Assembly: GCF_000744775.1 (NCBI RefSeq)
Contig: NZ_JQMP01000003.1
Span: forward strand, 992,001 to 1,056,000
Direction of reading: 5' to 3'
Length of the DNA: 64,000 nucleotides
Source: Thermorudis peleae
GTDB taxonomy: Bacteria > Chloroflexota > Chloroflexia > Thermomicrobiales > Thermomicrobiaceae
Part shown: positions 1-64,000 of the stretch, one piece after another
Layout: the number at the start of each line of letters is the position of its first letter
Position numbering within the stretch: the stretch's first letter is position 1
Made by a program: the position numbers and the translations under genes
The notes under the pieces: model-generated
What the model was told of the DNA's origin: nothing
Database searches by the model: none
Seen by the model: only the letters and a program-made list of their open reading frames with translations

Positions 1-854
1 GGCCACACGCGCTGGAGCATCGTCCATTGTCCTGGATCGGTGCGGATCATACTCTCCAGGACCCGGGCGATTTGGTGCATCGCGTTTGTCAAATCGATGT
101 CTGGATTGCCAGTCCGCGTGAGGATGATCTCCGGCAAGATGTAGACCACTGACTTCCTTGTCCCGCGGCGTACGGTGAACGCTGGAACCAGAGCTGCGCC
201 AGTGCGCAGCGCAAGCACCGCGGGTCCAACCGGCAATGGCGCGGGCGCGTCGAAAAACGGGACAAGTTTGGCATGTCCGGTAACGTCCCGGTCACCGGTC
301 ACCAACAGGATGCCGTTCTGCCGCAACAATCGAAGAATCGGCAAAACTGATGATGCGCCGGGGGGAAGGACGGTGATCCCCAAGGCGGAACGGAGGGTTG
401 TGAGATAGCGGAAAAGTGCCGGAGGGTGCACTTGTTCGGCAATGATTGCGCCCTGATAGCCGAGCATGGCCGGGTACTGGGCAACGACGTTGAAGTTTCC
501 AATATGTGCCGAAAGCACAATAATGCCTTTCCCACGGGCACAGGCGCGCTCGAGATGCTCTTGACCGTGTAATTCGATGAGGGTAGGAAGGCGTGTGCGA
601 TCAAGAAGGCGAAGGCGTTGCAGGTCATAGTAGTTCATTGTGGCGGAAATAAAAACGCGGGCGGCTTGGTACTCGCGCCAGAACCAGGAACGCTCTGGCG
701 CGACGTGGCGTAGATTGTCAAGCACTGCGCGTCTCGTCCGGAATTTAACACAGAAGAGGACAACGCCGATTGCACGGCAGATCCAATACGCAAGTGGTGT
801 TGGCACAATTGGCGTCAGGATTGCTCCAATGCGCATGCCGATGAGCAATCCCAT
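1..854 (-). CDS. LpxL/HtrB-family lysophospholipid acyltransferase, partial (3' end outside window)
   Basis: The first 284 residues are visible and the gene runs off the left edge. The fold is that of the LpxL/PatA family: an N-terminal hydrophobic segment (residues 5-38), a His motif S-A-H-I-G-N-F-N near residue 117, a G-D-R-D motif near residue 190, and the family's LPVGPA and PGQW elements. These enzymes transfer acyl chains to glycolipids at the membrane. The family dyad H-x4-D/E is here H-x4-N, so the usual acid is an Asn. The gene starts 8 bases after another acyltransferase-like gene and lies downstream of an inositol-phosphate synthase. A role in acylating an inositol lipid or mannoside, as PatA does in mycobacteria, is therefore inferred. 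Confidence 0.8.
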   Translation of the reverse strand, partial: MGLLIGMRIGAILTPIVPTPLAYWICRAIGVVLFCVKFRTRRAVLDNLRHVAPERSWFWREYQAARVFISATMNYYDLQRLRLLDRTRLPTLIELHGQEHLERACARGKGIIVLSAHIGNFNVVAQYPAMLGYQGAIIAEQVHPPALFRYLTTLRSALGITVLPPGASSVLPILRLLRQNGILLVTGDRDVTGHAKLVPFFDAPAPLPVGPAVLALRTGAALVPAFTVRRGTRKSVVYILPEIILTRTGNPDIDLTNAMHQIARVLESMIRTDPGQWTMLQRVW

Positions 855-862
855 ATGCTGCC

Positions 863-1564
863 TTACCCTTCATCTCGGAATTCAGGCAATACCACTTCAG
901 CTGGAGCTGGCCAAAGCGCTCGTTCGGGATACCACTGAGGCCAAAAGTTACGAAGCACCTCTTCGATGCTCTGGCCAAGCATTGTGAGTCGTTCAGTCGG
1001 TTGTTCCGGAAGTGGACAGAGGTGGAGCAACACGCTCTGCCATCCGGGGCGGAAAGCTGCTGTAGCGAACCATACCGGCACAGCATTGTCAAGCAATGCT
1101 TCAGGAAGGGCGAGACGCGTCGGAGCGCGAAAGAGAAGGAAGGGCCGGTCACGAGCTGGCCCAACCATCGGCAAGCGCTCGAGGACCCAGACCGTTGGCT
1201 TGCTCTGGTAGGTATGGAGCGCAATCAGGCGAGGGAGAAGCTGCCATGCTCCCAGGGTGAGCGTAAGGAGATGTATTGAATGGGGAGCTGTCGACTGGAG
1301 GAGCTGAAGCGCATGCTCATGGTGTGGCACGACATACGGGATTACGGCTTCATCCGAGCGGGAAGCCAGTTGCTGCGTTGCCCGCTGCACGCGTCTGTGT
1401 GTCGTCTGGAGCGTGCGCACCGCAGCGTGGATTTCGGGTGACGTTGATGGCTCATGCAGGACGTAGGAGAGATTGAGGGCAAGAGCCTGCTTGATGGGAT
1501 CGAGAACGGAAAGCGTGCGCCGCTGACAGGTGCTGAAGCATGGCAAGAGTCTGCTCCAGCTCAT
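863..1564 (-). CDS. Degenerate LpxL-like acyltransferase homologue (233 aa)
   Basis: The 233 residues follow the layout of the LpxL/PatA acyltransferases next door. There is an N-terminal K-Q-A-L-A-L-N-L segment, a strand ending T-L-T-L-G-A-W-Q (about residues 100-107) where active enzymes carry H-x-G-N-W-E, a central L-x-L-P-E-A-L-L segment, and a late N-F-W-P-Q-W-Y-P-E segment. The catalytic His and acid are replaced, so catalysis is doubtful. It sits 21 bases downstream of the inositol-phosphate synthase and 8 bases upstream of the better conserved acyltransferase, on the same strand. It may be a partner subunit of that enzyme, or a decaying duplicate kept in frame. The fold assignment is by eye and moderately sure. 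Confidence 0.6.
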   Translation of the reverse strand: MSWSRLLPCFSTCQRRTLSVLDPIKQALALNLSYVLHEPSTSPEIHAAVRTLQTTHRRVQRATQQLASRSDEAVIPYVVPHHEHALQLLQSTAPHSIHLLTLTLGAWQLLPRLIALHTYQSKPTVWVLERLPMVGPARDRPFLLFRAPTRLALPEALLDNAVPVWFATAAFRPGWQSVLLHLCPLPEQPTERLTMLGQSIEEVLRNFWPQWYPERALWPAPAEVVLPEFRDEG

Positions 1565-1585
1565 CGCTGCCAGCGGCGCAATGCC

Positions 1586-2773
1586 TTAGCTTTCCGCGAG
1601 CAACCGCCGTGCTCGCTGTGCTGTCGTCTCGCGGATGAATGCCTCGACCATCTCACGTGCCTCTTCATCGCGGTACTGGACTGGTGGGGACTTCATGAAA
1701 TAGGCACTTGGTCCGATCAGTGGCCCAGCAATACCAGCATCCAGCGCGAGCTTCGCACAGCGGATTGCGTCAATGACCACGCCGGCTGAGTTGGGAGAAT
1801 CCCAAACCTCGAGTTTCAACTCAATGTTCAGCGGCACTTCGCCAAAGGTTGTCCCTTCGATTCGGATGTGGCACCACTTCCGGTCTTGGAGCCAGGGCAC
1901 GTAGTCACTTGGGCCGACATGGATGTTTTCTTCTGACAATGGCTGATCGAGGATGCTCTGGACGGCTTGCGTCTTCGAAATCTTCTTTGACTCAAGCCGT
2001 TCGCGTTCAAGCATGTTGAGGAAGTCGGTATTGCCACCGAAGTTGAGCTGATAGGTCCGATCAATGCGCACGCCTCGATCGGCAAGCAAGCGCGCCAGGA
2101 CGCGGTGCGTAATCGTCGCCCCGACTTGGCTCTTCACATCGTCGCCAATAATCGGGAGTCCGCGTTCGCGGAAGCGATTTTGCCAGTACTCTTCACGAGC
2201 GATAAAGACCGGAATGCAGTTCACAAACGCGCAGCCGGCATCGAGTACCTGCTCAACATACCACTTGGTCGCCATTTCACTGCCGACTGGCAAGAAGTTG
2301 ACGACAACATCAGTCTTGGTTTCCTTGAGGATGCCGACAATATCTGCTGTTGGCCCAGGTGCCTTCTGAATTACCTGGGAGAGATATTTGCCGAGGCCGT
2401 CGTGTGTCATCCCGCGATAGACTGGAGCATTGAGCGGCGGAACGTCGGTGAATTTGTAGGTGTTATTCGGAGGAGCAAAGATTGCCTCGGACAGATCCTT
2501 GCCGACTTTGTTGACGTCGATATCGAAGCCAGCGGTAAACTCGATATCACCCACGTGATAGCCGCCGAGGTCAACATGCATAAGGCCCGGAACAAATTGG
2601 GTTGGGTCAGCATTGCGGTAAAAGTGCACCCCTTGGACAAGTGCTGATGCGCAGTTGCCAACGCCGATGATCGCGACGCGAATTTTCTTCTCGCTCACTG
2701 TTGCCCGTTGTCCTCTCAGTGTGGTTGCTGCCCCCATCATTCGCGCAACACGATGCGGATTGTACGGCGTCAT
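1586..2773 (-). CDS. ino1: Inositol-3-phosphate synthase (actinobacterial type)
   Basis: Converts glucose-6-phosphate to 1D-myo-inositol 3-phosphate using NAD, in the cytoplasm. It is the first committed step of inositol-lipid synthesis. The Rossmann start [11 protein letters not shown], the [10 protein letters not shown] segment, [11 protein letters not shown], the block [15 protein letters not shown] and [12 protein letters not shown] all match the mycobacterial-type enzyme. The reading frame opens with ATG at 2773 but has no clear ribosome site there. A GTG at 2698, 10 residues before the Rossmann strand, gives 370 residues, close to the usual length, and may be the true start. It follows the GT9 gene by 24 bases in the same operon. 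Confidence 0.93.
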
Positions 2774-2797
2774 TGCTGCAACGTCAATGTGCTGAAC

Positions 2798-3919
2798 CTA
2801 CTTTTGTATCCTTGCAAGGAGAGCAAACGCGTACCGCAAGACGAGTGCTGGTGACAATCCAGACAAGCACCATCGGGTATGACAGCCCTGTGGTCGACCA
2901 AGACGGTAGCCAACGTAGAAGCAGGGTGAGCATGGGAGTCCGAGTGTGAGTGCGACGCTTGTGCAGCCTGGCGGCAGCGGTTCTCCAGCGCGGAGAATGC
3001 GTGCGTGGAATGGTGCCCACGCGTGTACGTTAGAGGGCCCGAAGAGCGCGAGCACCGGTGTCCCAACCGCGTTCGCAAGATGGAGTACGCCGTTGTCCGC
3101 CCCGATCACCAGGTGAGCTTGTTGCAGCACTGCTGCAAGGACTGGGAGGGTAGTCTGCCCGATGAGGTCGCGCACGCCTGGTAGGTGGCGGAGTGGCTGC
3201 AACGATGGGCCATCAGCGGCCGTCCCAGTCAGGATTACTGTGCATCCGCCGTCGAGCAGCCCATGGATGAACGTGCGAACATGAGCAAGCGGCCAGGCGC
3301 GTCCGGGGCCATACGGGCCAACACGTGCATGGACGACAACCCTGGGACCATGTGATCCCCGAAGGAGGTTCCTCGCTTCAACCTTGGCGCTGTGTGGGAG
3401 CTGAAGTTGTGGGGCAGATGCCTGTGCAGTTGCGCCGAGAGTTTGTACGACCTCGAGGCCGTATTGCCATTCTGGTTTTGCGCCGAAACCAAGATCGGGA
3501 ATCCGATGGGTGAGAAACGTTCCGGTGCCGTTGTCTAATCCTGCGCGGACTGGCGCGCCAGTTGCGGTCAGTAGCATGCGATGCTTCCAACGGCCAAACG
3601 GAGTTGTCAGATGATGCAGGAGGGCGACGGCATCATAGCGTTTCTGGCGCAGGCGTTGTGCGAGACGCAGCAGAGGCAGCCAGTTTTGCGGAGCGAGGAG
3701 TTCTCGGGCCTGATCGAATTGCGCTTTGTCGAAGCTGTAGACCGTATTGATGACCGGACTGAGGTGAAAGACTGCTGCGCCTTGCGGCGTGCTCATCACG
3801 TCGATGGTGGCCGTTGGATAGGCCGACCGCAGGGCCTGTAGTGCTGGTAAGGCAAGAACGGCATCCCCAATATCGGCGAGCTTCACAACCAGTATTCGCT
3901 GAAATCGCTCAAATGGCAT
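2798..3919 (-). CDS. Glycosyltransferase family 9 (heptosyltransferase-like)
   Basis: A 373-residue GT9 protein. The N-terminal domain starts R-I-L-V-V-K-L-A-D-I-G-D-A-V-L-A-L-P-A-L, the family's nucleotide-sugar fold signature. The C-terminal domain has G-A-D-N-G-V-L-H-L-A-N-A-V-G-T-P-V-L-A-L-F-G-P-S, where GT9 enzymes bind the donor. GT9 enzymes add heptose or related sugars to lipid-linked acceptors at the inner face of the membrane. The start at 3919 has GGAAGGG upstream and lies 4 bases after the stop of the preceding GT4 gene. One of three GT9 genes in this cluster; the sugar and acceptor cannot be read from the sequence. Confidence 0.88.
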   Translation of the reverse strand: MPFERFQRILVVKLADIGDAVLALPALQALRSAYPTATIDVMSTPQGAAVFHLSPVINTVYSFDKAQFDQARELLAPQNWLPLLRLAQRLRQKRYDAVALLHHLTTPFGRWKHRMLLTATGAPVRAGLDNGTGTFLTHRIPDLGFGAKPEWQYGLEVVQTLGATAQASAPQLQLPHSAKVEARNLLRGSHGPRVVVHARVGPYGPGRAWPLAHVRTFIHGLLDGGCTVILTGTAADGPSLQPLRHLPGVRDLIGQTTLPVLAAVLQQAHLVIGADNGVLHLANAVGTPVLALFGPSNVHAWAPFHARILRAGEPLPPGCTSVALTLGLPCSPCFYVGYRLGRPQGCHTRWCLSGLSPALVLRYAFALLARIQK

Positions 3920-3923
3920 CGGG

Positions 3924-5042
3924 CTACCCTTCCTGGGCGGCCGCTTCGAGCACCGCGAGTGTTGCCCTCGCTGCTGCTTCCCAAGTAAAGCGTTTGACGT
4001 GCTTCAAGCCAGCGGCGATCAGTGCTGGACGACGCTCGGGGCAGAGTGCATCCTGAATGCCTTGTGCGAGGGCTTGTGGATTGAGGGCGTCGACGAGGAT
4101 TGCCGGGCCAGCGATCTCGGGCAGAGCTCCACGGTGTGAGGCGACGACCGGCGTGCCACATGCCATCGCTTCAAGGACGGGCAAGCCAAATCCCTCGTAC
4201 TGTGAGGACATGACGAAGACGAGCGCGGCGCTATAGAGCCCGGGGAGGTCTTCTTCAGGAACATACCCCAGGAACCGAATGCGCTCACGATCCGGATGAT
4301 GCGCAAGAGCTTCGAAGATCGGGTCAGCTAGCCAGCCGCGCTTGCCCGCGAGAACCAAGGTGAGATCTGAATGGGTGTCGGCAAGCAAGCGAAAGGCTTC
4401 GAGCAACCCGCGGATGTTTTTGCGCGGCTGAATTGTGCCGACGTAGAGCACGAACGGTCGGGATAGGCCGTATTTCGCGCGAACACGGTCTTGCTCGGCA
4501 GGTGATTGGGGCACGAAATGGGGATCGATGCCGTGTGGGATAACGGAGAGCTTCTCCGGTGGCACTCGGTAGATGGTCATGAGGTCACGTGCGGTTGTCT
4601 GGGAGATCGCGATGATCCTCGCCGCTCGCCATATGCTCCACCGTGTTCCTAGTTCAAGGTACAGGCGCTGTCGCCATGGGTGTGCTGCCGGCTCATAGTG
4701 AAAGCCGAGGTCGTGGATGGTCACGACACCCTTGCCCCGTAACGGGAGTGGCAGGACATGCGCTGGAACAAAGAGCACATCGAGTGGAAAGCGCCAGGAC
4801 TCGATCGCTAAGCGAAGATGGGTCCAAAGACGGGGAAATGGAATAGGCCGAAGATGCGCATGGGGTGGGATGGGGAAGGGAAGCGTTTTCGCCTGATTCG
4901 TAAAGAGGGTGAAATGGTGTGGGGCAGGGAGAGCCAGTAACGCCTCAGTGATGCGTCGGGCATAGCGTTCCGTTCCGGTTTCGTATCCGACGCCGATACG
5001 GCTTGCATCAATGCCAATGTGCAAACTACGCGGGCTTGGCAT
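3924..5042 (-). CDS. Glycosyltransferase family 4 (GT-B)
   Basis: A 372-residue GT4 enzyme. The first domain contains G-T-E-R-Y-A-R-R and V-T-I-H-D-L-G-F-H-Y. The second opens with F-V-L-Y-V-G-T-I-Q-P-R-K-N and carries the donor-binding block S-x-Y-E-G-F-G-L-P-V-L-E-A-M-A-C-G-T-P-V-V-A-S. ATG at 5042 was chosen because the conserved first strand S-L-H-I-G-I-D-A-S-R begins five residues later. The GTG at 5075 is less likely. The start overlaps the end of the upstream GT9 gene by 17 bases, so translation is probably coupled. Retaining transfer from an activated sugar to a lipid or glycan acceptor is known for the family; the specific sugar is unknown. Confidence 0.88.
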   Translation of the reverse strand: MPSPRSLHIGIDASRIGVGYETGTERYARRITEALLALPAPHHFTLFTNQAKTLPFPIPPHAHLRPIPFPRLWTHLRLAIESWRFPLDVLFVPAHVLPLPLRGKGVVTIHDLGFHYEPAAHPWRQRLYLELGTRWSIWRAARIIAISQTTARDLMTIYRVPPEKLSVIPHGIDPHFVPQSPAEQDRVRAKYGLSRPFVLYVGTIQPRKNIRGLLEAFRLLADTHSDLTLVLAGKRGWLADPIFEALAHHPDRERIRFLGYVPEEDLPGLYSAALVFVMSSQYEGFGLPVLEAMACGTPVVASHRGALPEIAGPAILVDALNPQALAQGIQDALCPERRPALIAAGLKHVKRFTWEAAARATLAVLEAAAQEG

Positions 5043-6183
5043 GGTCAAGAACATCAAAGCAAACCTCAGCGACACGCGAAACCGAAAGTGCAGTGAGACA
5101 CCCAGCTGTTCTGCGACCGGGGCTCAGGTTCTCACAATGTCGGCACTGCCACCCAGCATGAACCACACGGTGCACCTGTGAATCTCCCCAGGGACCAAAC
5201 GATGCGGCGTTGCTTGGCCCGAAAAGATGCACGGTGGGAGTCCCAACTGCCACAGCGATGTGCAGTGGGCCAGTATCAGGACCAACCACGAGCGCAGCCT
5301 GCCGCAAAACCTCAGCGAGAACTGGCACTGTCGTCTTGCCAGCGCACGCAATGGTATCTGGACCAGCGATCCTCGCAACCATCTCAACAAGCGATTGCTC
5401 TGCCCGTGTGCCAGTGATGAGGACAGTATAGCCGGCCTGGTTAAGCAGCCGGGCCAACGTGGCCCAGCGCAGCGCTGGCCAGTATTTTACTGGAACCCCG
5501 GCTCCAGGATGGAGTACGATGAACGGTCGATTGATGCCCAGCGCACGAAGCAATGCCTGTGCCGCAGTGCTTGCGTCTGTTGGGCCAAACCAGGCTAATG
5601 GCATGGTCGTTGGAGTGGCTGACACGGGTGGCGAAGCGACGCCAAGGATTTCGGCGGTCGCGGTAAGTAATGCGACGTTGCGTTGGACCCAGTGTTGACC
5701 AGTGAGCTGGATGGGGTGGGTGAGAAAAGGGCGGATGAGGGGATGGTCGGCTCCGATACGAATGGGAATGCCAGCCTGCTGAGTGAGCCATGCCCCCCAC
5801 CAGTGATCATCACGGAGCAGAACGGCTGCTACTGGACGAAGATGGCGCAATTGTCGGGCGTAGTGGAGGAGCATGGTATATGCCGAAACCCGATGATGCC
5901 GCTGCCGCGTAAATCCGGGGAAGGGGATTTCCAGCACCGTATCAACAGCTGGATGATAGGCAACGACATCGTGGCTCCACGGGCCAATGGCGAGCGCAAG
6001 GCGATAGCCAGGGACGTGTTCATGCCACCATTGGAGGCCAGGGGTCACGAAGAGGACGTCACCAAGATGATCTGGGCGTACGACGAGGACAATTGGCTCT
6101 GGAGAAGCAATTGGCTGGACCACTGACGTCAGAATACGCCCGAGAACAGCATTCATCCCGCGACGGAGGCCACGTGGAATCAT
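5026..6183 (-). CDS. Glycosyltransferase family 9
   Basis: A 385-residue GT9 protein. N-terminal strand I-V-L-V-V-R-P-D-H-L-G-D-V-L-F-V-T-P-G-L; C-terminal donor site G-P-D-T-G-P-L-H-I-A-V-A-V-G-T-P-T-V-H-L-F-G-P-S. ATG at 6183 was chosen because it overlaps the stop of the upstream GT9 gene as ATGA, the coupling seen repeatedly in this cluster; longer starts would run deep into that gene. About 45 residues precede the first conserved strand. Probably extends a cell-surface glycolipid together with its neighbours. Confidence 0.87.
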   Translation of the reverse strand: MIPRGLRRGMNAVLGRILTSVVQPIASPEPIVLVVRPDHLGDVLFVTPGLQWWHEHVPGYRLALAIGPWSHDVVAYHPAVDTVLEIPFPGFTRQRHHRVSAYTMLLHYARQLRHLRPVAAVLLRDDHWWGAWLTQQAGIPIRIGADHPLIRPFLTHPIQLTGQHWVQRNVALLTATAEILGVASPPVSATPTTMPLAWFGPTDASTAAQALLRALGINRPFIVLHPGAGVPVKYWPALRWATLARLLNQAGYTVLITGTRAEQSLVEMVARIAGPDTIACAGKTTVPVLAEVLRQAALVVGPDTGPLHIAVAVGTPTVHLFGPSNAASFGPWGDSQVHRVVHAGWQCRHCENLSPGRRTAGCLTALSVSRVAEVCFDVLDHAKPA

Positions 6184-7250
6184 GCCGGGACCGTCCGCGT
6201 TCGGGTGTTGAGGAGTGTCATGCAGGCTTCGAAGACCGCCTCGACTGAAACACGTCGGATGTCGAGTGCGGCGCAATAGCTCTGCTGCCGTCGCAAGTCG
6301 TGATCATGCCAGTAGGATTCTGCGCCGGGCGGAGCGCAGACAAGGCTGTGCGGGCCGAGGGGGCGATAGCGGCGTGGGTCGGTGGGACCAAAAATGGTCA
6401 CCGTCGGTGTGCCAACTGCCGCTGCAAGGTGGCTGATACCGCTATCGTTGCCGATGAAGAGATCAGCCTGTGAGCACAGCGCGGCAATCTCGGCTAGGCT
6501 GAGTTGAGTGCTCACGTCACGAATGGGGAAGGAACTCCGTGCGCGAATGGCCGCTACCGCCTCACGATCTGTCTCGCTGCCGATGAGGCAAAGATCGAGT
6601 GTAGGGAAACGTGCATGGAGCTTTGCAAGGAGCGCAACAAATGCTTCGGGCGGCCAGCGCTTCTCAAGCAAACGAGCCCCTGGATTCATTCCACCGCCGG
6701 GATGGACAATGATCAAGGGTGATCCGAAAGGGCCAAGCCGATGCTGAAGGGCAGTGACGAGCGTTGGGTTTGGAATGTATTCAGGTGCATCTCCTTGATC
6801 AGAGATGCCGAGCGCGCTGAGCACGCGAAGGTACAGGCGTGTTTCATGCTCAACCGGGAGTGGCCGAACACCCACAGTCAAACCAAGGCCACGCCATCCA
6901 CTTGCGATGCCGACACGCACAGGGATGTTGCTCAAATGAAGCAGAACGTTTACGAGAGGAGAGCGATCGAGCCCAATGCCAATGTCATAGTGACGACGGC
7001 GAAGCACATGCGCTGTTCGTAGTAGTGGGAGCAGCCGTAGCGGATAGGTGAGTGGAAGCACTGCGTCAAGATGGGGATTGCCTTCAAGTGCTGGAGCTGC
7101 CCAGGGTGAAACGAGAATCTCCAGAACAGCAGTTGGCCAATGCTGTCGTATTGCACGAATGGCTGGGGTTGCCATGAGAACATCCCCAAGACAGCATGGC
7201 TTGATCAGCAGCACCCGTGGTGCGCTTCGTCGATAGCACCTGCCGTTCAC
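6180..7250 (-). CDS. Glycosyltransferase family 9
   Basis: A 356-residue GT9 protein with [19 protein letters not shown] at the start, I-I-V-H-P-G-G-G near residue 170 and [24 protein letters not shown] near residue 270. It has the most typical C-terminal D-S/T-G-x-x-H motif of the three GT9 genes. The GTG start at 7250 overlaps the fabZ stop as GTGA. First glycosyltransferase of the run, linking it transcriptionally to fabZ and purA. Confidence 0.88.
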
Positions 7251-7696
7251 GACGCTTCAGCCGACTGCTCCACATCGACCAGGGCAAACATCAAGGAGCC
7301 CTCAGCGACGAGTTCGCCATCAACTGTCGCTCGCCCCTGTCCAATGCCGATTGAGCGGCGCATCTTTTCGAGTTCAACTTCTAAGCGCAGCGTATCCCCG
7401 GGACGAACCGGTCGCTTAAAGCGCACTCGGTCGATTCCGGCAAAGAATGCCAGCTTACCACGATATTCTGGCATGCCAAGCACGGCGACTGCTCCCACTT
7501 GCGCAAGGGCTTCGATGATCAATACGCCTGGCATAATCGGATTGCCGGGGAAGTGCCCTTGGAAAAACGGCTCGTTGACCGTGACGTTTTTGATTCCGAC
7601 TGCCCGTTTGCCCCATTCGATCTCGACAATGCGGTCAACGAGCAGAAACGGATAGCGGTGGGGAATGATGCGCTGAATCGCTTGAGCATCCAGCAT
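7247..7696 (-). CDS. fabZ: 3-hydroxyacyl-[ACP] dehydratase FabZ
   Basis: Dehydrates 3-hydroxyacyl-ACP to trans-2-enoyl-ACP in fatty-acid elongation. The hot-dog signature is clear: [11 protein letters not shown], then [19 protein letters not shown], containing the catalytic His and Glu. ATG at 7696 gives 149 residues, the normal size; the conserved fold begins ten residues later. It lies 46 bases after purA and is translationally coupled to the first GT9 gene, so acyl-chain and glycolipid synthesis may be co-expressed. Confidence 0.95.
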
Positions 7697-7742
7697 GCGT
7701 GTCCCCTTTACCAATCGTGTGCCGTCTCATTGCCCACCGGCA

Positions 7743-9038
7743 TTATGCCAGCATGGGGGCAGTCCGCCACAGGATCTGCTTGCGCTGGGGGCCGATGCCA
7801 ATCATGGTGATCGGTACGCCGATTAGTGCTTCAAGGCGGGCGATGTAGGCTTGGGCTGCCGCAGGCAACTGCTCGATCGTTGTTGCATCAGCTGTGTCGG
7901 TCTTCCAACCCGGCATCGTCTCATAGATTGGCTCGACACACGCATAGTCTTCGACACGGGCTGGCGGAGCGATCAGTTCTTTCCCATCAAGCTGATAGCC
8001 AACGCAAATCCGAATCTCTTCAAGTGGATCGAGGACATCAAGCTTGGTCAGCGCGATCTCGGTCATGCCATTGAGTCGCGCTGCATATCGTGCGGCAACG
8101 GCGTCGAACCAGCCCGTGCGACGAGGCCGGCCAGTGGTTGTGCCGTATTCATGTCCACGCTCACGAATTAATTGGCCAATCTCGTCGAGCAGTTCTGAAG
8201 GGAATGGCCCCGCACCGACGCGCGTAGTGTACGCCTTGAAGACGCCAATGACGCGGTCAACTTGCGTCGGCCCAACTCCGGCTCCCTGGCATGCACCAGC
8301 GGCCGTCGGCGACGTCGAGGTGACATACGGGTACGTACCGTAGTCGAGGTCGAGCATGCATCCTTGCGCTGCTTCAACGAGGACTCGCTTTCCTGCGTTG
8401 AGGGCATCCTGGACGTATGTCTCGGCCGAAATCACATAGGGGGCAAGCGCTTGCCCCCACTGTTGTGCGAGTTCGAGCATGCCTTCGGGATCAATCGGAG
8501 GGGCACCGTAGAGGTGGCGGAAGAGTGTATTCTTGTCTGCAAGCGCAAGGCCAAGCTTTTCCCGGAGTGATGCAGCATCTCCTGCAACGAGATCAGCAAT
8601 GCGAATACCCCGACGAGCCACTTTGTCGGTAAATGCTGGCCCATTGCCCCGGAGGGTGGTACCAACAGCGGAGGATCCGCGCCGGGCTTCTTCGTACTGA
8701 TCTAAGAGCGGGTGGTAGGGCATGATGACATGCGCGCGATCGCTGATGAAAAAGCGCCCTTGCAGCTGAACACGTCCACGCAGCGTTTCAAGTTCTGCAA
8801 GCAGATCCGGCGGAGAAATGGCGACGCCCGCCCCAATCACGCAAATGCAGTGCGGATGCAAGATACCGGCTGGCACCAGGTGGAATTTGAAAATGCCATC
8901 CTCGGTCGCGACAGTGTGGCCGGCGTTTGCCGAGCCGTTTGGTCGCACGACCATGTCTGCTTGGGCAGCGAGCGTGTCAGTGATCTTGCCTTTGCCTTCG
9001 TCGCCCCATTGCCCACCCAGAATCAGCGTCGCTGGCAT
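7743..9038 (-). CDS. purA: Adenylosuccinate synthetase
   Basis: Joins IMP and aspartate with GTP to form adenylosuccinate, the first step from IMP to AMP. The N-terminal loop L-G-G-Q-W-G-D-E-G-K-G-K and the N-A-G-H-T-V segment are diagnostic. Others are G-T-T-L-R-G-N-G-P-A and T-T-T-G-R-P-R-R-T-G-W. ATG at 9038 lies 8 bases after AAGGAGAG and places the P-loop at residues 6-16; 431 residues is the family size. First gene of the run that continues through fabZ into the glycosyltransferases. Confidence 0.97.
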   Translation of the reverse strand: MPATLILGGQWGDEGKGKITDTLAAQADMVVRPNGSANAGHTVATEDGIFKFHLVPAGILHPHCICVIGAGVAISPPDLLAELETLRGRVQLQGRFFISDRAHVIMPYHPLLDQYEEARRGSSAVGTTLRGNGPAFTDKVARRGIRIADLVAGDAASLREKLGLALADKNTLFRHLYGAPPIDPEGMLELAQQWGQALAPYVISAETYVQDALNAGKRVLVEAAQGCMLDLDYGTYPYVTSTSPTAAGACQGAGVGPTQVDRVIGVFKAYTTRVGAGPFPSELLDEIGQLIRERGHEYGTTTGRPRRTGWFDAVAARYAARLNGMTEIALTKLDVLDPLEEIRICVGYQLDGKELIAPPARVEDYACVEPIYETMPGWKTDTADATTIEQLPAAAQAYIARLEALIGVPITMIGIGPQRKQILWRTAPMLA

Positions 9039-9122
9039 TTCGTGCTCTCCTTGCTCGCTCTTCGGCCACACCGTCGCTAGACCAACGCTTGACTATACCA
9101 CGTTGACTGTCTGCCGCAGAGG

Positions 9123-10160
9123 CTATGCGTGGACGTGAGATTCGCGCAGTGCTCTGAGTTGTTCAAAGAGACGGCGCTCCTCTTGACTGAGTTTGGTCGG
9201 CAGGACGACTTTGACGCGGACGAGGAGATCGCCGGGCGTTCCACCTTTGAGCGACGGCATACCCTTGCCCCGGAGCCGGAAGACCTGGCCATTTTGCGTC
9301 TCCGGTGGAATACGCAGGACGACTGGGCGGTCAAGTGTCGGCACGACCACTTCTCCACCGAGTATTGCAGTGTACAGTGGTACTTCAACCTCGGTTCGGA
9401 GATTGTCGCCGTCGAGTTCGAATCGTGGATCTGGTATCAGGTGAACACGCAGATACAGATCGCCTGGTGGTCCACCGGCTGTGCCAGGGCCGCCCTGGCC
9501 TGCGATGCGAATGCGCGAGCCTTCGCGCACTCCCGCCGGAATCTTGACTTCAAGCGTTTTTGATCGGCTGATGTAGCCCGTGCCACCGCAGACCGGGCAA
9601 ATTCCTCGACCGTCAAGGCCCGTGCCGTTGCAAGCCTGGCACCGCTCATCGACCGTGACAGTGATGCGCCGTGTTGCGCCGTGGTATGCCTCACGCAGTG
9701 AGACGTCAATTTGGTGCTCGTAGTCCTGTCCACGCTGTGGCCGTGTGCGGGGACGGGCGCGGTCGCGCGTTGCCATACCGCCGAAAAGATCGCTGAGGTC
9801 GCCAAAGAGCATGTCAAAGAAGTCAGAGAAGCCCGTCCCGCTCGTCCCACGACGTTCAGCCGTTGTGCCGGTACCGCGCTGGCCAAAGAGCCACTCCGAG
9901 AAGTCGCTAGCGCTGGCGCCCGTCGTTTGCTGATAGCGCTCCCAGTCGGCGCCAAAGCGGTCATAGCGCGCGCGCTTCTCAGGATCTTTTAAAACCTCAT
10001 AGGCTTCATTAATTTCCTTGAATTTTTCCTCGGCTTGTGGATCACCCTTGTTCATGTCGGGGTGATACTTGCGCGCGAGACGCCGATAGGCCTCCTTAAT
10101 CGTTTTCTCGTCGGCATCGCGTGGCACACCGAGAATCTTGTAATAGTCCTTAAATTCCAT
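9123..10160 (-). CDS. DnaJ-type co-chaperone with a half-size zinc region
   Basis: A 345-residue Hsp40 that stimulates DnaK ATPase. The J domain (residues 5-68) has the H-P-D motif, followed by a G/F-rich linker with repeated F-G/F-S-D-F stretches (about 70-130). The zinc region contains only two C-x-x-C-x-G-x-G repeats (C-Q-A-C-N-G-T-G and C-P-V-C-G-G-T-G), against four in standard DnaJ, and is followed by a C-terminal substrate domain with R-G-K-G-M-P. It is therefore neither a classic DnaJ nor a zinc-free CbpA. The start has AAGGAG 6 bases upstream. Confidence 0.93.
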
Positions 10161-10266
10161 GCTGCGGCTCCTTGGCTGGGTTGCGCGATATCGCGTTCAC
10201 GCTTCACCCAAAGTATAGCGAATTGATTCGTCTTGTAGCAAGAATACTATGCCATTTCGTTTCATT

Positions 10267-10920
10267 CTAGTGCTGCGTGGTATTCCCCAACGTGCGCAAC
10301 ACGAGGACGACCTTCCCCTGGATTTCGACGTTGTCGGGTGTTGTGTAGATGGGCTGAAGGAAGGCGTTTGCCGGTTGGAGGCGAATGCGGCTTCCCTCGT
10401 GGTAAAAACGCTTGAGTGTTGTTTCTTGTTCGCGGCGTAGCCAAACAGCCACGGTTTCGCCGTTTTCGGCTGACGATTGGCGCCGGAGAACCACGATATC
10501 ACCGTCATTAATGAGCGCATCGAGCATCGAGATGCCGCGAACGCGCAGGGCGAAGAGACCTTCGGGCGAGCCGACGAGGTCAGCGCCGATCTCGATGTGC
10601 TCGGTAACGGTGCTGAGTTCAGCTGTCTCGAGAACGGGGATCGGCCGGCCTGCTGCAATATGGCCGAGCAACGGAATTCGCACGATCTTTGACGTGTCAT
10701 CCGTGACACGGCGGTAGACAAGTTCAATACCGCGCGAAATATGGCGATTGCGCCGAATGAACCCCTGCCGCTCCAATGTATTAAGGTTGTAGTCGACCAC
10801 GCTCGTCGACGAAATATTCAGTGCTTGTTGGATTTCGCGAATAGTTGGCGGGTAGGAATTCTGCGCGATATAGCGCTCGATAAACCCGAGAATTTCCATC
10901 TGCTTCTCTGTAAGCGGCAT
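10267..10920 (-). CDS. lexA: LexA repressor
   Basis: SOS repressor that is inactivated by RecA-stimulated self-cleavage. The winged-helix N-terminus (residues 1-70) includes P-P-T-I-R-E-I and a recognition helix S-S-T-S-V-V-D-Y-N-L-N-T-L. The cleavage site is A90-G91, and the catalytic dyad is S131 in R-G-I-S-M-L and K170 in T-T-L-K-R-F. Length of 217 residues is normal. Its own promoter holds a Gram-positive-type LexA operator, so it should be autoregulated. Transcribed away from the cvpA-mutS2 pair. Confidence 0.95.
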   Translation of the reverse strand: MPLTEKQMEILGFIERYIAQNSYPPTIREIQQALNISSTSVVDYNLNTLERQGFIRRNRHISRGIELVYRRVTDDTSKIVRIPLLGHIAAGRPIPVLETAELSTVTEHIEIGADLVGSPEGLFALRVRGISMLDALINDGDIVVLRRQSSAENGETVAVWLRREQETTLKRFYHEGSRIRLQPANAFLQPIYTTPDNVEIQGKVVLVLRTLGNTTQH

Positions 10921-10998
10921 CTGACATGACTCCTTTCTGAATACGCTGTACCCTTGCCGCTCGCATTGCCAACGGACTCACGCTCCGTTGCGCAACGC

Positions 10999-11028
10999 AG
11001 TATAGTTGCGAACACTAGTTCTTGTCAA
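10999..11028 (-). promoter_or_regulatory. lexA promoter, -35 and -10 boxes
   Basis: On the minus strand, TTGACA (11023-11028) and TATACT (10999-11004) are separated by 18 bases, a near-perfect housekeeping promoter. Transcription would begin near 10992, leaving a leader of about 70 bases before the lexA ATG. The spacer contains the LexA operator. Confidence 0.8.
11010..11021. promoter_or_regulatory. LexA operator (SOS box)
   Basis: GAACACTAGTTC is a perfect inverted repeat of the GAACnnnnGTTC type used by Bacillus and actinobacterial LexA proteins. It lies inside the 18-base spacer of the lexA promoter, where bound LexA would block RNA polymerase. It is also about 100 bases upstream of the divergent cvpA-mutS2 pair and could act on both. 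Confidence 0.8.
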
Positions 11029-11122
11029 GAGGACGCGCTATACTTCTCTCCAATCGTCCTGATTGAGCACTCGCCGATGTCTCACCGCCGTTCAAGGCAT
11101 AATCACAGCGAGAGGTGATTGC

Positions 11123-11743
11123 GTGGTGGTAGTCGACGGTGCCATCATTCTTGTGTTTTTAGTCGCCTATACCCTTGCCTTCATTGGCGGGCTTGGTCGT
11201 GCTGCTCTCGCGCTCCTGACAACGGTTATCATTCTGGTTGCAGCTGCGGCGTTTACTGTGCCAGTTGCGCAGGCGTTGCAGGGGGTTCTGCATTCCCTGC
11301 CCCTCTGGGCAAGCGAACTCTTGGCGCTGTTGCTCCTCAGTGTTATCTTTGGCCTCCTTACTCCCTTCGTGATTACGCGTGCCGTGACGCTTGTACCACA
11401 TGTTCGTCGTTCAGTCATGACGACGCAAGGTTCTATCGGTCTGATTGTCTTGGCTCTCGTTGCCTTTGCGTTCGCAGCCGTCCTCACCGTCATGCTTGGT
11501 ACAGTGACCGGGAACGTCATCGCGAGCTTGCCTCCTGGTAGTGTACAACGTACACTGGTTCGCGCGATCGACCAATCGGTTCTTTTCCCCGGTATCGTGC
11601 GACTGAGCGCGACACTTGTACATCTTACCATTGATTGGGTTCCGGGAATACATCCTCAATTGCTCCATCCGCTTACGGCGTTGCGTATCGCCCATACATT
11701 CTGGGTCGCTCTTTCCACGAGTGGGATGACACAACCATGGTGA
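11123..11743 (+). CDS. CvpA-family membrane protein
   Basis: A 206-residue integral membrane protein with four predicted hydrophobic segments (about residues 4-22, 27-45, 62-85 and 100-125) and a less hydrophobic tail. The CvpA assignment rests on the hydrophobic pattern and on position directly before mutS2, as with yshB in Bacillus. GTG at 11123 was chosen because GAGAGGTGA lies just upstream and the membrane region starts at once; a start at 11063 would have no ribosome site. Its stop overlaps the mutS2 start. Confidence 0.6.
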   Translation: MVVVDGAIILVFLVAYTLAFIGGLGRAALALLTTVIILVAAAAFTVPVAQALQGVLHSLPLWASELLALLLLSVIFGLLTPFVITRAVTLVPHVRRSVMTTQGSIGLIVLALVAFAFAAVLTVMLGTVTGNVIASLPPGSVQRTLVRAIDQSVLFPGIVRLSATLVHLTIDWVPGIHPQLLHPLTALRIAHTFWVALSTSGMTQPW

Positions 11744-14151
11744 TTGCTCCTGATGTCCTGGTAACGCTCGAATTCGATAAGGTTCGGGAGATTCTTGCAC
11801 AACACTGCCAATTCTCGGTTGCCGCCGAGTATGCGCGTTCGCTTGTTCCGGCAACCGATGTTGACCAGGTGAAGTTGGCGTTAGCACTGACCCGCGAAGC
11901 CGTTTCTTTGCTTCGTGAGCAACCGCGTCTCTCCATTGGCGGTTTCCGAGACATTCGTCCCGTACTGATGCGTGCCCGCCAAGGCCAGTTGCTGGATCCG
12001 CCAGCGCTGCGCGACGTATTCGATACAGTTGAAGCGGGGCGGGTATTACGCGGTCAATTGTTGCGCCATGACGAATGGCGGACGCGCTTCCCGCAGCTCT
12101 CGGCAATGATCGCGCGTATTCCCGAGTTGCCTCAACTAGCTGCATCCTTGGAACGGGCGATTGGTCCTCGCGGGGAGATTCTCGACACTGCCTCAGCGAA
12201 GCTTGCTGAGATCAGGCGAGAGGCCAGCGCGGCTCATGAGCGGCTGCTCGAACGCCTGCGCCGTCTCCTGAACGACCCACACGTTCAGCCAGCGTTACAG
12301 GAGCCAATCATCACGCAGCGGGATGGACGGTATGTCATTCCCGTGCGTGCCGATCGACGTCAGGCTGTTCCGGGTATTACCCACGATGTTTCAGCAAGCG
12401 GGCAGACGCTCTTCGTCGAGCCGTTTTCGGTGATTGATCTCACCAATCGCTGGCGCGAGCTGCTTGCCGCCGAAGAGCATGAAATTCAGCGGATTTTGCG
12501 CCAGCTCACGGAAGCAGTCCTTGCGGCAGAGCCGGCCTTGCAGACACTCATTGAAGTGGCCGCGCAATGTGACTTGACGTTTGCCAAAGCCCGGCTTGCT
12601 GCCCACTGGCGAGCTACTGAACCTGAAATTGTTGAAGCCGCTGCCTCAACGAGTCCGGCTGGACATCCAACCCATCGACTGAATCTCAAGCAAGCGCGAC
12701 ATCCGCTCTTACCTCCTGAGACCGTTGTGCCGATCGATTTGGCGTTGGGCGAGCAGTACCGCATCCTCGTCATCACTGGTCCAAATACTGGTGGCAAAAC
12801 CGTTGCGCTCAAAACCGCTGGGCTGTTAGCCCTGATGGCGCAGAGTGGCTTGTTTATCCCAGCAGCCCCCGGATCGCAGCTCAGCGTCTTTACGAAGATG
12901 TTTGCCGACATTGGTGACGAACAGAGCATTGAACAGAACCTTTCGACGTTCTCAGCGCACATGCGCCGAATGCGAGACGTCTTAGCGCAAGCTGACCAGT
13001 CTTCACTGGTTTTGATTGACGAGTTGGCGGCCGGAACAGATCCCCAAGAGGGTGCCGCGCTCGCTCGGGCGCTCCTCCGCGCGTTGCTCGATCGCTGGGT
13101 CTTAGGGATTGTAACGACACACTATCCTGAGGTGAAAGCCTTTGCGGCGGTCACCCCTGGGCTGGAAAATGCGAGTGTCGAGTTCGACCTTCAGACGCTG
13201 TCGCCAACCTATCGGCTTATCTTAGGGATACCAGGCCAGTCAAATGCATTAGTGATTGCCGAACGGCTTGGCCTGCCGCGGGATGTCCTCGAAGAGGCAC
13301 GTCGCTATGTGGCGCCTGATGCTGCGCAACTGGAAACGCTGCTTGCTGAGATGCGGCGTCGTCTCGCAGCCGCGGAGAAGACACTGCAAGAGGCGCAGCG
13401 CATTCGTGATGACGCTGAGCGCATGCGGCGTCAAGCCGAAGAGCGGCTGCACGAAGCTGAGCAGCGATATGCCGAAGCGTGGAATGCTGCCTATGCTGAT
13501 CTCGAAGCGGAGTTAACGCAAGCGCGTGAGCTTGTCAAAACGCTTCGGCGGCAGCTATCGCAGGCTGATCGCTTTGCTGCGACTATGCCGACGTCGGCAT
13601 TGTCTGATGAGGCGACGAAGGTTGAACAGCAGTTGCGACAAATCCAACGCCGCGTGCGGACACGCCCACGTTCGCACCCACAGGTGATGACCTCACCTGG
13701 TCTTCGGGTCGGAGATGTTGTCGACATTCCATCACTTGGATTACGCGGTGAGGTCGTTGCGCTGCTGGAAGAAGATCAGGTTGAAGTGCAGGTTGGATCA
13801 TTTCGTGTGCGCCAGCCTCGCTCTGCAGTTCGCCCTGCAGCCGATGGTACTCCAGCTCGACAACCAAGTTCTAGTACGAGGGTAAAGGTTCCTCCTCCGC
13901 CTTCTGTTCCGTTAGAACTCCATCTTCGTGGGATGCGTGTTGCTGAAGCACTCCCTGCGCTTGAACGTTATCTCGATGATGCTATCCGAGCTGGATTACC
14001 ATGGGTTCGCATTGTGCATGGAAAAGGCACTGGAACGATCCGTGAGGTGGTGCATCAAGTGCTTCGTGAACATCCGGCAGTTGATCATTTTGAGCTGGCA
14101 CAGCCCCATGAAGGCGGAGCTGGTGTCACGATTGTCTATCTCAAGGGGTAA
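11737..14151 (+). CDS. mutS2: Endonuclease MutS2 (recombination/ribosome-rescue ATPase)
   Basis: An 804-residue MutS2. The core has Walker A G-P-N-T-G-G-K-T near residue 347, Walker B S-L-V-L-I-D-E-L-A-A-G-T-D-P, then a long coiled coil (about 520-640). The C-terminal Smr domain begins L-H-L-R-G-M-R-V and contains V-R-I-V-H-G-K-G-T-G. MutS2 proteins act on branched DNA and, in Bacillus, on collided ribosomes. ATG at 11737 overlaps the cvpA stop; GTG at 11740 is an alternative. There is no mismatch-recognition domain, unlike the true mutS at 52 kb. Confidence 0.95.
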   Translation: MVIAPDVLVTLEFDKVREILAQHCQFSVAAEYARSLVPATDVDQVKLALALTREAVSLLREQPRLSIGGFRDIRPVLMRARQGQLLDPPALRDVFDTVEAGRVLRGQLLRHDEWRTRFPQLSAMIARIPELPQLAASLERAIGPRGEILDTASAKLAEIRREASAAHERLLERLRRLLNDPHVQPALQEPIITQRDGRYVIPVRADRRQAVPGITHDVSASGQTLFVEPFSVIDLTNRWRELLAAEEHEIQRILRQLTEAVLAAEPALQTLIEVAAQCDLTFAKARLAAHWRATEPEIVEAAASTSPAGHPTHRLNLKQARHPLLPPETVVPIDLALGEQYRILVITGPNTGGKTVALKTAGLLALMAQSGLFIPAAPGSQLSVFTKMFADIGDEQSIEQNLSTFSAHMRRMRDVLAQADQSSLVLIDELAAGTDPQEGAALARALLRALLDRWVLGIVTTHYPEVKAFAAVTPGLENASVEFDLQTLSPTYRLILGIPGQSNALVIAERLGLPRDVLEEARRYVAPDAAQLETLLAEMRRRLAAAEKTLQEAQRIRDDAERMRRQAEERLHEAEQRYAEAWNAAYADLEAELTQARELVKTLRRQLSQADRFAATMPTSALSDEATKVEQQLRQIQRRVRTRPRSHPQVMTSPGLRVGDVVDIPSLGLRGEVVALLEEDQVEVQVGSFRVRQPRSAVRPAADGTPARQPSSSTRVKVPPPPSVPLELHLRGMRVAEALPALERYLDDAIRAGLPWVRIVHGKGTGTIREVVHQVLREHPAVDHFELAQPHEGGAGVTIVYLKG

Positions 14152-14226
14152 CATGACGCCAGCGCACGAACCGATCGGCTGGAAAGCAAACACTGTTGCT
14201 CGGTTGAAAAGGCGAATGATAGAGCA

Positions 14227-14469
14227 ATGTCGCATCAGAAGGAAAAGCGCAACACTGGCGCTTTGGTAAAGCTTGTTACGGCTCCGAATACCATCGTGGC
14301 TGAACTCTGGCAGCAGGCACTCAAAAACGAGGGCATTCCAACGATGATCCGTCCGATGATTGCCGCTTTCCCCTACATGACGGACGGACCATGTGATCTT
14401 CTCGTCCTGCCCGAGCAGCTAGACCATGCACGAGAAATCCTCGCAGCCTTGCTTGATGTAGCCGATTAA
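14227..14469 (+). CDS. DUF2007 family small protein
   Basis: Eighty residues with the DUF2007 pattern: L-V-T-A-P-N-T-I-V-A-E-L-W-Q-Q-A-L, then G-I-P-T-M-I-R-P, and D-L-L-V-L-P-E-Q-L-D-H-A-R-E-I-L. The family is annotated as putative signal-transducing and has no proven biochemistry. It starts 75 bases after mutS2 with only a weak ribosome site and overlaps the 3' end of mfd by 4 bases on the other strand. Confidence 0.75.
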   Translation: MSHQKEKRNTGALVKLVTAPNTIVAELWQQALKNEGIPTMIRPMIAAFPYMTDGPCDLLVLPEQLDHAREILAALLDVAD

Positions 14470-17400
14470 TCATCGCCGGCAAGGAGCAAGGTGGCCCCAA
14501 CGTCTTCAATGGTGCGGAGCACCGCGCTCAACGCGTCCCACCAATCGACCTTCAGTCGGCTGATGAGTAGCCTGACTTGATTGGGGGTAACATAAACGCC
14601 TTGCCCGAGTTGACGGCGCAGCGCATCCTGGTTGATTCTGGCTCCGATCACGGGCCGGATAAAGATTTCTCCATCACGCTCCACGATCGCGCTGATGCCA
14701 ATGTGACTTGCGCGGATCCGTAAGCGCGCAAGCTCAAGCAACTTCGTGACTGGCTCTGGCAGCGGTCCAAAGCGATCGCGCAGCTCCTCCTCCAGTTCGC
14801 GCAGTTCGCTCATCTTGCGGGCACGGGCGAAACGCTGATACAACTCCATGCGCACTGCCGGATCCCCACAGTAGTTCTCCGGGATTGTCGCCTCAACTGG
14901 CAGGTCGACAGTGACGCTGGGTGGCTCTTCAAGCGGCCTTCCTTGGCGAATTTCCTCCACTGCCTGGGCAAGCAATTGGGTGTAGAGTTCGAATCCGACG
15001 GCGGCGATATGCCCGCTTTGCTCTGGTCCGAGAATGTCGCCAGCGCCGCGAATCTCAAGGTCGCGAAGCGCGATCTGGAATCCTGCGCCGAGTTCGGTCG
15101 CTTCTTGAATTGCCTCTAATCGTGCCTGCGCTTCTGGCGAGAGCGGCTGATGCGCATCATAGAGTAAATAGGCGTATGCCCGCTGATGACTCCGCCCAAC
15201 CCTCCCGCGGAGTTGATACAGTTGCGTCAGGCCAAGTTGATGAGCACGGTCAATGATGATGGTGTTGACGTTCGGCATGTCAACGCCGGACTCAATGATC
15301 GTTGTACAGACAAGAACGTCATATTCTTGACGGAGGAACGCAAGGACAATCGATTCAAGCTCGTCTTCGTTCATCTGACCGTGTGCCACTGCGACGCGTG
15401 CTTCAGGAACGAGCTGCTGAATCTTGTTGGCGAAGTGATAGATTGACTGGACGCGGTTGTGGACAATGTAGACTTGCCCGCCGCGGTTCAGCTCGCGGAG
15501 AATCGCTTCGCGGATGACGGTATCACGGGCGGGCGTGACAAATGTCCGTACTGGCACGCGATCTTGTGGTGGTGTTGCGATGATCGAAAGGTCGCGTACT
15601 CCGCTCAGCGCGAGGTAGAGCGTTCGCGGAATCGGCGTAGCGGTAAGCGTCAATACATCGACGTTTGTCCGTAGGCGCTTGAAGTGCTCTTTCTGTGCGA
15701 CGCCAAAGCGGTGCTCCTCATCAATAATGACAAGCCCCAGTCGTTTAAACCGGACATCAGCTTGGATGAGCCGGTGCGTACCGATCACGATGTCGACCTC
15801 ACCGCGCTCAAGTCCAGCGAGAATGTGCCGTTGCTCAGCCTTGCTCCGTAGCCGTGACAACATTTCAATGCGCACGGGAAACGGCGCCAAGCGCTGCTGG
15901 AACGTCGTGTAGTGCTGGAGGGCGAGGATTGTTGTGGGAACAAGCACGGCGACCTGGTATCCGGCGTTGACTGCTTTGAAAGCGGCCCGCAGCGCAACCT
16001 CCGTCTTCCCAAAACCGACATCTCCGCAGAGAAGGCGATCCATTGGTTTGGGCTGTTCCATGTCCGCTTTGACTTCCTGGATAGCGCGCCATTGGTCGGG
16101 AGTTTCCTGATACGGGAAGGATTCAGCAAGTTCGATATCCCATGTGGTATCCGGAGGGAACGCAATCCCCTCAGCGGCTTCGCGTAAGGCATAGAGTTGC
16201 AACAGATCAAAAGCGAGTTCACGGACAGCTTGCCGGACGCGACGCTTGACGCGCCCCCAGTCCGGTGACCCGAGCCGTGTCAGTTGCGGTGCACCGTCCG
16301 GTCCTTCGTAGAGCGTAATACGATCCAGTTGGTCAACAGGGAGATAGAGACGATCGTTTTGGGCATACTCGAGCAGTAAATACTCTCGGTTGACCCCGCT
16401 CACTTCGAGGGTGACCAGTCCACCATATCGCGCGATGCCGTGCTCAACATGGACGACGTAGCAACCAGGCTGGAGTTGCTGTAAGAGGTCGTTTCGGCTT
16501 CGCACCCGCTGAGCATGCCGATGCACGACACGGCGATAACCGAAGAGTTCGCGATCGGTCAAGACAATAAGTTGACAACGCTCGTGTTGCCAGCCACTGG
16601 TAAGGCGTTCGCGGATGACCTCAACGGTCCCCGGTGGCCATGACGCGCCGTCTCCTGTTTCACTGTCCCCGTGGTGAACCAGGCGTGGGAAAATATCTTG
16701 CTCTTCAAGAATTTCTGTGATGCGTTCTCGCTGTTCGGTCACTAAGACGATGCGCCAGCCTTGCTGCTGTCGGGCGCGGACAACCGCTGGAAGCTCATGA
16801 ACATGGCCAAGAAGCAGCGGCATATCAGCGCTGTAACCATGGCTGGCAGGAAGCGGAATCGTTTCACCTGGCCAATCCTCTGGCCGCTGACCGAGGAGCA
16901 GTTGCCGCTTCTGCTGGAGTGTTGTCAAGATAGCGGGCAACGGCAGATAAGGCTGTGGCAGGCCGTAGGGCAGTTCTCCGCTTTCCTCAAGCGTTTGACG
17001 GAGGTCCTCGGCTTGGAGGGCAAGCTGCTCGAGCGCAAGGCGCACATTCGCTGGTTCGAGAATCACGGTAAGGTGTTGCTCTGAGCGGAGGTAGTCCAGG
17101 ATTGTTGCGGCGGGCTGATAGACGAGTGGGGCGAGCAATTCCGGAGGGTAACTCAGCTCGCCACGTTCCAATCGTCCAAGGAGCTTGTTCCACTCATCCT
17201 TGACTTCACTCCGGAGTGTGGCCGTATCCCATTGCCGTGCTTGTTCACAAGCACGTGCGATTTCTGCCTGCGAAGCCAGGCGAGCCGGCAGGATCAGCGC
17301 AGCGTCAGTGCGCTCAACCGAGCGCTGGGTACTTGGATCAAACCAGCGGAGTGAATCAATCTCATCACCAAAGAATTCGATACGAAGGCCGTATTCACTT

Positions 17401-17975
17401 GTCGCTGGCCAAACGTCGACAATGCCGCCTCGCTGACTGACGTGGCCAACTTCTGAGACAGTGCCGACACGGCGATATCCGTAGTCCAGCAGCGACGTCA
17501 TGAGATCCACAGGCGAAAGATGCATCCCAACACGCAGTTCGAGGGTGTGCGCTTGAAGAGCCTCTGGCATGCCAACGAGTTGACCAAGTGCCCGTGCTGG
17601 AACAATGACGACTTGGGGAACATTGCTCAAAAGGTGCCACAGGATGGCAACTTGCCTTGCCCCAACATCAGCATCAGGCAAAAGCACATCGTATGGCAGC
17701 GTATCAGCAACTGGCCATCGCTGTGGGGTAAGCGAAGAGGGCAAGTAGATACGAAGCAGTTCTGCGAGTTCGTCGGCCTGGTCGGGACGCGGCGTCACGA
17801 TCAGCATTGGTCCATGCCAGCGGAGGGCGAGAGCCGCAAGCAGTGGGGCACGCGCTGCCGCTGGCACATCCTCACAATGCGCCCCGATGTTGCCGGAACA
17901 GGCTTGTAATGTCGTGACGAGTTGGTTCTGCCAGGTATCAGTTGCGAGATATGCGGTGAGATGTGCGAGTGTCAT
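14466..17975 (-). CDS. mfd: Transcription-repair coupling factor Mfd
   Basis: Removes RNA polymerase stalled at DNA damage and recruits UvrA. At 1169 residues it is full length: UvrB-like N-terminal module (1-350), RNA-polymerase-interacting domain with [11 protein letters not shown] (about 490-545), Walker A G-D-V-G-F-G-K-T near 650, D-E-E-H near 753, helicase motif Q-L-R-G-R-V-G-R-S, and the C-terminal inhibitory domain. Convergent with the DUF2007 gene and divergent from comEA. Confidence 0.97.
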
Positions 17976-18088
17976 TGATCTCGTTGCCTGTATCGTCCTG
18001 CGCCGGCACAGCCGGCGTATCTGTTACTGTACCACAGCGGCAAAATACCCGCTGACAATCTGCGATAAAATCCTTGAGAGGGGGAAGA

Positions 18089-18727
18089 ATGAGGCAATTC
18101 ATTCGCCGCCTTGCATACTGGCAGCTTTTCCTCATCGGATTTCTCCTTGGCAGCCTGATTATGATCGGAATCTTCATGGTTTGGCCTTACCATCCGGATG
18201 AGCTTGTCTTAACGGTTCTGCCAGACGAGACGCCAACGGCTGTGACGGTCTATGTGGGCGGTGCAGTCGCTACCCCTGGTCTCTATACGCTGCCACGCGG
18301 ATCGCGTGTAGCCGAAGCGATTCAACACGCCGTGCCAATTCCAGAGGCTAATCTCAACACCTTACCGCTCGGGCAAGTTGTAGAAGATGGGCAAACAATT
18401 ATTGTCCCGACAAAGATACCCACATCACACGGAACCAAAACGGCTGATGCAACCGCAGCGGCTTCGACCCCAGACATGCAGCAACCGGCCGCAACTGGAT
18501 CACCACCGCCGACGCCAGAGTCAGCGAGCAAGAAGATCAATGTGAATACTGCCTCTGCAGAAGAGCTTGAACGTTTACCAGGGATTGGCCCAGCGCTTGC
18601 ACAGCGGATTATTGATTATCGCAATACCCATGGACCTTTTGCCTCCCTTGATGATCTTGCTGCTGTTCGAGGTGTTTCGCCTCGCATGGTCGATGCGTGG
18701 CGTGAACTCGCGACAACTGGAGAGTAA
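18089..18727 (+). CDS. comEA: ComEA-like DNA receptor for competence
   Basis: A 212-residue membrane-anchored DNA-binding protein for DNA uptake. One N-terminal transmembrane helix (about residues 8-32), an SLBB segment with [13 protein letters not shown], a Thr/Pro/Ala-rich linker (about 110-150), and a C-terminal helix-hairpin-helix pair with [11 protein letters not shown] and [15 protein letters not shown] at 18089 was chosen for the GGGGGAAG just upstream. The stop overlaps the comEC start as TAATG, so the two are coupled. Confidence 0.92.
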
Positions 18728-20121
18728 TGCGCATGCTTGGAGCGGCAGCTGCCACCGCTTTTTTAGCCGGAGTTGTAGCTGCTGATCTGCATCTGCTCAT
18801 CCCCTGTGCCCTTGTCCTCGTCTGTTGCGTGATGCTCCTGCATCGCCGGTGGCCGATTCAGCCTGTCCTCAGTGTCCTTCTGCTCCTTGGAGCGTTTGGT
18901 AGTGGAGTATTGTGTGCGTTGCATGGCCGCCCGTGGTTACCGCACGACGCAACATTGCAACAGTCGCGCTTCTTTGAAGGCATTGTTGTCTCGGTGCCCC
19001 GTACGTATCCCACGATGACCCAAGCCGAGTTGCACCTTACCAAGCCAGTGACCACAACAGTCACTGCGCTCTTTGATCCGACGTTCGAGATCGAGGAGGG
19101 GATGCAGCTCAGCATGCAAGGAAACGTCCGGCGTGCGATGCGACCGATTGCAACTGGCCGGCAGACGGTCTTTGTCCTTGACGTACAGTCAGCTCGGGTA
19201 ACGGGGAGTATGGCGAATACACCACAACGGTGGCGCGCGATGGTGCAGCGTACGCTTCGCGATCGTGTCTTCTCGGCGGTTCCCGAGCCAGCCGGATCTC
19301 TGACGCTCGGTGTCCTTACCGGTGATGATGCGCTGATGCCACCGCAGACACGCGCGACGTTTCGACGGGCTGGGCTAAGCCACATCACTGCCGTGAGTGG
19401 CTGGAACTTAAGCGTGCTGGCTGGTGTCCTGGAAGCGGGAGCCGGAAGATGGCTTGGACGCCGTTCTCTCGGGGCCCTCACTCTTGGCGTGGTCTGGATG
19501 TATGCCTATCTCGTGGGAATGGAGCCGTCAGTGCTCCGAGCTGCCATGCTGACGACGCTGTCAATGGTTGGGCTGTTGCTCGGTCGCCTGCGTGCGCCGC
19601 TCCTGCTTGTGCTTTGGGCCACGGCTGTTCTCCTGCTTTGGAACCCACTCCTGCGTTTCCAACCAGGCTTTCAACTTTCCGTTATTGCCACCATTGCGTT
19701 GATTAGCATCCAGGGGCGTGTGAAGCAGTATCCGCGCTGGCTCCAGGTCTTTCTGGTCGCATGTGGTGTGCAGGCTGCCGTTATCCCAGCGACGCTCTAT
19801 TGGTTTGGGGAACTCTCGCTGATTGGCCCGCTTGCGAACGCGCTCGTTGAGCCGATTGTGCCCGTGGTCATGGCAGGCGGGGTGCTGACGGTGCTGGCTG
19901 CCTCCGTGCACAGTGCACTGGGCCAATTCGTGGGCATTCTCCCGTGGCTTGCTGGGAGCTTGGTGACTGCTGTGGCTGATGGCTGTACGTGGCTTCCTGG
20001 TGCGAACATGCTCATGCCAGCACCGTCTGCTGTCCCCGTTGTCTTGTTCTATGGTGTCGGACTTGCGATCCTCATGTGGGATCAGTTCTTTCGCATCAGG
20101 GCTACTCCTTGTCCTTCTTGA
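18727..20121 (+). CDS. comEC: ComEC/Rec2-family DNA uptake channel, short form
   Basis: A 464-residue membrane protein. N-terminal helices are followed by an OB-like extracellular domain (about 70-160). The competence domain contains R-A-G-L-S-H-I-T-A-V-S-G-W-N-L-S, matching the family's H-x-x-A-x-S-G-x-x, followed by about eight hydrophobic segments. Usual ComEC proteins are 650-800 residues and end in a metallo-beta-lactamase-like domain; this one ends after the membrane part, with no such domain in the 100 bases before the tRNAs. It should form the pore for single-stranded DNA delivered by ComEA. Confidence 0.88.
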   Translation: MRMLGAAAATAFLAGVVAADLHLLIPCALVLVCCVMLLHRRWPIQPVLSVLLLLGAFGSGVLCALHGRPWLPHDATLQQSRFFEGIVVSVPRTYPTMTQAELHLTKPVTTTVTALFDPTFEIEEGMQLSMQGNVRRAMRPIATGRQTVFVLDVQSARVTGSMANTPQRWRAMVQRTLRDRVFSAVPEPAGSLTLGVLTGDDALMPPQTRATFRRAGLSHITAVSGWNLSVLAGVLEAGAGRWLGRRSLGALTLGVVWMYAYLVGMEPSVLRAAMLTTLSMVGLLLGRLRAPLLLVLWATAVLLLWNPLLRFQPGFQLSVIATIALISIQGRVKQYPRWLQVFLVACGVQAAVIPATLYWFGELSLIGPLANALVEPIVPVVMAGGVLTVLAASVHSALGQFVGILPWLAGSLVTAVADGCTWLPGANMLMPAPSAVPVVLFYGVGLAILMWDQFFRIRATPCPS

Positions 20122-20171
20122 CAGGCGCACATGTTCCTGAGTACACTTGGCCCTTGGTCACGCCTGTGCTC

Positions 20172-20201
20172 TTGTTTGAGCACGCGGGCTTTGTGTTAAA
20201 A
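20172..20201 (+). promoter_or_regulatory. Possible promoter for the tRNA-Thr/Tyr-tuf unit
   Basis: TTGTTT (20172-20177) and TTAAAA (20196-20201) are 18 bases apart and would start RNA just before tRNA-Thr. Both hexamers are imperfect. Confidence 0.35.
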
Positions 20202-20221
20202 ATGCCATGCATCAGACAGAT

Positions 20222-20294
20222 GCCGGTGTAGCTCAATTGGCAGAGCAGCGGTTTTGTAAACCGCGGGTTGTGGGTTCGAGTCCCACCATCGGCT
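20222..20294 (+). tRNA. tRNA-Thr (anticodon UGU)
   Basis: A 73-base cloverleaf: acceptor GCCGGTG pairs with CATCGGC, and the anticodon stem GCGGT/ACCGC carries anticodon TGT. The T arm has GTTCGAGTC. No encoded CCA follows. Confidence 0.95.
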
Positions 20295-20304
20295 CTGGGA
20301 ACAT

Positions 20305-20386
20305 GGGGGGATGCCCGAGTGGCCAAAGGGGCCTGGCTGTAAACCAGGTGCGCAATGCTGCGGGGGTTCGAATCCCTCTCCCCCCA
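20305..20386 (+). tRNA. tRNA-Tyr (anticodon GUA)
   Basis: An 82-base class II tRNA with a long variable arm. Acceptor GGGGGGA pairs with TCCCCCC, and the anticodon stem CCTGG/CCAGG carries anticodon GTA. Ten bases after tRNA-Thr. CCA is not encoded. Confidence 0.95.
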
Positions 20387-20480
20387 CGAGTATTCACTCT
20401 ATGTGATCGCGACGCAGAGCGATACACACCCAGTGAGAAATTGACCTGGCATAGCTGGAGTCAAGCGAGGAGGCAGAGCG

Positions 20481-21680
<1,200 letters not shown>

Positions 21681-21720
21681 GTCGGACGACCGGTCGACAC
21701 GCACTGAAGGATGTGGTATT

Positions 21721-21891
21721 ATGGCGAAGAAAGGAAAGGCTGACCGGATCGTCATCACGCTTGAGTGCACTGAGTGCCACGAGCGAAACTATGTCACGGA
21801 GAAGAATCGGCGTAACGATCCGGGGCGGCTAGAGTTGCGAAAATATTGCCCACGGTGCCGCAAGCACCAGGTGCATCGCGAAACACGCTAA
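21721..21891 (+). CDS. rpmG: 50S ribosomal protein L33
   Basis: A 56-residue L33 of the zinc-binding type, with C-T-E-C (residues 16-19) and C-P-R-C pairs plus the family pattern [20 protein letters not shown]. It lies 40 bases after tuf in ordinary codon usage. Confidence 0.95.
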
Positions 21892-21921
21892 CGCGCGCAC
21901 GTGGGTCGGGAATGGTGAAAT

Positions 21922-21994
<73 letters not shown>

Positions 21995-22029
21995 CTCGAG
22001 CTACACCGTAACTTCTCTGCAGATACCAG

Positions 22030-22067
22030 AATCCAAGTTCCCATATGGGAACTGGGATTTTCTTTTG
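22030..22067 (+). terminator. Intrinsic terminator after tRNA-Trp
   Basis: AGTTCCC-ATAT-GGGAACT forms a perfect 7-bp stem, extended past one mismatch by AATCC/GGATT and followed by a T-rich run. It should end the tRNA-tuf-rpmG-tRNA transcript. Confidence 0.8.
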
Positions 22068-22166
22068 TCTCGGTTCCTGGTATTATCGAACATATGGCAT
22101 GGGACACAGGTGATCAGCGTGATGGCCTGTTTAGAAGGGCGTTTATGCGGGGAAGGAACGCGGATC

Positions 22167-23954
22167 GTGGCGGATATCCTCTTCAAGAAGGTCGATTACA
22201 CCCTGAAGAAACTGCTCGAAGACATCGCGATGGGTGAGATCGGTTTGCCCGATATCCAGCGGCCGTTCGTCTGGAACATGAGCAAAGTACGCGACCTCTT
22301 CGACTCCATGTATCGCGGCTATCCCATCGGCTATCTGCTCTTCTGGGAAAATGGCTATCCGGGGGAACATCGAGTCATCGGGGTAGACAGGAAGCAAAAA
22401 GTTCCTCGCCTGCTGATCGTGGATGGCCAGCAAAGACTGACCTCCTTATACGCCGTGATTAAAGCTGTACCAGTCGTTGATGAGAACTTTCGACGTGCCC
22501 GGATCCGTATTGCGTTCAACCCGTTGGAGGAGAAGTTTGAGGTGACGAACGTCGCTATTGAACGCGATGTTACCTGGATCGCCGATATCAGCGAATTGTG
22601 GAAGCCCGCCACAAGCACCTATGCGTTTATCGCACAATACCTCCAGCGGCTCAAAGAAAAGCGCGAGGTCACTCCTGACGATGAACAGCAGGTGGCTGCG
22701 GCTATCGACCGATTGCAAAAACTATTGGATTATCCTGTGACCGCTCTGGAGATCTCCTCCTCAGTCGACGAGGATCAGGTGGCAGAGATCTTTGTTCGCA
22801 TCAACAGCATGGGGACGCCTCTCAACCAGGCAGACTTCATCCTCACCCTGATGTCTGTCTTCTGGGATGATGGACGTGCGGAACTCGAGGACTTCTGCCG
22901 ACGGGCCAAAATACCACCTATGGACGCTCAGCCTTCACCGTTTAATTACTATCTGCGTCCTAATCCCGACCAATTGTTGCGTGTCAGTGTTGCTCTCGGG
23001 TTCCGGCGGGCACAGCTGGCGTACGTCTACTCGCTTCTACGCGGCAAAGACTTGCAGACGGGTCAATTTTCTGTGGAACAGCGTGAACGGCAATTTCAAA
23101 TTCTTCAGCAAGCCCAAGCCTACACTCTCAACCTGACCAACTGGCACGAATTTTTTAAGGCATTGAAGCGGGCAGGATATCCCGGCGACCAGCTTATCTC
23201 TTCACAGTTGGCGGTACTGTACACCTATGCCTTGTGGCTGATTGGCAAACGCGACTTTGGGGTAGATCCATACTCCCTGCGCGAGGTGATGGCACGCTGG
23301 TTCTTCATGGCGTCTCTAACAGGGCGCTACACCTCATCGCCGGAATCTCGAATGGAGCAAGATCTCGCCCTTTTGCGCGGAGCGAAAACAGCAGCTGATT
23401 TTGTGAGAATTCTTGATCAGCAGATTGACGCCGTCCTGACGCGAGACTATTGGGAAGTCACCTTGCCCAGTGAACTGGAGACGGCTGCCCCGCGGAATAC
23501 AGGTCAATCTGCCTATTACGCGGCGCTTTGTCTCCTGGATGCGCCAGTGCTGTATTCTCCAATGAAAGTAAAAGAACTTCTTGATCCGTCCACTAAGGCG
23601 AAGAAATCAGCGCTCGAGCGGCATCACCTCTTTCCTCGTCACTATTTGCAGCGCATCGGAATCAACGATGATCGTCTGATTAATCAGGTTGCAAACTATG
23701 CCCTCGTGGAGTGGACCGACAACATTCAGATCTCTGACCGCGATCCCAAGGAATACGTGCCTCGCATGGAGCAGCGCTTCTCCCCTGCAGAGCTTCGTGT
23801 GATGTACGACCTGCACGCGCTCCCAGAGCGGTGGTACGACATGGATTATCACACGTTCCTGTCAGAACGGCGGAAGCGCATTGCCGATGTCATACGTCGT
23901 GGATTCTTGCAGCTTAAAAATGTTAACGAATCCCCTATCGGCTGCTGCCCTTGA
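22167..23954 (+). CDS. DUF262/DUF1524 protein, GmrSD-like nuclease (putative defence)
   Basis: A 595-residue single-chain protein. The N-terminal DUF262 domain has L-P-D-I-Q-R-P-F-V-W and the ParB/Srx-like motif D-G-Q-Q-R-L-T-S-L at about residue 86. The C-terminal DUF1524 domain has an HNH-like E-R-H-H-L-F-P (H486-H487) and a following N-Y-A-L-V-E-W. Proteins of this layout include the type IV restriction enzyme GmrSD, which cuts modified phage DNA, and related defence nucleases. GTG at 22167 was chosen because GGAAGGA sits 9 bases upstream; ATG at 22122 is possible. It stands alone, with no methylase or BREX-type partner. Substrate unknown. Confidence 0.8.
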   Translation: MADILFKKVDYTLKKLLEDIAMGEIGLPDIQRPFVWNMSKVRDLFDSMYRGYPIGYLLFWENGYPGEHRVIGVDRKQKVPRLLIVDGQQRLTSLYAVIKAVPVVDENFRRARIRIAFNPLEEKFEVTNVAIERDVTWIADISELWKPATSTYAFIAQYLQRLKEKREVTPDDEQQVAAAIDRLQKLLDYPVTALEISSSVDEDQVAEIFVRINSMGTPLNQADFILTLMSVFWDDGRAELEDFCRRAKIPPMDAQPSPFNYYLRPNPDQLLRVSVALGFRRAQLAYVYSLLRGKDLQTGQFSVEQRERQFQILQQAQAYTLNLTNWHEFFKALKRAGYPGDQLISSQLAVLYTYALWLIGKRDFGVDPYSLREVMARWFFMASLTGRYTSSPESRMEQDLALLRGAKTAADFVRILDQQIDAVLTRDYWEVTLPSELETAAPRNTGQSAYYAALCLLDAPVLYSPMKVKELLDPSTKAKKSALERHHLFPRHYLQRIGINDDRLINQVANYALVEWTDNIQISDRDPKEYVPRMEQRFSPAELRVMYDLHALPERWYDMDYHTFLSERRKRIADVIRRGFLQLKNVNESPIGCCP

Positions 23955-24041
23955 AGAAGCCACCAGCGCCTTGTCACCAGAGACAACTATCGCTCCACCC
24001 TTGGTATGGTGGCAGGAAGAGCCTCTGACCCCGCCAGCATC

Positions 24042-25376
24042 TTAGCTTGCGGGCTGGTAGACCTGCCACCAGGGGAAGATCCACTCCTCCTGAGCCCGTG
24101 CTGCCCCATAGCGCCAGGCGACATAGTGCCGCCCTGTGTTGGCAAACTCCACCCGCCACTCTAGCGGGTTCTCCGGCGTGTAGGTCATGCACCGCCGCTC
24201 AAAGCACTGCACCAGCACCCAGCGCTCCACCCCAGCGACCTTGGCCCGCGTCCAGGAGGGCTCAGTCAAGGGCCAGCCGACCAGCCACAGCCAGGGCCAG
24301 GAGTGATCATCACTGAGCGTGAATTCGAGCCCCAACTCTCCTGTCCAATGTGGTATATATGAAAGTCGCCAGACATCGATGACCTCGGCCTGGCTGCGCT
24401 GCCACTGGAAGAACTTCCAGAAGACACTGGCAACCGTGTGCTGGGTGGGGGCTCCAATGTCCAGCGTGGTCACGAGGTAACGACCCAGGCTGGGATCAAC
24501 CCCGACCTTGCCCTGGCTATCGATGGTCTGGACTACCGTCGAGCCTGCGGAAGACGGCTTATACCCTATGAGCCTCCCTAGGGCAGCGTAGGTCACCCCG
24601 CCGCCATCGGCATCTCCAGCAACAGGGATAGCCGCAGGTTCCCGCGGGATGAAGGTGGTGTCCCCCACCTGGAGCTGTCCCGTGAGGAGTTCCTTGGCCA
24701 GCAATCCCGAGGTGATGGCCCAGGGTGCCTCGTGCCAGCGAGAGGCAAAACGGGCCAGGCTATGCTCCTCCAATTTGGCTGGATAGTCGAGAGTTCGCCA
24801 GACTGCAGCATCTTGTGACAAAGGCGAGGCAGAGCCAGTGGTGATCTCTAACCTCCCCTTCTCGAAGTACAGCACATAGCGAGCCCCCAGGAGCTTGGAG
24901 GGGTCATCCGCCCTTCGGTAGGGCCAGTTGTTGGGGTAGCCGTAATCAAAATAGTCTTTGATCACTCCCTCCAGGTAGGGCTCAACAAAGAGTTCGTCGG
25001 CTGGCGAGGAGGAGGACTCGACGCTGTACCTGCTCAGAAGTGCGCCGAAGAACCAGGAGTTCTCCCTGCGAGCAGCCACTGGCACATCGAAGACCAGTGC
25101 GGGGAGCCCCACGGTTATGAGCTGGGCCCTTCCTGGATCAGGTTGCAGCCATCCACACCCGGCGGCGTGGCAGGCTTGAGCGAGTGTCATTCCCAGTCCG
25201 ATCAGGTCGAGTACCCCCTGGAAGCCTGGGGGCACCGGCTGATTCGGTTGCAGGCTGACTGGAGGGCTTCCTGGGGCTGGCTGGGCGGCTGCTGGTGGCG
25301 GCAGGAGAGCAAGGTTCCCTAGCAGGAAACAGAGGGTAACAAAGCGTGCCAGCCGCTGGATCTGGGAGCGAGCCAT
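24042..25376 (-). CDS. Secreted protein of unknown function with C-terminal FERR/HYxxWRYG module
   Basis: A 444-residue exported protein. It has a signal peptide (residues 1-31, ending P-P-A-A-A-Q), a central block Q-V-G-D-T-T-F-I and D-G-G-G-V-T-Y-A-A-L, and a C-terminal module. That module contains W-T-R-A-K-V-A-G-V-E-R-W-V-L-V-Q-C-F-E-R-R near residue 391, then T-Y-T-P-E-N-P and H-Y-V-A-W-R-Y-G. ATG at 25376 has GGAGAGGAG upstream. The gene 256 bases upstream is a paralogue with the same blocks in the same order. The module is familiar from secreted Chloroflexota proteins but has no function I can name. No catalytic motif seen. Confidence 0.75.
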   Translation of the reverse strand: MARSQIQRLARFVTLCFLLGNLALLPPPAAAQPAPGSPPVSLQPNQPVPPGFQGVLDLIGLGMTLAQACHAAGCGWLQPDPGRAQLITVGLPALVFDVPVAARRENSWFFGALLSRYSVESSSSPADELFVEPYLEGVIKDYFDYGYPNNWPYRRADDPSKLLGARYVLYFEKGRLEITTGSASPLSQDAAVWRTLDYPAKLEEHSLARFASRWHEAPWAITSGLLAKELLTGQLQVGDTTFIPREPAAIPVAGDADGGGVTYAALGRLIGYKPSSAGSTVVQTIDSQGKVGVDPSLGRYLVTTLDIGAPTQHTVASVFWKFFQWQRSQAEVIDVWRLSYIPHWTGELGLEFTLSDDHSWPWLWLVGWPLTEPSWTRAKVAGVERWVLVQCFERRCMTYTPENPLEWRVEFANTGRHYVAWRYGAARAQEEWIFPWWQVYQPAS

Positions 25377-25581
25377 CCCACTTCTCCTCTCCTGATGAGG
25401 AACCAACTTCCCTTCCAGCAGGGAGTGACGATACCACAGAAGACGTTAGGTTGGCAACCAGGGGCTGGCTCTGGAAGGAGTGACTTGTGGTCTTTTTCAT
25501 CTCTTTGCTCCCTCTACAGCACAACGACACCGTAACTCTGACACCACGTAACCAAATCCGGATCAAGTGCTAAACCGCGAA

Positions 25582-25612
25582 ACAGGGCCAGGGGCTGTTT
25601 CCCTGGCCCTGT
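25582..25612 (-). terminator. Hairpin terminator between the two secreted paralogues
   Basis: A 12-bp perfect inverted repeat, ACAGGGCCAGGG and CCCTGGCCCTGT, with a 7-base loop. It lies 20 bases after the stop of the gene at 25633-26970; TTTCGCGGTTT follows on the minus strand. Confidence 0.75.
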
Positions 25613-25632
25613 CCTTCCGGTTTTCCTCACGG

Positions 25633-26970
25633 TTACTCGATGCGGCGGTAGGTGCCCAACGCATAACCGGCTACCCCTTCCAGTCCCAACGTCTGTGCAT
25701 TCCAGGGTGCTCCGTACCGCCACTGGTAGTAGTGCAGCCCGGTATTGGTGAACTCAACCTTCCACGGATCCGGGTTGTCAGGCGTATAGCTGAGGCAGCG
25801 CCGCTCAAAGCACTGCACCAATACCCAGCGCTCCACCCCGCCGACTTTGGCGCGTGTCCAGTAGGGATCAGTGATGGGCAGCCCCACCAGCCAGAGCCAG
25901 GGCACGCGGTGCGGCGACTTGACCAGCGTGTAGTGGAAGAGCTTCACCGCCGGATGCCGCGGGTCTATATGAACCCAGGAAAGATCGGTTGCCACCCATC
26001 CTGGTTGCTGCAGGAAGTCCCAGAAGACGTCGGGGACGACGGAGGGATGAGGGCCCCCGGGGATTGCAGATGGAGGAACCATCACAGGCTGCAAAGAGAC
26101 CTTGGGCGCAGTGGGGTCAACGGTGACGTTGCCCTGGGCGTCGATCACCATCCCGGGTTGCCATGGGGTTGCTGACCGAACCGCGTTGGCCAGGGCCGCA
26201 TAGGTCACGCCGCCGCCGTCTGGGTCGCCAACGATGGGGATGGCAGGCGGCTCACGCTGGATGAAGCGGGAGTCGCCCACCTGGATCAGCCCTGCGAGGA
26301 GTTCCCAGGGCAGTCGCCCACTGGTCAGCCACCAGGGAGGATCCAGCGGATCCCAGGTGCTGCGGTATTCGAAAACGTTTGGGAGGACAATGGAGCCACC
26401 AGATGAGCTGTCCGCCTCAAAGGTGATGGTGGCGACAGACTTCTCTCGCGTGATGAATGGCAGGGCATTGGTGAGTTCCACGCGCCCTTTCGGTGAATAG
26501 GCAACCCAGCGTCCTCCCACGATGGTGCGCTCCTCACTCCTGAAGAGGGGGCACACGGGAGTGTCCGCAAGCGCGAGACCTTCCCGATAGGGCTCCAGCA
26601 TCAGGGGCCCTGCTTCCAGCCAGGGCCCTGCTCCGAAGACTGGCTGCTGCTCCAGCCCGAGATCCACGGGGACATCATAGGCCAGGAAGGGAACGAAGAC
26701 CTCTGGCACAAGCTCGAAGGGGCCAGGCGGAGACAGAACCCACCATGAGCGACAGGCGGCGAAGGGGTTGACCCCGAGGCCGATGTCATCCCGCACTCCG
26801 TCTGGTTGGGGTGGGGATGGCACGAGAATGGGCTCTGCGGCGGCTGGTGTGGGAAGTGAGGAGGCAACGAGGAGGAGGGTGAGCAGCACGAGGGGGAGCC
26901 GCCTGGGGCGGGCTCGTGAGGGCGCTGGCCTGGCAGCACGTGGGAACCAGCGGAAAGCCTGGAACGGCAT
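25633..26970 (-). CDS. Secreted protein of unknown function, paralogue of the gene at 24042-25376
   Basis: A 445-residue exported protein with a long, Arg-rich signal peptide (hydrophobic core about residues 26-43, ending P-A-A-A). It shares the ordered blocks of its neighbour: Q-V-G-D-S-R-F-I, D-G-G-G-V-T-Y-A-A-L, W-T-R-A-K-V-G-G-V-E-R, F-E-R-R near residue 387, S-Y-T-P-D-N-P and H-Y-Y-Q-W-R-Y-G. The N-terminal halves have diverged. ATG at 26970 has GGAAGGGAG 7 bases upstream. Each copy has its own ribosome site and a terminator lies between them, so they may be expressed separately. Function unknown; surface or matrix role is only a guess. Confidence 0.75.
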   Translation of the reverse strand: MPFQAFRWFPRAARPAPSRARPRRLPLVLLTLLLVASSLPTPAAAEPILVPSPPQPDGVRDDIGLGVNPFAACRSWWVLSPPGPFELVPEVFVPFLAYDVPVDLGLEQQPVFGAGPWLEAGPLMLEPYREGLALADTPVCPLFRSEERTIVGGRWVAYSPKGRVELTNALPFITREKSVATITFEADSSSGGSIVLPNVFEYRSTWDPLDPPWWLTSGRLPWELLAGLIQVGDSRFIQREPPAIPIVGDPDGGGVTYAALANAVRSATPWQPGMVIDAQGNVTVDPTAPKVSLQPVMVPPSAIPGGPHPSVVPDVFWDFLQQPGWVATDLSWVHIDPRHPAVKLFHYTLVKSPHRVPWLWLVGLPITDPYWTRAKVGGVERWVLVQCFERRCLSYTPDNPDPWKVEFTNTGLHYYQWRYGAPWNAQTLGLEGVAGYALGTYRRIE

Positions 26971-26999
26971 CAACAACTCCCTTCCGTCAGACTGACCTT

Positions 27000-27712
27000 C
27001 TTCTTGTTGTCAGCAGGAGTGTAGCGGCAGGACATGAACCAGACAAAGGTGGGAGCAAGAGCGACCTCGGTGGTGCTGGTGGATGGTCTCTGCCGCTGGG
27101 TGACGATTGCCATCGCCGATTTTGGGGGCGGGGGTGGTCTAGTAGCACCCTTTCCCACTATCTGTCGAGAAAGAGTTGCGTCTTGGCAGGGATAAGGCAA
27201 CGGTGATGGGGCCCACGCGAGTCTGGGACTTGTGTAAGTGCTCTGGTCGGTGGTGTGGCAGCGTGTGTAATTGCCGGATAGCAGACCTGGAGAACCTTAG
27301 GCGCGAGATCTTGCAATTCCTGGCACGAGTGTGGCAGCAGGAGGGGACTGAACGGGTGTTTGTCTTATGTTGCCTGTTGGCGACGCTAGAGGATCTCCCT
27401 CGTCTCAGCAGATTTCTTGATGTCGGGAATGGAACGACTGCCGTTCTTGGTGCCTAGCTCCGGGATCAGCCTTCCCGTAGTACGGCAAATCCGCTATCGT
27501 CTTCGTGCCTGTTGCACAGCACGGAGTACTCAGTGTAGCGAAACACCCTATCATGCTCGCGGGGAAGTTCTGCTCCAAACGTGCGATAACACGGTGCGGG
27601 AAAGCTGCACTTGTGAGGCATCGTTGGGCGTTTGGCTGGCAGCACACTGGGACGAGATCGCTTGTAGTCTGGCGGACTGCGACAGGTATGCTGCAGTGTT
27701 GTAGGTGCGTTG
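27000..27712. other. Gene-poor 0.7 kb in the accessory region
   Basis: No reading frame here has both a ribosome site and a family I recognise. Short frames exist on both strands (for example 27033-27194 + and 27176-27457 +) but look like chance or heavily decayed coding. It separates the secreted paralogues from the recombinase remnants. Confidence 0.5.
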
Positions 27713-27883
27713 ATGCTCCTCTTAACCGACGGGGTGCATCCGAAGGTGGTGGCCAGCCTCTTAGGCCACAGCACGATCCAGATCACGCTGGATACCTACT
27801 CGCACGTGACGCCGGGGCTCGCGCGGGAGGCCGCGGAACACCTGCATCAGCTCGTTGCGAACTCGATTGCTCACTCGGCGTGA
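27713..27883 (+). pseudogene. C-terminal fragment of a tyrosine recombinase (integrase)
   Basis: The 56 codons encode the end of a phage-type integrase: L-L-L-T-D-G-V-H-P-K-V-V-A-S-L-L-G-H-S followed by T-L-D-T-Y-S-H-V, which holds the nucleophilic Tyr. The upstream catalytic block with H-x-x-R is missing, as is the rest of the protein. It faces the N-terminal fragment at 27975-28297, which is on the other strand. Confidence 0.85.
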
Positions 27884-27974
27884 GTGCCGTGGGAAGAGGC
27901 TGGCCGTGTCGCTGGCGGGGGTTTGTCGTTGACGGAGTGACCCTCACCTGACCCTCGCCTGACTCCCATATGCC

Positions 27975-28297
27975 TCCTCTTCCCCAGTTCACGCTGAGGA
28001 GAAGGAGGCGGATGGCGGTCGGGGAGAGGGAGCGGAGCGGCTGGTTGGCCAGGGGCTGGCAGAACCGGTCCCAGAGCTCCTGGTACTCCAGGCGGATGCG
28101 GGTTTGAGGGGGCGGGCGAGGAGGAGGGAGAAGGCAGTGGCGAGCGTTGCCGAACGGTCGAGGAGACCGAGTTCCCGTTGGAGCTGGTGGAGTTTGGCTT
28201 CGGCTTCTTGCCGGGTTCGGGCAGTTGTCGCCAGTCGCTTCCCTCCAACCCGCAGGTAGACATCGAAGGTGCCATCCTTCCGCTGACTGATCCCCAT
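27975..28297 (-). pseudogene. N-terminal fragment of a tyrosine recombinase, frameshifted
   Basis: Starts with a good ribosome site (GGGAGGAG) and an arm-binding domain, M-G-I-S-Q-R-K-D-G-T-F-D-V-Y-L-R-V-G-G-K-R-L, with R-T-R-Q-E-A-E-A-K-L. Near 28110 the integrase-like sequence moves to another frame (R-I-R-L-E-Y-Q-E-L-W-D-R-F, then P-L-R-S-L-S-P-T-A-I-R) and stops being recognisable near 27975. It begins 98 bases from the 3' end of tRNA-Leu, the usual position of an integrase next to its attachment site. Confidence 0.8.
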
Positions 28298-28395
28298 CGG
28301 GCTCCTCCCGTAGCGTTCCGGCTCACGATCGGTTGACGATCACTGGTCGGCGGAGGGAGGAGCTGGTCAACGAATCGGATGGTGCGAACGGACGG

Positions 28396-28478
28396 TGCCG
28401 AAGGAGGGACTCGAACCCTCACGGGGTTGCCCCCAGCGGTTTTTGAGACCGCCGCGTCTGCCGTTCCGCCACTTCGGC
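28396..28478 (-). tRNA. tRNA-Leu (anticodon CAA)
   Basis: An 83-base class II tRNA on the minus strand. Acceptor GCCGAAG pairs with CTTCGGC, the anticodon stem GCGGT/ACCGC holds anticodon CAA, and there is a long variable arm. CCA is not encoded. Its 3' end faces the recombinase remnant, so it may have been the integration target. Confidence 0.93.
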
Positions 28479-28585
28479 GTTGCTCGCGCCGCGTCAATGC
28501 TTGCTGGTGTGCTGTAACCCACCCCTCTGACGCGTCCGCTTGCCAAGTTCGTGAGTATACACGGTGGATCTCTTTTTGGCGACTG

Positions 28586-29278
28586 TCACCGGTGCTCGCT
28601 TTCTTGTTCCAGCCAGGGAAATGTTCGCCGGTGATACGCATCGTCCCAGAATTGCCATTCATAGATGCTCGTCTGGCGAAAGTGGCGAATCAGCACAGTT
28701 CGCCGGCTCTCTGGTAAATCAGCCGCTGCTTCATCCATCACTGTCTGCACCGCTTGGACAATGCTGCCAAACTCTTCGGAAGCATACGTCTCAATCCAAC
28801 GCTGATAGAGGGGATTGGGAGAGCCAGTAGCTTCGAGGTGCTTGCCGACTTCCCAATAGATCCAGTAACACGGCAGCAGGGCGGCGATTGCCTCTTCAAA
28901 TGTGCCGAGTGCAGCGGTGGCAAGGAGATAGTTCGTGTATGCCTGGTTTGCGGGCATCTTTGGGGTGCGATAGACTGCTTCGGAAGAAAGTCCCCAATGC
29001 TGGAAAAATGCTTCATGGAGCGCTCGCTCAACAACGAGACTCGTTTTCGCATGCTCCGCAAATAACTCGCACCAGGTGTCTCGTGGCGCTTTGGCTGCGG
29101 CGAGTGCTTGTGCTCGGGCGAAATCTTGGAGATAGAGGGCATCTTGCACGACGTAGAAGCGGAAGCTTGGTTCTGGTAGGGAGCCATCAGTGAGCCCGGT
29201 GATGAAGGGGTGCTCGAGAATGGCGCCGTAAATCGGGGTAATGGCATGCCAGAGCGTTGTGGTGAGTAGTTCACGCAT
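28586..29278 (-). CDS. tenA: TenA-family aminopyrimidine aminohydrolase (thiaminase II)
   Basis: A 230-residue TenA protein. It hydrolyses 4-amino-5-aminomethyl-2-methylpyrimidine to HMP, letting the cell reuse broken thiamine. The helical fold's landmarks are present: F-R-F-Y-V-V-Q-D-A-L-Y-L near residue 40 and L-L-P-C-Y-W-I-Y-W-E-V-G with the catalytic C137. A late F-W-D-D-A-Y segment completes them. AAGGAGGAG lies upstream of the ATG. Last gene of the TPP-riboswitch operon, 11 bases after thiY. Confidence 0.93.
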   Translation of the reverse strand: MRELLTTTLWHAITPIYGAILEHPFITGLTDGSLPEPSFRFYVVQDALYLQDFARAQALAAAKAPRDTWCELFAEHAKTSLVVERALHEAFFQHWGLSSEAVYRTPKMPANQAYTNYLLATAALGTFEEAIAALLPCYWIYWEVGKHLEATGSPNPLYQRWIETYASEEFGSIVQAVQTVMDEAAADLPESRRTVLIRHFRQTSIYEWQFWDDAYHRRTFPWLEQESEHR

Positions 29279-29289
29279 GGCACTCCTCC

Positions 29290-30411
29290 TTATGCACTGG
29301 TACGGGCGGCCTCAACGAACTGATTCGTGAATGCGCTATTCGGGTCAACTTGGCCGGATAAGAGCCCTCGCGATTTCATCCAGGTGGCGTACTGTTGCCA
29401 TCGGCTCGCTTCTTGCCATCCAAAAATGGGCACTCCAGCTGTCCAGAGCGGAGCCAAGCGCTGAATGCCAACTTCTTCAACACTCCGGTTCGTGTCGGGG
29501 TAGCGTTTGACGAGAAGGTCGACGGCAGCCTGTAAGTTCGCTTGGGCATCTTGGTAGCCACGGATCATTGCGCGGACAAAGCGTTGCACAAGATCAGCGT
29601 GTTGCTTGACCTGGTCATCGCTTGTAACCATAACGAGTTCGTAGAAATCCGGCACCCCCCAATCTTCAACCTTCAGCACTGTTACTTGCTCGCCCTGTTG
29701 CTCAATCAGGATTGATTCATGCACCCAGTAGGCGCCGATGACGGCATCGACCTTGTGGCCAAGGAGTGCAGCGACCAAGTCGTAGCCCACGTTAACGAGC
29801 TGCACTTGATCAAGTTTGGCGCCGTCACTCTCGAGCATCGTCGCTAACAAGGCCTCGTCGCTCGGAATCCCGGGGTATCCTACTTGTTTCCCCACAAGGT
29901 CACGCGGCCGAGTAATGCCTGAGCGTTTGAGTGCCATAACAGAATTGAGTGGGTGCTGAACAAGAGCTGCAATTGAGACAACGGGCAATCCCTGGGCCCG
30001 TGCTTCCAACACGTCTGTCTCGTAGCTAATGCCAAAGGTATTGCGTCCAGTCGCAACGAGCTTCAGCACGTCGTCGGGGTTAGCTGGGACTTCAAGGCGT
30101 ACATCCAGTCCTTGTTGCGCAAACGCACCATGCTCCTGGGCCATCAGGAGCCCGGTGTGGTTTGACCAGGGATACCAGTCCAGAGCGACGCTAACACTCG
30201 TCTGCCCTGTTGTTTGTGTCGCGGGAGAAGGGGTTCGGGCAGGTGATGGTGTTGTTCCACGGTCAGCTGTATTCTGTCCTGGCGTGAGAGTCGGCCCAGT
30301 GTTGCTACAGGCGGCAAGGAGCATCCCAAGCCCGAGGGTGGTTGCCCCGCGAAGGAGCATACGACGCGTGAGGCGAGCTGACTTCGAGCGGAGAAGAGCG
30401 TTCTCGGTCAT
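29290..30411 (-). CDS. thiY: ABC transporter substrate-binding lipoprotein ThiY (thiamine pyrimidine)
   Basis: A 373-residue NMT1/THI5-like binding protein. The N-terminus has a twin-arginine-like R-R-M-L-L-R-G segment and a lipobox L-L-A-A-C with the lipidated C35, followed by a Thr/Pro/Ser-rich tether. The mature domain begins S-V-A-L-D-W-Y-P-W-S-N-H-T-G, typical of pyrimidine-precursor binders. It should capture N-formyl aminopyrimidine outside the membrane for Thi[11 protein letters not shown] is upstream; it starts 15 bases after thiX. Confidence 0.9.
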   Translation of the reverse strand: MTENALLRSKSARLTRRMLLRGATTLGLGMLLAACSNTGPTLTPGQNTADRGTTPSPARTPSPATQTTGQTSVSVALDWYPWSNHTGLLMAQEHGAFAQQGLDVRLEVPANPDDVLKLVATGRNTFGISYETDVLEARAQGLPVVSIAALVQHPLNSVMALKRSGITRPRDLVGKQVGYPGIPSDEALLATMLESDGAKLDQVQLVNVGYDLVAALLGHKVDAVIGAYWVHESILIEQQGEQVTVLKVEDWGVPDFYELVMVTSDDQVKQHADLVQRFVRAMIRGYQDAQANLQAAVDLLVKRYPDTNRSVEEVGIQRLAPLWTAGVPIFGWQEASRWQQYATWMKSRGLLSGQVDPNSAFTNQFVEAARTSA

Positions 30412-30426
30412 CTGCCTTACCTCCTC

Positions 30427-31230
30427 CTATCGTGCTGCAGCTGGACGCTCGCTGCGTGGCAGCTGACGCCAGCGCAGCGTGATGCGTTCGACCCAGCCAA
30501 TAAGCCAGAACAGCCCAATACTCAGCACAGCTGCAATCACAACTGCGGCAAAGACGCGATCAGTCAGAAACTGTGAGGCTGAACGAATCATCAGGTATCC
30601 CAGACCAGCTGAGGATCCCACCCATTCGCCGATCAGAGCTCCGATGACACTCACTGCAGCGGCAACGCGTAGCCCTGAAAAGAAGCTTGGTAACGCTCCA
30701 GGTAAGCGAACGATGCGGAACACGTGCCAGCCACGTCCTCCCATGCTGCGCACTAAATCGACAAGTTCCGGATCGACGTTTCGCAGACCGTCGGCGGTAT
30801 TGACCGTGATCGGGAAAAAGCAGGTAAGCACGACGACCACGACCTTTGGACTCAGGCCATATCCCAGCCAGATCAGCAATAACGGTGCAAGAGCAATTAC
30901 CGGTATTGCTTGTGAGGCGACAATGGCTGGATACAGTGTGCGTTCCAGTGTTGGGGAAGCAGCGATCGCCAACGCGAGTGCCAGGCCAAGGACGAGTGAG
31001 AGTGCAAGACCAACAAGGACTTCCTCTAGGGTGACAGCAGTGTGTCGCCAGAGAAGTGCTCGGTCACGAACAAATGCTTGGACAATCGCACTTGGAGCTG
31101 GCAGGAACCACCGTGGGAGATGCGCCAACCGCACGGCTAACTCCCAGATAAGAAGTCCGCTGAGCACTCCCAATACGGGTACAACAAGTGGTCCATGCGG
31201 CTGCCTTTCATGACCGAACGGCTGGAACAT
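30427..31230 (-). CDS. thiX: ABC transporter permease ThiX
   Basis: A 267-residue permease of the binding-protein-dependent family with six predicted hydrophobic segments. It has a coupling-loop signature R-L-P-G-A-L-P-S-F-F-S-G-L-R-V-A-A, which contacts the ATPase. ATG at 31230 lies inside the last 23 bases of thiZ, so the two are coupled. The operon partners and riboswitch assign it to thiamine-pyrimidine import rather than to nitrate or sulfonate import. Confidence 0.9.
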   Translation of the reverse strand: MFQPFGHERQPHGPLVVPVLGVLSGLLIWELAVRLAHLPRWFLPAPSAIVQAFVRDRALLWRHTAVTLEEVLVGLALSLVLGLALALAIAASPTLERTLYPAIVASQAIPVIALAPLLLIWLGYGLSPKVVVVVLTCFFPITVNTADGLRNVDPELVDLVRSMGGRGWHVFRIVRLPGALPSFFSGLRVAAAVSVIGALIGEWVGSSAGLGYLMIRSASQFLTDRVFAAVVIAAVLSIGLFWLIGWVERITLRWRQLPRSERPAAAR

Positions 31231-32023
31231 TGTCTTGGCCTTTCACGCGCTCAGCTCGCAATGTTGCGAGCAGTTCCGCTTTCAGTGCGACGAACGCCGG
31301 ATCTGTCACATGCTGGTAGGTTCGTGGACGTGGCAGTGGAACGGAATACTCACGGAGAATGCGGCCAGGACGTTGGCTCATGACGAGGACACGATCTGCG
31401 AGCAGGATCGCTTCCTCGACATCGTGGGTCACAAACAGTACTGTGCGGCCGACATCGCCCCACAACGCCAACAGCCACTCTTGCATTTCAGCCCGTGTGA
31501 GCGCGTCGAGTGCTCCAAAGGGTTCATCGAGCAAGAGGACTGGTCGCTCAGTCAAGAGCGTGCGGAGGAAGGCTGCGCGCTGACGCATGCCACCCGAGAG
31601 CGCTGCCGGATAGACGTCGGCGAATCCTTCGAGGCCGAAGCGTACAAGCCACCCTCGCGCACGCTCCCGTGCTTGAGCACGTGGTACGCCCGCGATCTCG
31701 AGTCCAAGCACCACGTTATCAAGCACCGTACGCCAGGGGAGCAGGAGGTCGCGCTGGTGCATATACGCAACTCGCCCGAGTCGTTCAGGTGCTGGTGATC
31801 CATCAAGCCACACTTCGCCGCTGGATGGCTCCTCTAACCCTGCAATAATGTTGAGTAGGGTGCTCTTGCCGCAACCGCTTGGTCCAATGACACTCACAAA
31901 TTCGCGGTCACGCACCTGCAAGGACACGGTGTCAAGCACGAGCAGTTGCTGACCAGCGTGCGAAAAGGTCTTACTCACGTTCCGTATCTCAATTCGCCAG
32001 AACGGCATTGTGGGCTCACTCAC
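31208..32023 (-). CDS. thiZ: ABC transporter ATP-binding protein ThiZ
   Basis: A 271-residue ATPase. Walker A G-P-S-G-C-G-K-S-T, Q-loop H-Q-R-D-L-L-L-P-W, signature A-L-S-G-G-M-R-Q-R, Walker B V-L-L-L-D-E-P-F-G-A-L-D, switch His V-T-H-D-V-E-E-A. GTG at 32023 overlaps the stop of the upstream amidohydrolase as GTGA and has AAGGAGG 5 bases before it, which fixes the start. Energises ThiX. Confidence 0.92.
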   Translation of the reverse strand: MSEPTMPFWRIEIRNVSKTFSHAGQQLLVLDTVSLQVRDREFVSVIGPSGCGKSTLLNIIAGLEEPSSGEVWLDGSPAPERLGRVAYMHQRDLLLPWRTVLDNVVLGLEIAGVPRAQARERARGWLVRFGLEGFADVYPAALSGGMRQRAAFLRTLLTERPVLLLDEPFGALDALTRAEMQEWLLALWGDVGRTVLFVTHDVEEAILLADRVLVMSQRPGRILREYSVPLPRPRTYQHVTDPAFVALKAELLATLRAERVKGQDNVPAVRS

Positions 32024-33303
32024 ATGGCCTCCTTCGGGCGATTGCACCAGCGGACAATGAACTCAGCTAGCACATGGCTGAAACCCAGCAGCGCTTCGAC
32101 ACTGACCCATTCGTCAACGGTATGCGCTTGGGCGAGGCTTCCCGGACCGTACACCACGGTTGGGATGCCAGCGTCTGCGAGCCAGCCAGCGTCAGAGACC
32201 GAGGGCCACATCCCAGTGGCTGGCTCGTTTCCCCAGATCTGTGCATGTGCCTGGCGCAGTGTGAGCAAGCCGGGGTGGTGGAGCGGAAGTGGGGCCGCAG
32301 GAAAGAGTTCTCCACGGTCAACCAGCATTGACTCGCCGCCCCAACGGAAGCGGGGCGGGTGCAGTCGAAGCCAGGGGTCCGACTGGGCTGCTGCGAGCAC
32401 GTATGACTCGATCTCGGCAACCACATCCTGCCATTGTTCATTGGGATAGAAGTGCACGGTGATCCAGAGTGCACAACGATCAGCAAGAAAGGCCGGATGT
32501 CGCCCACCTTCAATAACTGCTGGGTTGATCGTCGTCGAACCTGGCGGGAAGCCTGGGTATTGCTTCACAACGGCCCAATGGCGCTCCAGGCGCTCCAGCG
32601 CCTCAATGACCAAGACCATCTTCTCGATCGCGTTTGCTCCAAGAACGCCGCCACCAGCGTGGATGGTGCGAGCTCGCATGCCGTCATGGAGCGTCTCTGG
32701 GCTGATGATCTCAATCCACCCGGTGATCACGCCGCCTTGACCAACGATCGAGAGTTCCGTTGGTTCCGGTACAATAGCGAAATCGGCACGATAGCCGCGT
32801 TCGATACAACGGCGAGTGCCAGGCTCTCCTTGTTCTTCCCCGACAACTGACTCGATGATGACGTCTCCGGCGAGCGCGATGCCCTGTTCGCGGATCACCT
32901 GAAGCGCAAAGAGCGCAGCAGCAAGTCCGCCTTTCATGTCCGCTGCGCCTCGACCATAAAGCCGTCCATCGCGGAGTGTTCCAGCAAAAGGCGGCACACT
33001 CCAGCGAGCCGGGTCGCCAACTTCTGCGACATCAATATGACCATTGATCAGAAGCGAGCAGGCTGCTTGGCGCTGCTTGCCAGGCAAGACGCCGATGACG
33101 TCGGGATCGCCTGGATAAACATCGAATTGCTCAACCGTGCAGCCAAGTTGGCGAAGGAAATCAGCGAGAAACGCCTGGGCTTCGGCAGTATTCCTTCCCG
33201 GCGGATTTGGCGTAGGAAAAGCCAGAAGGCGCTGGGCCAGCTTTAGCAATGCATCCTGCCGCTGGGTGAGCGCAGCATGCAGCGCAGCCGTGTCAGGCGT
33301 CAT
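32020..33303 (-). CDS. M20-family amidohydrolase, probable formylaminopyrimidine deformylase (YlmB-like)
   Basis: A 427-residue ArgE/DapE-type metallohydrolase. Metal ligands are visible in I-N-G-H-I-D-V-A, G-R-G-A-A-D-M-K-G-G and V-V-G-E-E-Q-G-E-P-G-T, with a late A-H-T-V-D-E-W-V. In Bacillus, YlmB of this family deformylates N-formyl-4-amino-5-aminomethyl-2-methylpyrimidine before TenA acts. First place in an operon with thiXYZ-tenA under a TPP riboswitch makes that role likely here, though sequence alone could also fit ArgE or DapE. ATG at 33303 has AAAGGAG upstream. Confidence 0.85.
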   Translation of the reverse strand: MTPDTAALHAALTQRQDALLKLAQRLLAFPTPNPPGRNTAEAQAFLADFLRQLGCTVEQFDVYPGDPDVIGVLPGKQRQAACSLLINGHIDVAEVGDPARWSVPPFAGTLRDGRLYGRGAADMKGGLAAALFALQVIREQGIALAGDVIIESVVGEEQGEPGTRRCIERGYRADFAIVPEPTELSIVGQGGVITGWIEIISPETLHDGMRARTIHAGGGVLGANAIEKMVLVIEALERLERHWAVVKQYPGFPPGSTTINPAVIEGGRHPAFLADRCALWITVHFYPNEQWQDVVAEIESYVLAAAQSDPWLRLHPPRFRWGGESMLVDRGELFPAAPLPLHHPGLLTLRQAHAQIWGNEPATGMWPSVSDAGWLADAGIPTVVYGPGSLAQAHTVDEWVSVEALLGFSHVLAEFIVRWCNRPKEAM

Positions 33304-33357
33304 TGGGGAGCTCCTTTCTGCGGCAGGCCGGGGAAACAGCGCGCAGCGGTATGGCAG

Positions 33358-33392
33358 AAACAAAAGGGACGCTGCCTGAGCTGCCAGCGTCC
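33358..33392 (-). terminator. Riboswitch expression-platform terminator
   Basis: GGACGCTG and CAGCGTCC form an 8-bp stem around a 10-base loop, followed on the minus strand by CTTTTGTTTC. CGTCCC of its 3' arm can instead pair with GGGACG at the end of riboswitch stem P1 (33405-33410). Ligand-bound P1 should therefore favour termination. Confidence 0.8.
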
Positions 33393-33401
33393 TCCGGTGT
33401 A

Positions 33402-33501
33402 GACCGTCCCTTCGCTGGTATTACCCAGGTCAGGTTCCAGCGGTCGGTGGCGGAGTTTCCTAAGCCACCCTCTCAGCCTGGTTCCCCAAGCCCCCGTGGT
33501 C
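33402..33501 (-). promoter_or_regulatory. TPP riboswitch (THI element)
   Basis: On the minus strand the aptamer shows the conserved GGCTGAGAGG block, the P3 arm, GAACCTGACCTGGGTAATAC and CAGCGAAGGGA, closed by a P1 stem of GACC with GGTC. These are the pyrimidine- and diphosphate-binding elements of the family. It sits upstream of the thiamine-salvage operon with a terminator between, so thiamine diphosphate should switch the operon off. Confidence 0.95.
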
Positions 33502-33525
33502 TCCGTCATTTCGTTGTCGGCACCT

Positions 33526-33554
33526 AGCGTAGTCAGATCAGGGGCCGTTGTCAA
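33526..33554 (-). promoter_or_regulatory. Promoter of the thiamine-salvage operon
   Basis: TTGACA (33549-33554) and TACGCT (33526-33531) are 17 bases apart on the minus strand. The predicted RNA start is about 20 bases before the riboswitch. Confidence 0.7.
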
Positions 33555-33795
33555 GAGCCTTTCGATTGCTTGTCTACTGTGTGATGTGTTCCTCGAGGAC
33601 AGCAGAAACCCCTGCGATCAGCGGGACGAAATGTCAAGGGATTCCGCGTAACGACCGAAGCGTTTTGTTTGCAGCCAAGAAGGATCCTGGTACGGAATGG
33701 ATCGCACAGCGTCGCGTACTCCATGTCCTTTGCCGGTTGTCTGCAGACGCATCCCAAGAGCCCCATTGCGCTTCATGCGGCGTCGTGTTAGGATT
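33555..33795. other. Intergenic region between the thiamine operon and the TetR gene
   Basis: No recognisable gene. A frame at 33548-33799 (+) begins within the promoter of the opposite operon, has no family resemblance, and is treated as chance. Confidence 0.5.
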
Positions 33796-33837
33796 CTGAC
33801 GTGCTGACTGAATAAGCTTATCTAGTCAGCACGTCAG
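33796..33837. promoter_or_regulatory. Long palindrome upstream of the TetR gene, probable operator
   Basis: CTGACGTGCTGACT is repeated inverted as AGTCAGCACGTCAG, 14 of 14 bases, around a 14-base spacer that itself contains the palindrome ATAAGCTTAT. It ends 19 bases before the TTG start of the TetR regulator, where an autoregulatory operator is expected. Confidence 0.65.
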
Positions 33838-33856
33838 AAGGGAGGGGTGATACCAG

Positions 33857-34582
33857 TTGACACGACTCGATGACGGGCGAATCCAGCACATTCTTGAGGT
33901 GGCGGGCCGTCTCTTTGCGCATTATGGCTATGACAAGACCACGATGGACGACATTGCGCGCGAGGCTGGCATCGCAAAAGGCACGCTCTATCTGTACTGG
34001 CCGAGTAAAGAGGCGCTCTTTGAAACGCTGCTGTTTCAAACGCTGCGCCAGGTAAATGCCGACTTCCTGGCCCGGGTGGAAGCTGACCCCCAGGGTGGCA
34101 CGATTGGCGCGATTGTTCGGCATGGTATGGCTGCCTCGTTTGCCAATCCTTTTGTGCGGGCACTGCTTACAACCCAGGGGAGAGTCCTGGGTAACTACTT
34201 GCGTCGGGCAAGCCCGCGAATAACGCAGTGGCAGTGGCAGCTTGACTCGGTGCTGGTTGCGCAGCTTCAGCAGGCAGGCGTAATTCGTGCTGATCTCTCC
34301 CCGGAGCTTGCAACCTACCTGCTCTCGCTGATCTCTCTGGGCATGATGAGTGCTGCCGAATATTACCCGTCAGCTGTCGTTCCACCGCCCACAGTGCTTG
34401 TTGATGCTCTTGCCGATATCGTGCAGCGTGCATTTGCTCCTCCGGATGGCGGTGACTCTGAAGCCGGCAAACGTGTGTTGCGTGCTTATCTCCAGGAAGT
34501 TGATGCCGTCATGACGGCGTACAGCATGGAGCGAATGCGAAAGGAGCCTGACTATGGAGCAGCAGAGACCACTTCAGACTGA
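33857..34582 (+). CDS. TetR-family transcriptional regulator
   Basis: A 241-residue regulator. The N-terminal helix-turn-helix has I-L-E-V-A-G-R-L-F-A-H-Y-G-Y-D-K-T-T-M-D-D-I-A and A-K-G-T-L-Y-L-Y-W-P-S-K-E-A-L-F, close to the family consensus. The C-terminal ligand domain is diverged. The TTG start at 33857 has GGGAGGGG upstream. Its 3' end overlaps the ABC ATPase gene by 29 bases, so it most likely controls that exporter and itself through the upstream palindrome. Confidence 0.9.
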   Translation: MTRLDDGRIQHILEVAGRLFAHYGYDKTTMDDIAREAGIAKGTLYLYWPSKEALFETLLFQTLRQVNADFLARVEADPQGGTIGAIVRHGMAASFANPFVRALLTTQGRVLGNYLRRASPRITQWQWQLDSVLVAQLQQAGVIRADLSPELATYLLSLISLGMMSAAEYYPSAVVPPPTVLVDALADIVQRAFAPPDGGDSEAGKRVLRAYLQEVDAVMTAYSMERMRKEPDYGAAETTSD

Positions 34583-35483
34583 ACTACTCACGCGCTTTTA
34601 TGGTGCACGACGAGGTGTCGAAGACTTGACCTTCACACTTGAGCCTGGGGAGATTTTCGGTTTCCTTGGGCCGAACGGCGCCGGTAAAACCACGACGATT
34701 CGTCTGTTAATGGGGCTATTGCGTCCCACACGTGGGAAGGCTCGCATCTTCGGCTACGATTGCTGGCGCGAAGCTGCCGCGGTAAAGCGTTACGTTGGCT
34801 ATGTTCCTGGTGATATCCGTCTCTATGACCATCTCACGGGGTGGCAGCATATTGACCTCTTTGCTGGACTCCGCGGCGGTGTTGACCGCGGTCGGGTTCG
34901 CCAGTTGCTTGACCGCTTTGACTATGATCCTGGCCCACGGGTGCGGACGCTCTCGACGGGAAATCGTCAGAAACTCGCGCTGATCCTTGCGCTGATGCAT
35001 GATCCTCCATTGCTTGTGCTTGACGAGCCGACGAGTGGCCTTGATCCAGTGATGCAGCATGTCTTCGTTGAAGTCCTGCGCGAGGAGCAGGCGCGCGGGA
35101 AAACGGTTTTTCTCTCCTCCCATCGTCTTTCTGAAGTTGACCAGCTCGCCGATCGAGTCGGGATTATCCGTGATGGCCGATTGCTCCTAGTCGAACCGAT
35201 TACGACGGTACGCCAGCGTTACGCGCGTCGTATGGAAGTGTGGTTGACCGCGCCGGTAACCGAGGCCGCGTTTGCTGATCTTCCTGGCGTGCAGATCATT
35301 GCGATCCATGATGGGGGCCGGCACGTTGAACTGACGAACCAGGGTGATGTCCGCGCCTTGCTCGGTCGGCTCAGTCAATTGCCTGTTCGCGACTTCACCT
35401 ATGCGCCGCCCGATCTTGAAAGCGTCTTCTTAGCGATCTATCGCGATGCGGAAGCAGCACATCCAACGGAGGTGCAGGCATGA
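34554..35483 (+). CDS. ABC-2 type exporter, ATP-binding protein
   Basis: A 309-residue ATPase of the multidrug/antibiotic exporter type. Walker A G-P-N-G-A-G-K-T-T-T, signature L-S-T-G-N-R-Q-K-L, Walker B L-L-V-L-D-E-P-T-S-G-L-D-P, switch S-S-H-R-L-S-E-V, and a C-terminal extension typical of the group. AAAGGAG lies just before the ATG inside the TetR gene. Coupled to the permease by an ATGA overlap at 35480. Confidence 0.93.
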   Translation: MEQQRPLQTELLTRFYGARRGVEDLTFTLEPGEIFGFLGPNGAGKTTTIRLLMGLLRPTRGKARIFGYDCWREAAAVKRYVGYVPGDIRLYDHLTGWQHIDLFAGLRGGVDRGRVRQLLDRFDYDPGPRVRTLSTGNRQKLALILALMHDPPLLVLDEPTSGLDPVMQHVFVEVLREEQARGKTVFLSSHRLSEVDQLADRVGIIRDGRLLLVEPITTVRQRYARRMEVWLTAPVTEAAFADLPGVQIIAIHDGGRHVELTNQGDVRALLGRLSQLPVRDFTYAPPDLESVFLAIYRDAEAAHPTEVQA

Positions 35484-36286
35484 ATGGGGTTATGGTGCGA
35501 AAAGCACTCCGTGACTGGCAGTCTCTTATGCTCTGGTTCTCGCTCGGAATTCTTGCGTATATTCTCCTCTTTGGGCCGCTCTGGCACCCAGTGCGCAGTG
35601 CTGCGAGTGCGATTGAACAATATGCTCAAGCGTTTCCCAAGGGCGTGCTTGCCGCCTTTGGCGTGCCGCAGAGTCCTGCTGCTTCGTTCTCCTCGTTTCT
35701 ACAGGCCGAGGTCTTCGGTTTTGTTTGGCCGATTGCTGCCATCATCTTCGTTGCGCTGGCTGGCTCCTCGGCTGTGGCTCAGGAACTCGATCAGGGAACC
35801 ATCGACATCTGGTTGTCGGTACCAGTGAGTCGGGCACGCCTCCTGGCAAGTAAGCTGGTTGCCTTGCTCGGCACCATTGCGCTCTTTGCCAGCGTGAGTG
35901 TGCTTGGTGTGATGCTCGATTTTCTGCTGGCGGGCGAGCATGCGTCAGCGACGGGATATGCTCGATTATTTCTCGTGCTTGGTGCGTTCCTGCTCGCTGT
36001 TGGCGGGCTTGCTGTCTGCTGCTCAGCTGTAGCCCGGACACGGGGGCAGGCTGCGGGAATTGCTGGGGGTATCTTGTTCTTCATGTACGTTGCTCGCGTT
36101 GTCGCTGAGCTGAGCGAACGGCTTCGTTTATTGCGATTGGTTAGTATTTTCACTCCATTTCGTACCGGCGCTGCCCTTGCGGGCGATCCCATTCCGTGGC
36201 TTGGCGTACTGCTTAGCGCATTGCTCGGCGTCATTGCTGCTCTCGTGGCGCTCATGCTCTTCCAGCAGCGCGATCTTGCACGATGA
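35480..36286 (+). CDS. ABC-2 type exporter, permease
   Basis: A 268-residue membrane protein with six predicted hydrophobic segments and a large first external loop. The motif Q-E-L-D-Q-G-T-I-D-I-W-L-S-V-P-V-S-R after the second segment is typical of ABC-2 permeases. Works with the ATPase to its left, probably exporting a lipophilic or toxic compound; the substrate is unknown. Confidence 0.88.
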   Translation: MNGVMVRKALRDWQSLMLWFSLGILAYILLFGPLWHPVRSAASAIEQYAQAFPKGVLAAFGVPQSPAASFSSFLQAEVFGFVWPIAAIIFVALAGSSAVAQELDQGTIDIWLSVPVSRARLLASKLVALLGTIALFASVSVLGVMLDFLLAGEHASATGYARLFLVLGAFLLAVGGLAVCCSAVARTRGQAAGIAGGILFFMYVARVVAELSERLRLLRLVSIFTPFRTGAALAGDPIPWLGVLLSALLGVIAALVALMLFQQRDLAR

Positions 36287-36526
36287 TCTCGTAAGTATCG
36301 TTGTCTGCTCTGTGGTGCTACTATCTCGTTTCTTGGGCTTGGTGCTCAGCCGCCAAACCCGTCCTGGGGGCAGGATATTTATTACTCCCAGCGCTATCTG
36401 GCGAATCTCAAATGGTGGATGAGTGTGGGGCCGGGGATTGCGATTTTCCTCGCCGTTTTCGCGTTTAACTTCCTTGGTGATGCACTGCGCGATGCCCTTG
36501 ACCCGCGCTTGCGCCGCCGTTCCTAG
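36287..36526 (+). pseudogene. C-terminal remnant of a DppC-type peptide ABC permease
   Basis: The 79 codons directly after the exporter permease stop, in the same frame, encode the end of a dipeptide/oligopeptide permease: S-F-L-G-L-G-A-Q-P-P-N-P-S-W-G-Q, a membrane segment, then F-N-F-L-G-D-A-L-R-D-A-L-D-P-R-L and a stop at 36524. The N-terminal three quarters are gone. The tail is free of frameshifts, so the truncation appears recent. Confidence 0.8.
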
Positions 36527-36605
36527 CGGCAATCTCTGCTATAAACCTTGTCAATTTCTCTGCGTTGTGTCATGATTTTTCGTGGTAGGCAGGAAGGAGG
36601 GCGAT

Positions 36606-37145
36606 ATGGCTGAGCTGACGGGCAAGCGTATTGCGATGATCGTTGCAAATAACTTTGAAGACGTCGAGGCGACTGATCCGAAGAGCTACCTCGAGCAGCA
36701 CGGAGCAACTGTCGTTGTCATTGGTCTCAACCGTGAGCCGATTACTGGGAAGAAGGGCGCGGTTCTCCAGCCTGATAAGACGATCGACGAGGTCTCTGTT
36801 GATGACTTCGACGCCTTGGTGATCCCGGGCGGTGGCTCGCCGGAGAATTTGCGAATCGATGACCGCGCGGTGGCATTCGCGCGCCAGTTCGTTGAGAGCG
36901 GTAAGCTCGTTGCGGCCATCTGCCACGGTCCGCAATTGCTGATTTCCGCTGGCGTGCTGCGAGGCCGCACGGTGACCTGCGTCAACAAGATCCGCGATGA
37001 TGTCAAGAATGCGGGTGCTAACTACGTCGATCAGCCAGTTGTCATTGATGGCAACCTCATTACTTCGCGCGTCCCTGCCGATTTGCCACAGTTCGACGAG
37101 GCGATCGCCAAAGCGCTGACTGCTGTTCCAACCTCTGCGGACTAG
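36606..37145 (+). CDS. PfpI/DJ-1 family protein
   Basis: A 179-residue class I glutamine amidotransferase-like protein. The nucleophile elbow A-I-C-H-G-P holds C106, and the family's A-L-V-I-P-G-G-G-S-P-E-N-L-R segment is upstream. Members are described as intracellular proteases, chaperones or glycation-repair enzymes; which applies here cannot be told. ATG at 36606 has GGAAGGAGGG upstream. Convergent with pyrF across a shared terminator. Confidence 0.9.
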   Translation: MAELTGKRIAMIVANNFEDVEATDPKSYLEQHGATVVVIGLNREPITGKKGAVLQPDKTIDEVSVDDFDALVIPGGGSPENLRIDDRAVAFARQFVESGKLVAAICHGPQLLISAGVLRGRTVTCVNKIRDDVKNAGANYVDQPVVIDGNLITSRVPADLPQFDEAIAKALTAVPTSAD

Positions 37146-37169
37146 TCTGCGGTGATCGCGTTGTCGGTG

Positions 37170-37203
37170 AAGTGCCTTCCTGGAATTGTCCAGGAAGGCA
37201 CTT
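37170..37203. terminator. Bidirectional hairpin terminator
   Basis: A 15-bp perfect inverted repeat, AAGTGCCTTCCTGGA and TCCAGGAAGGCACTT, with loop ATTG, between the convergent PfpI and pyrF genes. Confidence 0.85.
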
Positions 37204-37222
37204 GTGTCTTTGCGCACAGTTC

Positions 37223-38047
37223 TCAGTTTTGGAAGGCTTGGCGGAGTGCCTCATGCAATGATTGGGCGGCCTGTCGCGCTGCGTCGGCAAAGTCACGGCC
37301 ATTGCTTGCGTATATGACTGAGCGGGTTGCTGTGAAAAGTGCCGGCCCATGCCCCTGTCGAACAGCTGCAACAGCTTGGGCAAGATCTCCAGCTTGGGCG
37401 CCGATCCCCGGAATAAGCAACGGAAGTTCCGGGCAAGCCTGTCGCACTGCGGCTAATTCTGCTGGATAGGTTGCGCCAACCACGAGCCCACACGTACCGT
37501 GTTGGGCATGCCACATTCGGACGCGTTGCGCGACGACTTGGTAGATGGGCTGGCCAACTCCGTTTTGTTCCACCACCAGGTCTTGCAGTTCTTTTGCGCC
37601 TGGATTTGAGGTTCGTGCCAGGACGAACACACCATGCTCAGGGCGTAGCAAGAGCGGGCGAAGCCCTTCCTCTCCAACGTACGGCTGCACCGTGACAGCG
37701 TCGAATTGCCAACGGGTGAAAAAGGCTTCGGCGTACGCTGCTGTCGTGCTCGCAATATCTCCGACTTTGGCATCGAGAATAGCAAGGTGAGTGGGGGGGA
37801 TGAGCCGACGCGTTTCTTCAAGCGCAGCGATACCAGCTGGGCCGTGCATCAAATAAAAGGCCAAGTTTGGCTTGTACGCACAAGCAAACGCAGCTGTTGC
37901 CTCAATGATGGCGCGGTTGAAGTGCACAATAGCCTCTGGAGTACGTGGCAAGTGTTGGGGCAGGTGCTCGAGCATCGGGTCAAGCCCAATACAAAGCGGA
38001 GCGCCGCATCGGGCGATCGCTGCTGAGATTCGCTCTTCCCACCGCAT
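37223..38047 (-). CDS. pyrF: Orotidine 5'-phosphate decarboxylase
   Basis: Last step of UMP synthesis, OMP to UMP plus CO2. The 274-residue length and the motif L-A-I-L-D-A-K-V-G-D-I-A-S-T place it in the longer PyrF subfamily. C-I-G-L-D-P near the start, A-R-T-S-N-P-G-A-K and L-L-I-P-G-I-G-A-Q-A-G-D complete the phosphate site. AAGGAGG lies before the ATG. Stands alone, divergent from the dehydratase gene. Confidence 0.95.
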   Translation of the reverse strand: MRWEERISAAIARCGAPLCIGLDPMLEHLPQHLPRTPEAIVHFNRAIIEATAAFACAYKPNLAFYLMHGPAGIAALEETRRLIPPTHLAILDAKVGDIASTTAAYAEAFFTRWQFDAVTVQPYVGEEGLRPLLLRPEHGVFVLARTSNPGAKELQDLVVEQNGVGQPIYQVVAQRVRMWHAQHGTCGLVVGATYPAELAAVRQACPELPLLIPGIGAQAGDLAQAVAAVRQGHGPALFTATRSVIYASNGRDFADAARQAAQSLHEALRQAFQN

Positions 38048-38108
38048 GCTGCCTCCTTGCTAACGATCTTGCGTCCGACCAGCCTGTAAAAATCAGGACA
38101 AAAACGCC

Positions 38109-38137
38109 TAGACATTACCCGCTACGTATCGTACGCT
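38109..38137 (+). promoter_or_regulatory. Possible promoter for the threonine dehydratase gene
   Basis: TAGACA (38109-38114) and TACGCT (38132-38137) are 17 bases apart. The start would lie about 35 bases before the ATG. Confidence 0.4.
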
Positions 38138-38181
38138 GTGTGCGTACAATCCGGAGCACGTGTCTGCGCAGGAAGGGTCAG

Positions 38182-39177
38182 ATGCGCTTGGAGCCACCGA
38201 CATTTCAAGAGATTCTCCGCGCCCGCCAGGTTGTCCGTCGCTATCTGCCGCCGACACCGCTCCTTTATTCTCCGGTGCTCAGCGAACGGCTTGATTGCGA
38301 AGTCTACGTCAAATGCGAGAGTTTGCAGCCGATTGGCGCGTTTAAAGTTCGTGGTGGCGTGTATCTCCTCAGCAAGCTGAGTCCTGAGGAGCGCGCTCGC
38401 GGGGTGGTCACGGCCTCAACCGGCAACCACGGGCAGTCAATTGCCTATGCAGCACGGCTTTTTGGCGCTCGTGCCATCATTTATGCCCCTGAGCAAACTA
38501 ACCCGATCAAGCTTGCTGCGATGCGACGGCTTGGCGCTGAGGTCGTGTTAACGGGCCGAGATTTCGATGAGGCTCGCCAAGCCTGCGAGGAACGTGCCGC
38601 TGCTGAAGGCCTCCGCTATATCCACTCTGCGAACGAACCCGACCTCATCGCTGGCGTAGGGACATACGCTCTCGAAATTCTTGACGAGTTACCCGACCCG
38701 GATGTTGTGATTGTGCCGGTTGGAGCAGGCAGTGGCGTCTGTGGGACCGCGATTGTAATGAAGACTGTCAACCCTGCGATTCGGGTGGTTGGGGTGCAAA
38801 CTGAAGGTATGCCGGTCGTCTACGAATCCTGGCGACAAGGCCGGTTGCTCGCGCTCGAGGGGGGCAGCACATTCGCAGAGGGGTTGGCGACACGTGTTGC
38901 CTTTGAGCTTCCGCTTCGCATCATTCGCGATCTCGTTGATGAGCTGATCCTGGTCAGTGATCGTGAACTCTGCCAGGCAATCGTTGAGTTTCTTGAGGCA
39001 GTTCACCTTGTTGCTGAAGGAGCTGGGGCTGCTTCCTTAGCAGCAGCGCATCGTCTGCAGCCGCAACTTGCCGGTAAGCGTGTCGTGCTTATTCTCAGCG
39101 GTGGCAACATTACCCGTGAAATATTGCAATGGGCAATGGCGGTGGCTGAGCAGCACGCAGCCCAGCCGTCAGCGTAA
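38182..39177 (+). CDS. Threonine ammonia-lyase (PLP, fold type II), catalytic domain only
   Basis: A 331-residue enzyme of the threonine/serine dehydratase group. It probably deaminates threonine to 2-oxobutanoate. The PLP lysine is K55 in I-G-A-F-K-V-R-G-G; S-T-G-N-H-G-Q-S holds the substrate loop and V-G-A-G-S-G-V-C-G-T binds the phosphate. The C-terminal regulatory domain of biosynthetic IlvA is absent, so it resembles catabolic TdcB; serine racemase is possible. GGAAGGG supports ATG 38182. A longer frame back to 37945 lies over pyrF and is not coding. Confidence 0.87.
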   Translation: MRLEPPTFQEILRARQVVRRYLPPTPLLYSPVLSERLDCEVYVKCESLQPIGAFKVRGGVYLLSKLSPEERARGVVTASTGNHGQSIAYAARLFGARAIIYAPEQTNPIKLAAMRRLGAEVVLTGRDFDEARQACEERAAAEGLRYIHSANEPDLIAGVGTYALEILDELPDPDVVIVPVGAGSGVCGTAIVMKTVNPAIRVVGVQTEGMPVVYESWRQGRLLALEGGSTFAEGLATRVAFELPLRIIRDLVDELILVSDRELCQAIVEFLEAVHLVAEGAGAASLAAAHRLQPQLAGKRVVLILSGGNITREILQWAMAVAEQHAAQPSA

Positions 39178-39197
39178 GAGAAACAAGGGAGCTGGGA

Positions 39198-41321
39198 ATG
39201 CTCGAGCAGTTTGGACGGTGGTTGAGACGACGACAAGGGATCGAGCGCAACCCACTCTATCGCTTGGCTGAAGATGCCGTTGCTGGGCGGATTCCTGTTG
39301 AGCAGGCCTATGCTGGTGCCGAAGCGCCAACAACGCTCGCACGTCTGGCCGATGGCGATCTCTGGGAAGTTTTGAACGAGTCTGGTCGGATCGCACTCGA
39401 TCATCCAGAGCATGCTCTCCTCCTAGCGCGGTTGGTCATCCTGGCGGCTCGACAAAAGGGCTTTGATCGAGTCTTGATGGAGGCGAATCTGCGTGCAGCG
39501 GATTTGCTTGCTGAGTTAGGAGAGACATCGGAGCAGGAGCTGCATCTCCGAGAAGCGCTTCGCGCTGCGCAACGCATTGCCAACGTCGTTGGCCAACGCC
39601 GAGCTCTGGCACGGCTTGCTCGGCTTGCATTTGATCGCGGCGACCACGAGAAGGCGCGTGAACTCTTGTTGAAGCAGCTTGAATCAGGCCGCGAAGATAC
39701 CGATACGCTTGAAGATGTTGAAACCGCGCTGATGCTTGGAGATCTTGCTCGTCAAGACGGCAATCTTGAGGCTGCCCGTGAGTTCTACCACCGTGCTGCG
39801 CGGAGCGCGCGGCGCGTTGGACACTATGCCGGGATGGTGGATGCGCTGCTCCGCCAGGTCGTTATTCTGCGCGAACTCGGTGACCTCGACGCTGCCTATG
39901 TCCTCTTGCAGCAAGCACAGGAGGCAGCTGAGCGGACGATTGATCACCGGCTGCAGGCTGAGATTGCGATTCAAATTGGCGCGCTCTTAGGAGAGAAAGG
40001 GCGCTTTGCCCATGCCCGTAGTGCGCTTGTTACCGCGCTTGACCGTGCCCGTGCTGCTGGTGACTTAACGATGGAGAGCCGGTGCCTCGTCGGGCTGACC
40101 TCTCTTGAGCGGCGGATTGGCCGCCTGCAAGATGCTGCTGAGCACTATCAACAGCTGGCCAATCTGGAGCGTCGGCTCGGGAATCGATCGGCAGCACTGC
40201 GCGCGGTGCTCGATGCAGCGGAACTCCAGCTCGAAGCGCGTCAGCCTGCGCGTGCTCTCGAACTCATTCAGGGCATCATGGGAGAGATTCCGGAAGATGA
40301 TCTTGCCTTACGGCAGCGCGTATTTGGCTTGCTTGGCCTCGCTCACGGTGCACTCGATCATCGCGGTGAGGCATTAGAGTATCTCTCTAATGCCTTGCAG
40401 CTTGCGCGACAGCGGGATTCTGCTGCTGACGAAGCGCGCTGGCTTGCTGGAGCTGGTGAACTTCTCTTGCAGTTTGGTGAGCTGAGTGATGCTCAAAGTG
40501 CTGCACAGCAGGCAGTGGTACTTGCTCGAAAGGCCGGTGATCCACGGGTTGAAGCACAAGGGCTGGCGCTCCTTGGCGCCGTTTCACTGAATCGTGGACT
40601 TGCTCGAGAAGCCGAATCCTGCTTAAGCCGGGCTGTAGCCCTTGCTGCTGAAACGGGCGATGTCGCTGGGCAGCTGCGTTATCTTCTTTCCCTTGCTGAG
40701 TTGCAGCGTCGACTGACAAATCCTCACGGTGCTATTGGCTACTTACGCCAAGCGCTTGACCTTGCCGCCAGGACCGGTAACGCAGAAGTGCGTGCTCGGC
40801 TCCATGGACAAATCGCACAGCTTTACCAGTCTTTGAATTTTCTCCCGGAGGCTATCGAGCATTACCGTGCTGCGCTTGCGGCCGCACAGGAAATTGACGC
40901 GTTGTCACTTATGGCTCGAGCGCTCCGTGGGCTTGCGATTGTCCTCGATTTGCAAGGCGACACCCAAGAAGCGATTGCCACGTATCGGCAAGCTATTACG
41001 CTCAGTGAGCAACTTGGTGATCGGCGAGCAGCGCTTGCTCTGCACTACAACCTTGGTGCTCTGCTGCTGGATCGGGGCAACGATGGTGAGGCTCGCTACC
41101 ACTTGCGGTTAGCGTACGATTTGGCTCGGCAACTTGGTGAGCGCGAGATGGCTGAAACCATCCGGGATCTCGTTGGCCCGCTGATGCCTTCAGCGAGTGG
41201 GAACCACCGCGACGCATTGCCTTCTGAGACTGCGCAGCAAAGTGACGCCGACGATATTGTTTTGAGTGAGATCACACTCCGCCCGGCTCCTGAACACTAT
41301 CGTGAGCTCTTCCGCGACTAG
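39198..41321 (+). CDS. Tetratricopeptide-repeat protein (707 aa)
   Basis: A soluble, almost wholly alpha-helical protein built of many degenerate TPR units (roughly 14) from about residue 50 to 660, each with patterns such as G-x-x-x-x-A-x-x-x-Y/L-x-x-A-L and A-L-x-L-A. No enzymatic domain or signal peptide is seen. The last 40 residues are acidic and probably unstructured. AAGGGAG precedes the ATG. TPR arrays are protein-binding scaffolds. It lies 20 bases after the dehydratase gene and 74 before a PPM-like membrane protein, which could be its partner. Confidence 0.85.
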   Translation: MLEQFGRWLRRRQGIERNPLYRLAEDAVAGRIPVEQAYAGAEAPTTLARLADGDLWEVLNESGRIALDHPEHALLLARLVILAARQKGFDRVLMEANLRAADLLAELGETSEQELHLREALRAAQRIANVVGQRRALARLARLAFDRGDHEKARELLLKQLESGREDTDTLEDVETALMLGDLARQDGNLEAAREFYHRAARSARRVGHYAGMVDALLRQVVILRELGDLDAAYVLLQQAQEAAERTIDHRLQAEIAIQIGALLGEKGRFAHARSALVTALDRARAAGDLTMESRCLVGLTSLERRIGRLQDAAEHYQQLANLERRLGNRSAALRAVLDAAELQLEARQPARALELIQGIMGEIPEDDLALRQRVFGLLGLAHGALDHRGEALEYLSNALQLARQRDSAADEARWLAGAGELLLQFGELSDAQSAAQQAVVLARKAGDPRVEAQGLALLGAVSLNRGLAREAESCLSRAVALAAETGDVAGQLRYLLSLAELQRRLTNPHGAIGYLRQALDLAARTGNAEVRARLHGQIAQLYQSLNFLPEAIEHYRAALAAAQEIDALSLMARALRGLAIVLDLQGDTQEAIATYRQAITLSEQLGDRRAALALHYNLGALLLDRGNDGEARYHLRLAYDLARQLGEREMAETIRDLVGPLMPSASGNHRDALPSETAQQSDADDIVLSEITLRPAPEHYRELFRD

Positions 41322-41395
41322 CACGCATTCGTACGCAGCAGTTTCCTCCCGCCTCTAGACGTACGTACACCTGCTGTGCTAGACTAGCAGTGCCA

Positions 41396-43834
41396 ATGAG
41401 GCAAGGGTTGGAAACGGTGCGAGTGCTGCCACCGAGTGTGGCGCTGGCAAGGAGGGCGTTTGTGTCACTTGGAGTCGCACAGCGGAGCAGTCGAGTCCAA
41501 CAAGGGCAGCCGTCGAGCGTCACTGGTGGAGTAGCAGCTGTTGCGACGTCGCCCTATAGTCGTTTGTGGCGGCACGGGATGCTTGGAACTCCGGGGAGTC
41601 GGGCACTTGCTGTTGTTTTACAACCAGTCGAAGAAAACCCGCGTAGTGCGCAGCTTGCTGAACAACTCCTCGCATTGTTTGAGCAAGAGTTGTGGCGTGC
41701 TGCACTGCCTCGCTCAGGTCAAACAGTTGACGCTTACACGGCACGAGTACGCCAGGCCTGCCTTGCCGCAAATGATTGGCTTGCTGAATGGAATGCCAGC
41801 ACTACTCCCGATCGACGTTGTTGCTTCGGGTATACCTGTGCATTCTTCTGGGATCGCGAACTCCTTCTTGCGACAGCGCCGCCAGCTGCCACCTTCGTCC
41901 AACAGGACGGCGAATTGTATCGTTTTCCCCTGCGGGACGATCAGGCGTCTCTTCTGCCTCTTGGCCAGCAGCGTGCAGCTGAGCCAGCACTGTACTACAC
42001 CCAAACTGCTCCGCGTGATGTCATTATCCTCACCCGTGCAGAGCTTGGCGCTGCGCTCCTTGAACATGCGGATCCTTCGCTTCTGACGAACCACGACCCT
42101 CGGCCGATTTTTGCCGAATTGCAGGCGATGAGCCAAGAACTCGGATATGAAGAACTTGACGCCGTTGTGCTTGTTCTTCCTGATGTCCGCCCAGGTCGAC
42201 GCCGTCTGCTTGGTGATTGGATATCAGTGGTCCACCGTTTCCGAGGACCTCGGCTTCGCGCTAAGGATGCGTTTGCGTATGATAATGCCGTCGCAGTTGA
42301 CCTTGAAGACGAGAACAGGCAGACTAGCAGTGAGGAGATGGCTCCCAGTGTGGATCGCCGGCCGGATGAGATGCTCGATACTGCCTCGGTCGATGCGCTT
42401 GACGAACAGGAGCAAACTGATCCGGAAACAACGCAGCGCTGGGAGCCGCTCAACGGAGCGTACGATTCTGAGCTGGTAAAACGTGGCAGGGGGAGGGGGG
42501 CAACCCTGCGCGAGACAATAAGTGGCCTCGCTGTTGCGGCAGTCGTAGCGTTCATCGGGTTGTGGCAGGTCCTCTTTCGGCGTCGTCCTAAGATTGCCCC
42601 GCCGCCCGATGACGGGACATTTGGTTTGCCACGTTTGCAACGATATGAAGAGTCGCTTCGCCTTCCGGATTTCACGCCAGTCCGCCGGCAACTTCCTCGG
42701 CTGCCCGTAAGTCCCTTAACTGGGCTCATTGCAGTGAGCGCTCTTGGTTTGCTCTCTGCTGCTTTCGCACTTTCAGTGCGCCATGATCATGAGCAAGCAC
42801 TTCGGTCGCGCTTCGATACCTTGCTGCAGACTGCTGCGCAGGAACGTACGCTGGCGACGCAAAGCTCAAACCCAACTATTGCCCGGGCTTATCTTGAGAC
42901 GGCTAGCCAGCGACTTGATGCTGCAGCCCAGCTTAACCTTGATCCGCAGCGGGTTGCCCAGGAGCGTGCTGCCTTAGCGACAGCCCGGGACCGCGTTTTC
43001 AAGATTACGCGGCTTGAGGGTGTTCAAGTCCTTGGTGCAGTTCCGCCTGCGCCCGAGGGCGTAACTCCTCGCTTGTTCCTTGGTAATGGCCAGCTTTATC
43101 TGCTCACCGATGCGCTCTATCGACTGGACTCGACCGGTACTAAACTCATTCAACTGCTGAAACCTGGAGATACTGTTGATGGCCAGCGCGTTGGCACGTT
43201 GCTCGGTGCTGCCTGGGCTGATGGTGCACCGATCGCTTTCGATGGAGCCAATGCCTACCTCTTTGATCCTACCAGCGCACGGTGGACTCGTCTGCCAATC
43301 GGCACTGTTGGTACAGCTTATCGTGGTGTTGCCCGCGTTGGCTCGTTCTCTGGGAACTTGTACTTGCTCATCCCTCAAAACGGCCAAATCCTCCGTTTCC
43401 TGAGCGGTGCATATCAGAACAAGCCCGAAGATTGGACTGGCGGTCAGGCAGCAGACCAGCTCCACCAGGCACGTGACATGCAGATCGATGGTCGCATCTA
43501 CGTCTTGCTCCAGGATGGGACGATACTCACCTTCTACCGCGGCGCGCTTGAGAGCACGGCAAAGCCAGCTGTTGATCCTGCTGTTACCGACGCTGTCGCG
43601 CTGTCTGCCCAGCCTGATCGTCCATATCGGTACATTGGTCTTGCCGATGGGCGAATTCTCCGCGTGACGACGGATGGTACGCTTGTGCAGCAGTTCATGG
43701 CTGCCGATAACGCACCATCACTTGCTCCAATGCGCGATCTCGTCGTTGATGATATTCTCGGTGTTGCCTATATCTTGACAGACCGTGCTCTGCTGACGGT
43801 TCACTTGCCAGCTGCGCCCGCAGCTGGTCAGTGA
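41396..43834 (+). CDS. Membrane protein with degenerate PPM-phosphatase-like domain and C-terminal beta-propeller-like domain
   Basis: About 812 residues. Residues 55-270 follow the strand/helix order of PPM (PP2C) phosphatases, e.g. C-F-G-Y-T-C-A-F-F-W-D-R-E-L-L-L-A-T-A and P-R-D-V-I-I-L-T-R-A-E-L-G, but the metal-binding Asp residues are missing. An acidic linker (about 290-365) leads to two hydrophobic segments (about 376-390 and 441-460). A coiled segment (about 465-540) and repeated strands such as N-G-Q-L-Y-L-L-T-D-A-L-Y-R-L suggest a propeller. The start could also be GTG 41390. Probably a sensor or scaffold rather than an enzyme; function unknown. Confidence 0.65.
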   Translation: MRQGLETVRVLPPSVALARRAFVSLGVAQRSSRVQQGQPSSVTGGVAAVATSPYSRLWRHGMLGTPGSRALAVVLQPVEENPRSAQLAEQLLALFEQELWRAALPRSGQTVDAYTARVRQACLAANDWLAEWNASTTPDRRCCFGYTCAFFWDRELLLATAPPAATFVQQDGELYRFPLRDDQASLLPLGQQRAAEPALYYTQTAPRDVIILTRAELGAALLEHADPSLLTNHDPRPIFAELQAMSQELGYEELDAVVLVLPDVRPGRRRLLGDWISVVHRFRGPRLRAKDAFAYDNAVAVDLEDENRQTSSEEMAPSVDRRPDEMLDTASVDALDEQEQTDPETTQRWEPLNGAYDSELVKRGRGRGATLRETISGLAVAAVVAFIGLWQVLFRRRPKIAPPPDDGTFGLPRLQRYEESLRLPDFTPVRRQLPRLPVSPLTGLIAVSALGLLSAAFALSVRHDHEQALRSRFDTLLQTAAQERTLATQSSNPTIARAYLETASQRLDAAAQLNLDPQRVAQERAALATARDRVFKITRLEGVQVLGAVPPAPEGVTPRLFLGNGQLYLLTDALYRLDSTGTKLIQLLKPGDTVDGQRVGTLLGAAWADGAPIAFDGANAYLFDPTSARWTRLPIGTVGTAYRGVARVGSFSGNLYLLIPQNGQILRFLSGAYQNKPEDWTGGQAADQLHQARDMQIDGRIYVLLQDGTILTFYRGALESTAKPAVDPAVTDAVALSAQPDRPYRYIGLADGRILRVTTDGTLVQQFMAADNAPSLAPMRDLVVDDILGVAYILTDRALLTVHLPAAPAAGQ

Positions 43835-43859
43835 TCGCTGCCCTGGAAATCGTTGGCAT

Positions 43860-44564
43860 TTACGTCGTCGAAGATACTGGCCGACAGTGAGTAGCAGGCA
43901 CCATAACCTGTCGGCCTTCATTGTCTTGGATGAGAATGGCAGCATCGCGGGTATCGACACGGAGGACGCGCCCAGGACCGTTCGGCGTTTCAACCCACGA
44001 TCCGAGGCGGGGATAGTGCGGTTGAGCATAATCATGGCGTGCGAACAGCCGCGCGAGCGCCTGCTCACATTCTCGCTGCGTTTCATCGTGTGGCAGGCCA
44101 ACGCTGCCGATGTGCGAGGGGGCTTTTGCCTGTTCCTCAATTACCACGGTTTGGCTAAGCTGGGAGCTTAGCCATGGGCCAAGCTGTGTCGGCAGAGGAT
44201 GCTGTGACCAGATCCCGATGACTATCCCGTCCGAAAGTGTTGGACGAACTTCATTGAATTGTGCCTCTGGAGCAGCTTGCGCAAGAGCCTCTATTACCCG
44301 CGGCACAAGACGGCTGGCACGTAGCACATGCTGTCGAATTGCTCGTCGTTCACTCTCTGTAAGCGGACGCCATGCTATCGTTTGCGCTTGTCTGATGTTG
44401 CCGAGACAGTGGCCGGGTGTGACAAGCACGCGTGCTACTTCCTCGCCAGCTGGCCCCGCAACGGCGATCCATTCCGGCGGTGGGGCTTCAACGTGAAGAA
44501 GTTCAAGCTGGCTCTTGCCTAATCGCCGGATCCCGACGATGGTCTGCGTACGCTGGGATTTCAT
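43860..44564 (-). CDS. Divergent YaaT/PSP1-like protein
   Basis: A 234-residue protein. The start T-I-V-G-I-R-R-L-G-K, the middle helical stretch beginning L-T-E-S-E-R-R-A-I-R and the end P-R-L-G-S-W-V-E-T-P-N-G-P-G-R-V-L-R-V match the order of elements in YaaT (PSP1 family), which follows holB in many Gram-positive bacteria. The Cys-rich centre of YaaT (G-x-C-G-R-x-x-C-C) is absent. ATG at 44564 overlaps the holB stop as ATGA, fixing the start. Assignment rests on weak similarity plus synteny; YaaT takes part in RNase Y and sporulation control in Bacillus. Confidence 0.5.
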   Translation of the reverse strand: MKSQRTQTIVGIRRLGKSQLELLHVEAPPPEWIAVAGPAGEEVARVLVTPGHCLGNIRQAQTIAWRPLTESERRAIRQHVLRASRLVPRVIEALAQAAPEAQFNEVRPTLSDGIVIGIWSQHPLPTQLGPWLSSQLSQTVVIEEQAKAPSHIGSVGLPHDETQRECEQALARLFARHDYAQPHYPRLGSWVETPNGPGRVLRVDTRDAAILIQDNEGRQVMVPATHCRPVSSTT

Positions 44565-45598
44565 GCTGGTGGATTTGGCCATGCGAGCACCATCGTGTCA
44601 AGGGCAAGACGGGCTTGAACGTTAGCCTCAAGATCGGCAAGCGCACGGCACGTTGCGGCAAGTCCTTGGGCAATTGCGGCGATGTCCCACCGCTGTGCCA
44701 ACGAATCAAGGGTCTCGCGGAATTCGACGAAGGCGATCCGCTCGCTGAGGCCAGCGCGAAGAGCAAGAAGGTCGTCCCAGAGCGTGATAAGCACACTCAG
44801 CTGATGCGTAACTGTCTCACGCTGACCACGCCGATAGCGTTCAGCAAGCTCGCGTGCCTGGAGCAGTGCGTTGAGCCGATTCGTCAGCATGGTAAGGCCG
44901 ATCTGTCCTGCAGTGCGATAACGCTCGAGCTGGGCAGGATCCTCTGCAAGTTGTAGCGCGAGCCCAACTCGTCCTTGGCTGAGTTGGGCAATAAGCGCTG
45001 CATCGCTCGAAGGATAGCCTTGTGCCTCAAGGACAGCACGAACGCGCATTCGTGGCACCGGATGCAAAGGAATCAGCTGACAGCGCGACCGCACCGTTTC
45101 TGGCAGGTCTTCAGGGCTGGTTACGATTAAGAGGAAGATCGCATACGACGGTGGTTCCTCAAGGGTCTTGAGCAGGGCATCGGCAGCGTCATGCGAAAGT
45201 TCGTCAGCACCATCAAGGAGCACGATACGGTATGGAGCCTCAAGCGGGCGAAGCGTGATCGCTGTCCGGATCTCGCGGATCGTTTCAATCGAAATCCGAG
45301 TATTGCCTCCATGCGTGTCGCCTTGAGGAGATGATATCGTGATGAAGTCAGGATGCGTTCCGTGGCTTATGCGTCGACAGGCGGGACACTGGCCGCACGG
45401 CCGTTCGTCATCAGGAGCTTGACAGCAAAGCGCTTGACTAAAGCGCACGGCGAGCGTGCGCCGGCCAATGTGCGGCGGCCCGCTGAAAAGGTAGGCATGA
45501 GCAAGCTGTCCGCGCGATAGTGCTTGCTGCAGTTGGCGTACAGCTGCCTCATGGCCAATTATGTTCCAGTTGTGATTACTCCTGATCTCTTCAGTCAT
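44561..45598 (-). CDS. holB: DNA polymerase III subunit delta'
   Basis: A 345-residue clamp-loader AAA+ subunit. H-A-Y-L-F-S-G-P-P-H-I-G-R-R-T-L is the P-loop with Arg in place of Lys, as in non-hydrolysing delta'. The zinc site follows with C-C-Q-A-P then C-G-Q-C-P-A-C, then D-E-L-S-H-D-A-A-D-A-L-L-K-T-L-E-E-P-P and S-R-C. It orients the sliding-clamp loader. Translationally coupled to the YaaT-like gene downstream and 6 bases after the NERD-like gene. Confidence 0.92.
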   Translation of the reverse strand: MTEEIRSNHNWNIIGHEAAVRQLQQALSRGQLAHAYLFSGPPHIGRRTLAVRFSQALCCQAPDDERPCGQCPACRRISHGTHPDFITISSPQGDTHGGNTRISIETIREIRTAITLRPLEAPYRIVLLDGADELSHDAADALLKTLEEPPSYAIFLLIVTSPEDLPETVRSRCQLIPLHPVPRMRVRAVLEAQGYPSSDAALIAQLSQGRVGLALQLAEDPAQLERYRTAGQIGLTMLTNRLNALLQARELAERYRRGQRETVTHQLSVLITLWDDLLALRAGLSERIAFVEFRETLDSLAQRWDIAAIAQGLAATCRALADLEANVQARLALDTMVLAWPNPPA

Positions 45599-45604
45599 GC
45601 GTCG

Positions 45605-46369
45605 CTATGCTGTCCGAGCCTTTTTCTCCTCTGCTATGCGTGTTGGGAGCGCAATTGGCCCTTCGACAGCCTCGCCTTGTGAGAGCGCCGTAACGATTTC
45701 CTCGATCTCTTTGGCATGGAGCCGGCGCTCGTTGCCGAGCGCACGCACGGCGTCGGGGAGCTCTTTCCGTGTGACGACAGTTAGCTCGCTTTGAATGACT
45801 TGCAGTTCGACGCGGTCGTTAACAAAAACAATCAATCCCTCGATCGTATCAGCTCCCGGCAAGTCTTGCTGTTCAAGAAATGACTTAAGTGCTTCCTGTT
45901 GTCCGAGACATTCAACGGTTGGATTGCCAAGAGGTGGCCCCCCGAACGTGAAGATGCGGAGCAACAGATTATCGAGCCGGCGCCAGCGTTTTCCATTTAC
46001 CTGAATGCGCCCAGCAAGTTCGCGCGTGGTAATCACAAGCAGGCCACCAGGCCATACTAGGATGTGTTCAGGAGGAAAACGGCCACTGATATTCGGGTAA
46101 TGGATCAGCGTATATCGGTCATTGAGTCGCCGTAGGGTGCTATCAAGCAATTCGTCGGGACGTGGACGGTGATTCCATTTTGCCCAGCTCTGCATGCCAG
46201 CATTGAACGAAAGAAACCCTGCAATGAGGACAATGTAGGCGCCAATGAGGAGTTGCGGATAGAGCGTCATCACGATAGAGCCAAACAGACAGAGTAAGCC
46301 CGCGACGAGGAGCAGTCGTGAGACGCGTTGGTGTGTTTTGATTGTTCCAACATTGCGAACGACACGCAC
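45605..46369 (-). CDS. Membrane protein with NERD-like nuclease-related domain
   Basis: A 254-residue protein with two hydrophobic segments (about 19-37 and 40-58). A soluble domain follows the NERD pattern: L-L-D-S-T-L-R-R-L, then H-I-L-V-W-P-G-G-L-L-V-I-T-T-R-E-L-A-G-R-I, and N-P-T-V-E-C-L-G-Q-Q-E-A-L. NERD domains are related to Holliday-junction-resolvase-like nucleases; activity is mostly untested. The usual late acidic residues are hard to place, so catalysis is uncertain. GTG start at 46369. Confidence 0.65.
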   Translation of the reverse strand: MRVVRNVGTIKTHQRVSRLLLVAGLLCLFGSIVMTLYPQLLIGAYIVLIAGFLSFNAGMQSWAKWNHRPRPDELLDSTLRRLNDRYTLIHYPNISGRFPPEHILVWPGGLLVITTRELAGRIQVNGKRWRRLDNLLLRIFTFGGPPLGNPTVECLGQQEALKSFLEQQDLPGADTIEGLIVFVNDRVELQVIQSELTVVTRKELPDAVRALGNERRLHAKEIEEIVTALSQGEAVEGPIALPTRIAEEKKARTA

Positions 46370-46489
46370 TCTACCACCTGCCCGGCCAAATGGGCCTCAT
46401 CATGCCCAGTCTAGCATGCGCTTCCTCCTCTGCGCTACCCTCGATCTTGGCGTTGTACCTTGCGATGACGCACAATCCTTCAGGGGACA

Positions 46490-47434
46490 ATGCGCGAGCA
46501 GGCTGATCTCGCAGTACTGATCGTAACGTGGAATAACGCATCCGTGATTGACGCTTGTCTTCGTTCGCTCGCTGAGGAGCTGCAAGCTAGCAAGCTCCGC
46601 GGAGATGTCCTGATCATAGACAATGCCTCGACAGATGGCACGCCCGCCCTTGTGCACAATCGCTATCCCTGGGTTCGCGTGATGGCATTGCCTGCAAACG
46701 AGGGGTTTGCGCGTGCGAACAACCGCGGGATACGCGACACGTCCGCCCCAGCGCTTCTCTTGCTGAACCCTGACACAGTGCTTTTGCCTGGCGCGCTTTC
46801 TGCCCTCTGGAGGGCACTCTGGGCAGCGCCGCATATCGGCCTTGTTGGTGCTTGCTTGCTTAATCCTGATGGATCATTGCAATCTGCAGGATATCGGTTC
46901 CCAGGCTTTATCCAGAACTTCTTTGATTTTTTCCCGCTGCACCAGCGTCTCATTGGCTCTCGGTTTAATGGTCGGTTTGGGCCAGGCGATGGCTTGACGC
47001 CGTTTGCCATTGATCATCCACTTGGCGCGTGCATGCTCGTGCGGCGAGAAGCAGTTGATCAGGTTGGGCTACTGGATGAGCGCTACTTCTATTACAGCGA
47101 GGAGATCGATTGGTGTCGGCGGATGCGGGCGCATGGCTGGACGGTGCTCACTGCGCCCGCTGCTCGTGTGATCCACTATGGCGGGTGGAGCAGCCGTCAG
47201 GTTTCGACTGCAAGCCTCTTGCAATTGCATCGCAGCCGGGCCCGCTATTTCCGTCGCTGGCATGGCCGACGTTTTGTCCGTGTGCTTTGGGGATTAGCTC
47301 TGTTGGCAACGGTGCGGGCCTGGCTTCAGGCATTGGTGTCACCGCGGCGTCAAGCACAACGTGTACAGCTCGAGCTATTGCATGAAATTGCACGTATCTA
47401 TGCAGATGCTGCGCGGACCGTCGACGATGACTGA
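46490..47434 (+). CDS. Glycosyltransferase family 2 (rhamnosyltransferase-like)
   Basis: A 314-residue GT2 enzyme of the WbbL type: V-L-I-V-T-W-N-N-A, I-I-D-N-A-S-T-D-G-T, L-L-L-N-P-D-T-V (the D-x-D-like metal site), and Y-Y-S-E-E-I-D-W-C-R-R with the catalytic E-x-x-D-W pattern. Similar enzymes add rhamnose or related sugars to surface polysaccharide precursors. AGGGGA precedes the ATG. First of three coupled glycosyltransferase genes. Confidence 0.88.
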   Translation: MREQADLAVLIVTWNNASVIDACLRSLAEELQASKLRGDVLIIDNASTDGTPALVHNRYPWVRVMALPANEGFARANNRGIRDTSAPALLLLNPDTVLLPGALSALWRALWAAPHIGLVGACLLNPDGSLQSAGYRFPGFIQNFFDFFPLHQRLIGSRFNGRFGPGDGLTPFAIDHPLGACMLVRREAVDQVGLLDERYFYYSEEIDWCRRMRAHGWTVLTAPAARVIHYGGWSSRQVSTASLLQLHRSRARYFRRWHGRRFVRVLWGLALLATVRAWLQALVSPRRQAQRVQLELLHEIARIYADAARTVDDD

Positions 47435-49181
47435 GCCTTTACCAATAACTGCCGTTATCTTGACGAAGAATGAAGCACGGCATCTACCCGGTTGCCTTGC
47501 AAGTGTTCAAGGGCTCGTGCGTCATGTGTTGGTTGTCGATAGTGGGAGCACCGATGGAACGGTGCAGCTTGCGCAGTCTACTGGGGCCGAGGTTGTGGAG
47601 CGTCCGTTCTCTGACTTTGCGAGTCAACGCAACGCGGCGCTTCAGCTTGTGCGTGACCCGTGGGTGCTCTTTCTCGATGCTGACGAACGCATTACTCCAG
47701 TTCTGGCTCGCGAAATACGACTTGCACTTCAGCATGTGAGGGACGAGGTCACTGGCTTTTGGCTTGCCCGGCAAAACTTTTTCTTCGGTCGTTGGGTTCG
47801 GGCTGGAGGATGGTGGCCGGACTATCAGCTTCGACTCTTTCGTGTTGGCCAGGGCCGTTATCGTCCTGATCAACTGGTCCATGAGGTTGTTGAACTTCAT
47901 GGCCACGCCCAGACGCTGCACGCACCGTTGCTCCATGTGAACTATGAGACTGTGGGCGAATTTGTTGCGAAGCAATTCGCTTACGCTCGGCTCGACGCCC
48001 AAGCTCGCCTACAAGCAGGATACCGGCCGCGCTTGCGGACATATCTTGGACAACCTGCGCGAGCGTTCTGGCGACGATTTGTGCAGCTACGTGGGTATCG
48101 TGATGGGCTGCTCGGCCTTTTCCTGGCAGGAACGCTTGCCACGGCTGAGCTCGTGGTCTGGTTACTGGTGCGTCGTGGTATGCACCAGCATCAACGCGAT
48201 GAATCCACGGTGCGTGTTGCGCTCGCGCCGCTCGATCCAACAATTTCCTGCTCCGTCGTGATTGTTAACTACAACGTCCGCGAGCATGTGCTTGCATGCC
48301 TGACATCGATCGCAGAAAGTTGTCGGTCGAGCGGGCTGAATGCTGAGGTGATTGTCGTCGATAACGCGTCGTCCGATGGATCAGTTGATGCGATCCAACA
48401 GCAATTTCCTTGGGCCCGTGTCATCGCTCTCCCGGAGAATCGGGGCTACGCCGCTGGTGTCAACGCCGGCATTCGTGCGGCACACGGCGCGTTCATCATT
48501 GTGCTGAATCCAGACACACGAATTGTTGGTGATGCGCTTGCTCAGCTTGTTGCGACGTTGCGTGATCATCCTGATGTTGGCGTTGTTGGACCACAGCTTC
48601 GGTATCCTGATGGACGCATTCAGCCATCCCGGCGCCGGTTTCCTACGTTGCTCACGGCTCTGCTTGAAAGTACAGTGATTCAGGACTATTGGCGAAATAA
48701 TCGGGTCCTTCGCCGCTACTATATGGCCGACTTCTCTGATGCTGAACCGCACGATGTCGATTGGCTTGTCGGCGCATGTCTCGGGGTTCGTCGACAAGTC
48801 ATTGAGCAAGTCGGGGGGATGGACGAGCGGTTCTTTCTCTATAGTGAGGAAGTTGAGTGGTGCTGGCGAATTCGTCGAGCTGGCTGGCGCATTGTCTATG
48901 AACCGCGCGCAGTCATTGTCCATGTCGAGGGGGCAAGCGCTGGCCAGGAGCCAGCACGGCGACAGATTGCTTTTGATACTGCCAAGGTGCAACTCTATGA
49001 CATACTCTATGGCCGTCCTCTTGCACAATTTGTCCGTGTTTTTCTGCTGAGTAATTACCTGGTGCGGATCGCGATTGAAGGCGGGAAATGGCTTTTGGGC
49101 CATAAGCGCGCCTTGCGCCGCCAGCGTGTCGTCCGCTACTGGCAAGCGTTTCGCTCCGGGCTGCGTCCGGCGAGTTGGTAG
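47427..49181 (+). CDS. Two-domain GT2-GT2 glycosyltransferase fusion
   Basis: A 584-residue protein made of two complete GT2 domains. The first (about 5-225) is of the WaaE/KdtX type: A-V-I-L-T-K-N-E-A-R-H-L, D-S-G-S-T-D-G-T and L-F-L-D-A-D-E-R-I. The second (about 252-545) is WbbL-like: V-V-I-V-N-Y-N-V-R, D-N-A-S-S-D-G-S, L-N-P-D-T-R-I and Y-S-E-E-V-E-W-C-W-R. It probably adds two successive sugars. ATG at 47427 overlaps the upstream GT2 stop by 8 bases; longer starts lie inside that gene. Confidence 0.88.
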   Translation: MTEPLPITAVILTKNEARHLPGCLASVQGLVRHVLVVDSGSTDGTVQLAQSTGAEVVERPFSDFASQRNAALQLVRDPWVLFLDADERITPVLAREIRLALQHVRDEVTGFWLARQNFFFGRWVRAGGWWPDYQLRLFRVGQGRYRPDQLVHEVVELHGHAQTLHAPLLHVNYETVGEFVAKQFAYARLDAQARLQAGYRPRLRTYLGQPARAFWRRFVQLRGYRDGLLGLFLAGTLATAELVVWLLVRRGMHQHQRDESTVRVALAPLDPTISCSVVIVNYNVREHVLACLTSIAESCRSSGLNAEVIVVDNASSDGSVDAIQQQFPWARVIALPENRGYAAGVNAGIRAAHGAFIIVLNPDTRIVGDALAQLVATLRDHPDVGVVGPQLRYPDGRIQPSRRRFPTLLTALLESTVIQDYWRNNRVLRRYYMADFSDAEPHDVDWLVGACLGVRRQVIEQVGGMDERFFLYSEEVEWCWRIRRAGWRIVYEPRAVIVHVEGASAGQEPARRQIAFDTAKVQLYDILYGRPLAQFVRVFLLSNYLVRIAIEGGKWLLGHKRALRRQRVVRYWQAFRSGLRPASW

Positions 49182-49188
49182 CAGGAAG

Positions 49189-50343
49189 ATGGTACGCGTG
49201 CTGATGGTCACCGGCGAATATCCGCCAATGCCTGGAGGCGTCGGTGATTATACGCGTTGCCTTGTTGACGCCCTTGAACGGCGTGGCTGCCGGTGTGGCG
49301 TCGTAACGGCTGTGCCAGCCGCCGGCCAGCAACATGTGATCGCTACCGCTCGACGCTGGGGGTGGTCGCTTATCCCACTTGTCCGACGAGCGGCGCACCA
49401 GATGCACGCCGATCTTGTACACATCCAGTATCAGGCTGGCGCCTTTGATCTCCATCCTGCGCCAACGATCCTGCCACTATTCGTTCGTCCAAGGCCTTGT
49501 GTCGTGACGTTTCATGACACGAACGTGCCTTATCTCTTCCCTAAGGCTGGTCCACTTCGACGTTGGGCGACGATCCTTCTTGCTCGACAAAGTGCGGCAG
49601 TTATTGCTACGAATCCGGAAGATGCGAGCGAACTCGCTGTGTGGCAAGCACGACAGCTGTACCGGGTGCCAATTGGCAGTAATATCCCAGTTTCCACCAA
49701 TACCTCTTTGGCAGAAGGAATGAAACTGCTTGAGCAGTTCCGAGCTAGCCGAAGGCCAACGATCGGTTTCTTTGGCTTTCTCACACCAGATAAAGGGATC
49801 GAGGTTTTGCTCACGGCCCTTGCGAAACTACCTGAGCCTCGGCCAGCCCTTGTCCTGATCGGCGGCTCCCAAGGAGCGACTGGCAAGGTTCATGGAGCGT
49901 ATGCTGCTGCAGTTGAACAACGTCTTGCCACCGCTCCGGTTCCGCTCTTGCGCACTGGCTACCTTGATGCTGAAGCAGTTGCTGCTGCGCTTGCAGCGGT
50001 TGATCTCGTTGTCTTGCCTTTTGCTGAGGGGGCAAGTCTGCGTCATGGCACACTCATTGCTGCACTAATGGCGGGGGCACCGGTGGTCACTACCACCCCG
50101 GCGCGGCTAGAGTGGATTGCACCACTGCGCGACCGCGAGCATTGTTGGCTTGTCCCGCCACGAGACCCCGAGGCCCTTGCCCATGCTATCCAGATGTTGC
50201 TTGCTGCTCCTCAGACGCGCCGACATCTTGGTGAAGCTGCCAAGCAACTCGCTGTTCATGCGTTTGCCTGGGAAACCATTGCGGACCAGCACATGACGAT
50301 CTATGAGACGGTGCTGAGTCCATCGCGCATGCCTCCAAATTGA
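49189..50343 (+). CDS. Glycosyltransferase family 4
   Basis: A 384-residue GT4 enzyme: N-terminal L-M-V-T-G-E-Y-P-P-M-P-G-G-V-G-D-Y, then V-H-I-Q-Y-Q-A-G and V-V-T-F-H-D-T. The second domain has I-G-F-F-G-F-L-T-P-D-K-G-I-E and a donor site around L-P-F-A-E-G-A-S-L-R-H-G-T. ATG at 49189 was chosen because the first conserved strand starts two residues later and GGAAG precedes it. Eight bases after the fusion glycosyltransferase, in the same unit. Confidence 0.87.
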   Translation: MVRVLMVTGEYPPMPGGVGDYTRCLVDALERRGCRCGVVTAVPAAGQQHVIATARRWGWSLIPLVRRAAHQMHADLVHIQYQAGAFDLHPAPTILPLFVRPRPCVVTFHDTNVPYLFPKAGPLRRWATILLARQSAAVIATNPEDASELAVWQARQLYRVPIGSNIPVSTNTSLAEGMKLLEQFRASRRPTIGFFGFLTPDKGIEVLLTALAKLPEPRPALVLIGGSQGATGKVHGAYAAAVEQRLATAPVPLLRTGYLDAEAVAAALAAVDLVVLPFAEGASLRHGTLIAALMAGAPVVTTTPARLEWIAPLRDREHCWLVPPRDPEALAHAIQMLLAAPQTRRHLGEAAKQLAVHAFAWETIADQHMTIYETVLSPSRMPPN

Positions 50344-50436
50344 CGAAGTCGCCATAGTACACTTGCTTGAGTGGCAGGCTGAAGAGCGGGCGAAGATGCT
50401 GTCTGCACCAGCGGACGTGAAACTAAGGAGGTCGAA

Positions 50437-50826
50437 ATGCGCTACTTCGTTAAAGGAGCAAAGGGGCAGCCTGCAAACGAAGTTGATGTTGAAACTGGTG
50501 CGGGGATTCTTTCGCGTGGCCGTCATGAAGGGCGACGCGTGGTTGAAGTGTTTGTGCTGCATCCAGATGGGCGAATTGATCGCTATCAGGAACGTGCTCG
50601 GCGCAAACTTGGTAGCAATGCCATTGTGAGCCGCACCTGGTTGGCCGAAACGTATCGTGTGGGCCAATCTCCTGAGTGGGGCGATGATCGGTATGTGCCT
50701 TCGCCTGAGGACGCGATTCGTGAGGCCACACCAGAGCCAGAGGCTGTTGTGCTCGTCCTGCTGGGCGCTGAGGAAGACGACGCACCGGTGCTGGAACAGT
50801 TGCTTGCCTTGCAAGCGCAGCGCTAG
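50437..50826 (+). CDS. Conserved-looking small protein of unknown function
   Basis: A 129-residue cytoplasmic protein. It begins M-R-Y-F-V-K-G-A-K-G, contains V-E-V-F-V-L-H-P-D-G-R-I-D-R-Y-Q-E-R-A-R-R-K, and ends with an acidic stretch and a helical tail. No family recognised. Strong ribosome site GGAGG 6 bases before the ATG, and normal codon use for the region. Followed after 19 bases by the DUF1015 gene, likely its operon partner. Confidence 0.7.
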   Translation: MRYFVKGAKGQPANEVDVETGAGILSRGRHEGRRVVEVFVLHPDGRIDRYQERARRKLGSNAIVSRTWLAETYRVGQSPEWGDDRYVPSPEDAIREATPEPEAVVLVLLGAEEDDAPVLEQLLALQAQR

Positions 50827-50845
50827 TGAGGGATGAGCTTATAGC

Positions 50846-52183
50846 GTGGACGGTCGCACTGGCGCTACGTGTCCTGAGCATGATGTAACTGAAGCAGTAC
50901 CCCGACTTCATGGGGAAGTGCGACTGTTGCCGTTTCGTGCCTTGCGATACAACCCCCACTATGTTGCTCAACTTAGCGCGATACTTGGCCCCCCGGACGA
51001 TTTTCGCTCTCATCGCCAAGCTCGTGAGCTTGGGCGAATGCATCCCTATCACAGCATATGGCTTGAGTTGCCGGATGAAGATGAAGAGCATTTTCGCGAA
51101 GCGCAACAACGCTTTATGCGGTGGCGAGCAGAGAACATCCTGGTGGAAGATCAGCATCCTGGGTTCTATCTCTACGCCCACCACTATCGTCGTCTTGGTT
51201 CCGCATATCGACGTCTGGGCATATTTGGCATTATCCCAGTGCAGGATGAAACGAGCCGGCCAACGTTACTTCCACATGAAGGAGTCATGCCGAGTGTTGT
51301 CGCTCGCCGACTTGCGCTTCGCCAAGCACTCAATGCCGATGTCAGCGCGATCTATGTCGTTGCCCAGGCTGAGGGGCGTCTGCGCTCGACGCTCGAAGAT
51401 CTGAGCACCAAAGCTGAACCTCTTCTTGATATTCACGATACGAAGGGTGAGCGGCACCAGCTTTGGGCAATTACTGATTCCGTGGCAATCCGTCTCCTTA
51501 CGCAGGTACTTGCGAATTCCCCGCTTGTTATCGCCGATGGGCACCATCGCTACGCTGCAGCACGTGCTGACTGGCATGCACGGCGCAGCAGTGGTGATCA
51601 ATACGCAGATGCGGCTGGCCTCGTCCTTGTCCACCTTGTCGATGCTGCAGATCCAGGCATCCAGCTTCGGCCAATTCATCGTCTGGTTCGTGGGCTCACG
51701 GCTGAGCGAGTACAGGCAGTGCTCGCAGCGTGCCGCCAGTACTGTGACGTGTTTGAGTTGAGTCCGCTCTATCCATTAACGGCTGAGCGCTTACAGCATA
51801 CCTTGGCAGCAGCACAATCAGTGCACGGCGTGATCTTTGTGCTTGCGTCGGCAGCGACGCAGCATGTCTATGCGCTTTACCAGTCCACCTCAGTTGCTGT
51901 CCCGAATGAGTTAGAAGTTGAGCGGTGTGAGCATTTCGTTATGGAACCGCTTCGGCGAGTCCTTGGTCTGCCGCCTGAGGCCGTAGGGTATGAGCCGGAA
52001 CTGGAGGGAGTTGTTCGCCATCTTGTGAGTGATCCAACGGCAGCGGCTGTTCTTTTGCGCCCTCCGCAATTGGCTGATGTGTTGGCTCGCGCTCAACTCG
52101 GTCGCCTTCTCCCTCCTAAATCCACCTCGTTCTACCCGAAGGTACCGCTTGGTCTACTCTTCCGAGCATTCGATGTCGACTAG
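50846..52183 (+). CDS. DUF1015 family protein
   Basis: A 445-residue DUF1015 protein. Family blocks: L-P-F-R-A-L-R-Y-N, H-P-Y-H-S-I-W-L-E-L-P, G-I-I-P-V-Q-D, H-E-G-V-M-P, and I-A-D-G-H-H-R-Y-A-A-A near residue 235. The DGHHR motif recalls a kinase- or ParB-like active site, and some members have been linked to serine metabolism. Here a class V aminotransferase gene lies 2.8 kb downstream, beyond mutS. GTG start at 50846. Confidence 0.85.
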   Translation: MDGRTGATCPEHDVTEAVPRLHGEVRLLPFRALRYNPHYVAQLSAILGPPDDFRSHRQARELGRMHPYHSIWLELPDEDEEHFREAQQRFMRWRAENILVEDQHPGFYLYAHHYRRLGSAYRRLGIFGIIPVQDETSRPTLLPHEGVMPSVVARRLALRQALNADVSAIYVVAQAEGRLRSTLEDLSTKAEPLLDIHDTKGERHQLWAITDSVAIRLLTQVLANSPLVIADGHHRYAAARADWHARRSSGDQYADAAGLVLVHLVDAADPGIQLRPIHRLVRGLTAERVQAVLAACRQYCDVFELSPLYPLTAERLQHTLAAAQSVHGVIFVLASAATQHVYALYQSTSVAVPNELEVERCEHFVMEPLRRVLGLPPEAVGYEPELEGVVRHLVSDPTAAAVLLRPPQLADVLARAQLGRLLPPKSTSFYPKVPLGLLFRAFDVD

Positions 52184-52267
52184 ATCCCGCTGACTAGACC
52201 ACCCACTCTCCCTGTCCGTACACTATCCTGAGCAGTGGGGGCCGGCAGCTGTGGGAGTGGGAGCGGA

Positions 52268-54880
52268 ATGAGCACACCAATCCGTCAGCAATATCTTGCC
52301 GTAAAGCGACAGTATCCTGACGCGATCGTATTCTTCCGCCTCGGTGATTTCTACGAGACATTTGATGAGGATGCCCACATCGCTGCATCAGTCCTCGACA
52401 TTACGCTGACGTCCCGTGAGATGGGTAAGGGGCAACGCGTGCCGATGGCTGGCATCCCCTACCATGCCGCTGAGGGATATATTGCTCGCTTGGTTAGTGC
52501 TGGCTACAAAGTTGCGCTGTGTGACCAGGTTGGCGAACCGGATGGTCGACATCTCGTCGAGCGTCGCGTAACTCGTGTGGTGACGCCGGGTACAGTAACC
52601 GATCCAGCGATGCTCGATGCTAGCCGTAATACTTATATCGCCGCAGTATTGCTTGAAGGCACGCGAGCTGGCCTCGCTGTCGCTGATGTCTCGACAGGAG
52701 AATTTGCGGTTACCGAACTGCTCGCTGAGCGTGCTGAACAGGTACAAGATCTGTTACGGCGTGAATTGCTCCGCCTGAGCCCTGCGGAAGTCATTCATCC
52801 GCAGTTGCCCGACGAAACGTCAGATGCATTGTGCGAGTGCTTACCAGAAGGTGTCTATCGAAGCCCAACCGACGCTGTAACATGGCGGCTGAACACTGCC
52901 GAAGCCGCACTTCGCGAGCATTTCCGTGTTGAGACACTTGAGGCATTTGGTTGTGCGGGAAAGCCTTTTGCCATTCGGGCGGCAGGGGCGCTGTTGCTCT
53001 ATCTCCAGGAGACGCAAAAGGGGAATCTCGCGCACATAACCGAGCTCGTAACGTATTCGCTTGACACGTTCATGACGCTCGATGCGCAAACGCGTCGTAA
53101 TCTCGAATTGGTTGAAAATCTCCGAGGAGAGCGCCGGCATTCGCTCATCGCAGTCCTTGACCAGACGTGTACTCCGATGGGGGCACGGTTCCTTCGTCGC
53201 TGGGTCAATCAACCGTTGCTCGATCTTGCTGCAATTCGTGCGCGACAGGATTGTGTTGCCGCGCTTGTTGGTGACGCATTGCTTCGTACACAGCTTCGTG
53301 AGCAACTGAAGCGTGTAGCAGATGTTGAGCGGCTTATCAACCGGGTCGTGACAGGTGCAGCCGGACCACGTGAAGTGCTGTCACTTGGCGTATCCCTGCG
53401 GACGTTGCCAGTTATCCAGCAGCTGGTTTCACGTGCTCCTGCGCTCTCAACCTATGCTGTACTACCAGATTGTCAAAATGTCGTGCGACTGATTGAGCAA
53501 GCTGTGGTTGATGATCCACCGGGGACGCTTGGACAAGGACAGGTCATCCGGCCGGGATTCAGTCCGGAGTTGGATGCGGTGCGTTCGTCGATACAAGAAG
53601 CGCGTACCTGGATTGCGAGCCTTGAACAGCGGGAACGCGAGCGTACCGGAATTAAGTCGCTCAAGGTTGGCTATAACAAGGTCTTTGGCTACTACATCGA
53701 GGTGAGCAACGCGAACCGGGCGCTTGTCCCACAGGATTACCAGCGGAAGCAGACGCTCGTTGGGGCTGAGCGCTACATAACCCCCGAGTTGAAGATCTAT
53801 GAACAACAAGTGCTGCACGCGGAAGAGCGCATCGCTGCACTTGAGGAGGATGCCTTTCGACGTGTGCTCGCAGAGGTTGCCAGTACTGCGGAACCGATCC
53901 GTCGTGCTGCGCGCTTGCTTGCTGAACTCGATGTGTTTGCCTCCCTTGCCGAAGTAGCAGTGCGCCGCCGTTACGTTCGCCCGGAGGTTGATGACAGTAC
54001 GGTGCTTGCTATCACTGGGGGGCGGCATCCGATCGTTGAAGCCGTGTTGGAATCGGGTCGCTTTGTTCCCAATGACACCTACCTTGATACAAGCGAGCAA
54101 CAAATTATGCTCCTGACTGGGCCCAACATGGCCGGCAAATCCACCTATCTTCGCCAAGTGGCATTGATTGTCCTTCTGGCACAGATCGGCTCGTTCGTGC
54201 CAGCTGAACAAGCCCGGATTGGTCTCGTTGATCGCATCTTTACCCGACTTGGCGCGCAAGATGATATTGCCAGCGGCCAGAGCACATTTATGGTCGAGAT
54301 GGTTGAAACGGCGGCGATCTTGCATCATGCAACACCGCGCTCACTTGTTGTTTTGGACGAAATTGGTCGCGGCACGAGCACGTATGACGGGCTCGCGATC
54401 GCCCGCGCGGTGATCGAGCACCTCCACAATAGCCAGCGACTCGGCTGCCGCACACTCTTTGCGACCCACTACCATGAGTTGACAGAACTTGAGCGGATTT
54501 TGCCGCGCGTGCGGAACTATCGCATGGACGTGCTTGAAGAAGGAGAGCGCGTGGTTTTCTTGCATCGTGTTGTTCCAGGGGGAGCCGACAAGAGCTACGG
54601 CATTCATGTTGCACAACTTGCCGGTATGCCGCGGGCGGTCGTGCGCCGGGCCCGTGAGATCCTTGCCGAGCTTGAACAAGGACCTGCTGCACAGGAAAAG
54701 GCACGCCGACGGGCCGCTCTCAGCCATGCCCAAGAACCGGTGATTCAACTCACGCTCTTTGGTCCGCCACACCCCGTGCTTGAAGAGCTCAAGCGGCTCG
54801 ATGTTGAAGCCCTTTCGCCAATCGAGGCATTGACGACGCTCTATGCGCTGCAACGCCGTCTTCGTGAAGAATCACCGTAG
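52268..54880 (+). CDS. mutS: DNA mismatch repair protein MutS
   Basis: Full-length 870-residue mismatch recognition ATPase. The N-terminal reading motif is F-F-R-L-G-D-F-Y-E-T-F (residues 26-36), with the mismatch-stacking Phe. Walker A G-P-N-M-A-G-K-S-T is near 617, Walker B L-V-V-L-D-E-I-G-R-G-T-S-T-Y-D-G follows, then F-A-T-H-Y-H-E-L. ATG at 52268 places the mismatch motif correctly and has GGAG upstream. No mutL in the window. Confidence 0.97.
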   Translation: MSTPIRQQYLAVKRQYPDAIVFFRLGDFYETFDEDAHIAASVLDITLTSREMGKGQRVPMAGIPYHAAEGYIARLVSAGYKVALCDQVGEPDGRHLVERRVTRVVTPGTVTDPAMLDASRNTYIAAVLLEGTRAGLAVADVSTGEFAVTELLAERAEQVQDLLRRELLRLSPAEVIHPQLPDETSDALCECLPEGVYRSPTDAVTWRLNTAEAALREHFRVETLEAFGCAGKPFAIRAAGALLLYLQETQKGNLAHITELVTYSLDTFMTLDAQTRRNLELVENLRGERRHSLIAVLDQTCTPMGARFLRRWVNQPLLDLAAIRARQDCVAALVGDALLRTQLREQLKRVADVERLINRVVTGAAGPREVLSLGVSLRTLPVIQQLVSRAPALSTYAVLPDCQNVVRLIEQAVVDDPPGTLGQGQVIRPGFSPELDAVRSSIQEARTWIASLEQRERERTGIKSLKVGYNKVFGYYIEVSNANRALVPQDYQRKQTLVGAERYITPELKIYEQQVLHAEERIAALEEDAFRRVLAEVASTAEPIRRAARLLAELDVFASLAEVAVRRRYVRPEVDDSTVLAITGGRHPIVEAVLESGRFVPNDTYLDTSEQQIMLLTGPNMAGKSTYLRQVALIVLLAQIGSFVPAEQARIGLVDRIFTRLGAQDDIASGQSTFMVEMVETAAILHHATPRSLVVLDEIGRGTSTYDGLAIARAVIEHLHNSQRLGCRTLFATHYHELTELERILPRVRNYRMDVLEEGERVVFLHRVVPGGADKSYGIHVAQLAGMPRAVVRRAREILAELEQGPAAQEKARRRAALSHAQEPVIQLTLFGPPHPVLEELKRLDVEALSPIEALTTLYALQRRLREESP

Positions 54881-54939
54881 GTGCAGCGTATGATGTAGGC
54901 TGCCAGCGCAGGTTGCGCATTCCGAAGGAGGGCATTCCG

Positions 54940-56046
54940 GTGCACCACAATAGTGATCCAACAAATTTGCGTATTGCTGGCCCAACGCCACTGCCGCCAG
55001 AAGTCATCACGGCATTGCAACGGCCGATGATTCCACATCGAGGTGAGGCGTTCCGCGCGCTGTTCCGTCAGCTTCTTGCACGACTTCGTCCAATGCATGG
55101 CACTGACGACGTTTTCGTGTTGCCTGGTACTGGCTCAGCTGGTTGGGAAATTGCCATTGTTAATACGCTGCAGCCAGGCGATGCCGTCCTTGCTGTGGTT
55201 GCGGGTGACTTTGGTGAGCGCTGGGCACGAGTGGCGAGCCGCTACGGTCTTGTGGTTCATCGGGTCGATGTCCCCTGGGGCCAGGCAGCGACGGCTGCTG
55301 TTGTCCAGTCTGGACTGGCTGCACATCCAGAGGTCCGGGCGATACTCTATACCTACAACGAGACCTCGACCGGCGTAGCCAATCCGCTGCGCGAAGTTGC
55401 AGCAATTGTCCGTCAGCATGGGGCGTTGCTCCTCGTCGATGCCGTGAGTGCTGTTGCTGGGATGCCGCTGGAGATGGATGCCTGGGGTGTCGATTTGGCT
55501 TTTAGTGGATCACAAAAGGCCTGGATGTGTCCGCCTGGCCTTGTGATCGTCGGTGTTGGACCACGGGTGTGGGAAGCGGCGAGCCGTGCCGGATTTCCCC
55601 GTGCTTTTTGGGATTTAGAAGAATATCGAGCACAAGCGCGACAAGGCGACATGCCAAGTACCGCACCACTCTCACTCATTTATGCGCTTGATGCTGCAGT
55701 CAGTTTGATCGAGCAGGAAGGGCTTGAGCACGTTTACGCGCGACATGCGCGCCTTGCGACACTCTTTCGTGATGGGGCACGGAAAGTGGGCTATCGGCTG
55801 TTTGCCGATCCCGCCTATGCTTCCCCGACCGTTACCGCCCTTGTACCTCCCGATGGCATCTCGGCTGGCGATGTGGTTCGGACACTACGTGAGCGCTTCG
55901 GAATTGAAATAAACGATGGCCAGGGCAAGCTGAAAGGGCACATCGTGCGTGTTGGTCATATGGGCTGGGTGCATGAACCGGAACTGCAACGCACGATCGA
56001 GGCGCTGTCAGCGGTTACCCGGCTTCAACAGACACGGCTCTCGTGA
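54940..56046 (+). CDS. Class V aminotransferase (alanine/serine-glyoxylate type)
   Basis: A 368-residue PLP enzyme. N-terminal L-R-I-A-G-P-T-P-L-P-P-E-V; the PLP lysine is K193 in F-S-G-S-Q-K-A-W-M-C-P-P-G; N-E-T-S-T-G-V and L-L-V-D-A-V-S-A-V-A-G complete the cofactor pocket. The closest groups are alanine- or serine-glyoxylate aminotransferase and the small subunit of some hydrogenases, with phosphoserine aminotransferase more distant. GTG 54940 lies 8 bases after GAAGGAGG. Confidence 0.88.
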   Translation: MHHNSDPTNLRIAGPTPLPPEVITALQRPMIPHRGEAFRALFRQLLARLRPMHGTDDVFVLPGTGSAGWEIAIVNTLQPGDAVLAVVAGDFGERWARVASRYGLVVHRVDVPWGQAATAAVVQSGLAAHPEVRAILYTYNETSTGVANPLREVAAIVRQHGALLLVDAVSAVAGMPLEMDAWGVDLAFSGSQKAWMCPPGLVIVGVGPRVWEAASRAGFPRAFWDLEEYRAQARQGDMPSTAPLSLIYALDAAVSLIEQEGLEHVYARHARLATLFRDGARKVGYRLFADPAYASPTVTALVPPDGISAGDVVRTLRERFGIEINDGQGKLKGHIVRVGHMGWVHEPELQRTIEALSAVTRLQQTRLS

Positions 56047-56072
56047 GGAGGGTGGCATCTGGCGCTGCCCTC

Positions 56073-56101
56073 TTGACGAGCGCGCATTGCTTCCGTATAG
56101 T
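56073..56101 (+). promoter_or_regulatory. Promoter of the DUF4397-sortase unit
   Basis: TTGACG (56073-56078) and TATAGT (56096-56101) are 17 bases apart, close to consensus, giving a leader of about 85 bases before the DUF4397 gene. Confidence 0.7.
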
Positions 56102-56193
56102 GCATAGTGAGTGCACTCAACGTAAGGCTTGTGGCGACGCGGCGCCAAGCGAAGAGAGTATAACAAAATATAGGTAGTCCAAAGGGGGAACGA

Positions 56194-57000
56194 ATGAAAC
56201 GGCTGAGCAGTGTCTTGCTCGCGATTGGCCTCTGCCTTGCCTTTGTGGCAGTGGTTGCGGCCCAGAATAAAGCCATGGTGACCGTCGTCCATGGCATCCC
56301 GAACACTGACGTCGATGTCTATGTCAATGGCCAAGCGACGCTCAAGTCGTTCAAATTCGGCACCGTGACCGATCCATTGAGCCTTGATCCTGGATCATAC
56401 AAGATTGAGATTCGCCCAGCCGGTGCTGCTGCCACAAGCGCACCAATTCTGAGTACTACGGCGAACCTCCAAGCTGGCCAGAACGTCAGCCTGGTTGCCC
56501 ATCTCACAGCTGATGGCAAGCCGGCACTTGATGCGTATGTCAATGACACGTCGATGTTGGCTGCTGGTAAAGCCCGGCTCACCGTTCGGCACGATGCTGC
56601 GGCTCCAGCCGTCGACATCTTGGCGAACAATGCGAAGCTGGTGAGTAACTTAGCCAACCCCAAAGAGGCAAAAGCTGATGTCGCTGCTGGAACATACGCT
56701 GTCGCAATTGCTCCAGCAGGCCAGACGACACCGGTATTTGGACCGCAAAACCTGACACTGAATGCCGGCACAGGCTACGTGGTATACGCCGTCGGTTCGC
56801 TCTCGGATAAGACTTTTACGCTCCTTATTCAACAGATCCCTGGTCTGGGTGGTGGACCGATGGGGGCAGCAACTGGCGAAGGTGGCCTTGCGCAACAGCC
56901 AGCGTTCCCGACAAGCGGCTGGCTCGTGCTTAGCTTAGCCGGTGCTGCGCTTGCGGCGAGTGCGGTCATGGTGGTGCGTACACGAGCTCGTGTGCACTAA
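56194..57000 (+). CDS. DUF4397 surface protein, probable sortase substrate
   Basis: A 268-residue exported protein: signal peptide (1-23, A-V-V-A-A-Q), then two DUF4397 repeats that start V-T-V-V-H-G-I-P-N-T-D-V-D-V-Y and L-T-V-R-H-D-A-A-A-P-A-V-D-I. A Gly-rich linker leads to a C-terminal F-P-T-S-G followed by a hydrophobic helix and R-T-R-A-R. That tail is laid out like an LPxTG-type sorting signal. The sortase gene begins 7 bases downstream, so cell-surface anchoring by it is likely. Domain function unknown. Confidence 0.85.
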   Translation: MKRLSSVLLAIGLCLAFVAVVAAQNKAMVTVVHGIPNTDVDVYVNGQATLKSFKFGTVTDPLSLDPGSYKIEIRPAGAAATSAPILSTTANLQAGQNVSLVAHLTADGKPALDAYVNDTSMLAAGKARLTVRHDAAAPAVDILANNAKLVSNLANPKEAKADVAAGTYAVAIAPAGQTTPVFGPQNLTLNAGTGYVVYAVGSLSDKTFTLLIQQIPGLGGGPMGAATGEGGLAQQPAFPTSGWLVLSLAGAALAASAVMVVRTRARVH

Positions 57001-57007
57001 TCGTTCT

Positions 57008-57835
57008 ATGGCGAAGAGAAGCCTGCGGCGGGAGAGAGTCGCATTCTCTCCCGCCAACCTGCTGCAGCGGCGGATCCGGGCGCTGCTTGTATTCCTGCTT
57101 GCGACTGTCCTGCTGCTTATGGTTCCGGTTGGCTGGGCTGGGACGTCCCGTAGTTTTGTTCCAGCGGTTCCGACCGATTTCCCAACATCATCGCCTGCGG
57201 TTGTCATGGAAGCCTCTCCGCAGCTAACAGTAACCGCTGAGGTGTCTACTGCTTGGACGTTCCCGTCTGATATGCTCCCGCGTGTGATGCCGACACCTCA
57301 CGTGACGCCAGTTGTGATGCCGAGTCCGACAGCGCAACCAACACCACCGACGTCTGCCGCACTTGCACTGCTTAGGAGCAAGCCAGAGCCCCTTCGCCTC
57401 ACGATTCCTGCGTTGTCACTCAATGCCCCTGTTGTCGCCATTGGTCTTGATCAGCGAACTGGAGAGTTGGCGCTGCAATCGGATGTCACTGTCGTGCAGT
57501 GGTACCGACTTGGTCCAGCGCCCGGCCAACCCGGAACAGCGCTGCTTGCTGGTCATCTTGATAGTGCAACTGGACAGCGTGGTGTCTTTGCTGGACTCAG
57601 CGCTGCCCGACCAGGCATGGCAGTTTGGGTCGATCTGACTGGAGGACAACGTTTGGTGTTCCGCGTCACGCGGATCCATACGATTTCGGCTTTACAACTC
57701 TTTGCCAGCGGTGTCTATACCACCGCGGGTCCGCCACGACTCCTCTTAGTCACCTGTGCCGGATATTGGGATATCCGAAAGCAGCGCTATACGGAAAACC
57801 TTATTGTTGAGGCAGAACTGGTTTCTCCTACGTGA
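57008..57835 (+). CDS. Class E/F-like sortase
   Basis: A 275-residue transpeptidase. An N-terminal membrane helix (about 18-40) is followed by a Pro/Thr-rich spacer (55-115) and the sortase barrel. Catalytic residues: H183 in L-L-A-G-H-L-D-S-A, C250 in L-V-T-C-A-G-Y-W-D, R260 in K-Q-R-Y-T-E-N. It should cut the sorting signal of the neighbouring DUF4397 protein and attach it to a cell-surface nucleophile. ATG 57008 was chosen because upstream ATGs lie in the DUF4397 gene. Confidence 0.88.
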   Translation: MAKRSLRRERVAFSPANLLQRRIRALLVFLLATVLLLMVPVGWAGTSRSFVPAVPTDFPTSSPAVVMEASPQLTVTAEVSTAWTFPSDMLPRVMPTPHVTPVVMPSPTAQPTPPTSAALALLRSKPEPLRLTIPALSLNAPVVAIGLDQRTGELALQSDVTVVQWYRLGPAPGQPGTALLAGHLDSATGQRGVFAGLSAARPGMAVWVDLTGGQRLVFRVTRIHTISALQLFASGVYTTAGPPRLLLVTCAGYWDIRKQRYTENLIVEAELVSPT

Positions 57836-57855
57836 AAAGAGCCAAGGCTTTTCCC
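57832..57855 (+). terminator. Weak hairpin after the sortase gene
   Basis: GAAAAGAGCC and GGCTTTTC pair with a bulge around AA. The T-run is short. Probably a partial terminator. Confidence 0.35.
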
Positions 57856-57884
57856 TTGCGGGTGGGCAACCTGGCCGCTATACT
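57856..57884 (+). promoter_or_regulatory. Promoter of the ribosomal protein S1 gene
   Basis: TTGCGG (57856-57861) and TATACT (57879-57884) are 17 bases apart; the leader would be about 57 bases. Confidence 0.6.
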
Positions 57885-57947
57885 TGTCCCAGTGTCTCGC
57901 TCCCGGTTATTGTCCGGGGGTAAAACTATGGCACGCGGGTGAGATGA

Positions 57948-59276
57948 ATGGTCAGCGAGCTTGATGAGGGGCGCATGAGCCAGCAAGCCGTACTTGGAGA
58001 CAGTGACGTTGCACTTTTTCAGGAACTACTGCGTGATCCGGCCCACGACTATCGGCTGTTCCGATACGGGGATGTCGTTGAGGGCACGATTATGAGCATT
58101 CACCCCGACGAGATCCTCGTCGATATCGGGGGTAAGTCTGAGGGGGTCGTGCCGGCGCGTGAATTCTCCACGCTTTCGCCGGAGGAGCTGGCGCAGTTGC
58201 GCCCAGGAGACCGAGTACTCGTCTTCGTCATGCAGGCAGAAGATCAGGCCGGCCAAGCCGTACTCTCAATCGACCGCGCACGCCAAGAGAAGAGCTGGCG
58301 ACGGCTACAGCAACTCTATGAAGCTGGCGAGGTCCTCGAGGCTGAAGTTATTGGACATAACAAGGGTGGCCTGCTGGTCAACCTTGATGGTGTTCGGGGA
58401 TTTGTTCCGGCTTCGCAGGTTGTAGCTATTCGCGGCGGCGATGAGAGCACCAAGCAGGCCGATATGGCGCGTTTGGTTGGGTCGCGCCTGCGCCTGAAGA
58501 TCATCGAAATTAACCGACACCGGAATCGGCTCATCCTCTCCGAGCGTCAGGCGATGCAGGAGCAGCGTGACGCTGTCAAGGCGCAACTCATTGAGCGGCT
58601 GCGTGAGGGCGATGTACTTCGCGGTCGGGTAACAAGCATCGCTGACTTCGGCGTCTTCGTTGACATTGGCGGTGCTGACGGGCTGGTTCATCTTTCGGAA
58701 ATTTCCTGGAATCGGGTGAAGCATCCGAGTGAAGTCCTTCAAGTTGGGGACGAAGTTGAGGTTTGCGTCCTCTCAGTCAACCCTGACCAGAAGAAGATTG
58801 CGCTGAGCATTCGGCGTACTCAGCCTGAGCCGTGGACGAAAATCGCTGAGTCGTATACGGTTGGGCAGCTTGTCCGCGGTACAGTTACGCAGCTTGCCGC
58901 CTTTGGTGCCTTTGCTCAGCTTTCTGATGGTATTGAAGGGTTGATCCACGTTTCTGAACTTGCGGGGTGGCGTGTTGAGCACCCGCGTGAAGTTCTCCAT
59001 GAAGGTGATGAGGTAATCGTCCGTGTCATCCGAGTTGATGCCACGAGGCGTCGGATTGGCCTGAGCTTACGTCGTGCGCTGGAGGCTGATGATGAAGAAA
59101 TTGAGGCGGCTTTGGGTCCCGATGGCCTCCGGATTAAACAGGAGTTGCTTGATCGTGGCATCACGCCGTATCCTGTAGATGAAGAATCCGAGCCGGTTGA
59201 GGATGAAGCGGACGTCTTAGACGAATTCGAAGAGACGGCTGAGCTCTCACCGGCCGATGATGGCGAGACTGCGTAA
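57948..59276 (+). CDS. rpsA: 30S ribosomal protein S1 (four S1 domains)
   Basis: A 442-residue RNA-binding protein with four S1 domains, starting at about residues 37 (G-D-V-V-E-G-T-I), 122 (G-E-V-L-E-A-E-V), 216 (G-D-V-L-R-G-R-V) and 304 (G-Q-L-V-R-G-T-V). Domains 3 and 4 carry the best RNA-binding patterns, F-G-V-F-V-D-I and F-G-A-F-A-Q-L. The tail is strongly acidic. Four domains is the Gram-positive/Chloroflexota size rather than the six of E. coli. ATG 57975 is an alternative start. Confidence 0.92.
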   Translation: MVSELDEGRMSQQAVLGDSDVALFQELLRDPAHDYRLFRYGDVVEGTIMSIHPDEILVDIGGKSEGVVPAREFSTLSPEELAQLRPGDRVLVFVMQAEDQAGQAVLSIDRARQEKSWRRLQQLYEAGEVLEAEVIGHNKGGLLVNLDGVRGFVPASQVVAIRGGDESTKQADMARLVGSRLRLKIIEINRHRNRLILSERQAMQEQRDAVKAQLIERLREGDVLRGRVTSIADFGVFVDIGGADGLVHLSEISWNRVKHPSEVLQVGDEVEVCVLSVNPDQKKIALSIRRTQPEPWTKIAESYTVGQLVRGTVTQLAAFGAFAQLSDGIEGLIHVSELAGWRVEHPREVLHEGDEVIVRVIRVDATRRRIGLSLRRALEADDEEIEAALGPDGLRIKQELLDRGITPYPVDEESEPVEDEADVLDEFEETAELSPADDGETA

Positions 59277-59540
59277 GCGATTGCTCGCCAGCTAAGCACA
59301 CGAACAAGATGATGTTTCCCCCGAGCAATCGGGAGTTGTAACCGGCAGCCCCCAGCCTTTGGCGCGGGGGCTTGCCGCACCTTATTTGGCTGTTCTGCAC
59401 GCTCTAGAAGGCAGGCAGCGTTTTCAGGTACACTAGAAAGTGCGCGGGTTCCGGCGAGATCAGCCGAAGCAGCGTCCGCGGAAGTTGGACGCCACTTCCT
59501 CCGTCAGGAACGCCGCCACGAGTCGTCGAGGGAGCGAGCA

Positions 59541-61994
59541 ATGGCGGACAAATTCGAGAAGTTCACCGAGCGGGCAAAGAAAGTATTGGCGCTGGCCCAG
59601 GAGGAAGCGCGTCGCTTCAATCACAATTACATCGGTACTGAGCACATCCTCCTTGGGTTGGTCCGTGAAGGGGATGGCGTCGCAGCTCGTGTTCTCATGA
59701 GCTTGGGCGTCCAGCTCCCAAAGGTGCGGAGCGCGGTCGAATTCATTATCGGCCGTGGCGATAGCGCCGTCGTTGGGGAAATTGGGCTGACACCGCGGGC
59801 ACGCAAGGTTATTGAGCTTGCGGTCGATGAAGCCCGGCGAATGAACCACCATTACATTGGTACCGAGCACCTCTTGCTCGGTTTGGTCCGTGAGGGCGAA
59901 GGCATTGCTGCCGGTGTCCTTGAGAGCCTTGGGGTGAGCCTCGAGAAAGTCCGCCAGCAGGTCCTACAGGTGTTGAATCAAGGGGCGGCATATCAGCAGC
60001 GAACGCAGCAGACCAAGACGCCCTATCTCGATGCCTTGGGCTTTGACCTGACTGAAGCGGCGCGTCAAGGCAAGCTGGATCCCGTTATTGGCCGCCATGC
60101 GGAGATTGAGCGCGTGATGCAGATCCTCTCGCGCCGCACGAAGAACAACCCTGCGTTGATTGGTGAACCGGGCGTTGGGAAGACCGCAATTGTTGAAGGC
60201 TTGGCCCAACGCATCGTTGCTGGCGATGTTCCTGAGCCACTTCAAGGCAAGCGCCTTGTTGCACTGGACATCGGAGCCCTGGTTGCCGGCACAAAGTACC
60301 GCGGCGAGTTCGAAGAGCGGCTGAAGAAGATTGTTGCCGAAGTGAAAGAATCGGGCACTATCCTCTTCATCGATGAGTTGCACACGCTTGTCGGGGCCGG
60401 GGCAGCTGAAGGCGCTGTTGATGCTGCCAATATCCTTAAGCCCGCACTCTCCCGGGGCGAGGTGCAGACAATTGGCGCAACGACCTTGGATGAATATCGC
60501 AAGTACATTGAACGTGATGCAGCGCTCGAGCGTCGCTTCCAGCCAGTAATGGTCAACGAGCCGACGGTTGAAGAGACGATCGAGATCTTGCGCGGGATCC
60601 GTGAGCGCTACGAGGAACATCACAAGCTCAAGATCTCGGATGAGGCTCTGCGAGCTGCAGCCGTCCTGGCTGCGCGCTATGTGCCTGATCGATTCTTACC
60701 CGACAAGGCCATCGACCTTGTCGACGAAGCTGCGTCACGCGTTCGCATGTACCGTTCCGCGTCGCCACCGTCGCTCAAGGAGGCGCGGCGTGGACTTGAA
60801 TCGCTGCGTCGTGAGCTCGATGCTGCCGTGGCAAGCCAGGAGTTTGAACTTGCTGCCGAGTTGCGAGAACGCGAACGGCAGTTGTTGGCCCGCATTAGCG
60901 ACCTTGAAGCGCGCTGGCAGCAGGAGCAGGGTCAGGAAGAGCCGCTGGTGACCGAAGAGGACATTGCACAGGTTGTCTCGATGTGGACAGGGATTCCGCT
61001 CACGCGGCTAGCGACTGAGGAAAGTGAGCGCCTGCTCCATATGGAAGAGGCGCTGCGTGAGCGTGTCATCGGTCAAGATGAAGCGATTGAGACTCTTGCT
61101 CGCGCTGTCCGGCGTGCTCGTGCAGGCTTGAAGGATCCGCGTCGACCGATTGGTAGCTTCATCTTCCTCGGGCCGACAGGGGTTGGCAAGACCTTGCTCG
61201 CTCGCGCACTGGCCGAGTTCATGTTCGGTAGCGAAGATGCGCTTATCAAGATCGACATGAGCGAATTTATGGAGCGGCACACGGTTTCGCGCTTGGTTGG
61301 TGCGCCGCCGGGCTACATTGGATATGAGGAGGGCGGCCAGCTCACCGAGGCGGTGCGCCGCAAGAGCTACTCAGTCATCCTGTTGGATGAGATTGAGAAG
61401 GCGCACCCAGAAGCCTTCAACATGCTGCTCCAGATCATGGAGGACGGAACGCTGACTGATGCGAAAGGGCGCCGCGTCGACTTCCGCAATACGATCCTGA
61501 TCATGACGTCGAACATCGGCGCGGAGATGATCCAGCGTGAGGGCACGCTTGGGTTCGCTGTTGCTGAGAGCAAAGAGAAGCGCGCGCAGTATGAGTACCA
61601 AGTCATGCGCGACAAGGTTCTCAACCAACTCAAGCAGACGTTCCGTCCTGAGTTCCTGAACCGGATCGATGCGGTGATTGTCTTCCATCCGCTCTCGCCT
61701 GAGCAGGTGCGTCAGATTGTTGACCTTGAGCTGAAGCGCGTGCGCAAGCAACTTGCTGAACAGGACATCACGCTCGAGGTGACGACAGCAGCGAAGGATC
61801 TGCTGGCGGAGCGTGGGTATGATCGACAGTACGGCGCGCGGCCGCTCCGGCGGATTATTCAGAATCTGATCGAAGATCCGCTCGCGGAAGCTTTGCTCCA
61901 AGGACGCTTCAAGCCCGGGAGCACAATCGTCATCGACGTCCGGGATGGCCTGCTGTCGATCGAACCGGCTGACGCGCTTACCTCAGTCTCGTAA
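59541..61994 (+). CDS. clpC: ATP-dependent Clp protease ATPase ClpC
   Basis: An 817-residue unfoldase for ClpP. Two N-domain repeats (1-145) each have N-Y/H-Y-I-G-T-E-H. The first AAA module has Walker A G-E-P-G-V-G-K-T near 208. A UVR motif and coiled middle domain (about 425-470) mark it as ClpC rather than ClpA or ClpB. The second AAA module has G-P-T-G-V-G-K-T near 544. Neither the mcsA-mcsB-ctsR neighbours nor a CtsR/CIRCE-like operator is seen. Confidence 0.96.
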
Positions 61995-62017
61995 TCCTGT
62001 TGGCTTCAGCGCGTGTG

Positions 62018-62051
62018 GGCGGCTCCAGCCTTGCTGGAGCCGCCTTTTGTT
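62018..62051 (+). terminator. Intrinsic terminator of clpC
   Basis: GGCGGCTCCAGC and GCTGGAGCCGCC form a 12-bp perfect stem with loop CTT, followed by TTTTGTT. Confidence 0.93.
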
Positions 62052-62100
62052 CCCTTCGGTATACTTGCGAACGTGTATTCGGCTATGGAGGTAACTGCCT

Positions 62101-63528
62101 GTGCCTCGTTCACGACATGATCGCTCGACGCGCTGGGTCTGCCAGCAGTGTGGCTATGAGAGCCCGGGCTTTTATGGACGCTGCCCATCATGTGGGGCAT
62201 GGAACAGTCTCGTTGAAACGGTGATTGTCGACCGTCCATCATCTTCAAGCGGTCGTCATCGCACGTCTGTCCACGCAGTGCCGTTGGCACACGTGACGAG
62301 TGCGGGGGAACGTCGTCTGCCGATTGGCCTTGGGGAGTTTGATCGCGTTCTCGGTGGTGGGCTTGTACCGGGAGCACTGATCTTACTCGGCGGTGATCCG
62401 GGCATTGGGAAGTCGACGCTGTTACTTCAGGCTGCTGGGAACGTTGCCAATCGCATCGGCTCCGTACTCTATATCGCAGCCGAAGAGTCGGCGGAGCAAG
62501 TAAAACTTCGTGCCGATCGCATCGGGGTTAATGCTGATCAGCTCTATCTCCTGCCTGAAACAAGCTTGACAGCCGCACTCGATGTTGCCCAGACACTGAA
62601 GCCGCGAGTCGTCATTGTTGACTCAATTCAGACAGTCTTTGTCGAGGAACTGGCATCATCACCGGGCACGGTGAGTCAGGTTCGCGAATGCACAGCGCGA
62701 CTGATGCGCTATGCCAAAGAAGCGCACGTCCCGGTATTCCTTGTTGGCCATGTCACAAAAGAAGGAGTCATTGCTGGACCACGAGTGGTCGAGCACATGG
62801 TTGATGCGGTGCTCTATCTCGAAGGCGAGCGATTCCATCAGTATCGCGTCTTACGTGCGGTCAAGAACCGGTTTGGTTCAACTGACGAAGTTGGCGTCTT
62901 CGAGATGGCTGACCACGGCTTGCAGGAAGTTGGCAATCCGTCTGGAGTCTTTCTTGAACAGCGCTTGCATGATGCTCCCGGCTCTGCAGTGATTGTCACC
63001 CTTGAAGGCACGAGGCCAATTCTCATTGAAGTGCAGGCGCTGACAAGTCCGGTTGGATACGCTATGCCGCGTCGCACCGCGACCGGCTTCGATCTCAATC
63101 GCCTGCAGTTGTTGGTCGCTGTCTTACAGAAGCGTCTTGGTTATCGGCTCGGTCATCATGACATCTTTGTTAATGTCACCGGTGGTCTGCGCGTGGTTGA
63201 GCCTGCTGCGGACCTCGGCGTTGCTGTCGCTATCGCATCAAGCTTCACGGAGCGGCCAGTACGCGATGATACAGTGCTTATTGGAGAAATTGGGTTGTCG
63301 GGTGAACTCCGCAGCGTAAGCGGGCTTGACCGGCGACTGCAAGAGGCAGCCAGTCTTGGCTTTCAACGTGCTGTCATACCGCCACTGTCTGAGCGGAATC
63401 AGGTGCTCACCAGTCGTTTGCCCCTTACTGTCGTATCAGCCCGGACTGTGGCCGAGGCAATTAGGCTCTCGCTCGCGGAAGCTTCTCCTGCAGTCTCGCT
63501 TCAGGATGACGTTGAAGCTGAAGCATAG
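62101..63528 (+). CDS. radA: DNA repair protein RadA (Sms)
   Basis: A 475-residue RecA-like branch-migration helicase. N-terminal four-Cys zinc site C-Q-Q-C and C-P-S-C (residues 14-33), Walker A G-D-P-G-I-G-K-S-T near 97, the RadA-specific K-N-R-F-G near 257, and a C-terminal Lon-like domain with D-L-G-V-A-V-A-I-A-S-S. GTG start at 62101. Its 3' end overlaps the convergent murG by 28 bases. Confidence 0.96.
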   Translation: MPRSRHDRSTRWVCQQCGYESPGFYGRCPSCGAWNSLVETVIVDRPSSSSGRHRTSVHAVPLAHVTSAGERRLPIGLGEFDRVLGGGLVPGALILLGGDPGIGKSTLLLQAAGNVANRIGSVLYIAAEESAEQVKLRADRIGVNADQLYLLPETSLTAALDVAQTLKPRVVIVDSIQTVFVEELASSPGTVSQVRECTARLMRYAKEAHVPVFLVGHVTKEGVIAGPRVVEHMVDAVLYLEGERFHQYRVLRAVKNRFGSTDEVGVFEMADHGLQEVGNPSGVFLEQRLHDAPGSAVIVTLEGTRPILIEVQALTSPVGYAMPRRTATGFDLNRLQLLVAVLQKRLGYRLGHHDIFVNVTGGLRVVEPAADLGVAVAIASSFTERPVRDDTVLIGEIGLSGELRSVSGLDRRLQEAASLGFQRAVIPPLSERNQVLTSRLPLTVVSARTVAEAIRLSLAEASPAVSLQDDVEAEA

Positions 63529-64000
63529 TCGAGCAGCAGGGTCGCTAAGCGTTCCGCTGCGTCCAGGCGGGCAACATTCCGAGCACGTTCTGCCATTTGA
63601 GCTAGCTGCTCAGGCTGGTTCATCATCGTCTGGATCAAGCTAAGGAGCCGCTGTGGTGTGAGGTCCTGCTGCGGTAAGACGAGAGCGCCGCCGGCTTGCT
63701 CAAGGATTGCTGCATTGCGTGCTTGCTCATTGCCGGCTGCACCAGGCAATGGAATAAGAATGGCAGGTTTCCCCAGTCCTGCTAGTTCGGCAACCGTGTT
63801 TGCTCCTGCTCGACTCACAACCAACGTGGCTGCGGCATAGAGATGTGGGAGCACGTGGCTATCGACGTACTCGACGACCTGGTAGCGCGTAGCAAGCGCA
63901 GGAGGCAGCGCGGCGCGTGTTGCGCGAAGACGCGGGTAATCGTGATTTGCTGTGGTTGGCCCACATTGATGGACGACTTGAGTAAAGAGCAGAAGCTCCG
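63501..64000 (-). CDS. murG: MurG, UDP-GlcNAc:lipid I GlcNAc transferase, partial (5' end outside window)
   Basis: The last 165 or so residues are visible; the start lies past the right edge. H-Q-C-G-P-T-T-A-N near the edge, then S-R-A-G-A-N-T-V-A-E-L-A-G-L-G-K-P-A-I-L-I-P-L-P and G-N-E-Q-A-R-N-A are the MurG donor-site motifs. The enzyme makes lipid II on the inner membrane face for peptidoglycan. Its stop lies 28 bases inside the 3' end of radA on the other strand. Confidence 0.92.
   Translation of the reverse strand, partial: ELLLFTQVVHQCGPTTANHDYPRLRATRAALPPALATRYQVVEYVDSHVLPHLYAAATLVVSRAGANTVAELAGLGKPAILIPLPGAAGNEQARNAAILEQAGGALVLPQQDLTPQRLLSLIQTMMNQPEQLAQMAERARNVARLDAAERLATLLLDYASASTSS

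Follow-up and report, generated by a model that had tools for sequence, protein, structure and literature searches.

Enzymes of the PPM/PP2C superfamily are recognised by a common fold and by conserved metal-binding aspartates; among bacterial Ser/Thr phosphatases, the superfamily includes PstP, tPphA and Stp1. PstP consists of a PPM domain, a linker, one membrane segment and a part outside the cell, and the mycobacterial receptor kinase PknD has a cytoplasmic signalling domain, a membrane segment and an outside β-propeller. To our knowledge, the PPM pseudophosphatases described so far, including those in the literature searched, are all eukaryotic. TAB1 and PHLPP2 combine the PPM fold with degraded metal sites, and PHLPP2 has been shown to be inactive (PMC12002173); neither is a membrane-propeller protein. 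The literature searched yielded no description of a protein joining a pseudo-PPM domain to a propeller, neither “propeller” nor “inactive” appears in a survey of PP2C domains in bacteria from 2025 (PMC12088040), and no Pfam or NCBIfam model covers such a protein.

A protein of this kind is encoded in the 64,000-nucleotide stretch of the Thermorudis peleae genome analysed here (the window), next to the gene of a tetratricopeptide repeat (TPR) protein. Its N-terminal domain has its fold in common with PstP, tPphA and Stp1, but it lacks every metal ligand of these phosphatases and carries a propeller where PstP has its outside part. As in PknD, a β-propeller follows a membrane segment, the membrane side being a prediction; however, a dead phosphatase domain stands in place of the kinase (no Hanks-type kinase domain was matched in the protein) and a helical hairpin precedes the propeller. 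The likeness to TAB1 and PHLPP2 lies in the PPM fold and the degraded metal site and does not extend to any demonstrated close sequence relation; the metal site decayed separately, to judge from the differing context of the residues replaced. The C-terminal half is alike in fold to propellers of the BamB/YxaL type, at low TM-scores and with no sequence relation shown, but those propellers lack a PPM domain. A bacterial pseudo-PPM domain, fixed throughout a phylum and mounted on a membrane propeller, would be a test case for the use of a dead phosphatase domain in bacterial Ser/Thr signalling.

The gene pair and its distribution

Both genes, that of the TPR protein and that of the pseudo-PPM protein, are real and stand next to each other in the window (Table 1). 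The product of the first is a TPR array over nearly its entire length, as the initial annotation had claimed (TPR_12, E 2.6e-38, eight matching stretches); its tail is variable apart from a short conserved motif (E(A/T)TLPP in many members of family f3), which is a possible docking peptide. The second gene lies on the plus strand, and a strong Shine-Dalgarno sequence six bases 5' of an in-frame GTG makes that codon its likely start, giving a protein of 790 rather than 814 residues. The gene is present in one copy in the host genome, and scans for promoters and terminators at the locus gave no signal exceeding chance.

Table 1. Features of the locus, in window coordinates; residues are numbered along the 814-residue open reading frame.
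Feature	Position	Strand	Basis and remarks
PALP gene (serine/threonine dehydratase-like)	37945..39177	+	PF00291, E 2.7e-86; upstream in the same cluster; start uncertain
TPR protein, 707 aa	39198..41321	+	Pfam TPR matches; full-length orthologs within the order alone
C-terminal tail motif DDIVLSEITL of the TPR protein	41250..41279	+	Conserved beyond a variable linker
Shine-Dalgarno AAGGAGG	41449..41455	+	Read from the sequence
Pseudo-PPM/propeller membrane protein, likely 790 aa	41462..43834	+	Longest ORF, 814 aa, runs from 41390
PPM-fold domain without metal ligands (residues 46-278)	41525..42223	+	Profile, profile-profile and fold searches
Acidic linker (residues 286-365)	42245..42484	+	80 residues with 21 D/E against 9 K/R; not universal
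Hydropathic segment 1 (residues 373-397)	42506..42580	+	Hydropathy; limited to some of the order's proteins and a handful of other relatives
Hydropathic segment 2 (residues 438-464)	42701..42781	+	Hydropathy; anchor common to the whole family
Helical hairpin past the membrane anchor	42770..43000	+	Predicted structure, pLDDT mostly 75-95
β-propeller domain	43004..43825	+	Profile matches, predicted structure, fold search

Full-length orthologs of the TPR protein are confined to the Thermomicrobiales, where almost every genome has a match with an E-value of 1e-42 or lower; matches in the same class outside the order are partial, the best at 2e-17. The two genes lie side by side on one strand in 26 of the 28 Thermomicrobiales loci scored for both. 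The co-occurrence expected of the pair was found within this order only: the second protein is found phylum-wide, usually without a TPR neighbour, and the loci of the phylum sample had neither a TPR gene of this kind nor any other fixed neighbour. The stop codon of the PALP gene overlaps or nears the TPR start in many relatives, and translational coupling of the two genes, through overlaps of 1-4 bases, is apparent in several genera.

A genome search within Chloroflexota found the C-terminal half by profile in 164 of 301 sampled genomes; the N-domain profile matched in 195 of the 301, a figure that includes some intact PPMs. A sample of 40 loci, drawn from 32 families, has both domains in one open reading frame; most of these loci were picked because both matches stood on one contig. 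No relative was found by tblastn of plasmids. Judged by these sequence matches, the dead-phosphatase/propeller protein is phylum-wide and no local oddity. Family f2 departs from this arrangement, the pseudo-PPM half being split off in some genomes and absent in others (loci L065, L066, L067 and L068): it forms a separate open reading frame in G030 and G032, and was not found in G021, G025 and G028, which kept the membrane/propeller half. Two of these last three genomes still have the TPR gene beside that half, so the TPR protein cannot act solely through the pseudo-PPM domain.

A PPM fold without metal ligands

Searched as a single sequence, the second protein gave nothing above the curated cut-offs of Pfam and no match in the PDB; its relationships are seen only with profiles. 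A profile of the N-terminal domain, built from 31 Thermomicrobiales sequences, matched the solved structures of tPphA (2j82, E 9e-15) and PstP (1txo, E 2.4e-8), and aligned with the intact PPMs of Thermomicrobiales over 206 columns (hhalign, 98.4%). Structure models of this domain and of the C-terminal half, built from two sequences (that of the window and that of Thermalbibacter longus, Thermomicrobiales, locus L031), are of low to moderate confidence. The N-domain model has a mean pLDDT of 54 and is weak evidence alone; the best 50 PDB matches listed by Foldseek were all of PPM/PP2C type, TAB1 included, although E 0.001 was reached by none of them. The initial annotation had proposed a phosphatase-like domain and allowed that the region might prove to be another fold; by profile and by model, it is of PPM/PP2C fold.

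The proposed lack of metal ligands is equally borne out. In an alignment of 31 sequences from the order and 40 from across the phylum, with 12 intact PPMs as controls, all five metal-binding aspartates are present in each of the 12 controls and none is left in the window copy, where those of the RxxNED, ADG, GDSR, SDG and DN motifs are replaced by Pro, Gln, Pro, Ala and Glu, respectively. Each of the 71 relatives retains at most two of the five. The replacements recur: the GDSR aspartate has become Pro in 64 of the 71, and the ADG aspartate Glu in 55. A single branch with a support of 1.0 splits intact from dead PPM domains in the tree; as the intact PPMs included are a narrow set, this is compatible with a single loss of the ligands rather than proof of it. 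On the strength of this alignment, the N-terminal domain is predicted to be catalytically dead, and the loss of its metal ligands is old and fixed. Its persistence throughout the phylum argues for selection for a non-catalytic role.

Linker, membrane anchor and propeller

The linker, described as acidic from the window copy, is indeed so there; among 34 Thermomicrobiales relatives, it carries a net negative charge in 22 and is not acidic in a third. The two membrane segments reported likewise appear as hydropathic segments in the window copy, but only the second is family-wide: by hydropathy, a single membrane segment is seen in 49 of 81 proteins and a pair of segments in 28. The N-terminal flank of the last segment is more positive than its C-terminal flank in 69 of 80 proteins, and the propeller is for this reason predicted to lie, most likely, outside the cytoplasm. 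The charges that flank the extra segment of the window's family, a possible second crossing, point the opposite way, so that the PPM domain of this family may lie on either side of the membrane.

The propeller-like domain of the initial annotation was recovered by both profile and fold. The profile of the C-terminal half matched designed propellers and, weakly, the propeller chain 8pkr (E 8e-4), whose annotation reads Ser/Thr kinase, and a fold search with the model (mean pLDDT 65.5, the middle of the propeller being poorly modelled) returned YxaL, BamB and designed propellers. By these predictions, the C-terminal half is a helical hairpin followed by a β-propeller; because the TM-scores are low, the assignment is one of fold class and stops short of blade number and propeller subclass.

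Possible roles and genomic setting

A conserved domain stripped of its metal ligands, tied to a membrane anchor and a probably external propeller, suggests a receptor or a docking scaffold. We tentatively favour, at somewhat less than even chances, a transmembrane pseudophosphatase of this kind, with the order-specific TPR protein as its cytoplasmic partner. The PPM-fold domain, devoid of the residues of the metal pair, would be tied by a flexible linker (acidic in the window copy) and the anchor to the hairpin and propeller. The propeller's ligand would be external or belong to the envelope. On the inner side, the PPM fold would be a protein-docking module instead of an enzyme, by analogy with eukaryotic TAB1. 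The TPR protein is a likely cytoplasmic partner in Thermomicrobiales, and might make contact through its C-terminal motif. A sensing role is plausible. Within this reading, the fold class, the missing metal ligands, the conservation and the pairing of the genes come from the sequences themselves; the side of the membrane, the sensing of a ligand, the docking role and the contact with the TPR protein are inferred. A broader version, more doubtful, is that bacterial transmembrane pseudophosphatase receptors are ancient in Chloroflexota, with a propeller that senses the envelope, a dead PPM domain that steers Ser/Thr phospho-signalling and a TPR adaptor added in Thermomicrobiales. Such signalling is available to the host, since its genome has three Ser/Thr kinases, one intact PPM and, near the latter, FHA-like genes (assigned by eye); gene position links no kinase to the pseudo-PPM locus. 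One host Ser/Thr kinase (L205, 415-2370, minus strand) has a propeller-like C-terminal half of PQQ-like repeats and no evident membrane segment.

The protein could instead organise the envelope without passing any signal, the hairpin and propeller being BamB-like or wall-binding and the dead PPM domain and TPR protein holding cytoplasmic proteins at the membrane. We regard this as possible rather than probable: single-copy, phylum-wide distribution suits a structural part, the fold matches include BamB and other non-sensor propellers, and the f2 genomes that lost the PPM half kept the propeller half, but the retention of the PPM domain and its motifs in nearly all other lineages suggests a specific job.

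With a similarly limited probability, the adjacency of the TPR and pseudo-PPM genes may reflect operon history only, the TPR protein serving another partner such as the PALP enzyme. The 1-4 base PALP/TPR overlaps would fit such a history, as would two genomes that keep the PALP-TPR pair with the pseudo-PPM gene turned round, and the existence of the membrane protein without this TPR protein beyond the order; at four f3 loci, however, the TPR gene has no PALP gene beside it and still adjoins the pseudo-PPM gene.

That the N-terminal domain still has some atypical activity or holds one structural metal, and is not a pure pseudo-enzyme, is improbable. The frequent Glu at the ADG position could be read in this sense, and a single bound metal is known for both TAB1 and PHLPP2 (PMC12002173); but known PPMs need at least two metals for catalysis (PMC12002173), and the window copy has Gln at that position and none of the five aspartates.

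The secretion-linked assembly once proposed has in its favour only a broad likeness to machinery in which TPR proteins and pseudo-enzymes take part, and is very hard to reconcile with the local neighbourhoods, in which no secretion ATPase or channel gene adjoins the window gene or its relatives: the identified window neighbours, of housekeeping or glycosyltransferase type, encode OMP decarboxylase, PALP, DNA polymerase III δ', a NERD protein, glycosyltransferases, DUF1015 and MutS, and relatives adjoin tsaD-, ychF-, zwf- or moxR-like genes (assigned by eye). PADLOC returned a generic TPR match only and no anti-phage defence model.

In two Chloroflexia genomes (L164 and L169), a similar small lipoprotein-like gene lies immediately 3' of the pseudo-PPM gene. 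In the window, a 240-residue protein with no Pfam match (43860-44582, minus strand) adjoins the DNA polymerase III δ' gene; it diverges fast, with about 24-37% between genera, and its position is kept in the order. A NERD-domain protein with hydrophobic N-terminal segments (45605-46369, minus strand) has a place that is conserved in the window's family.
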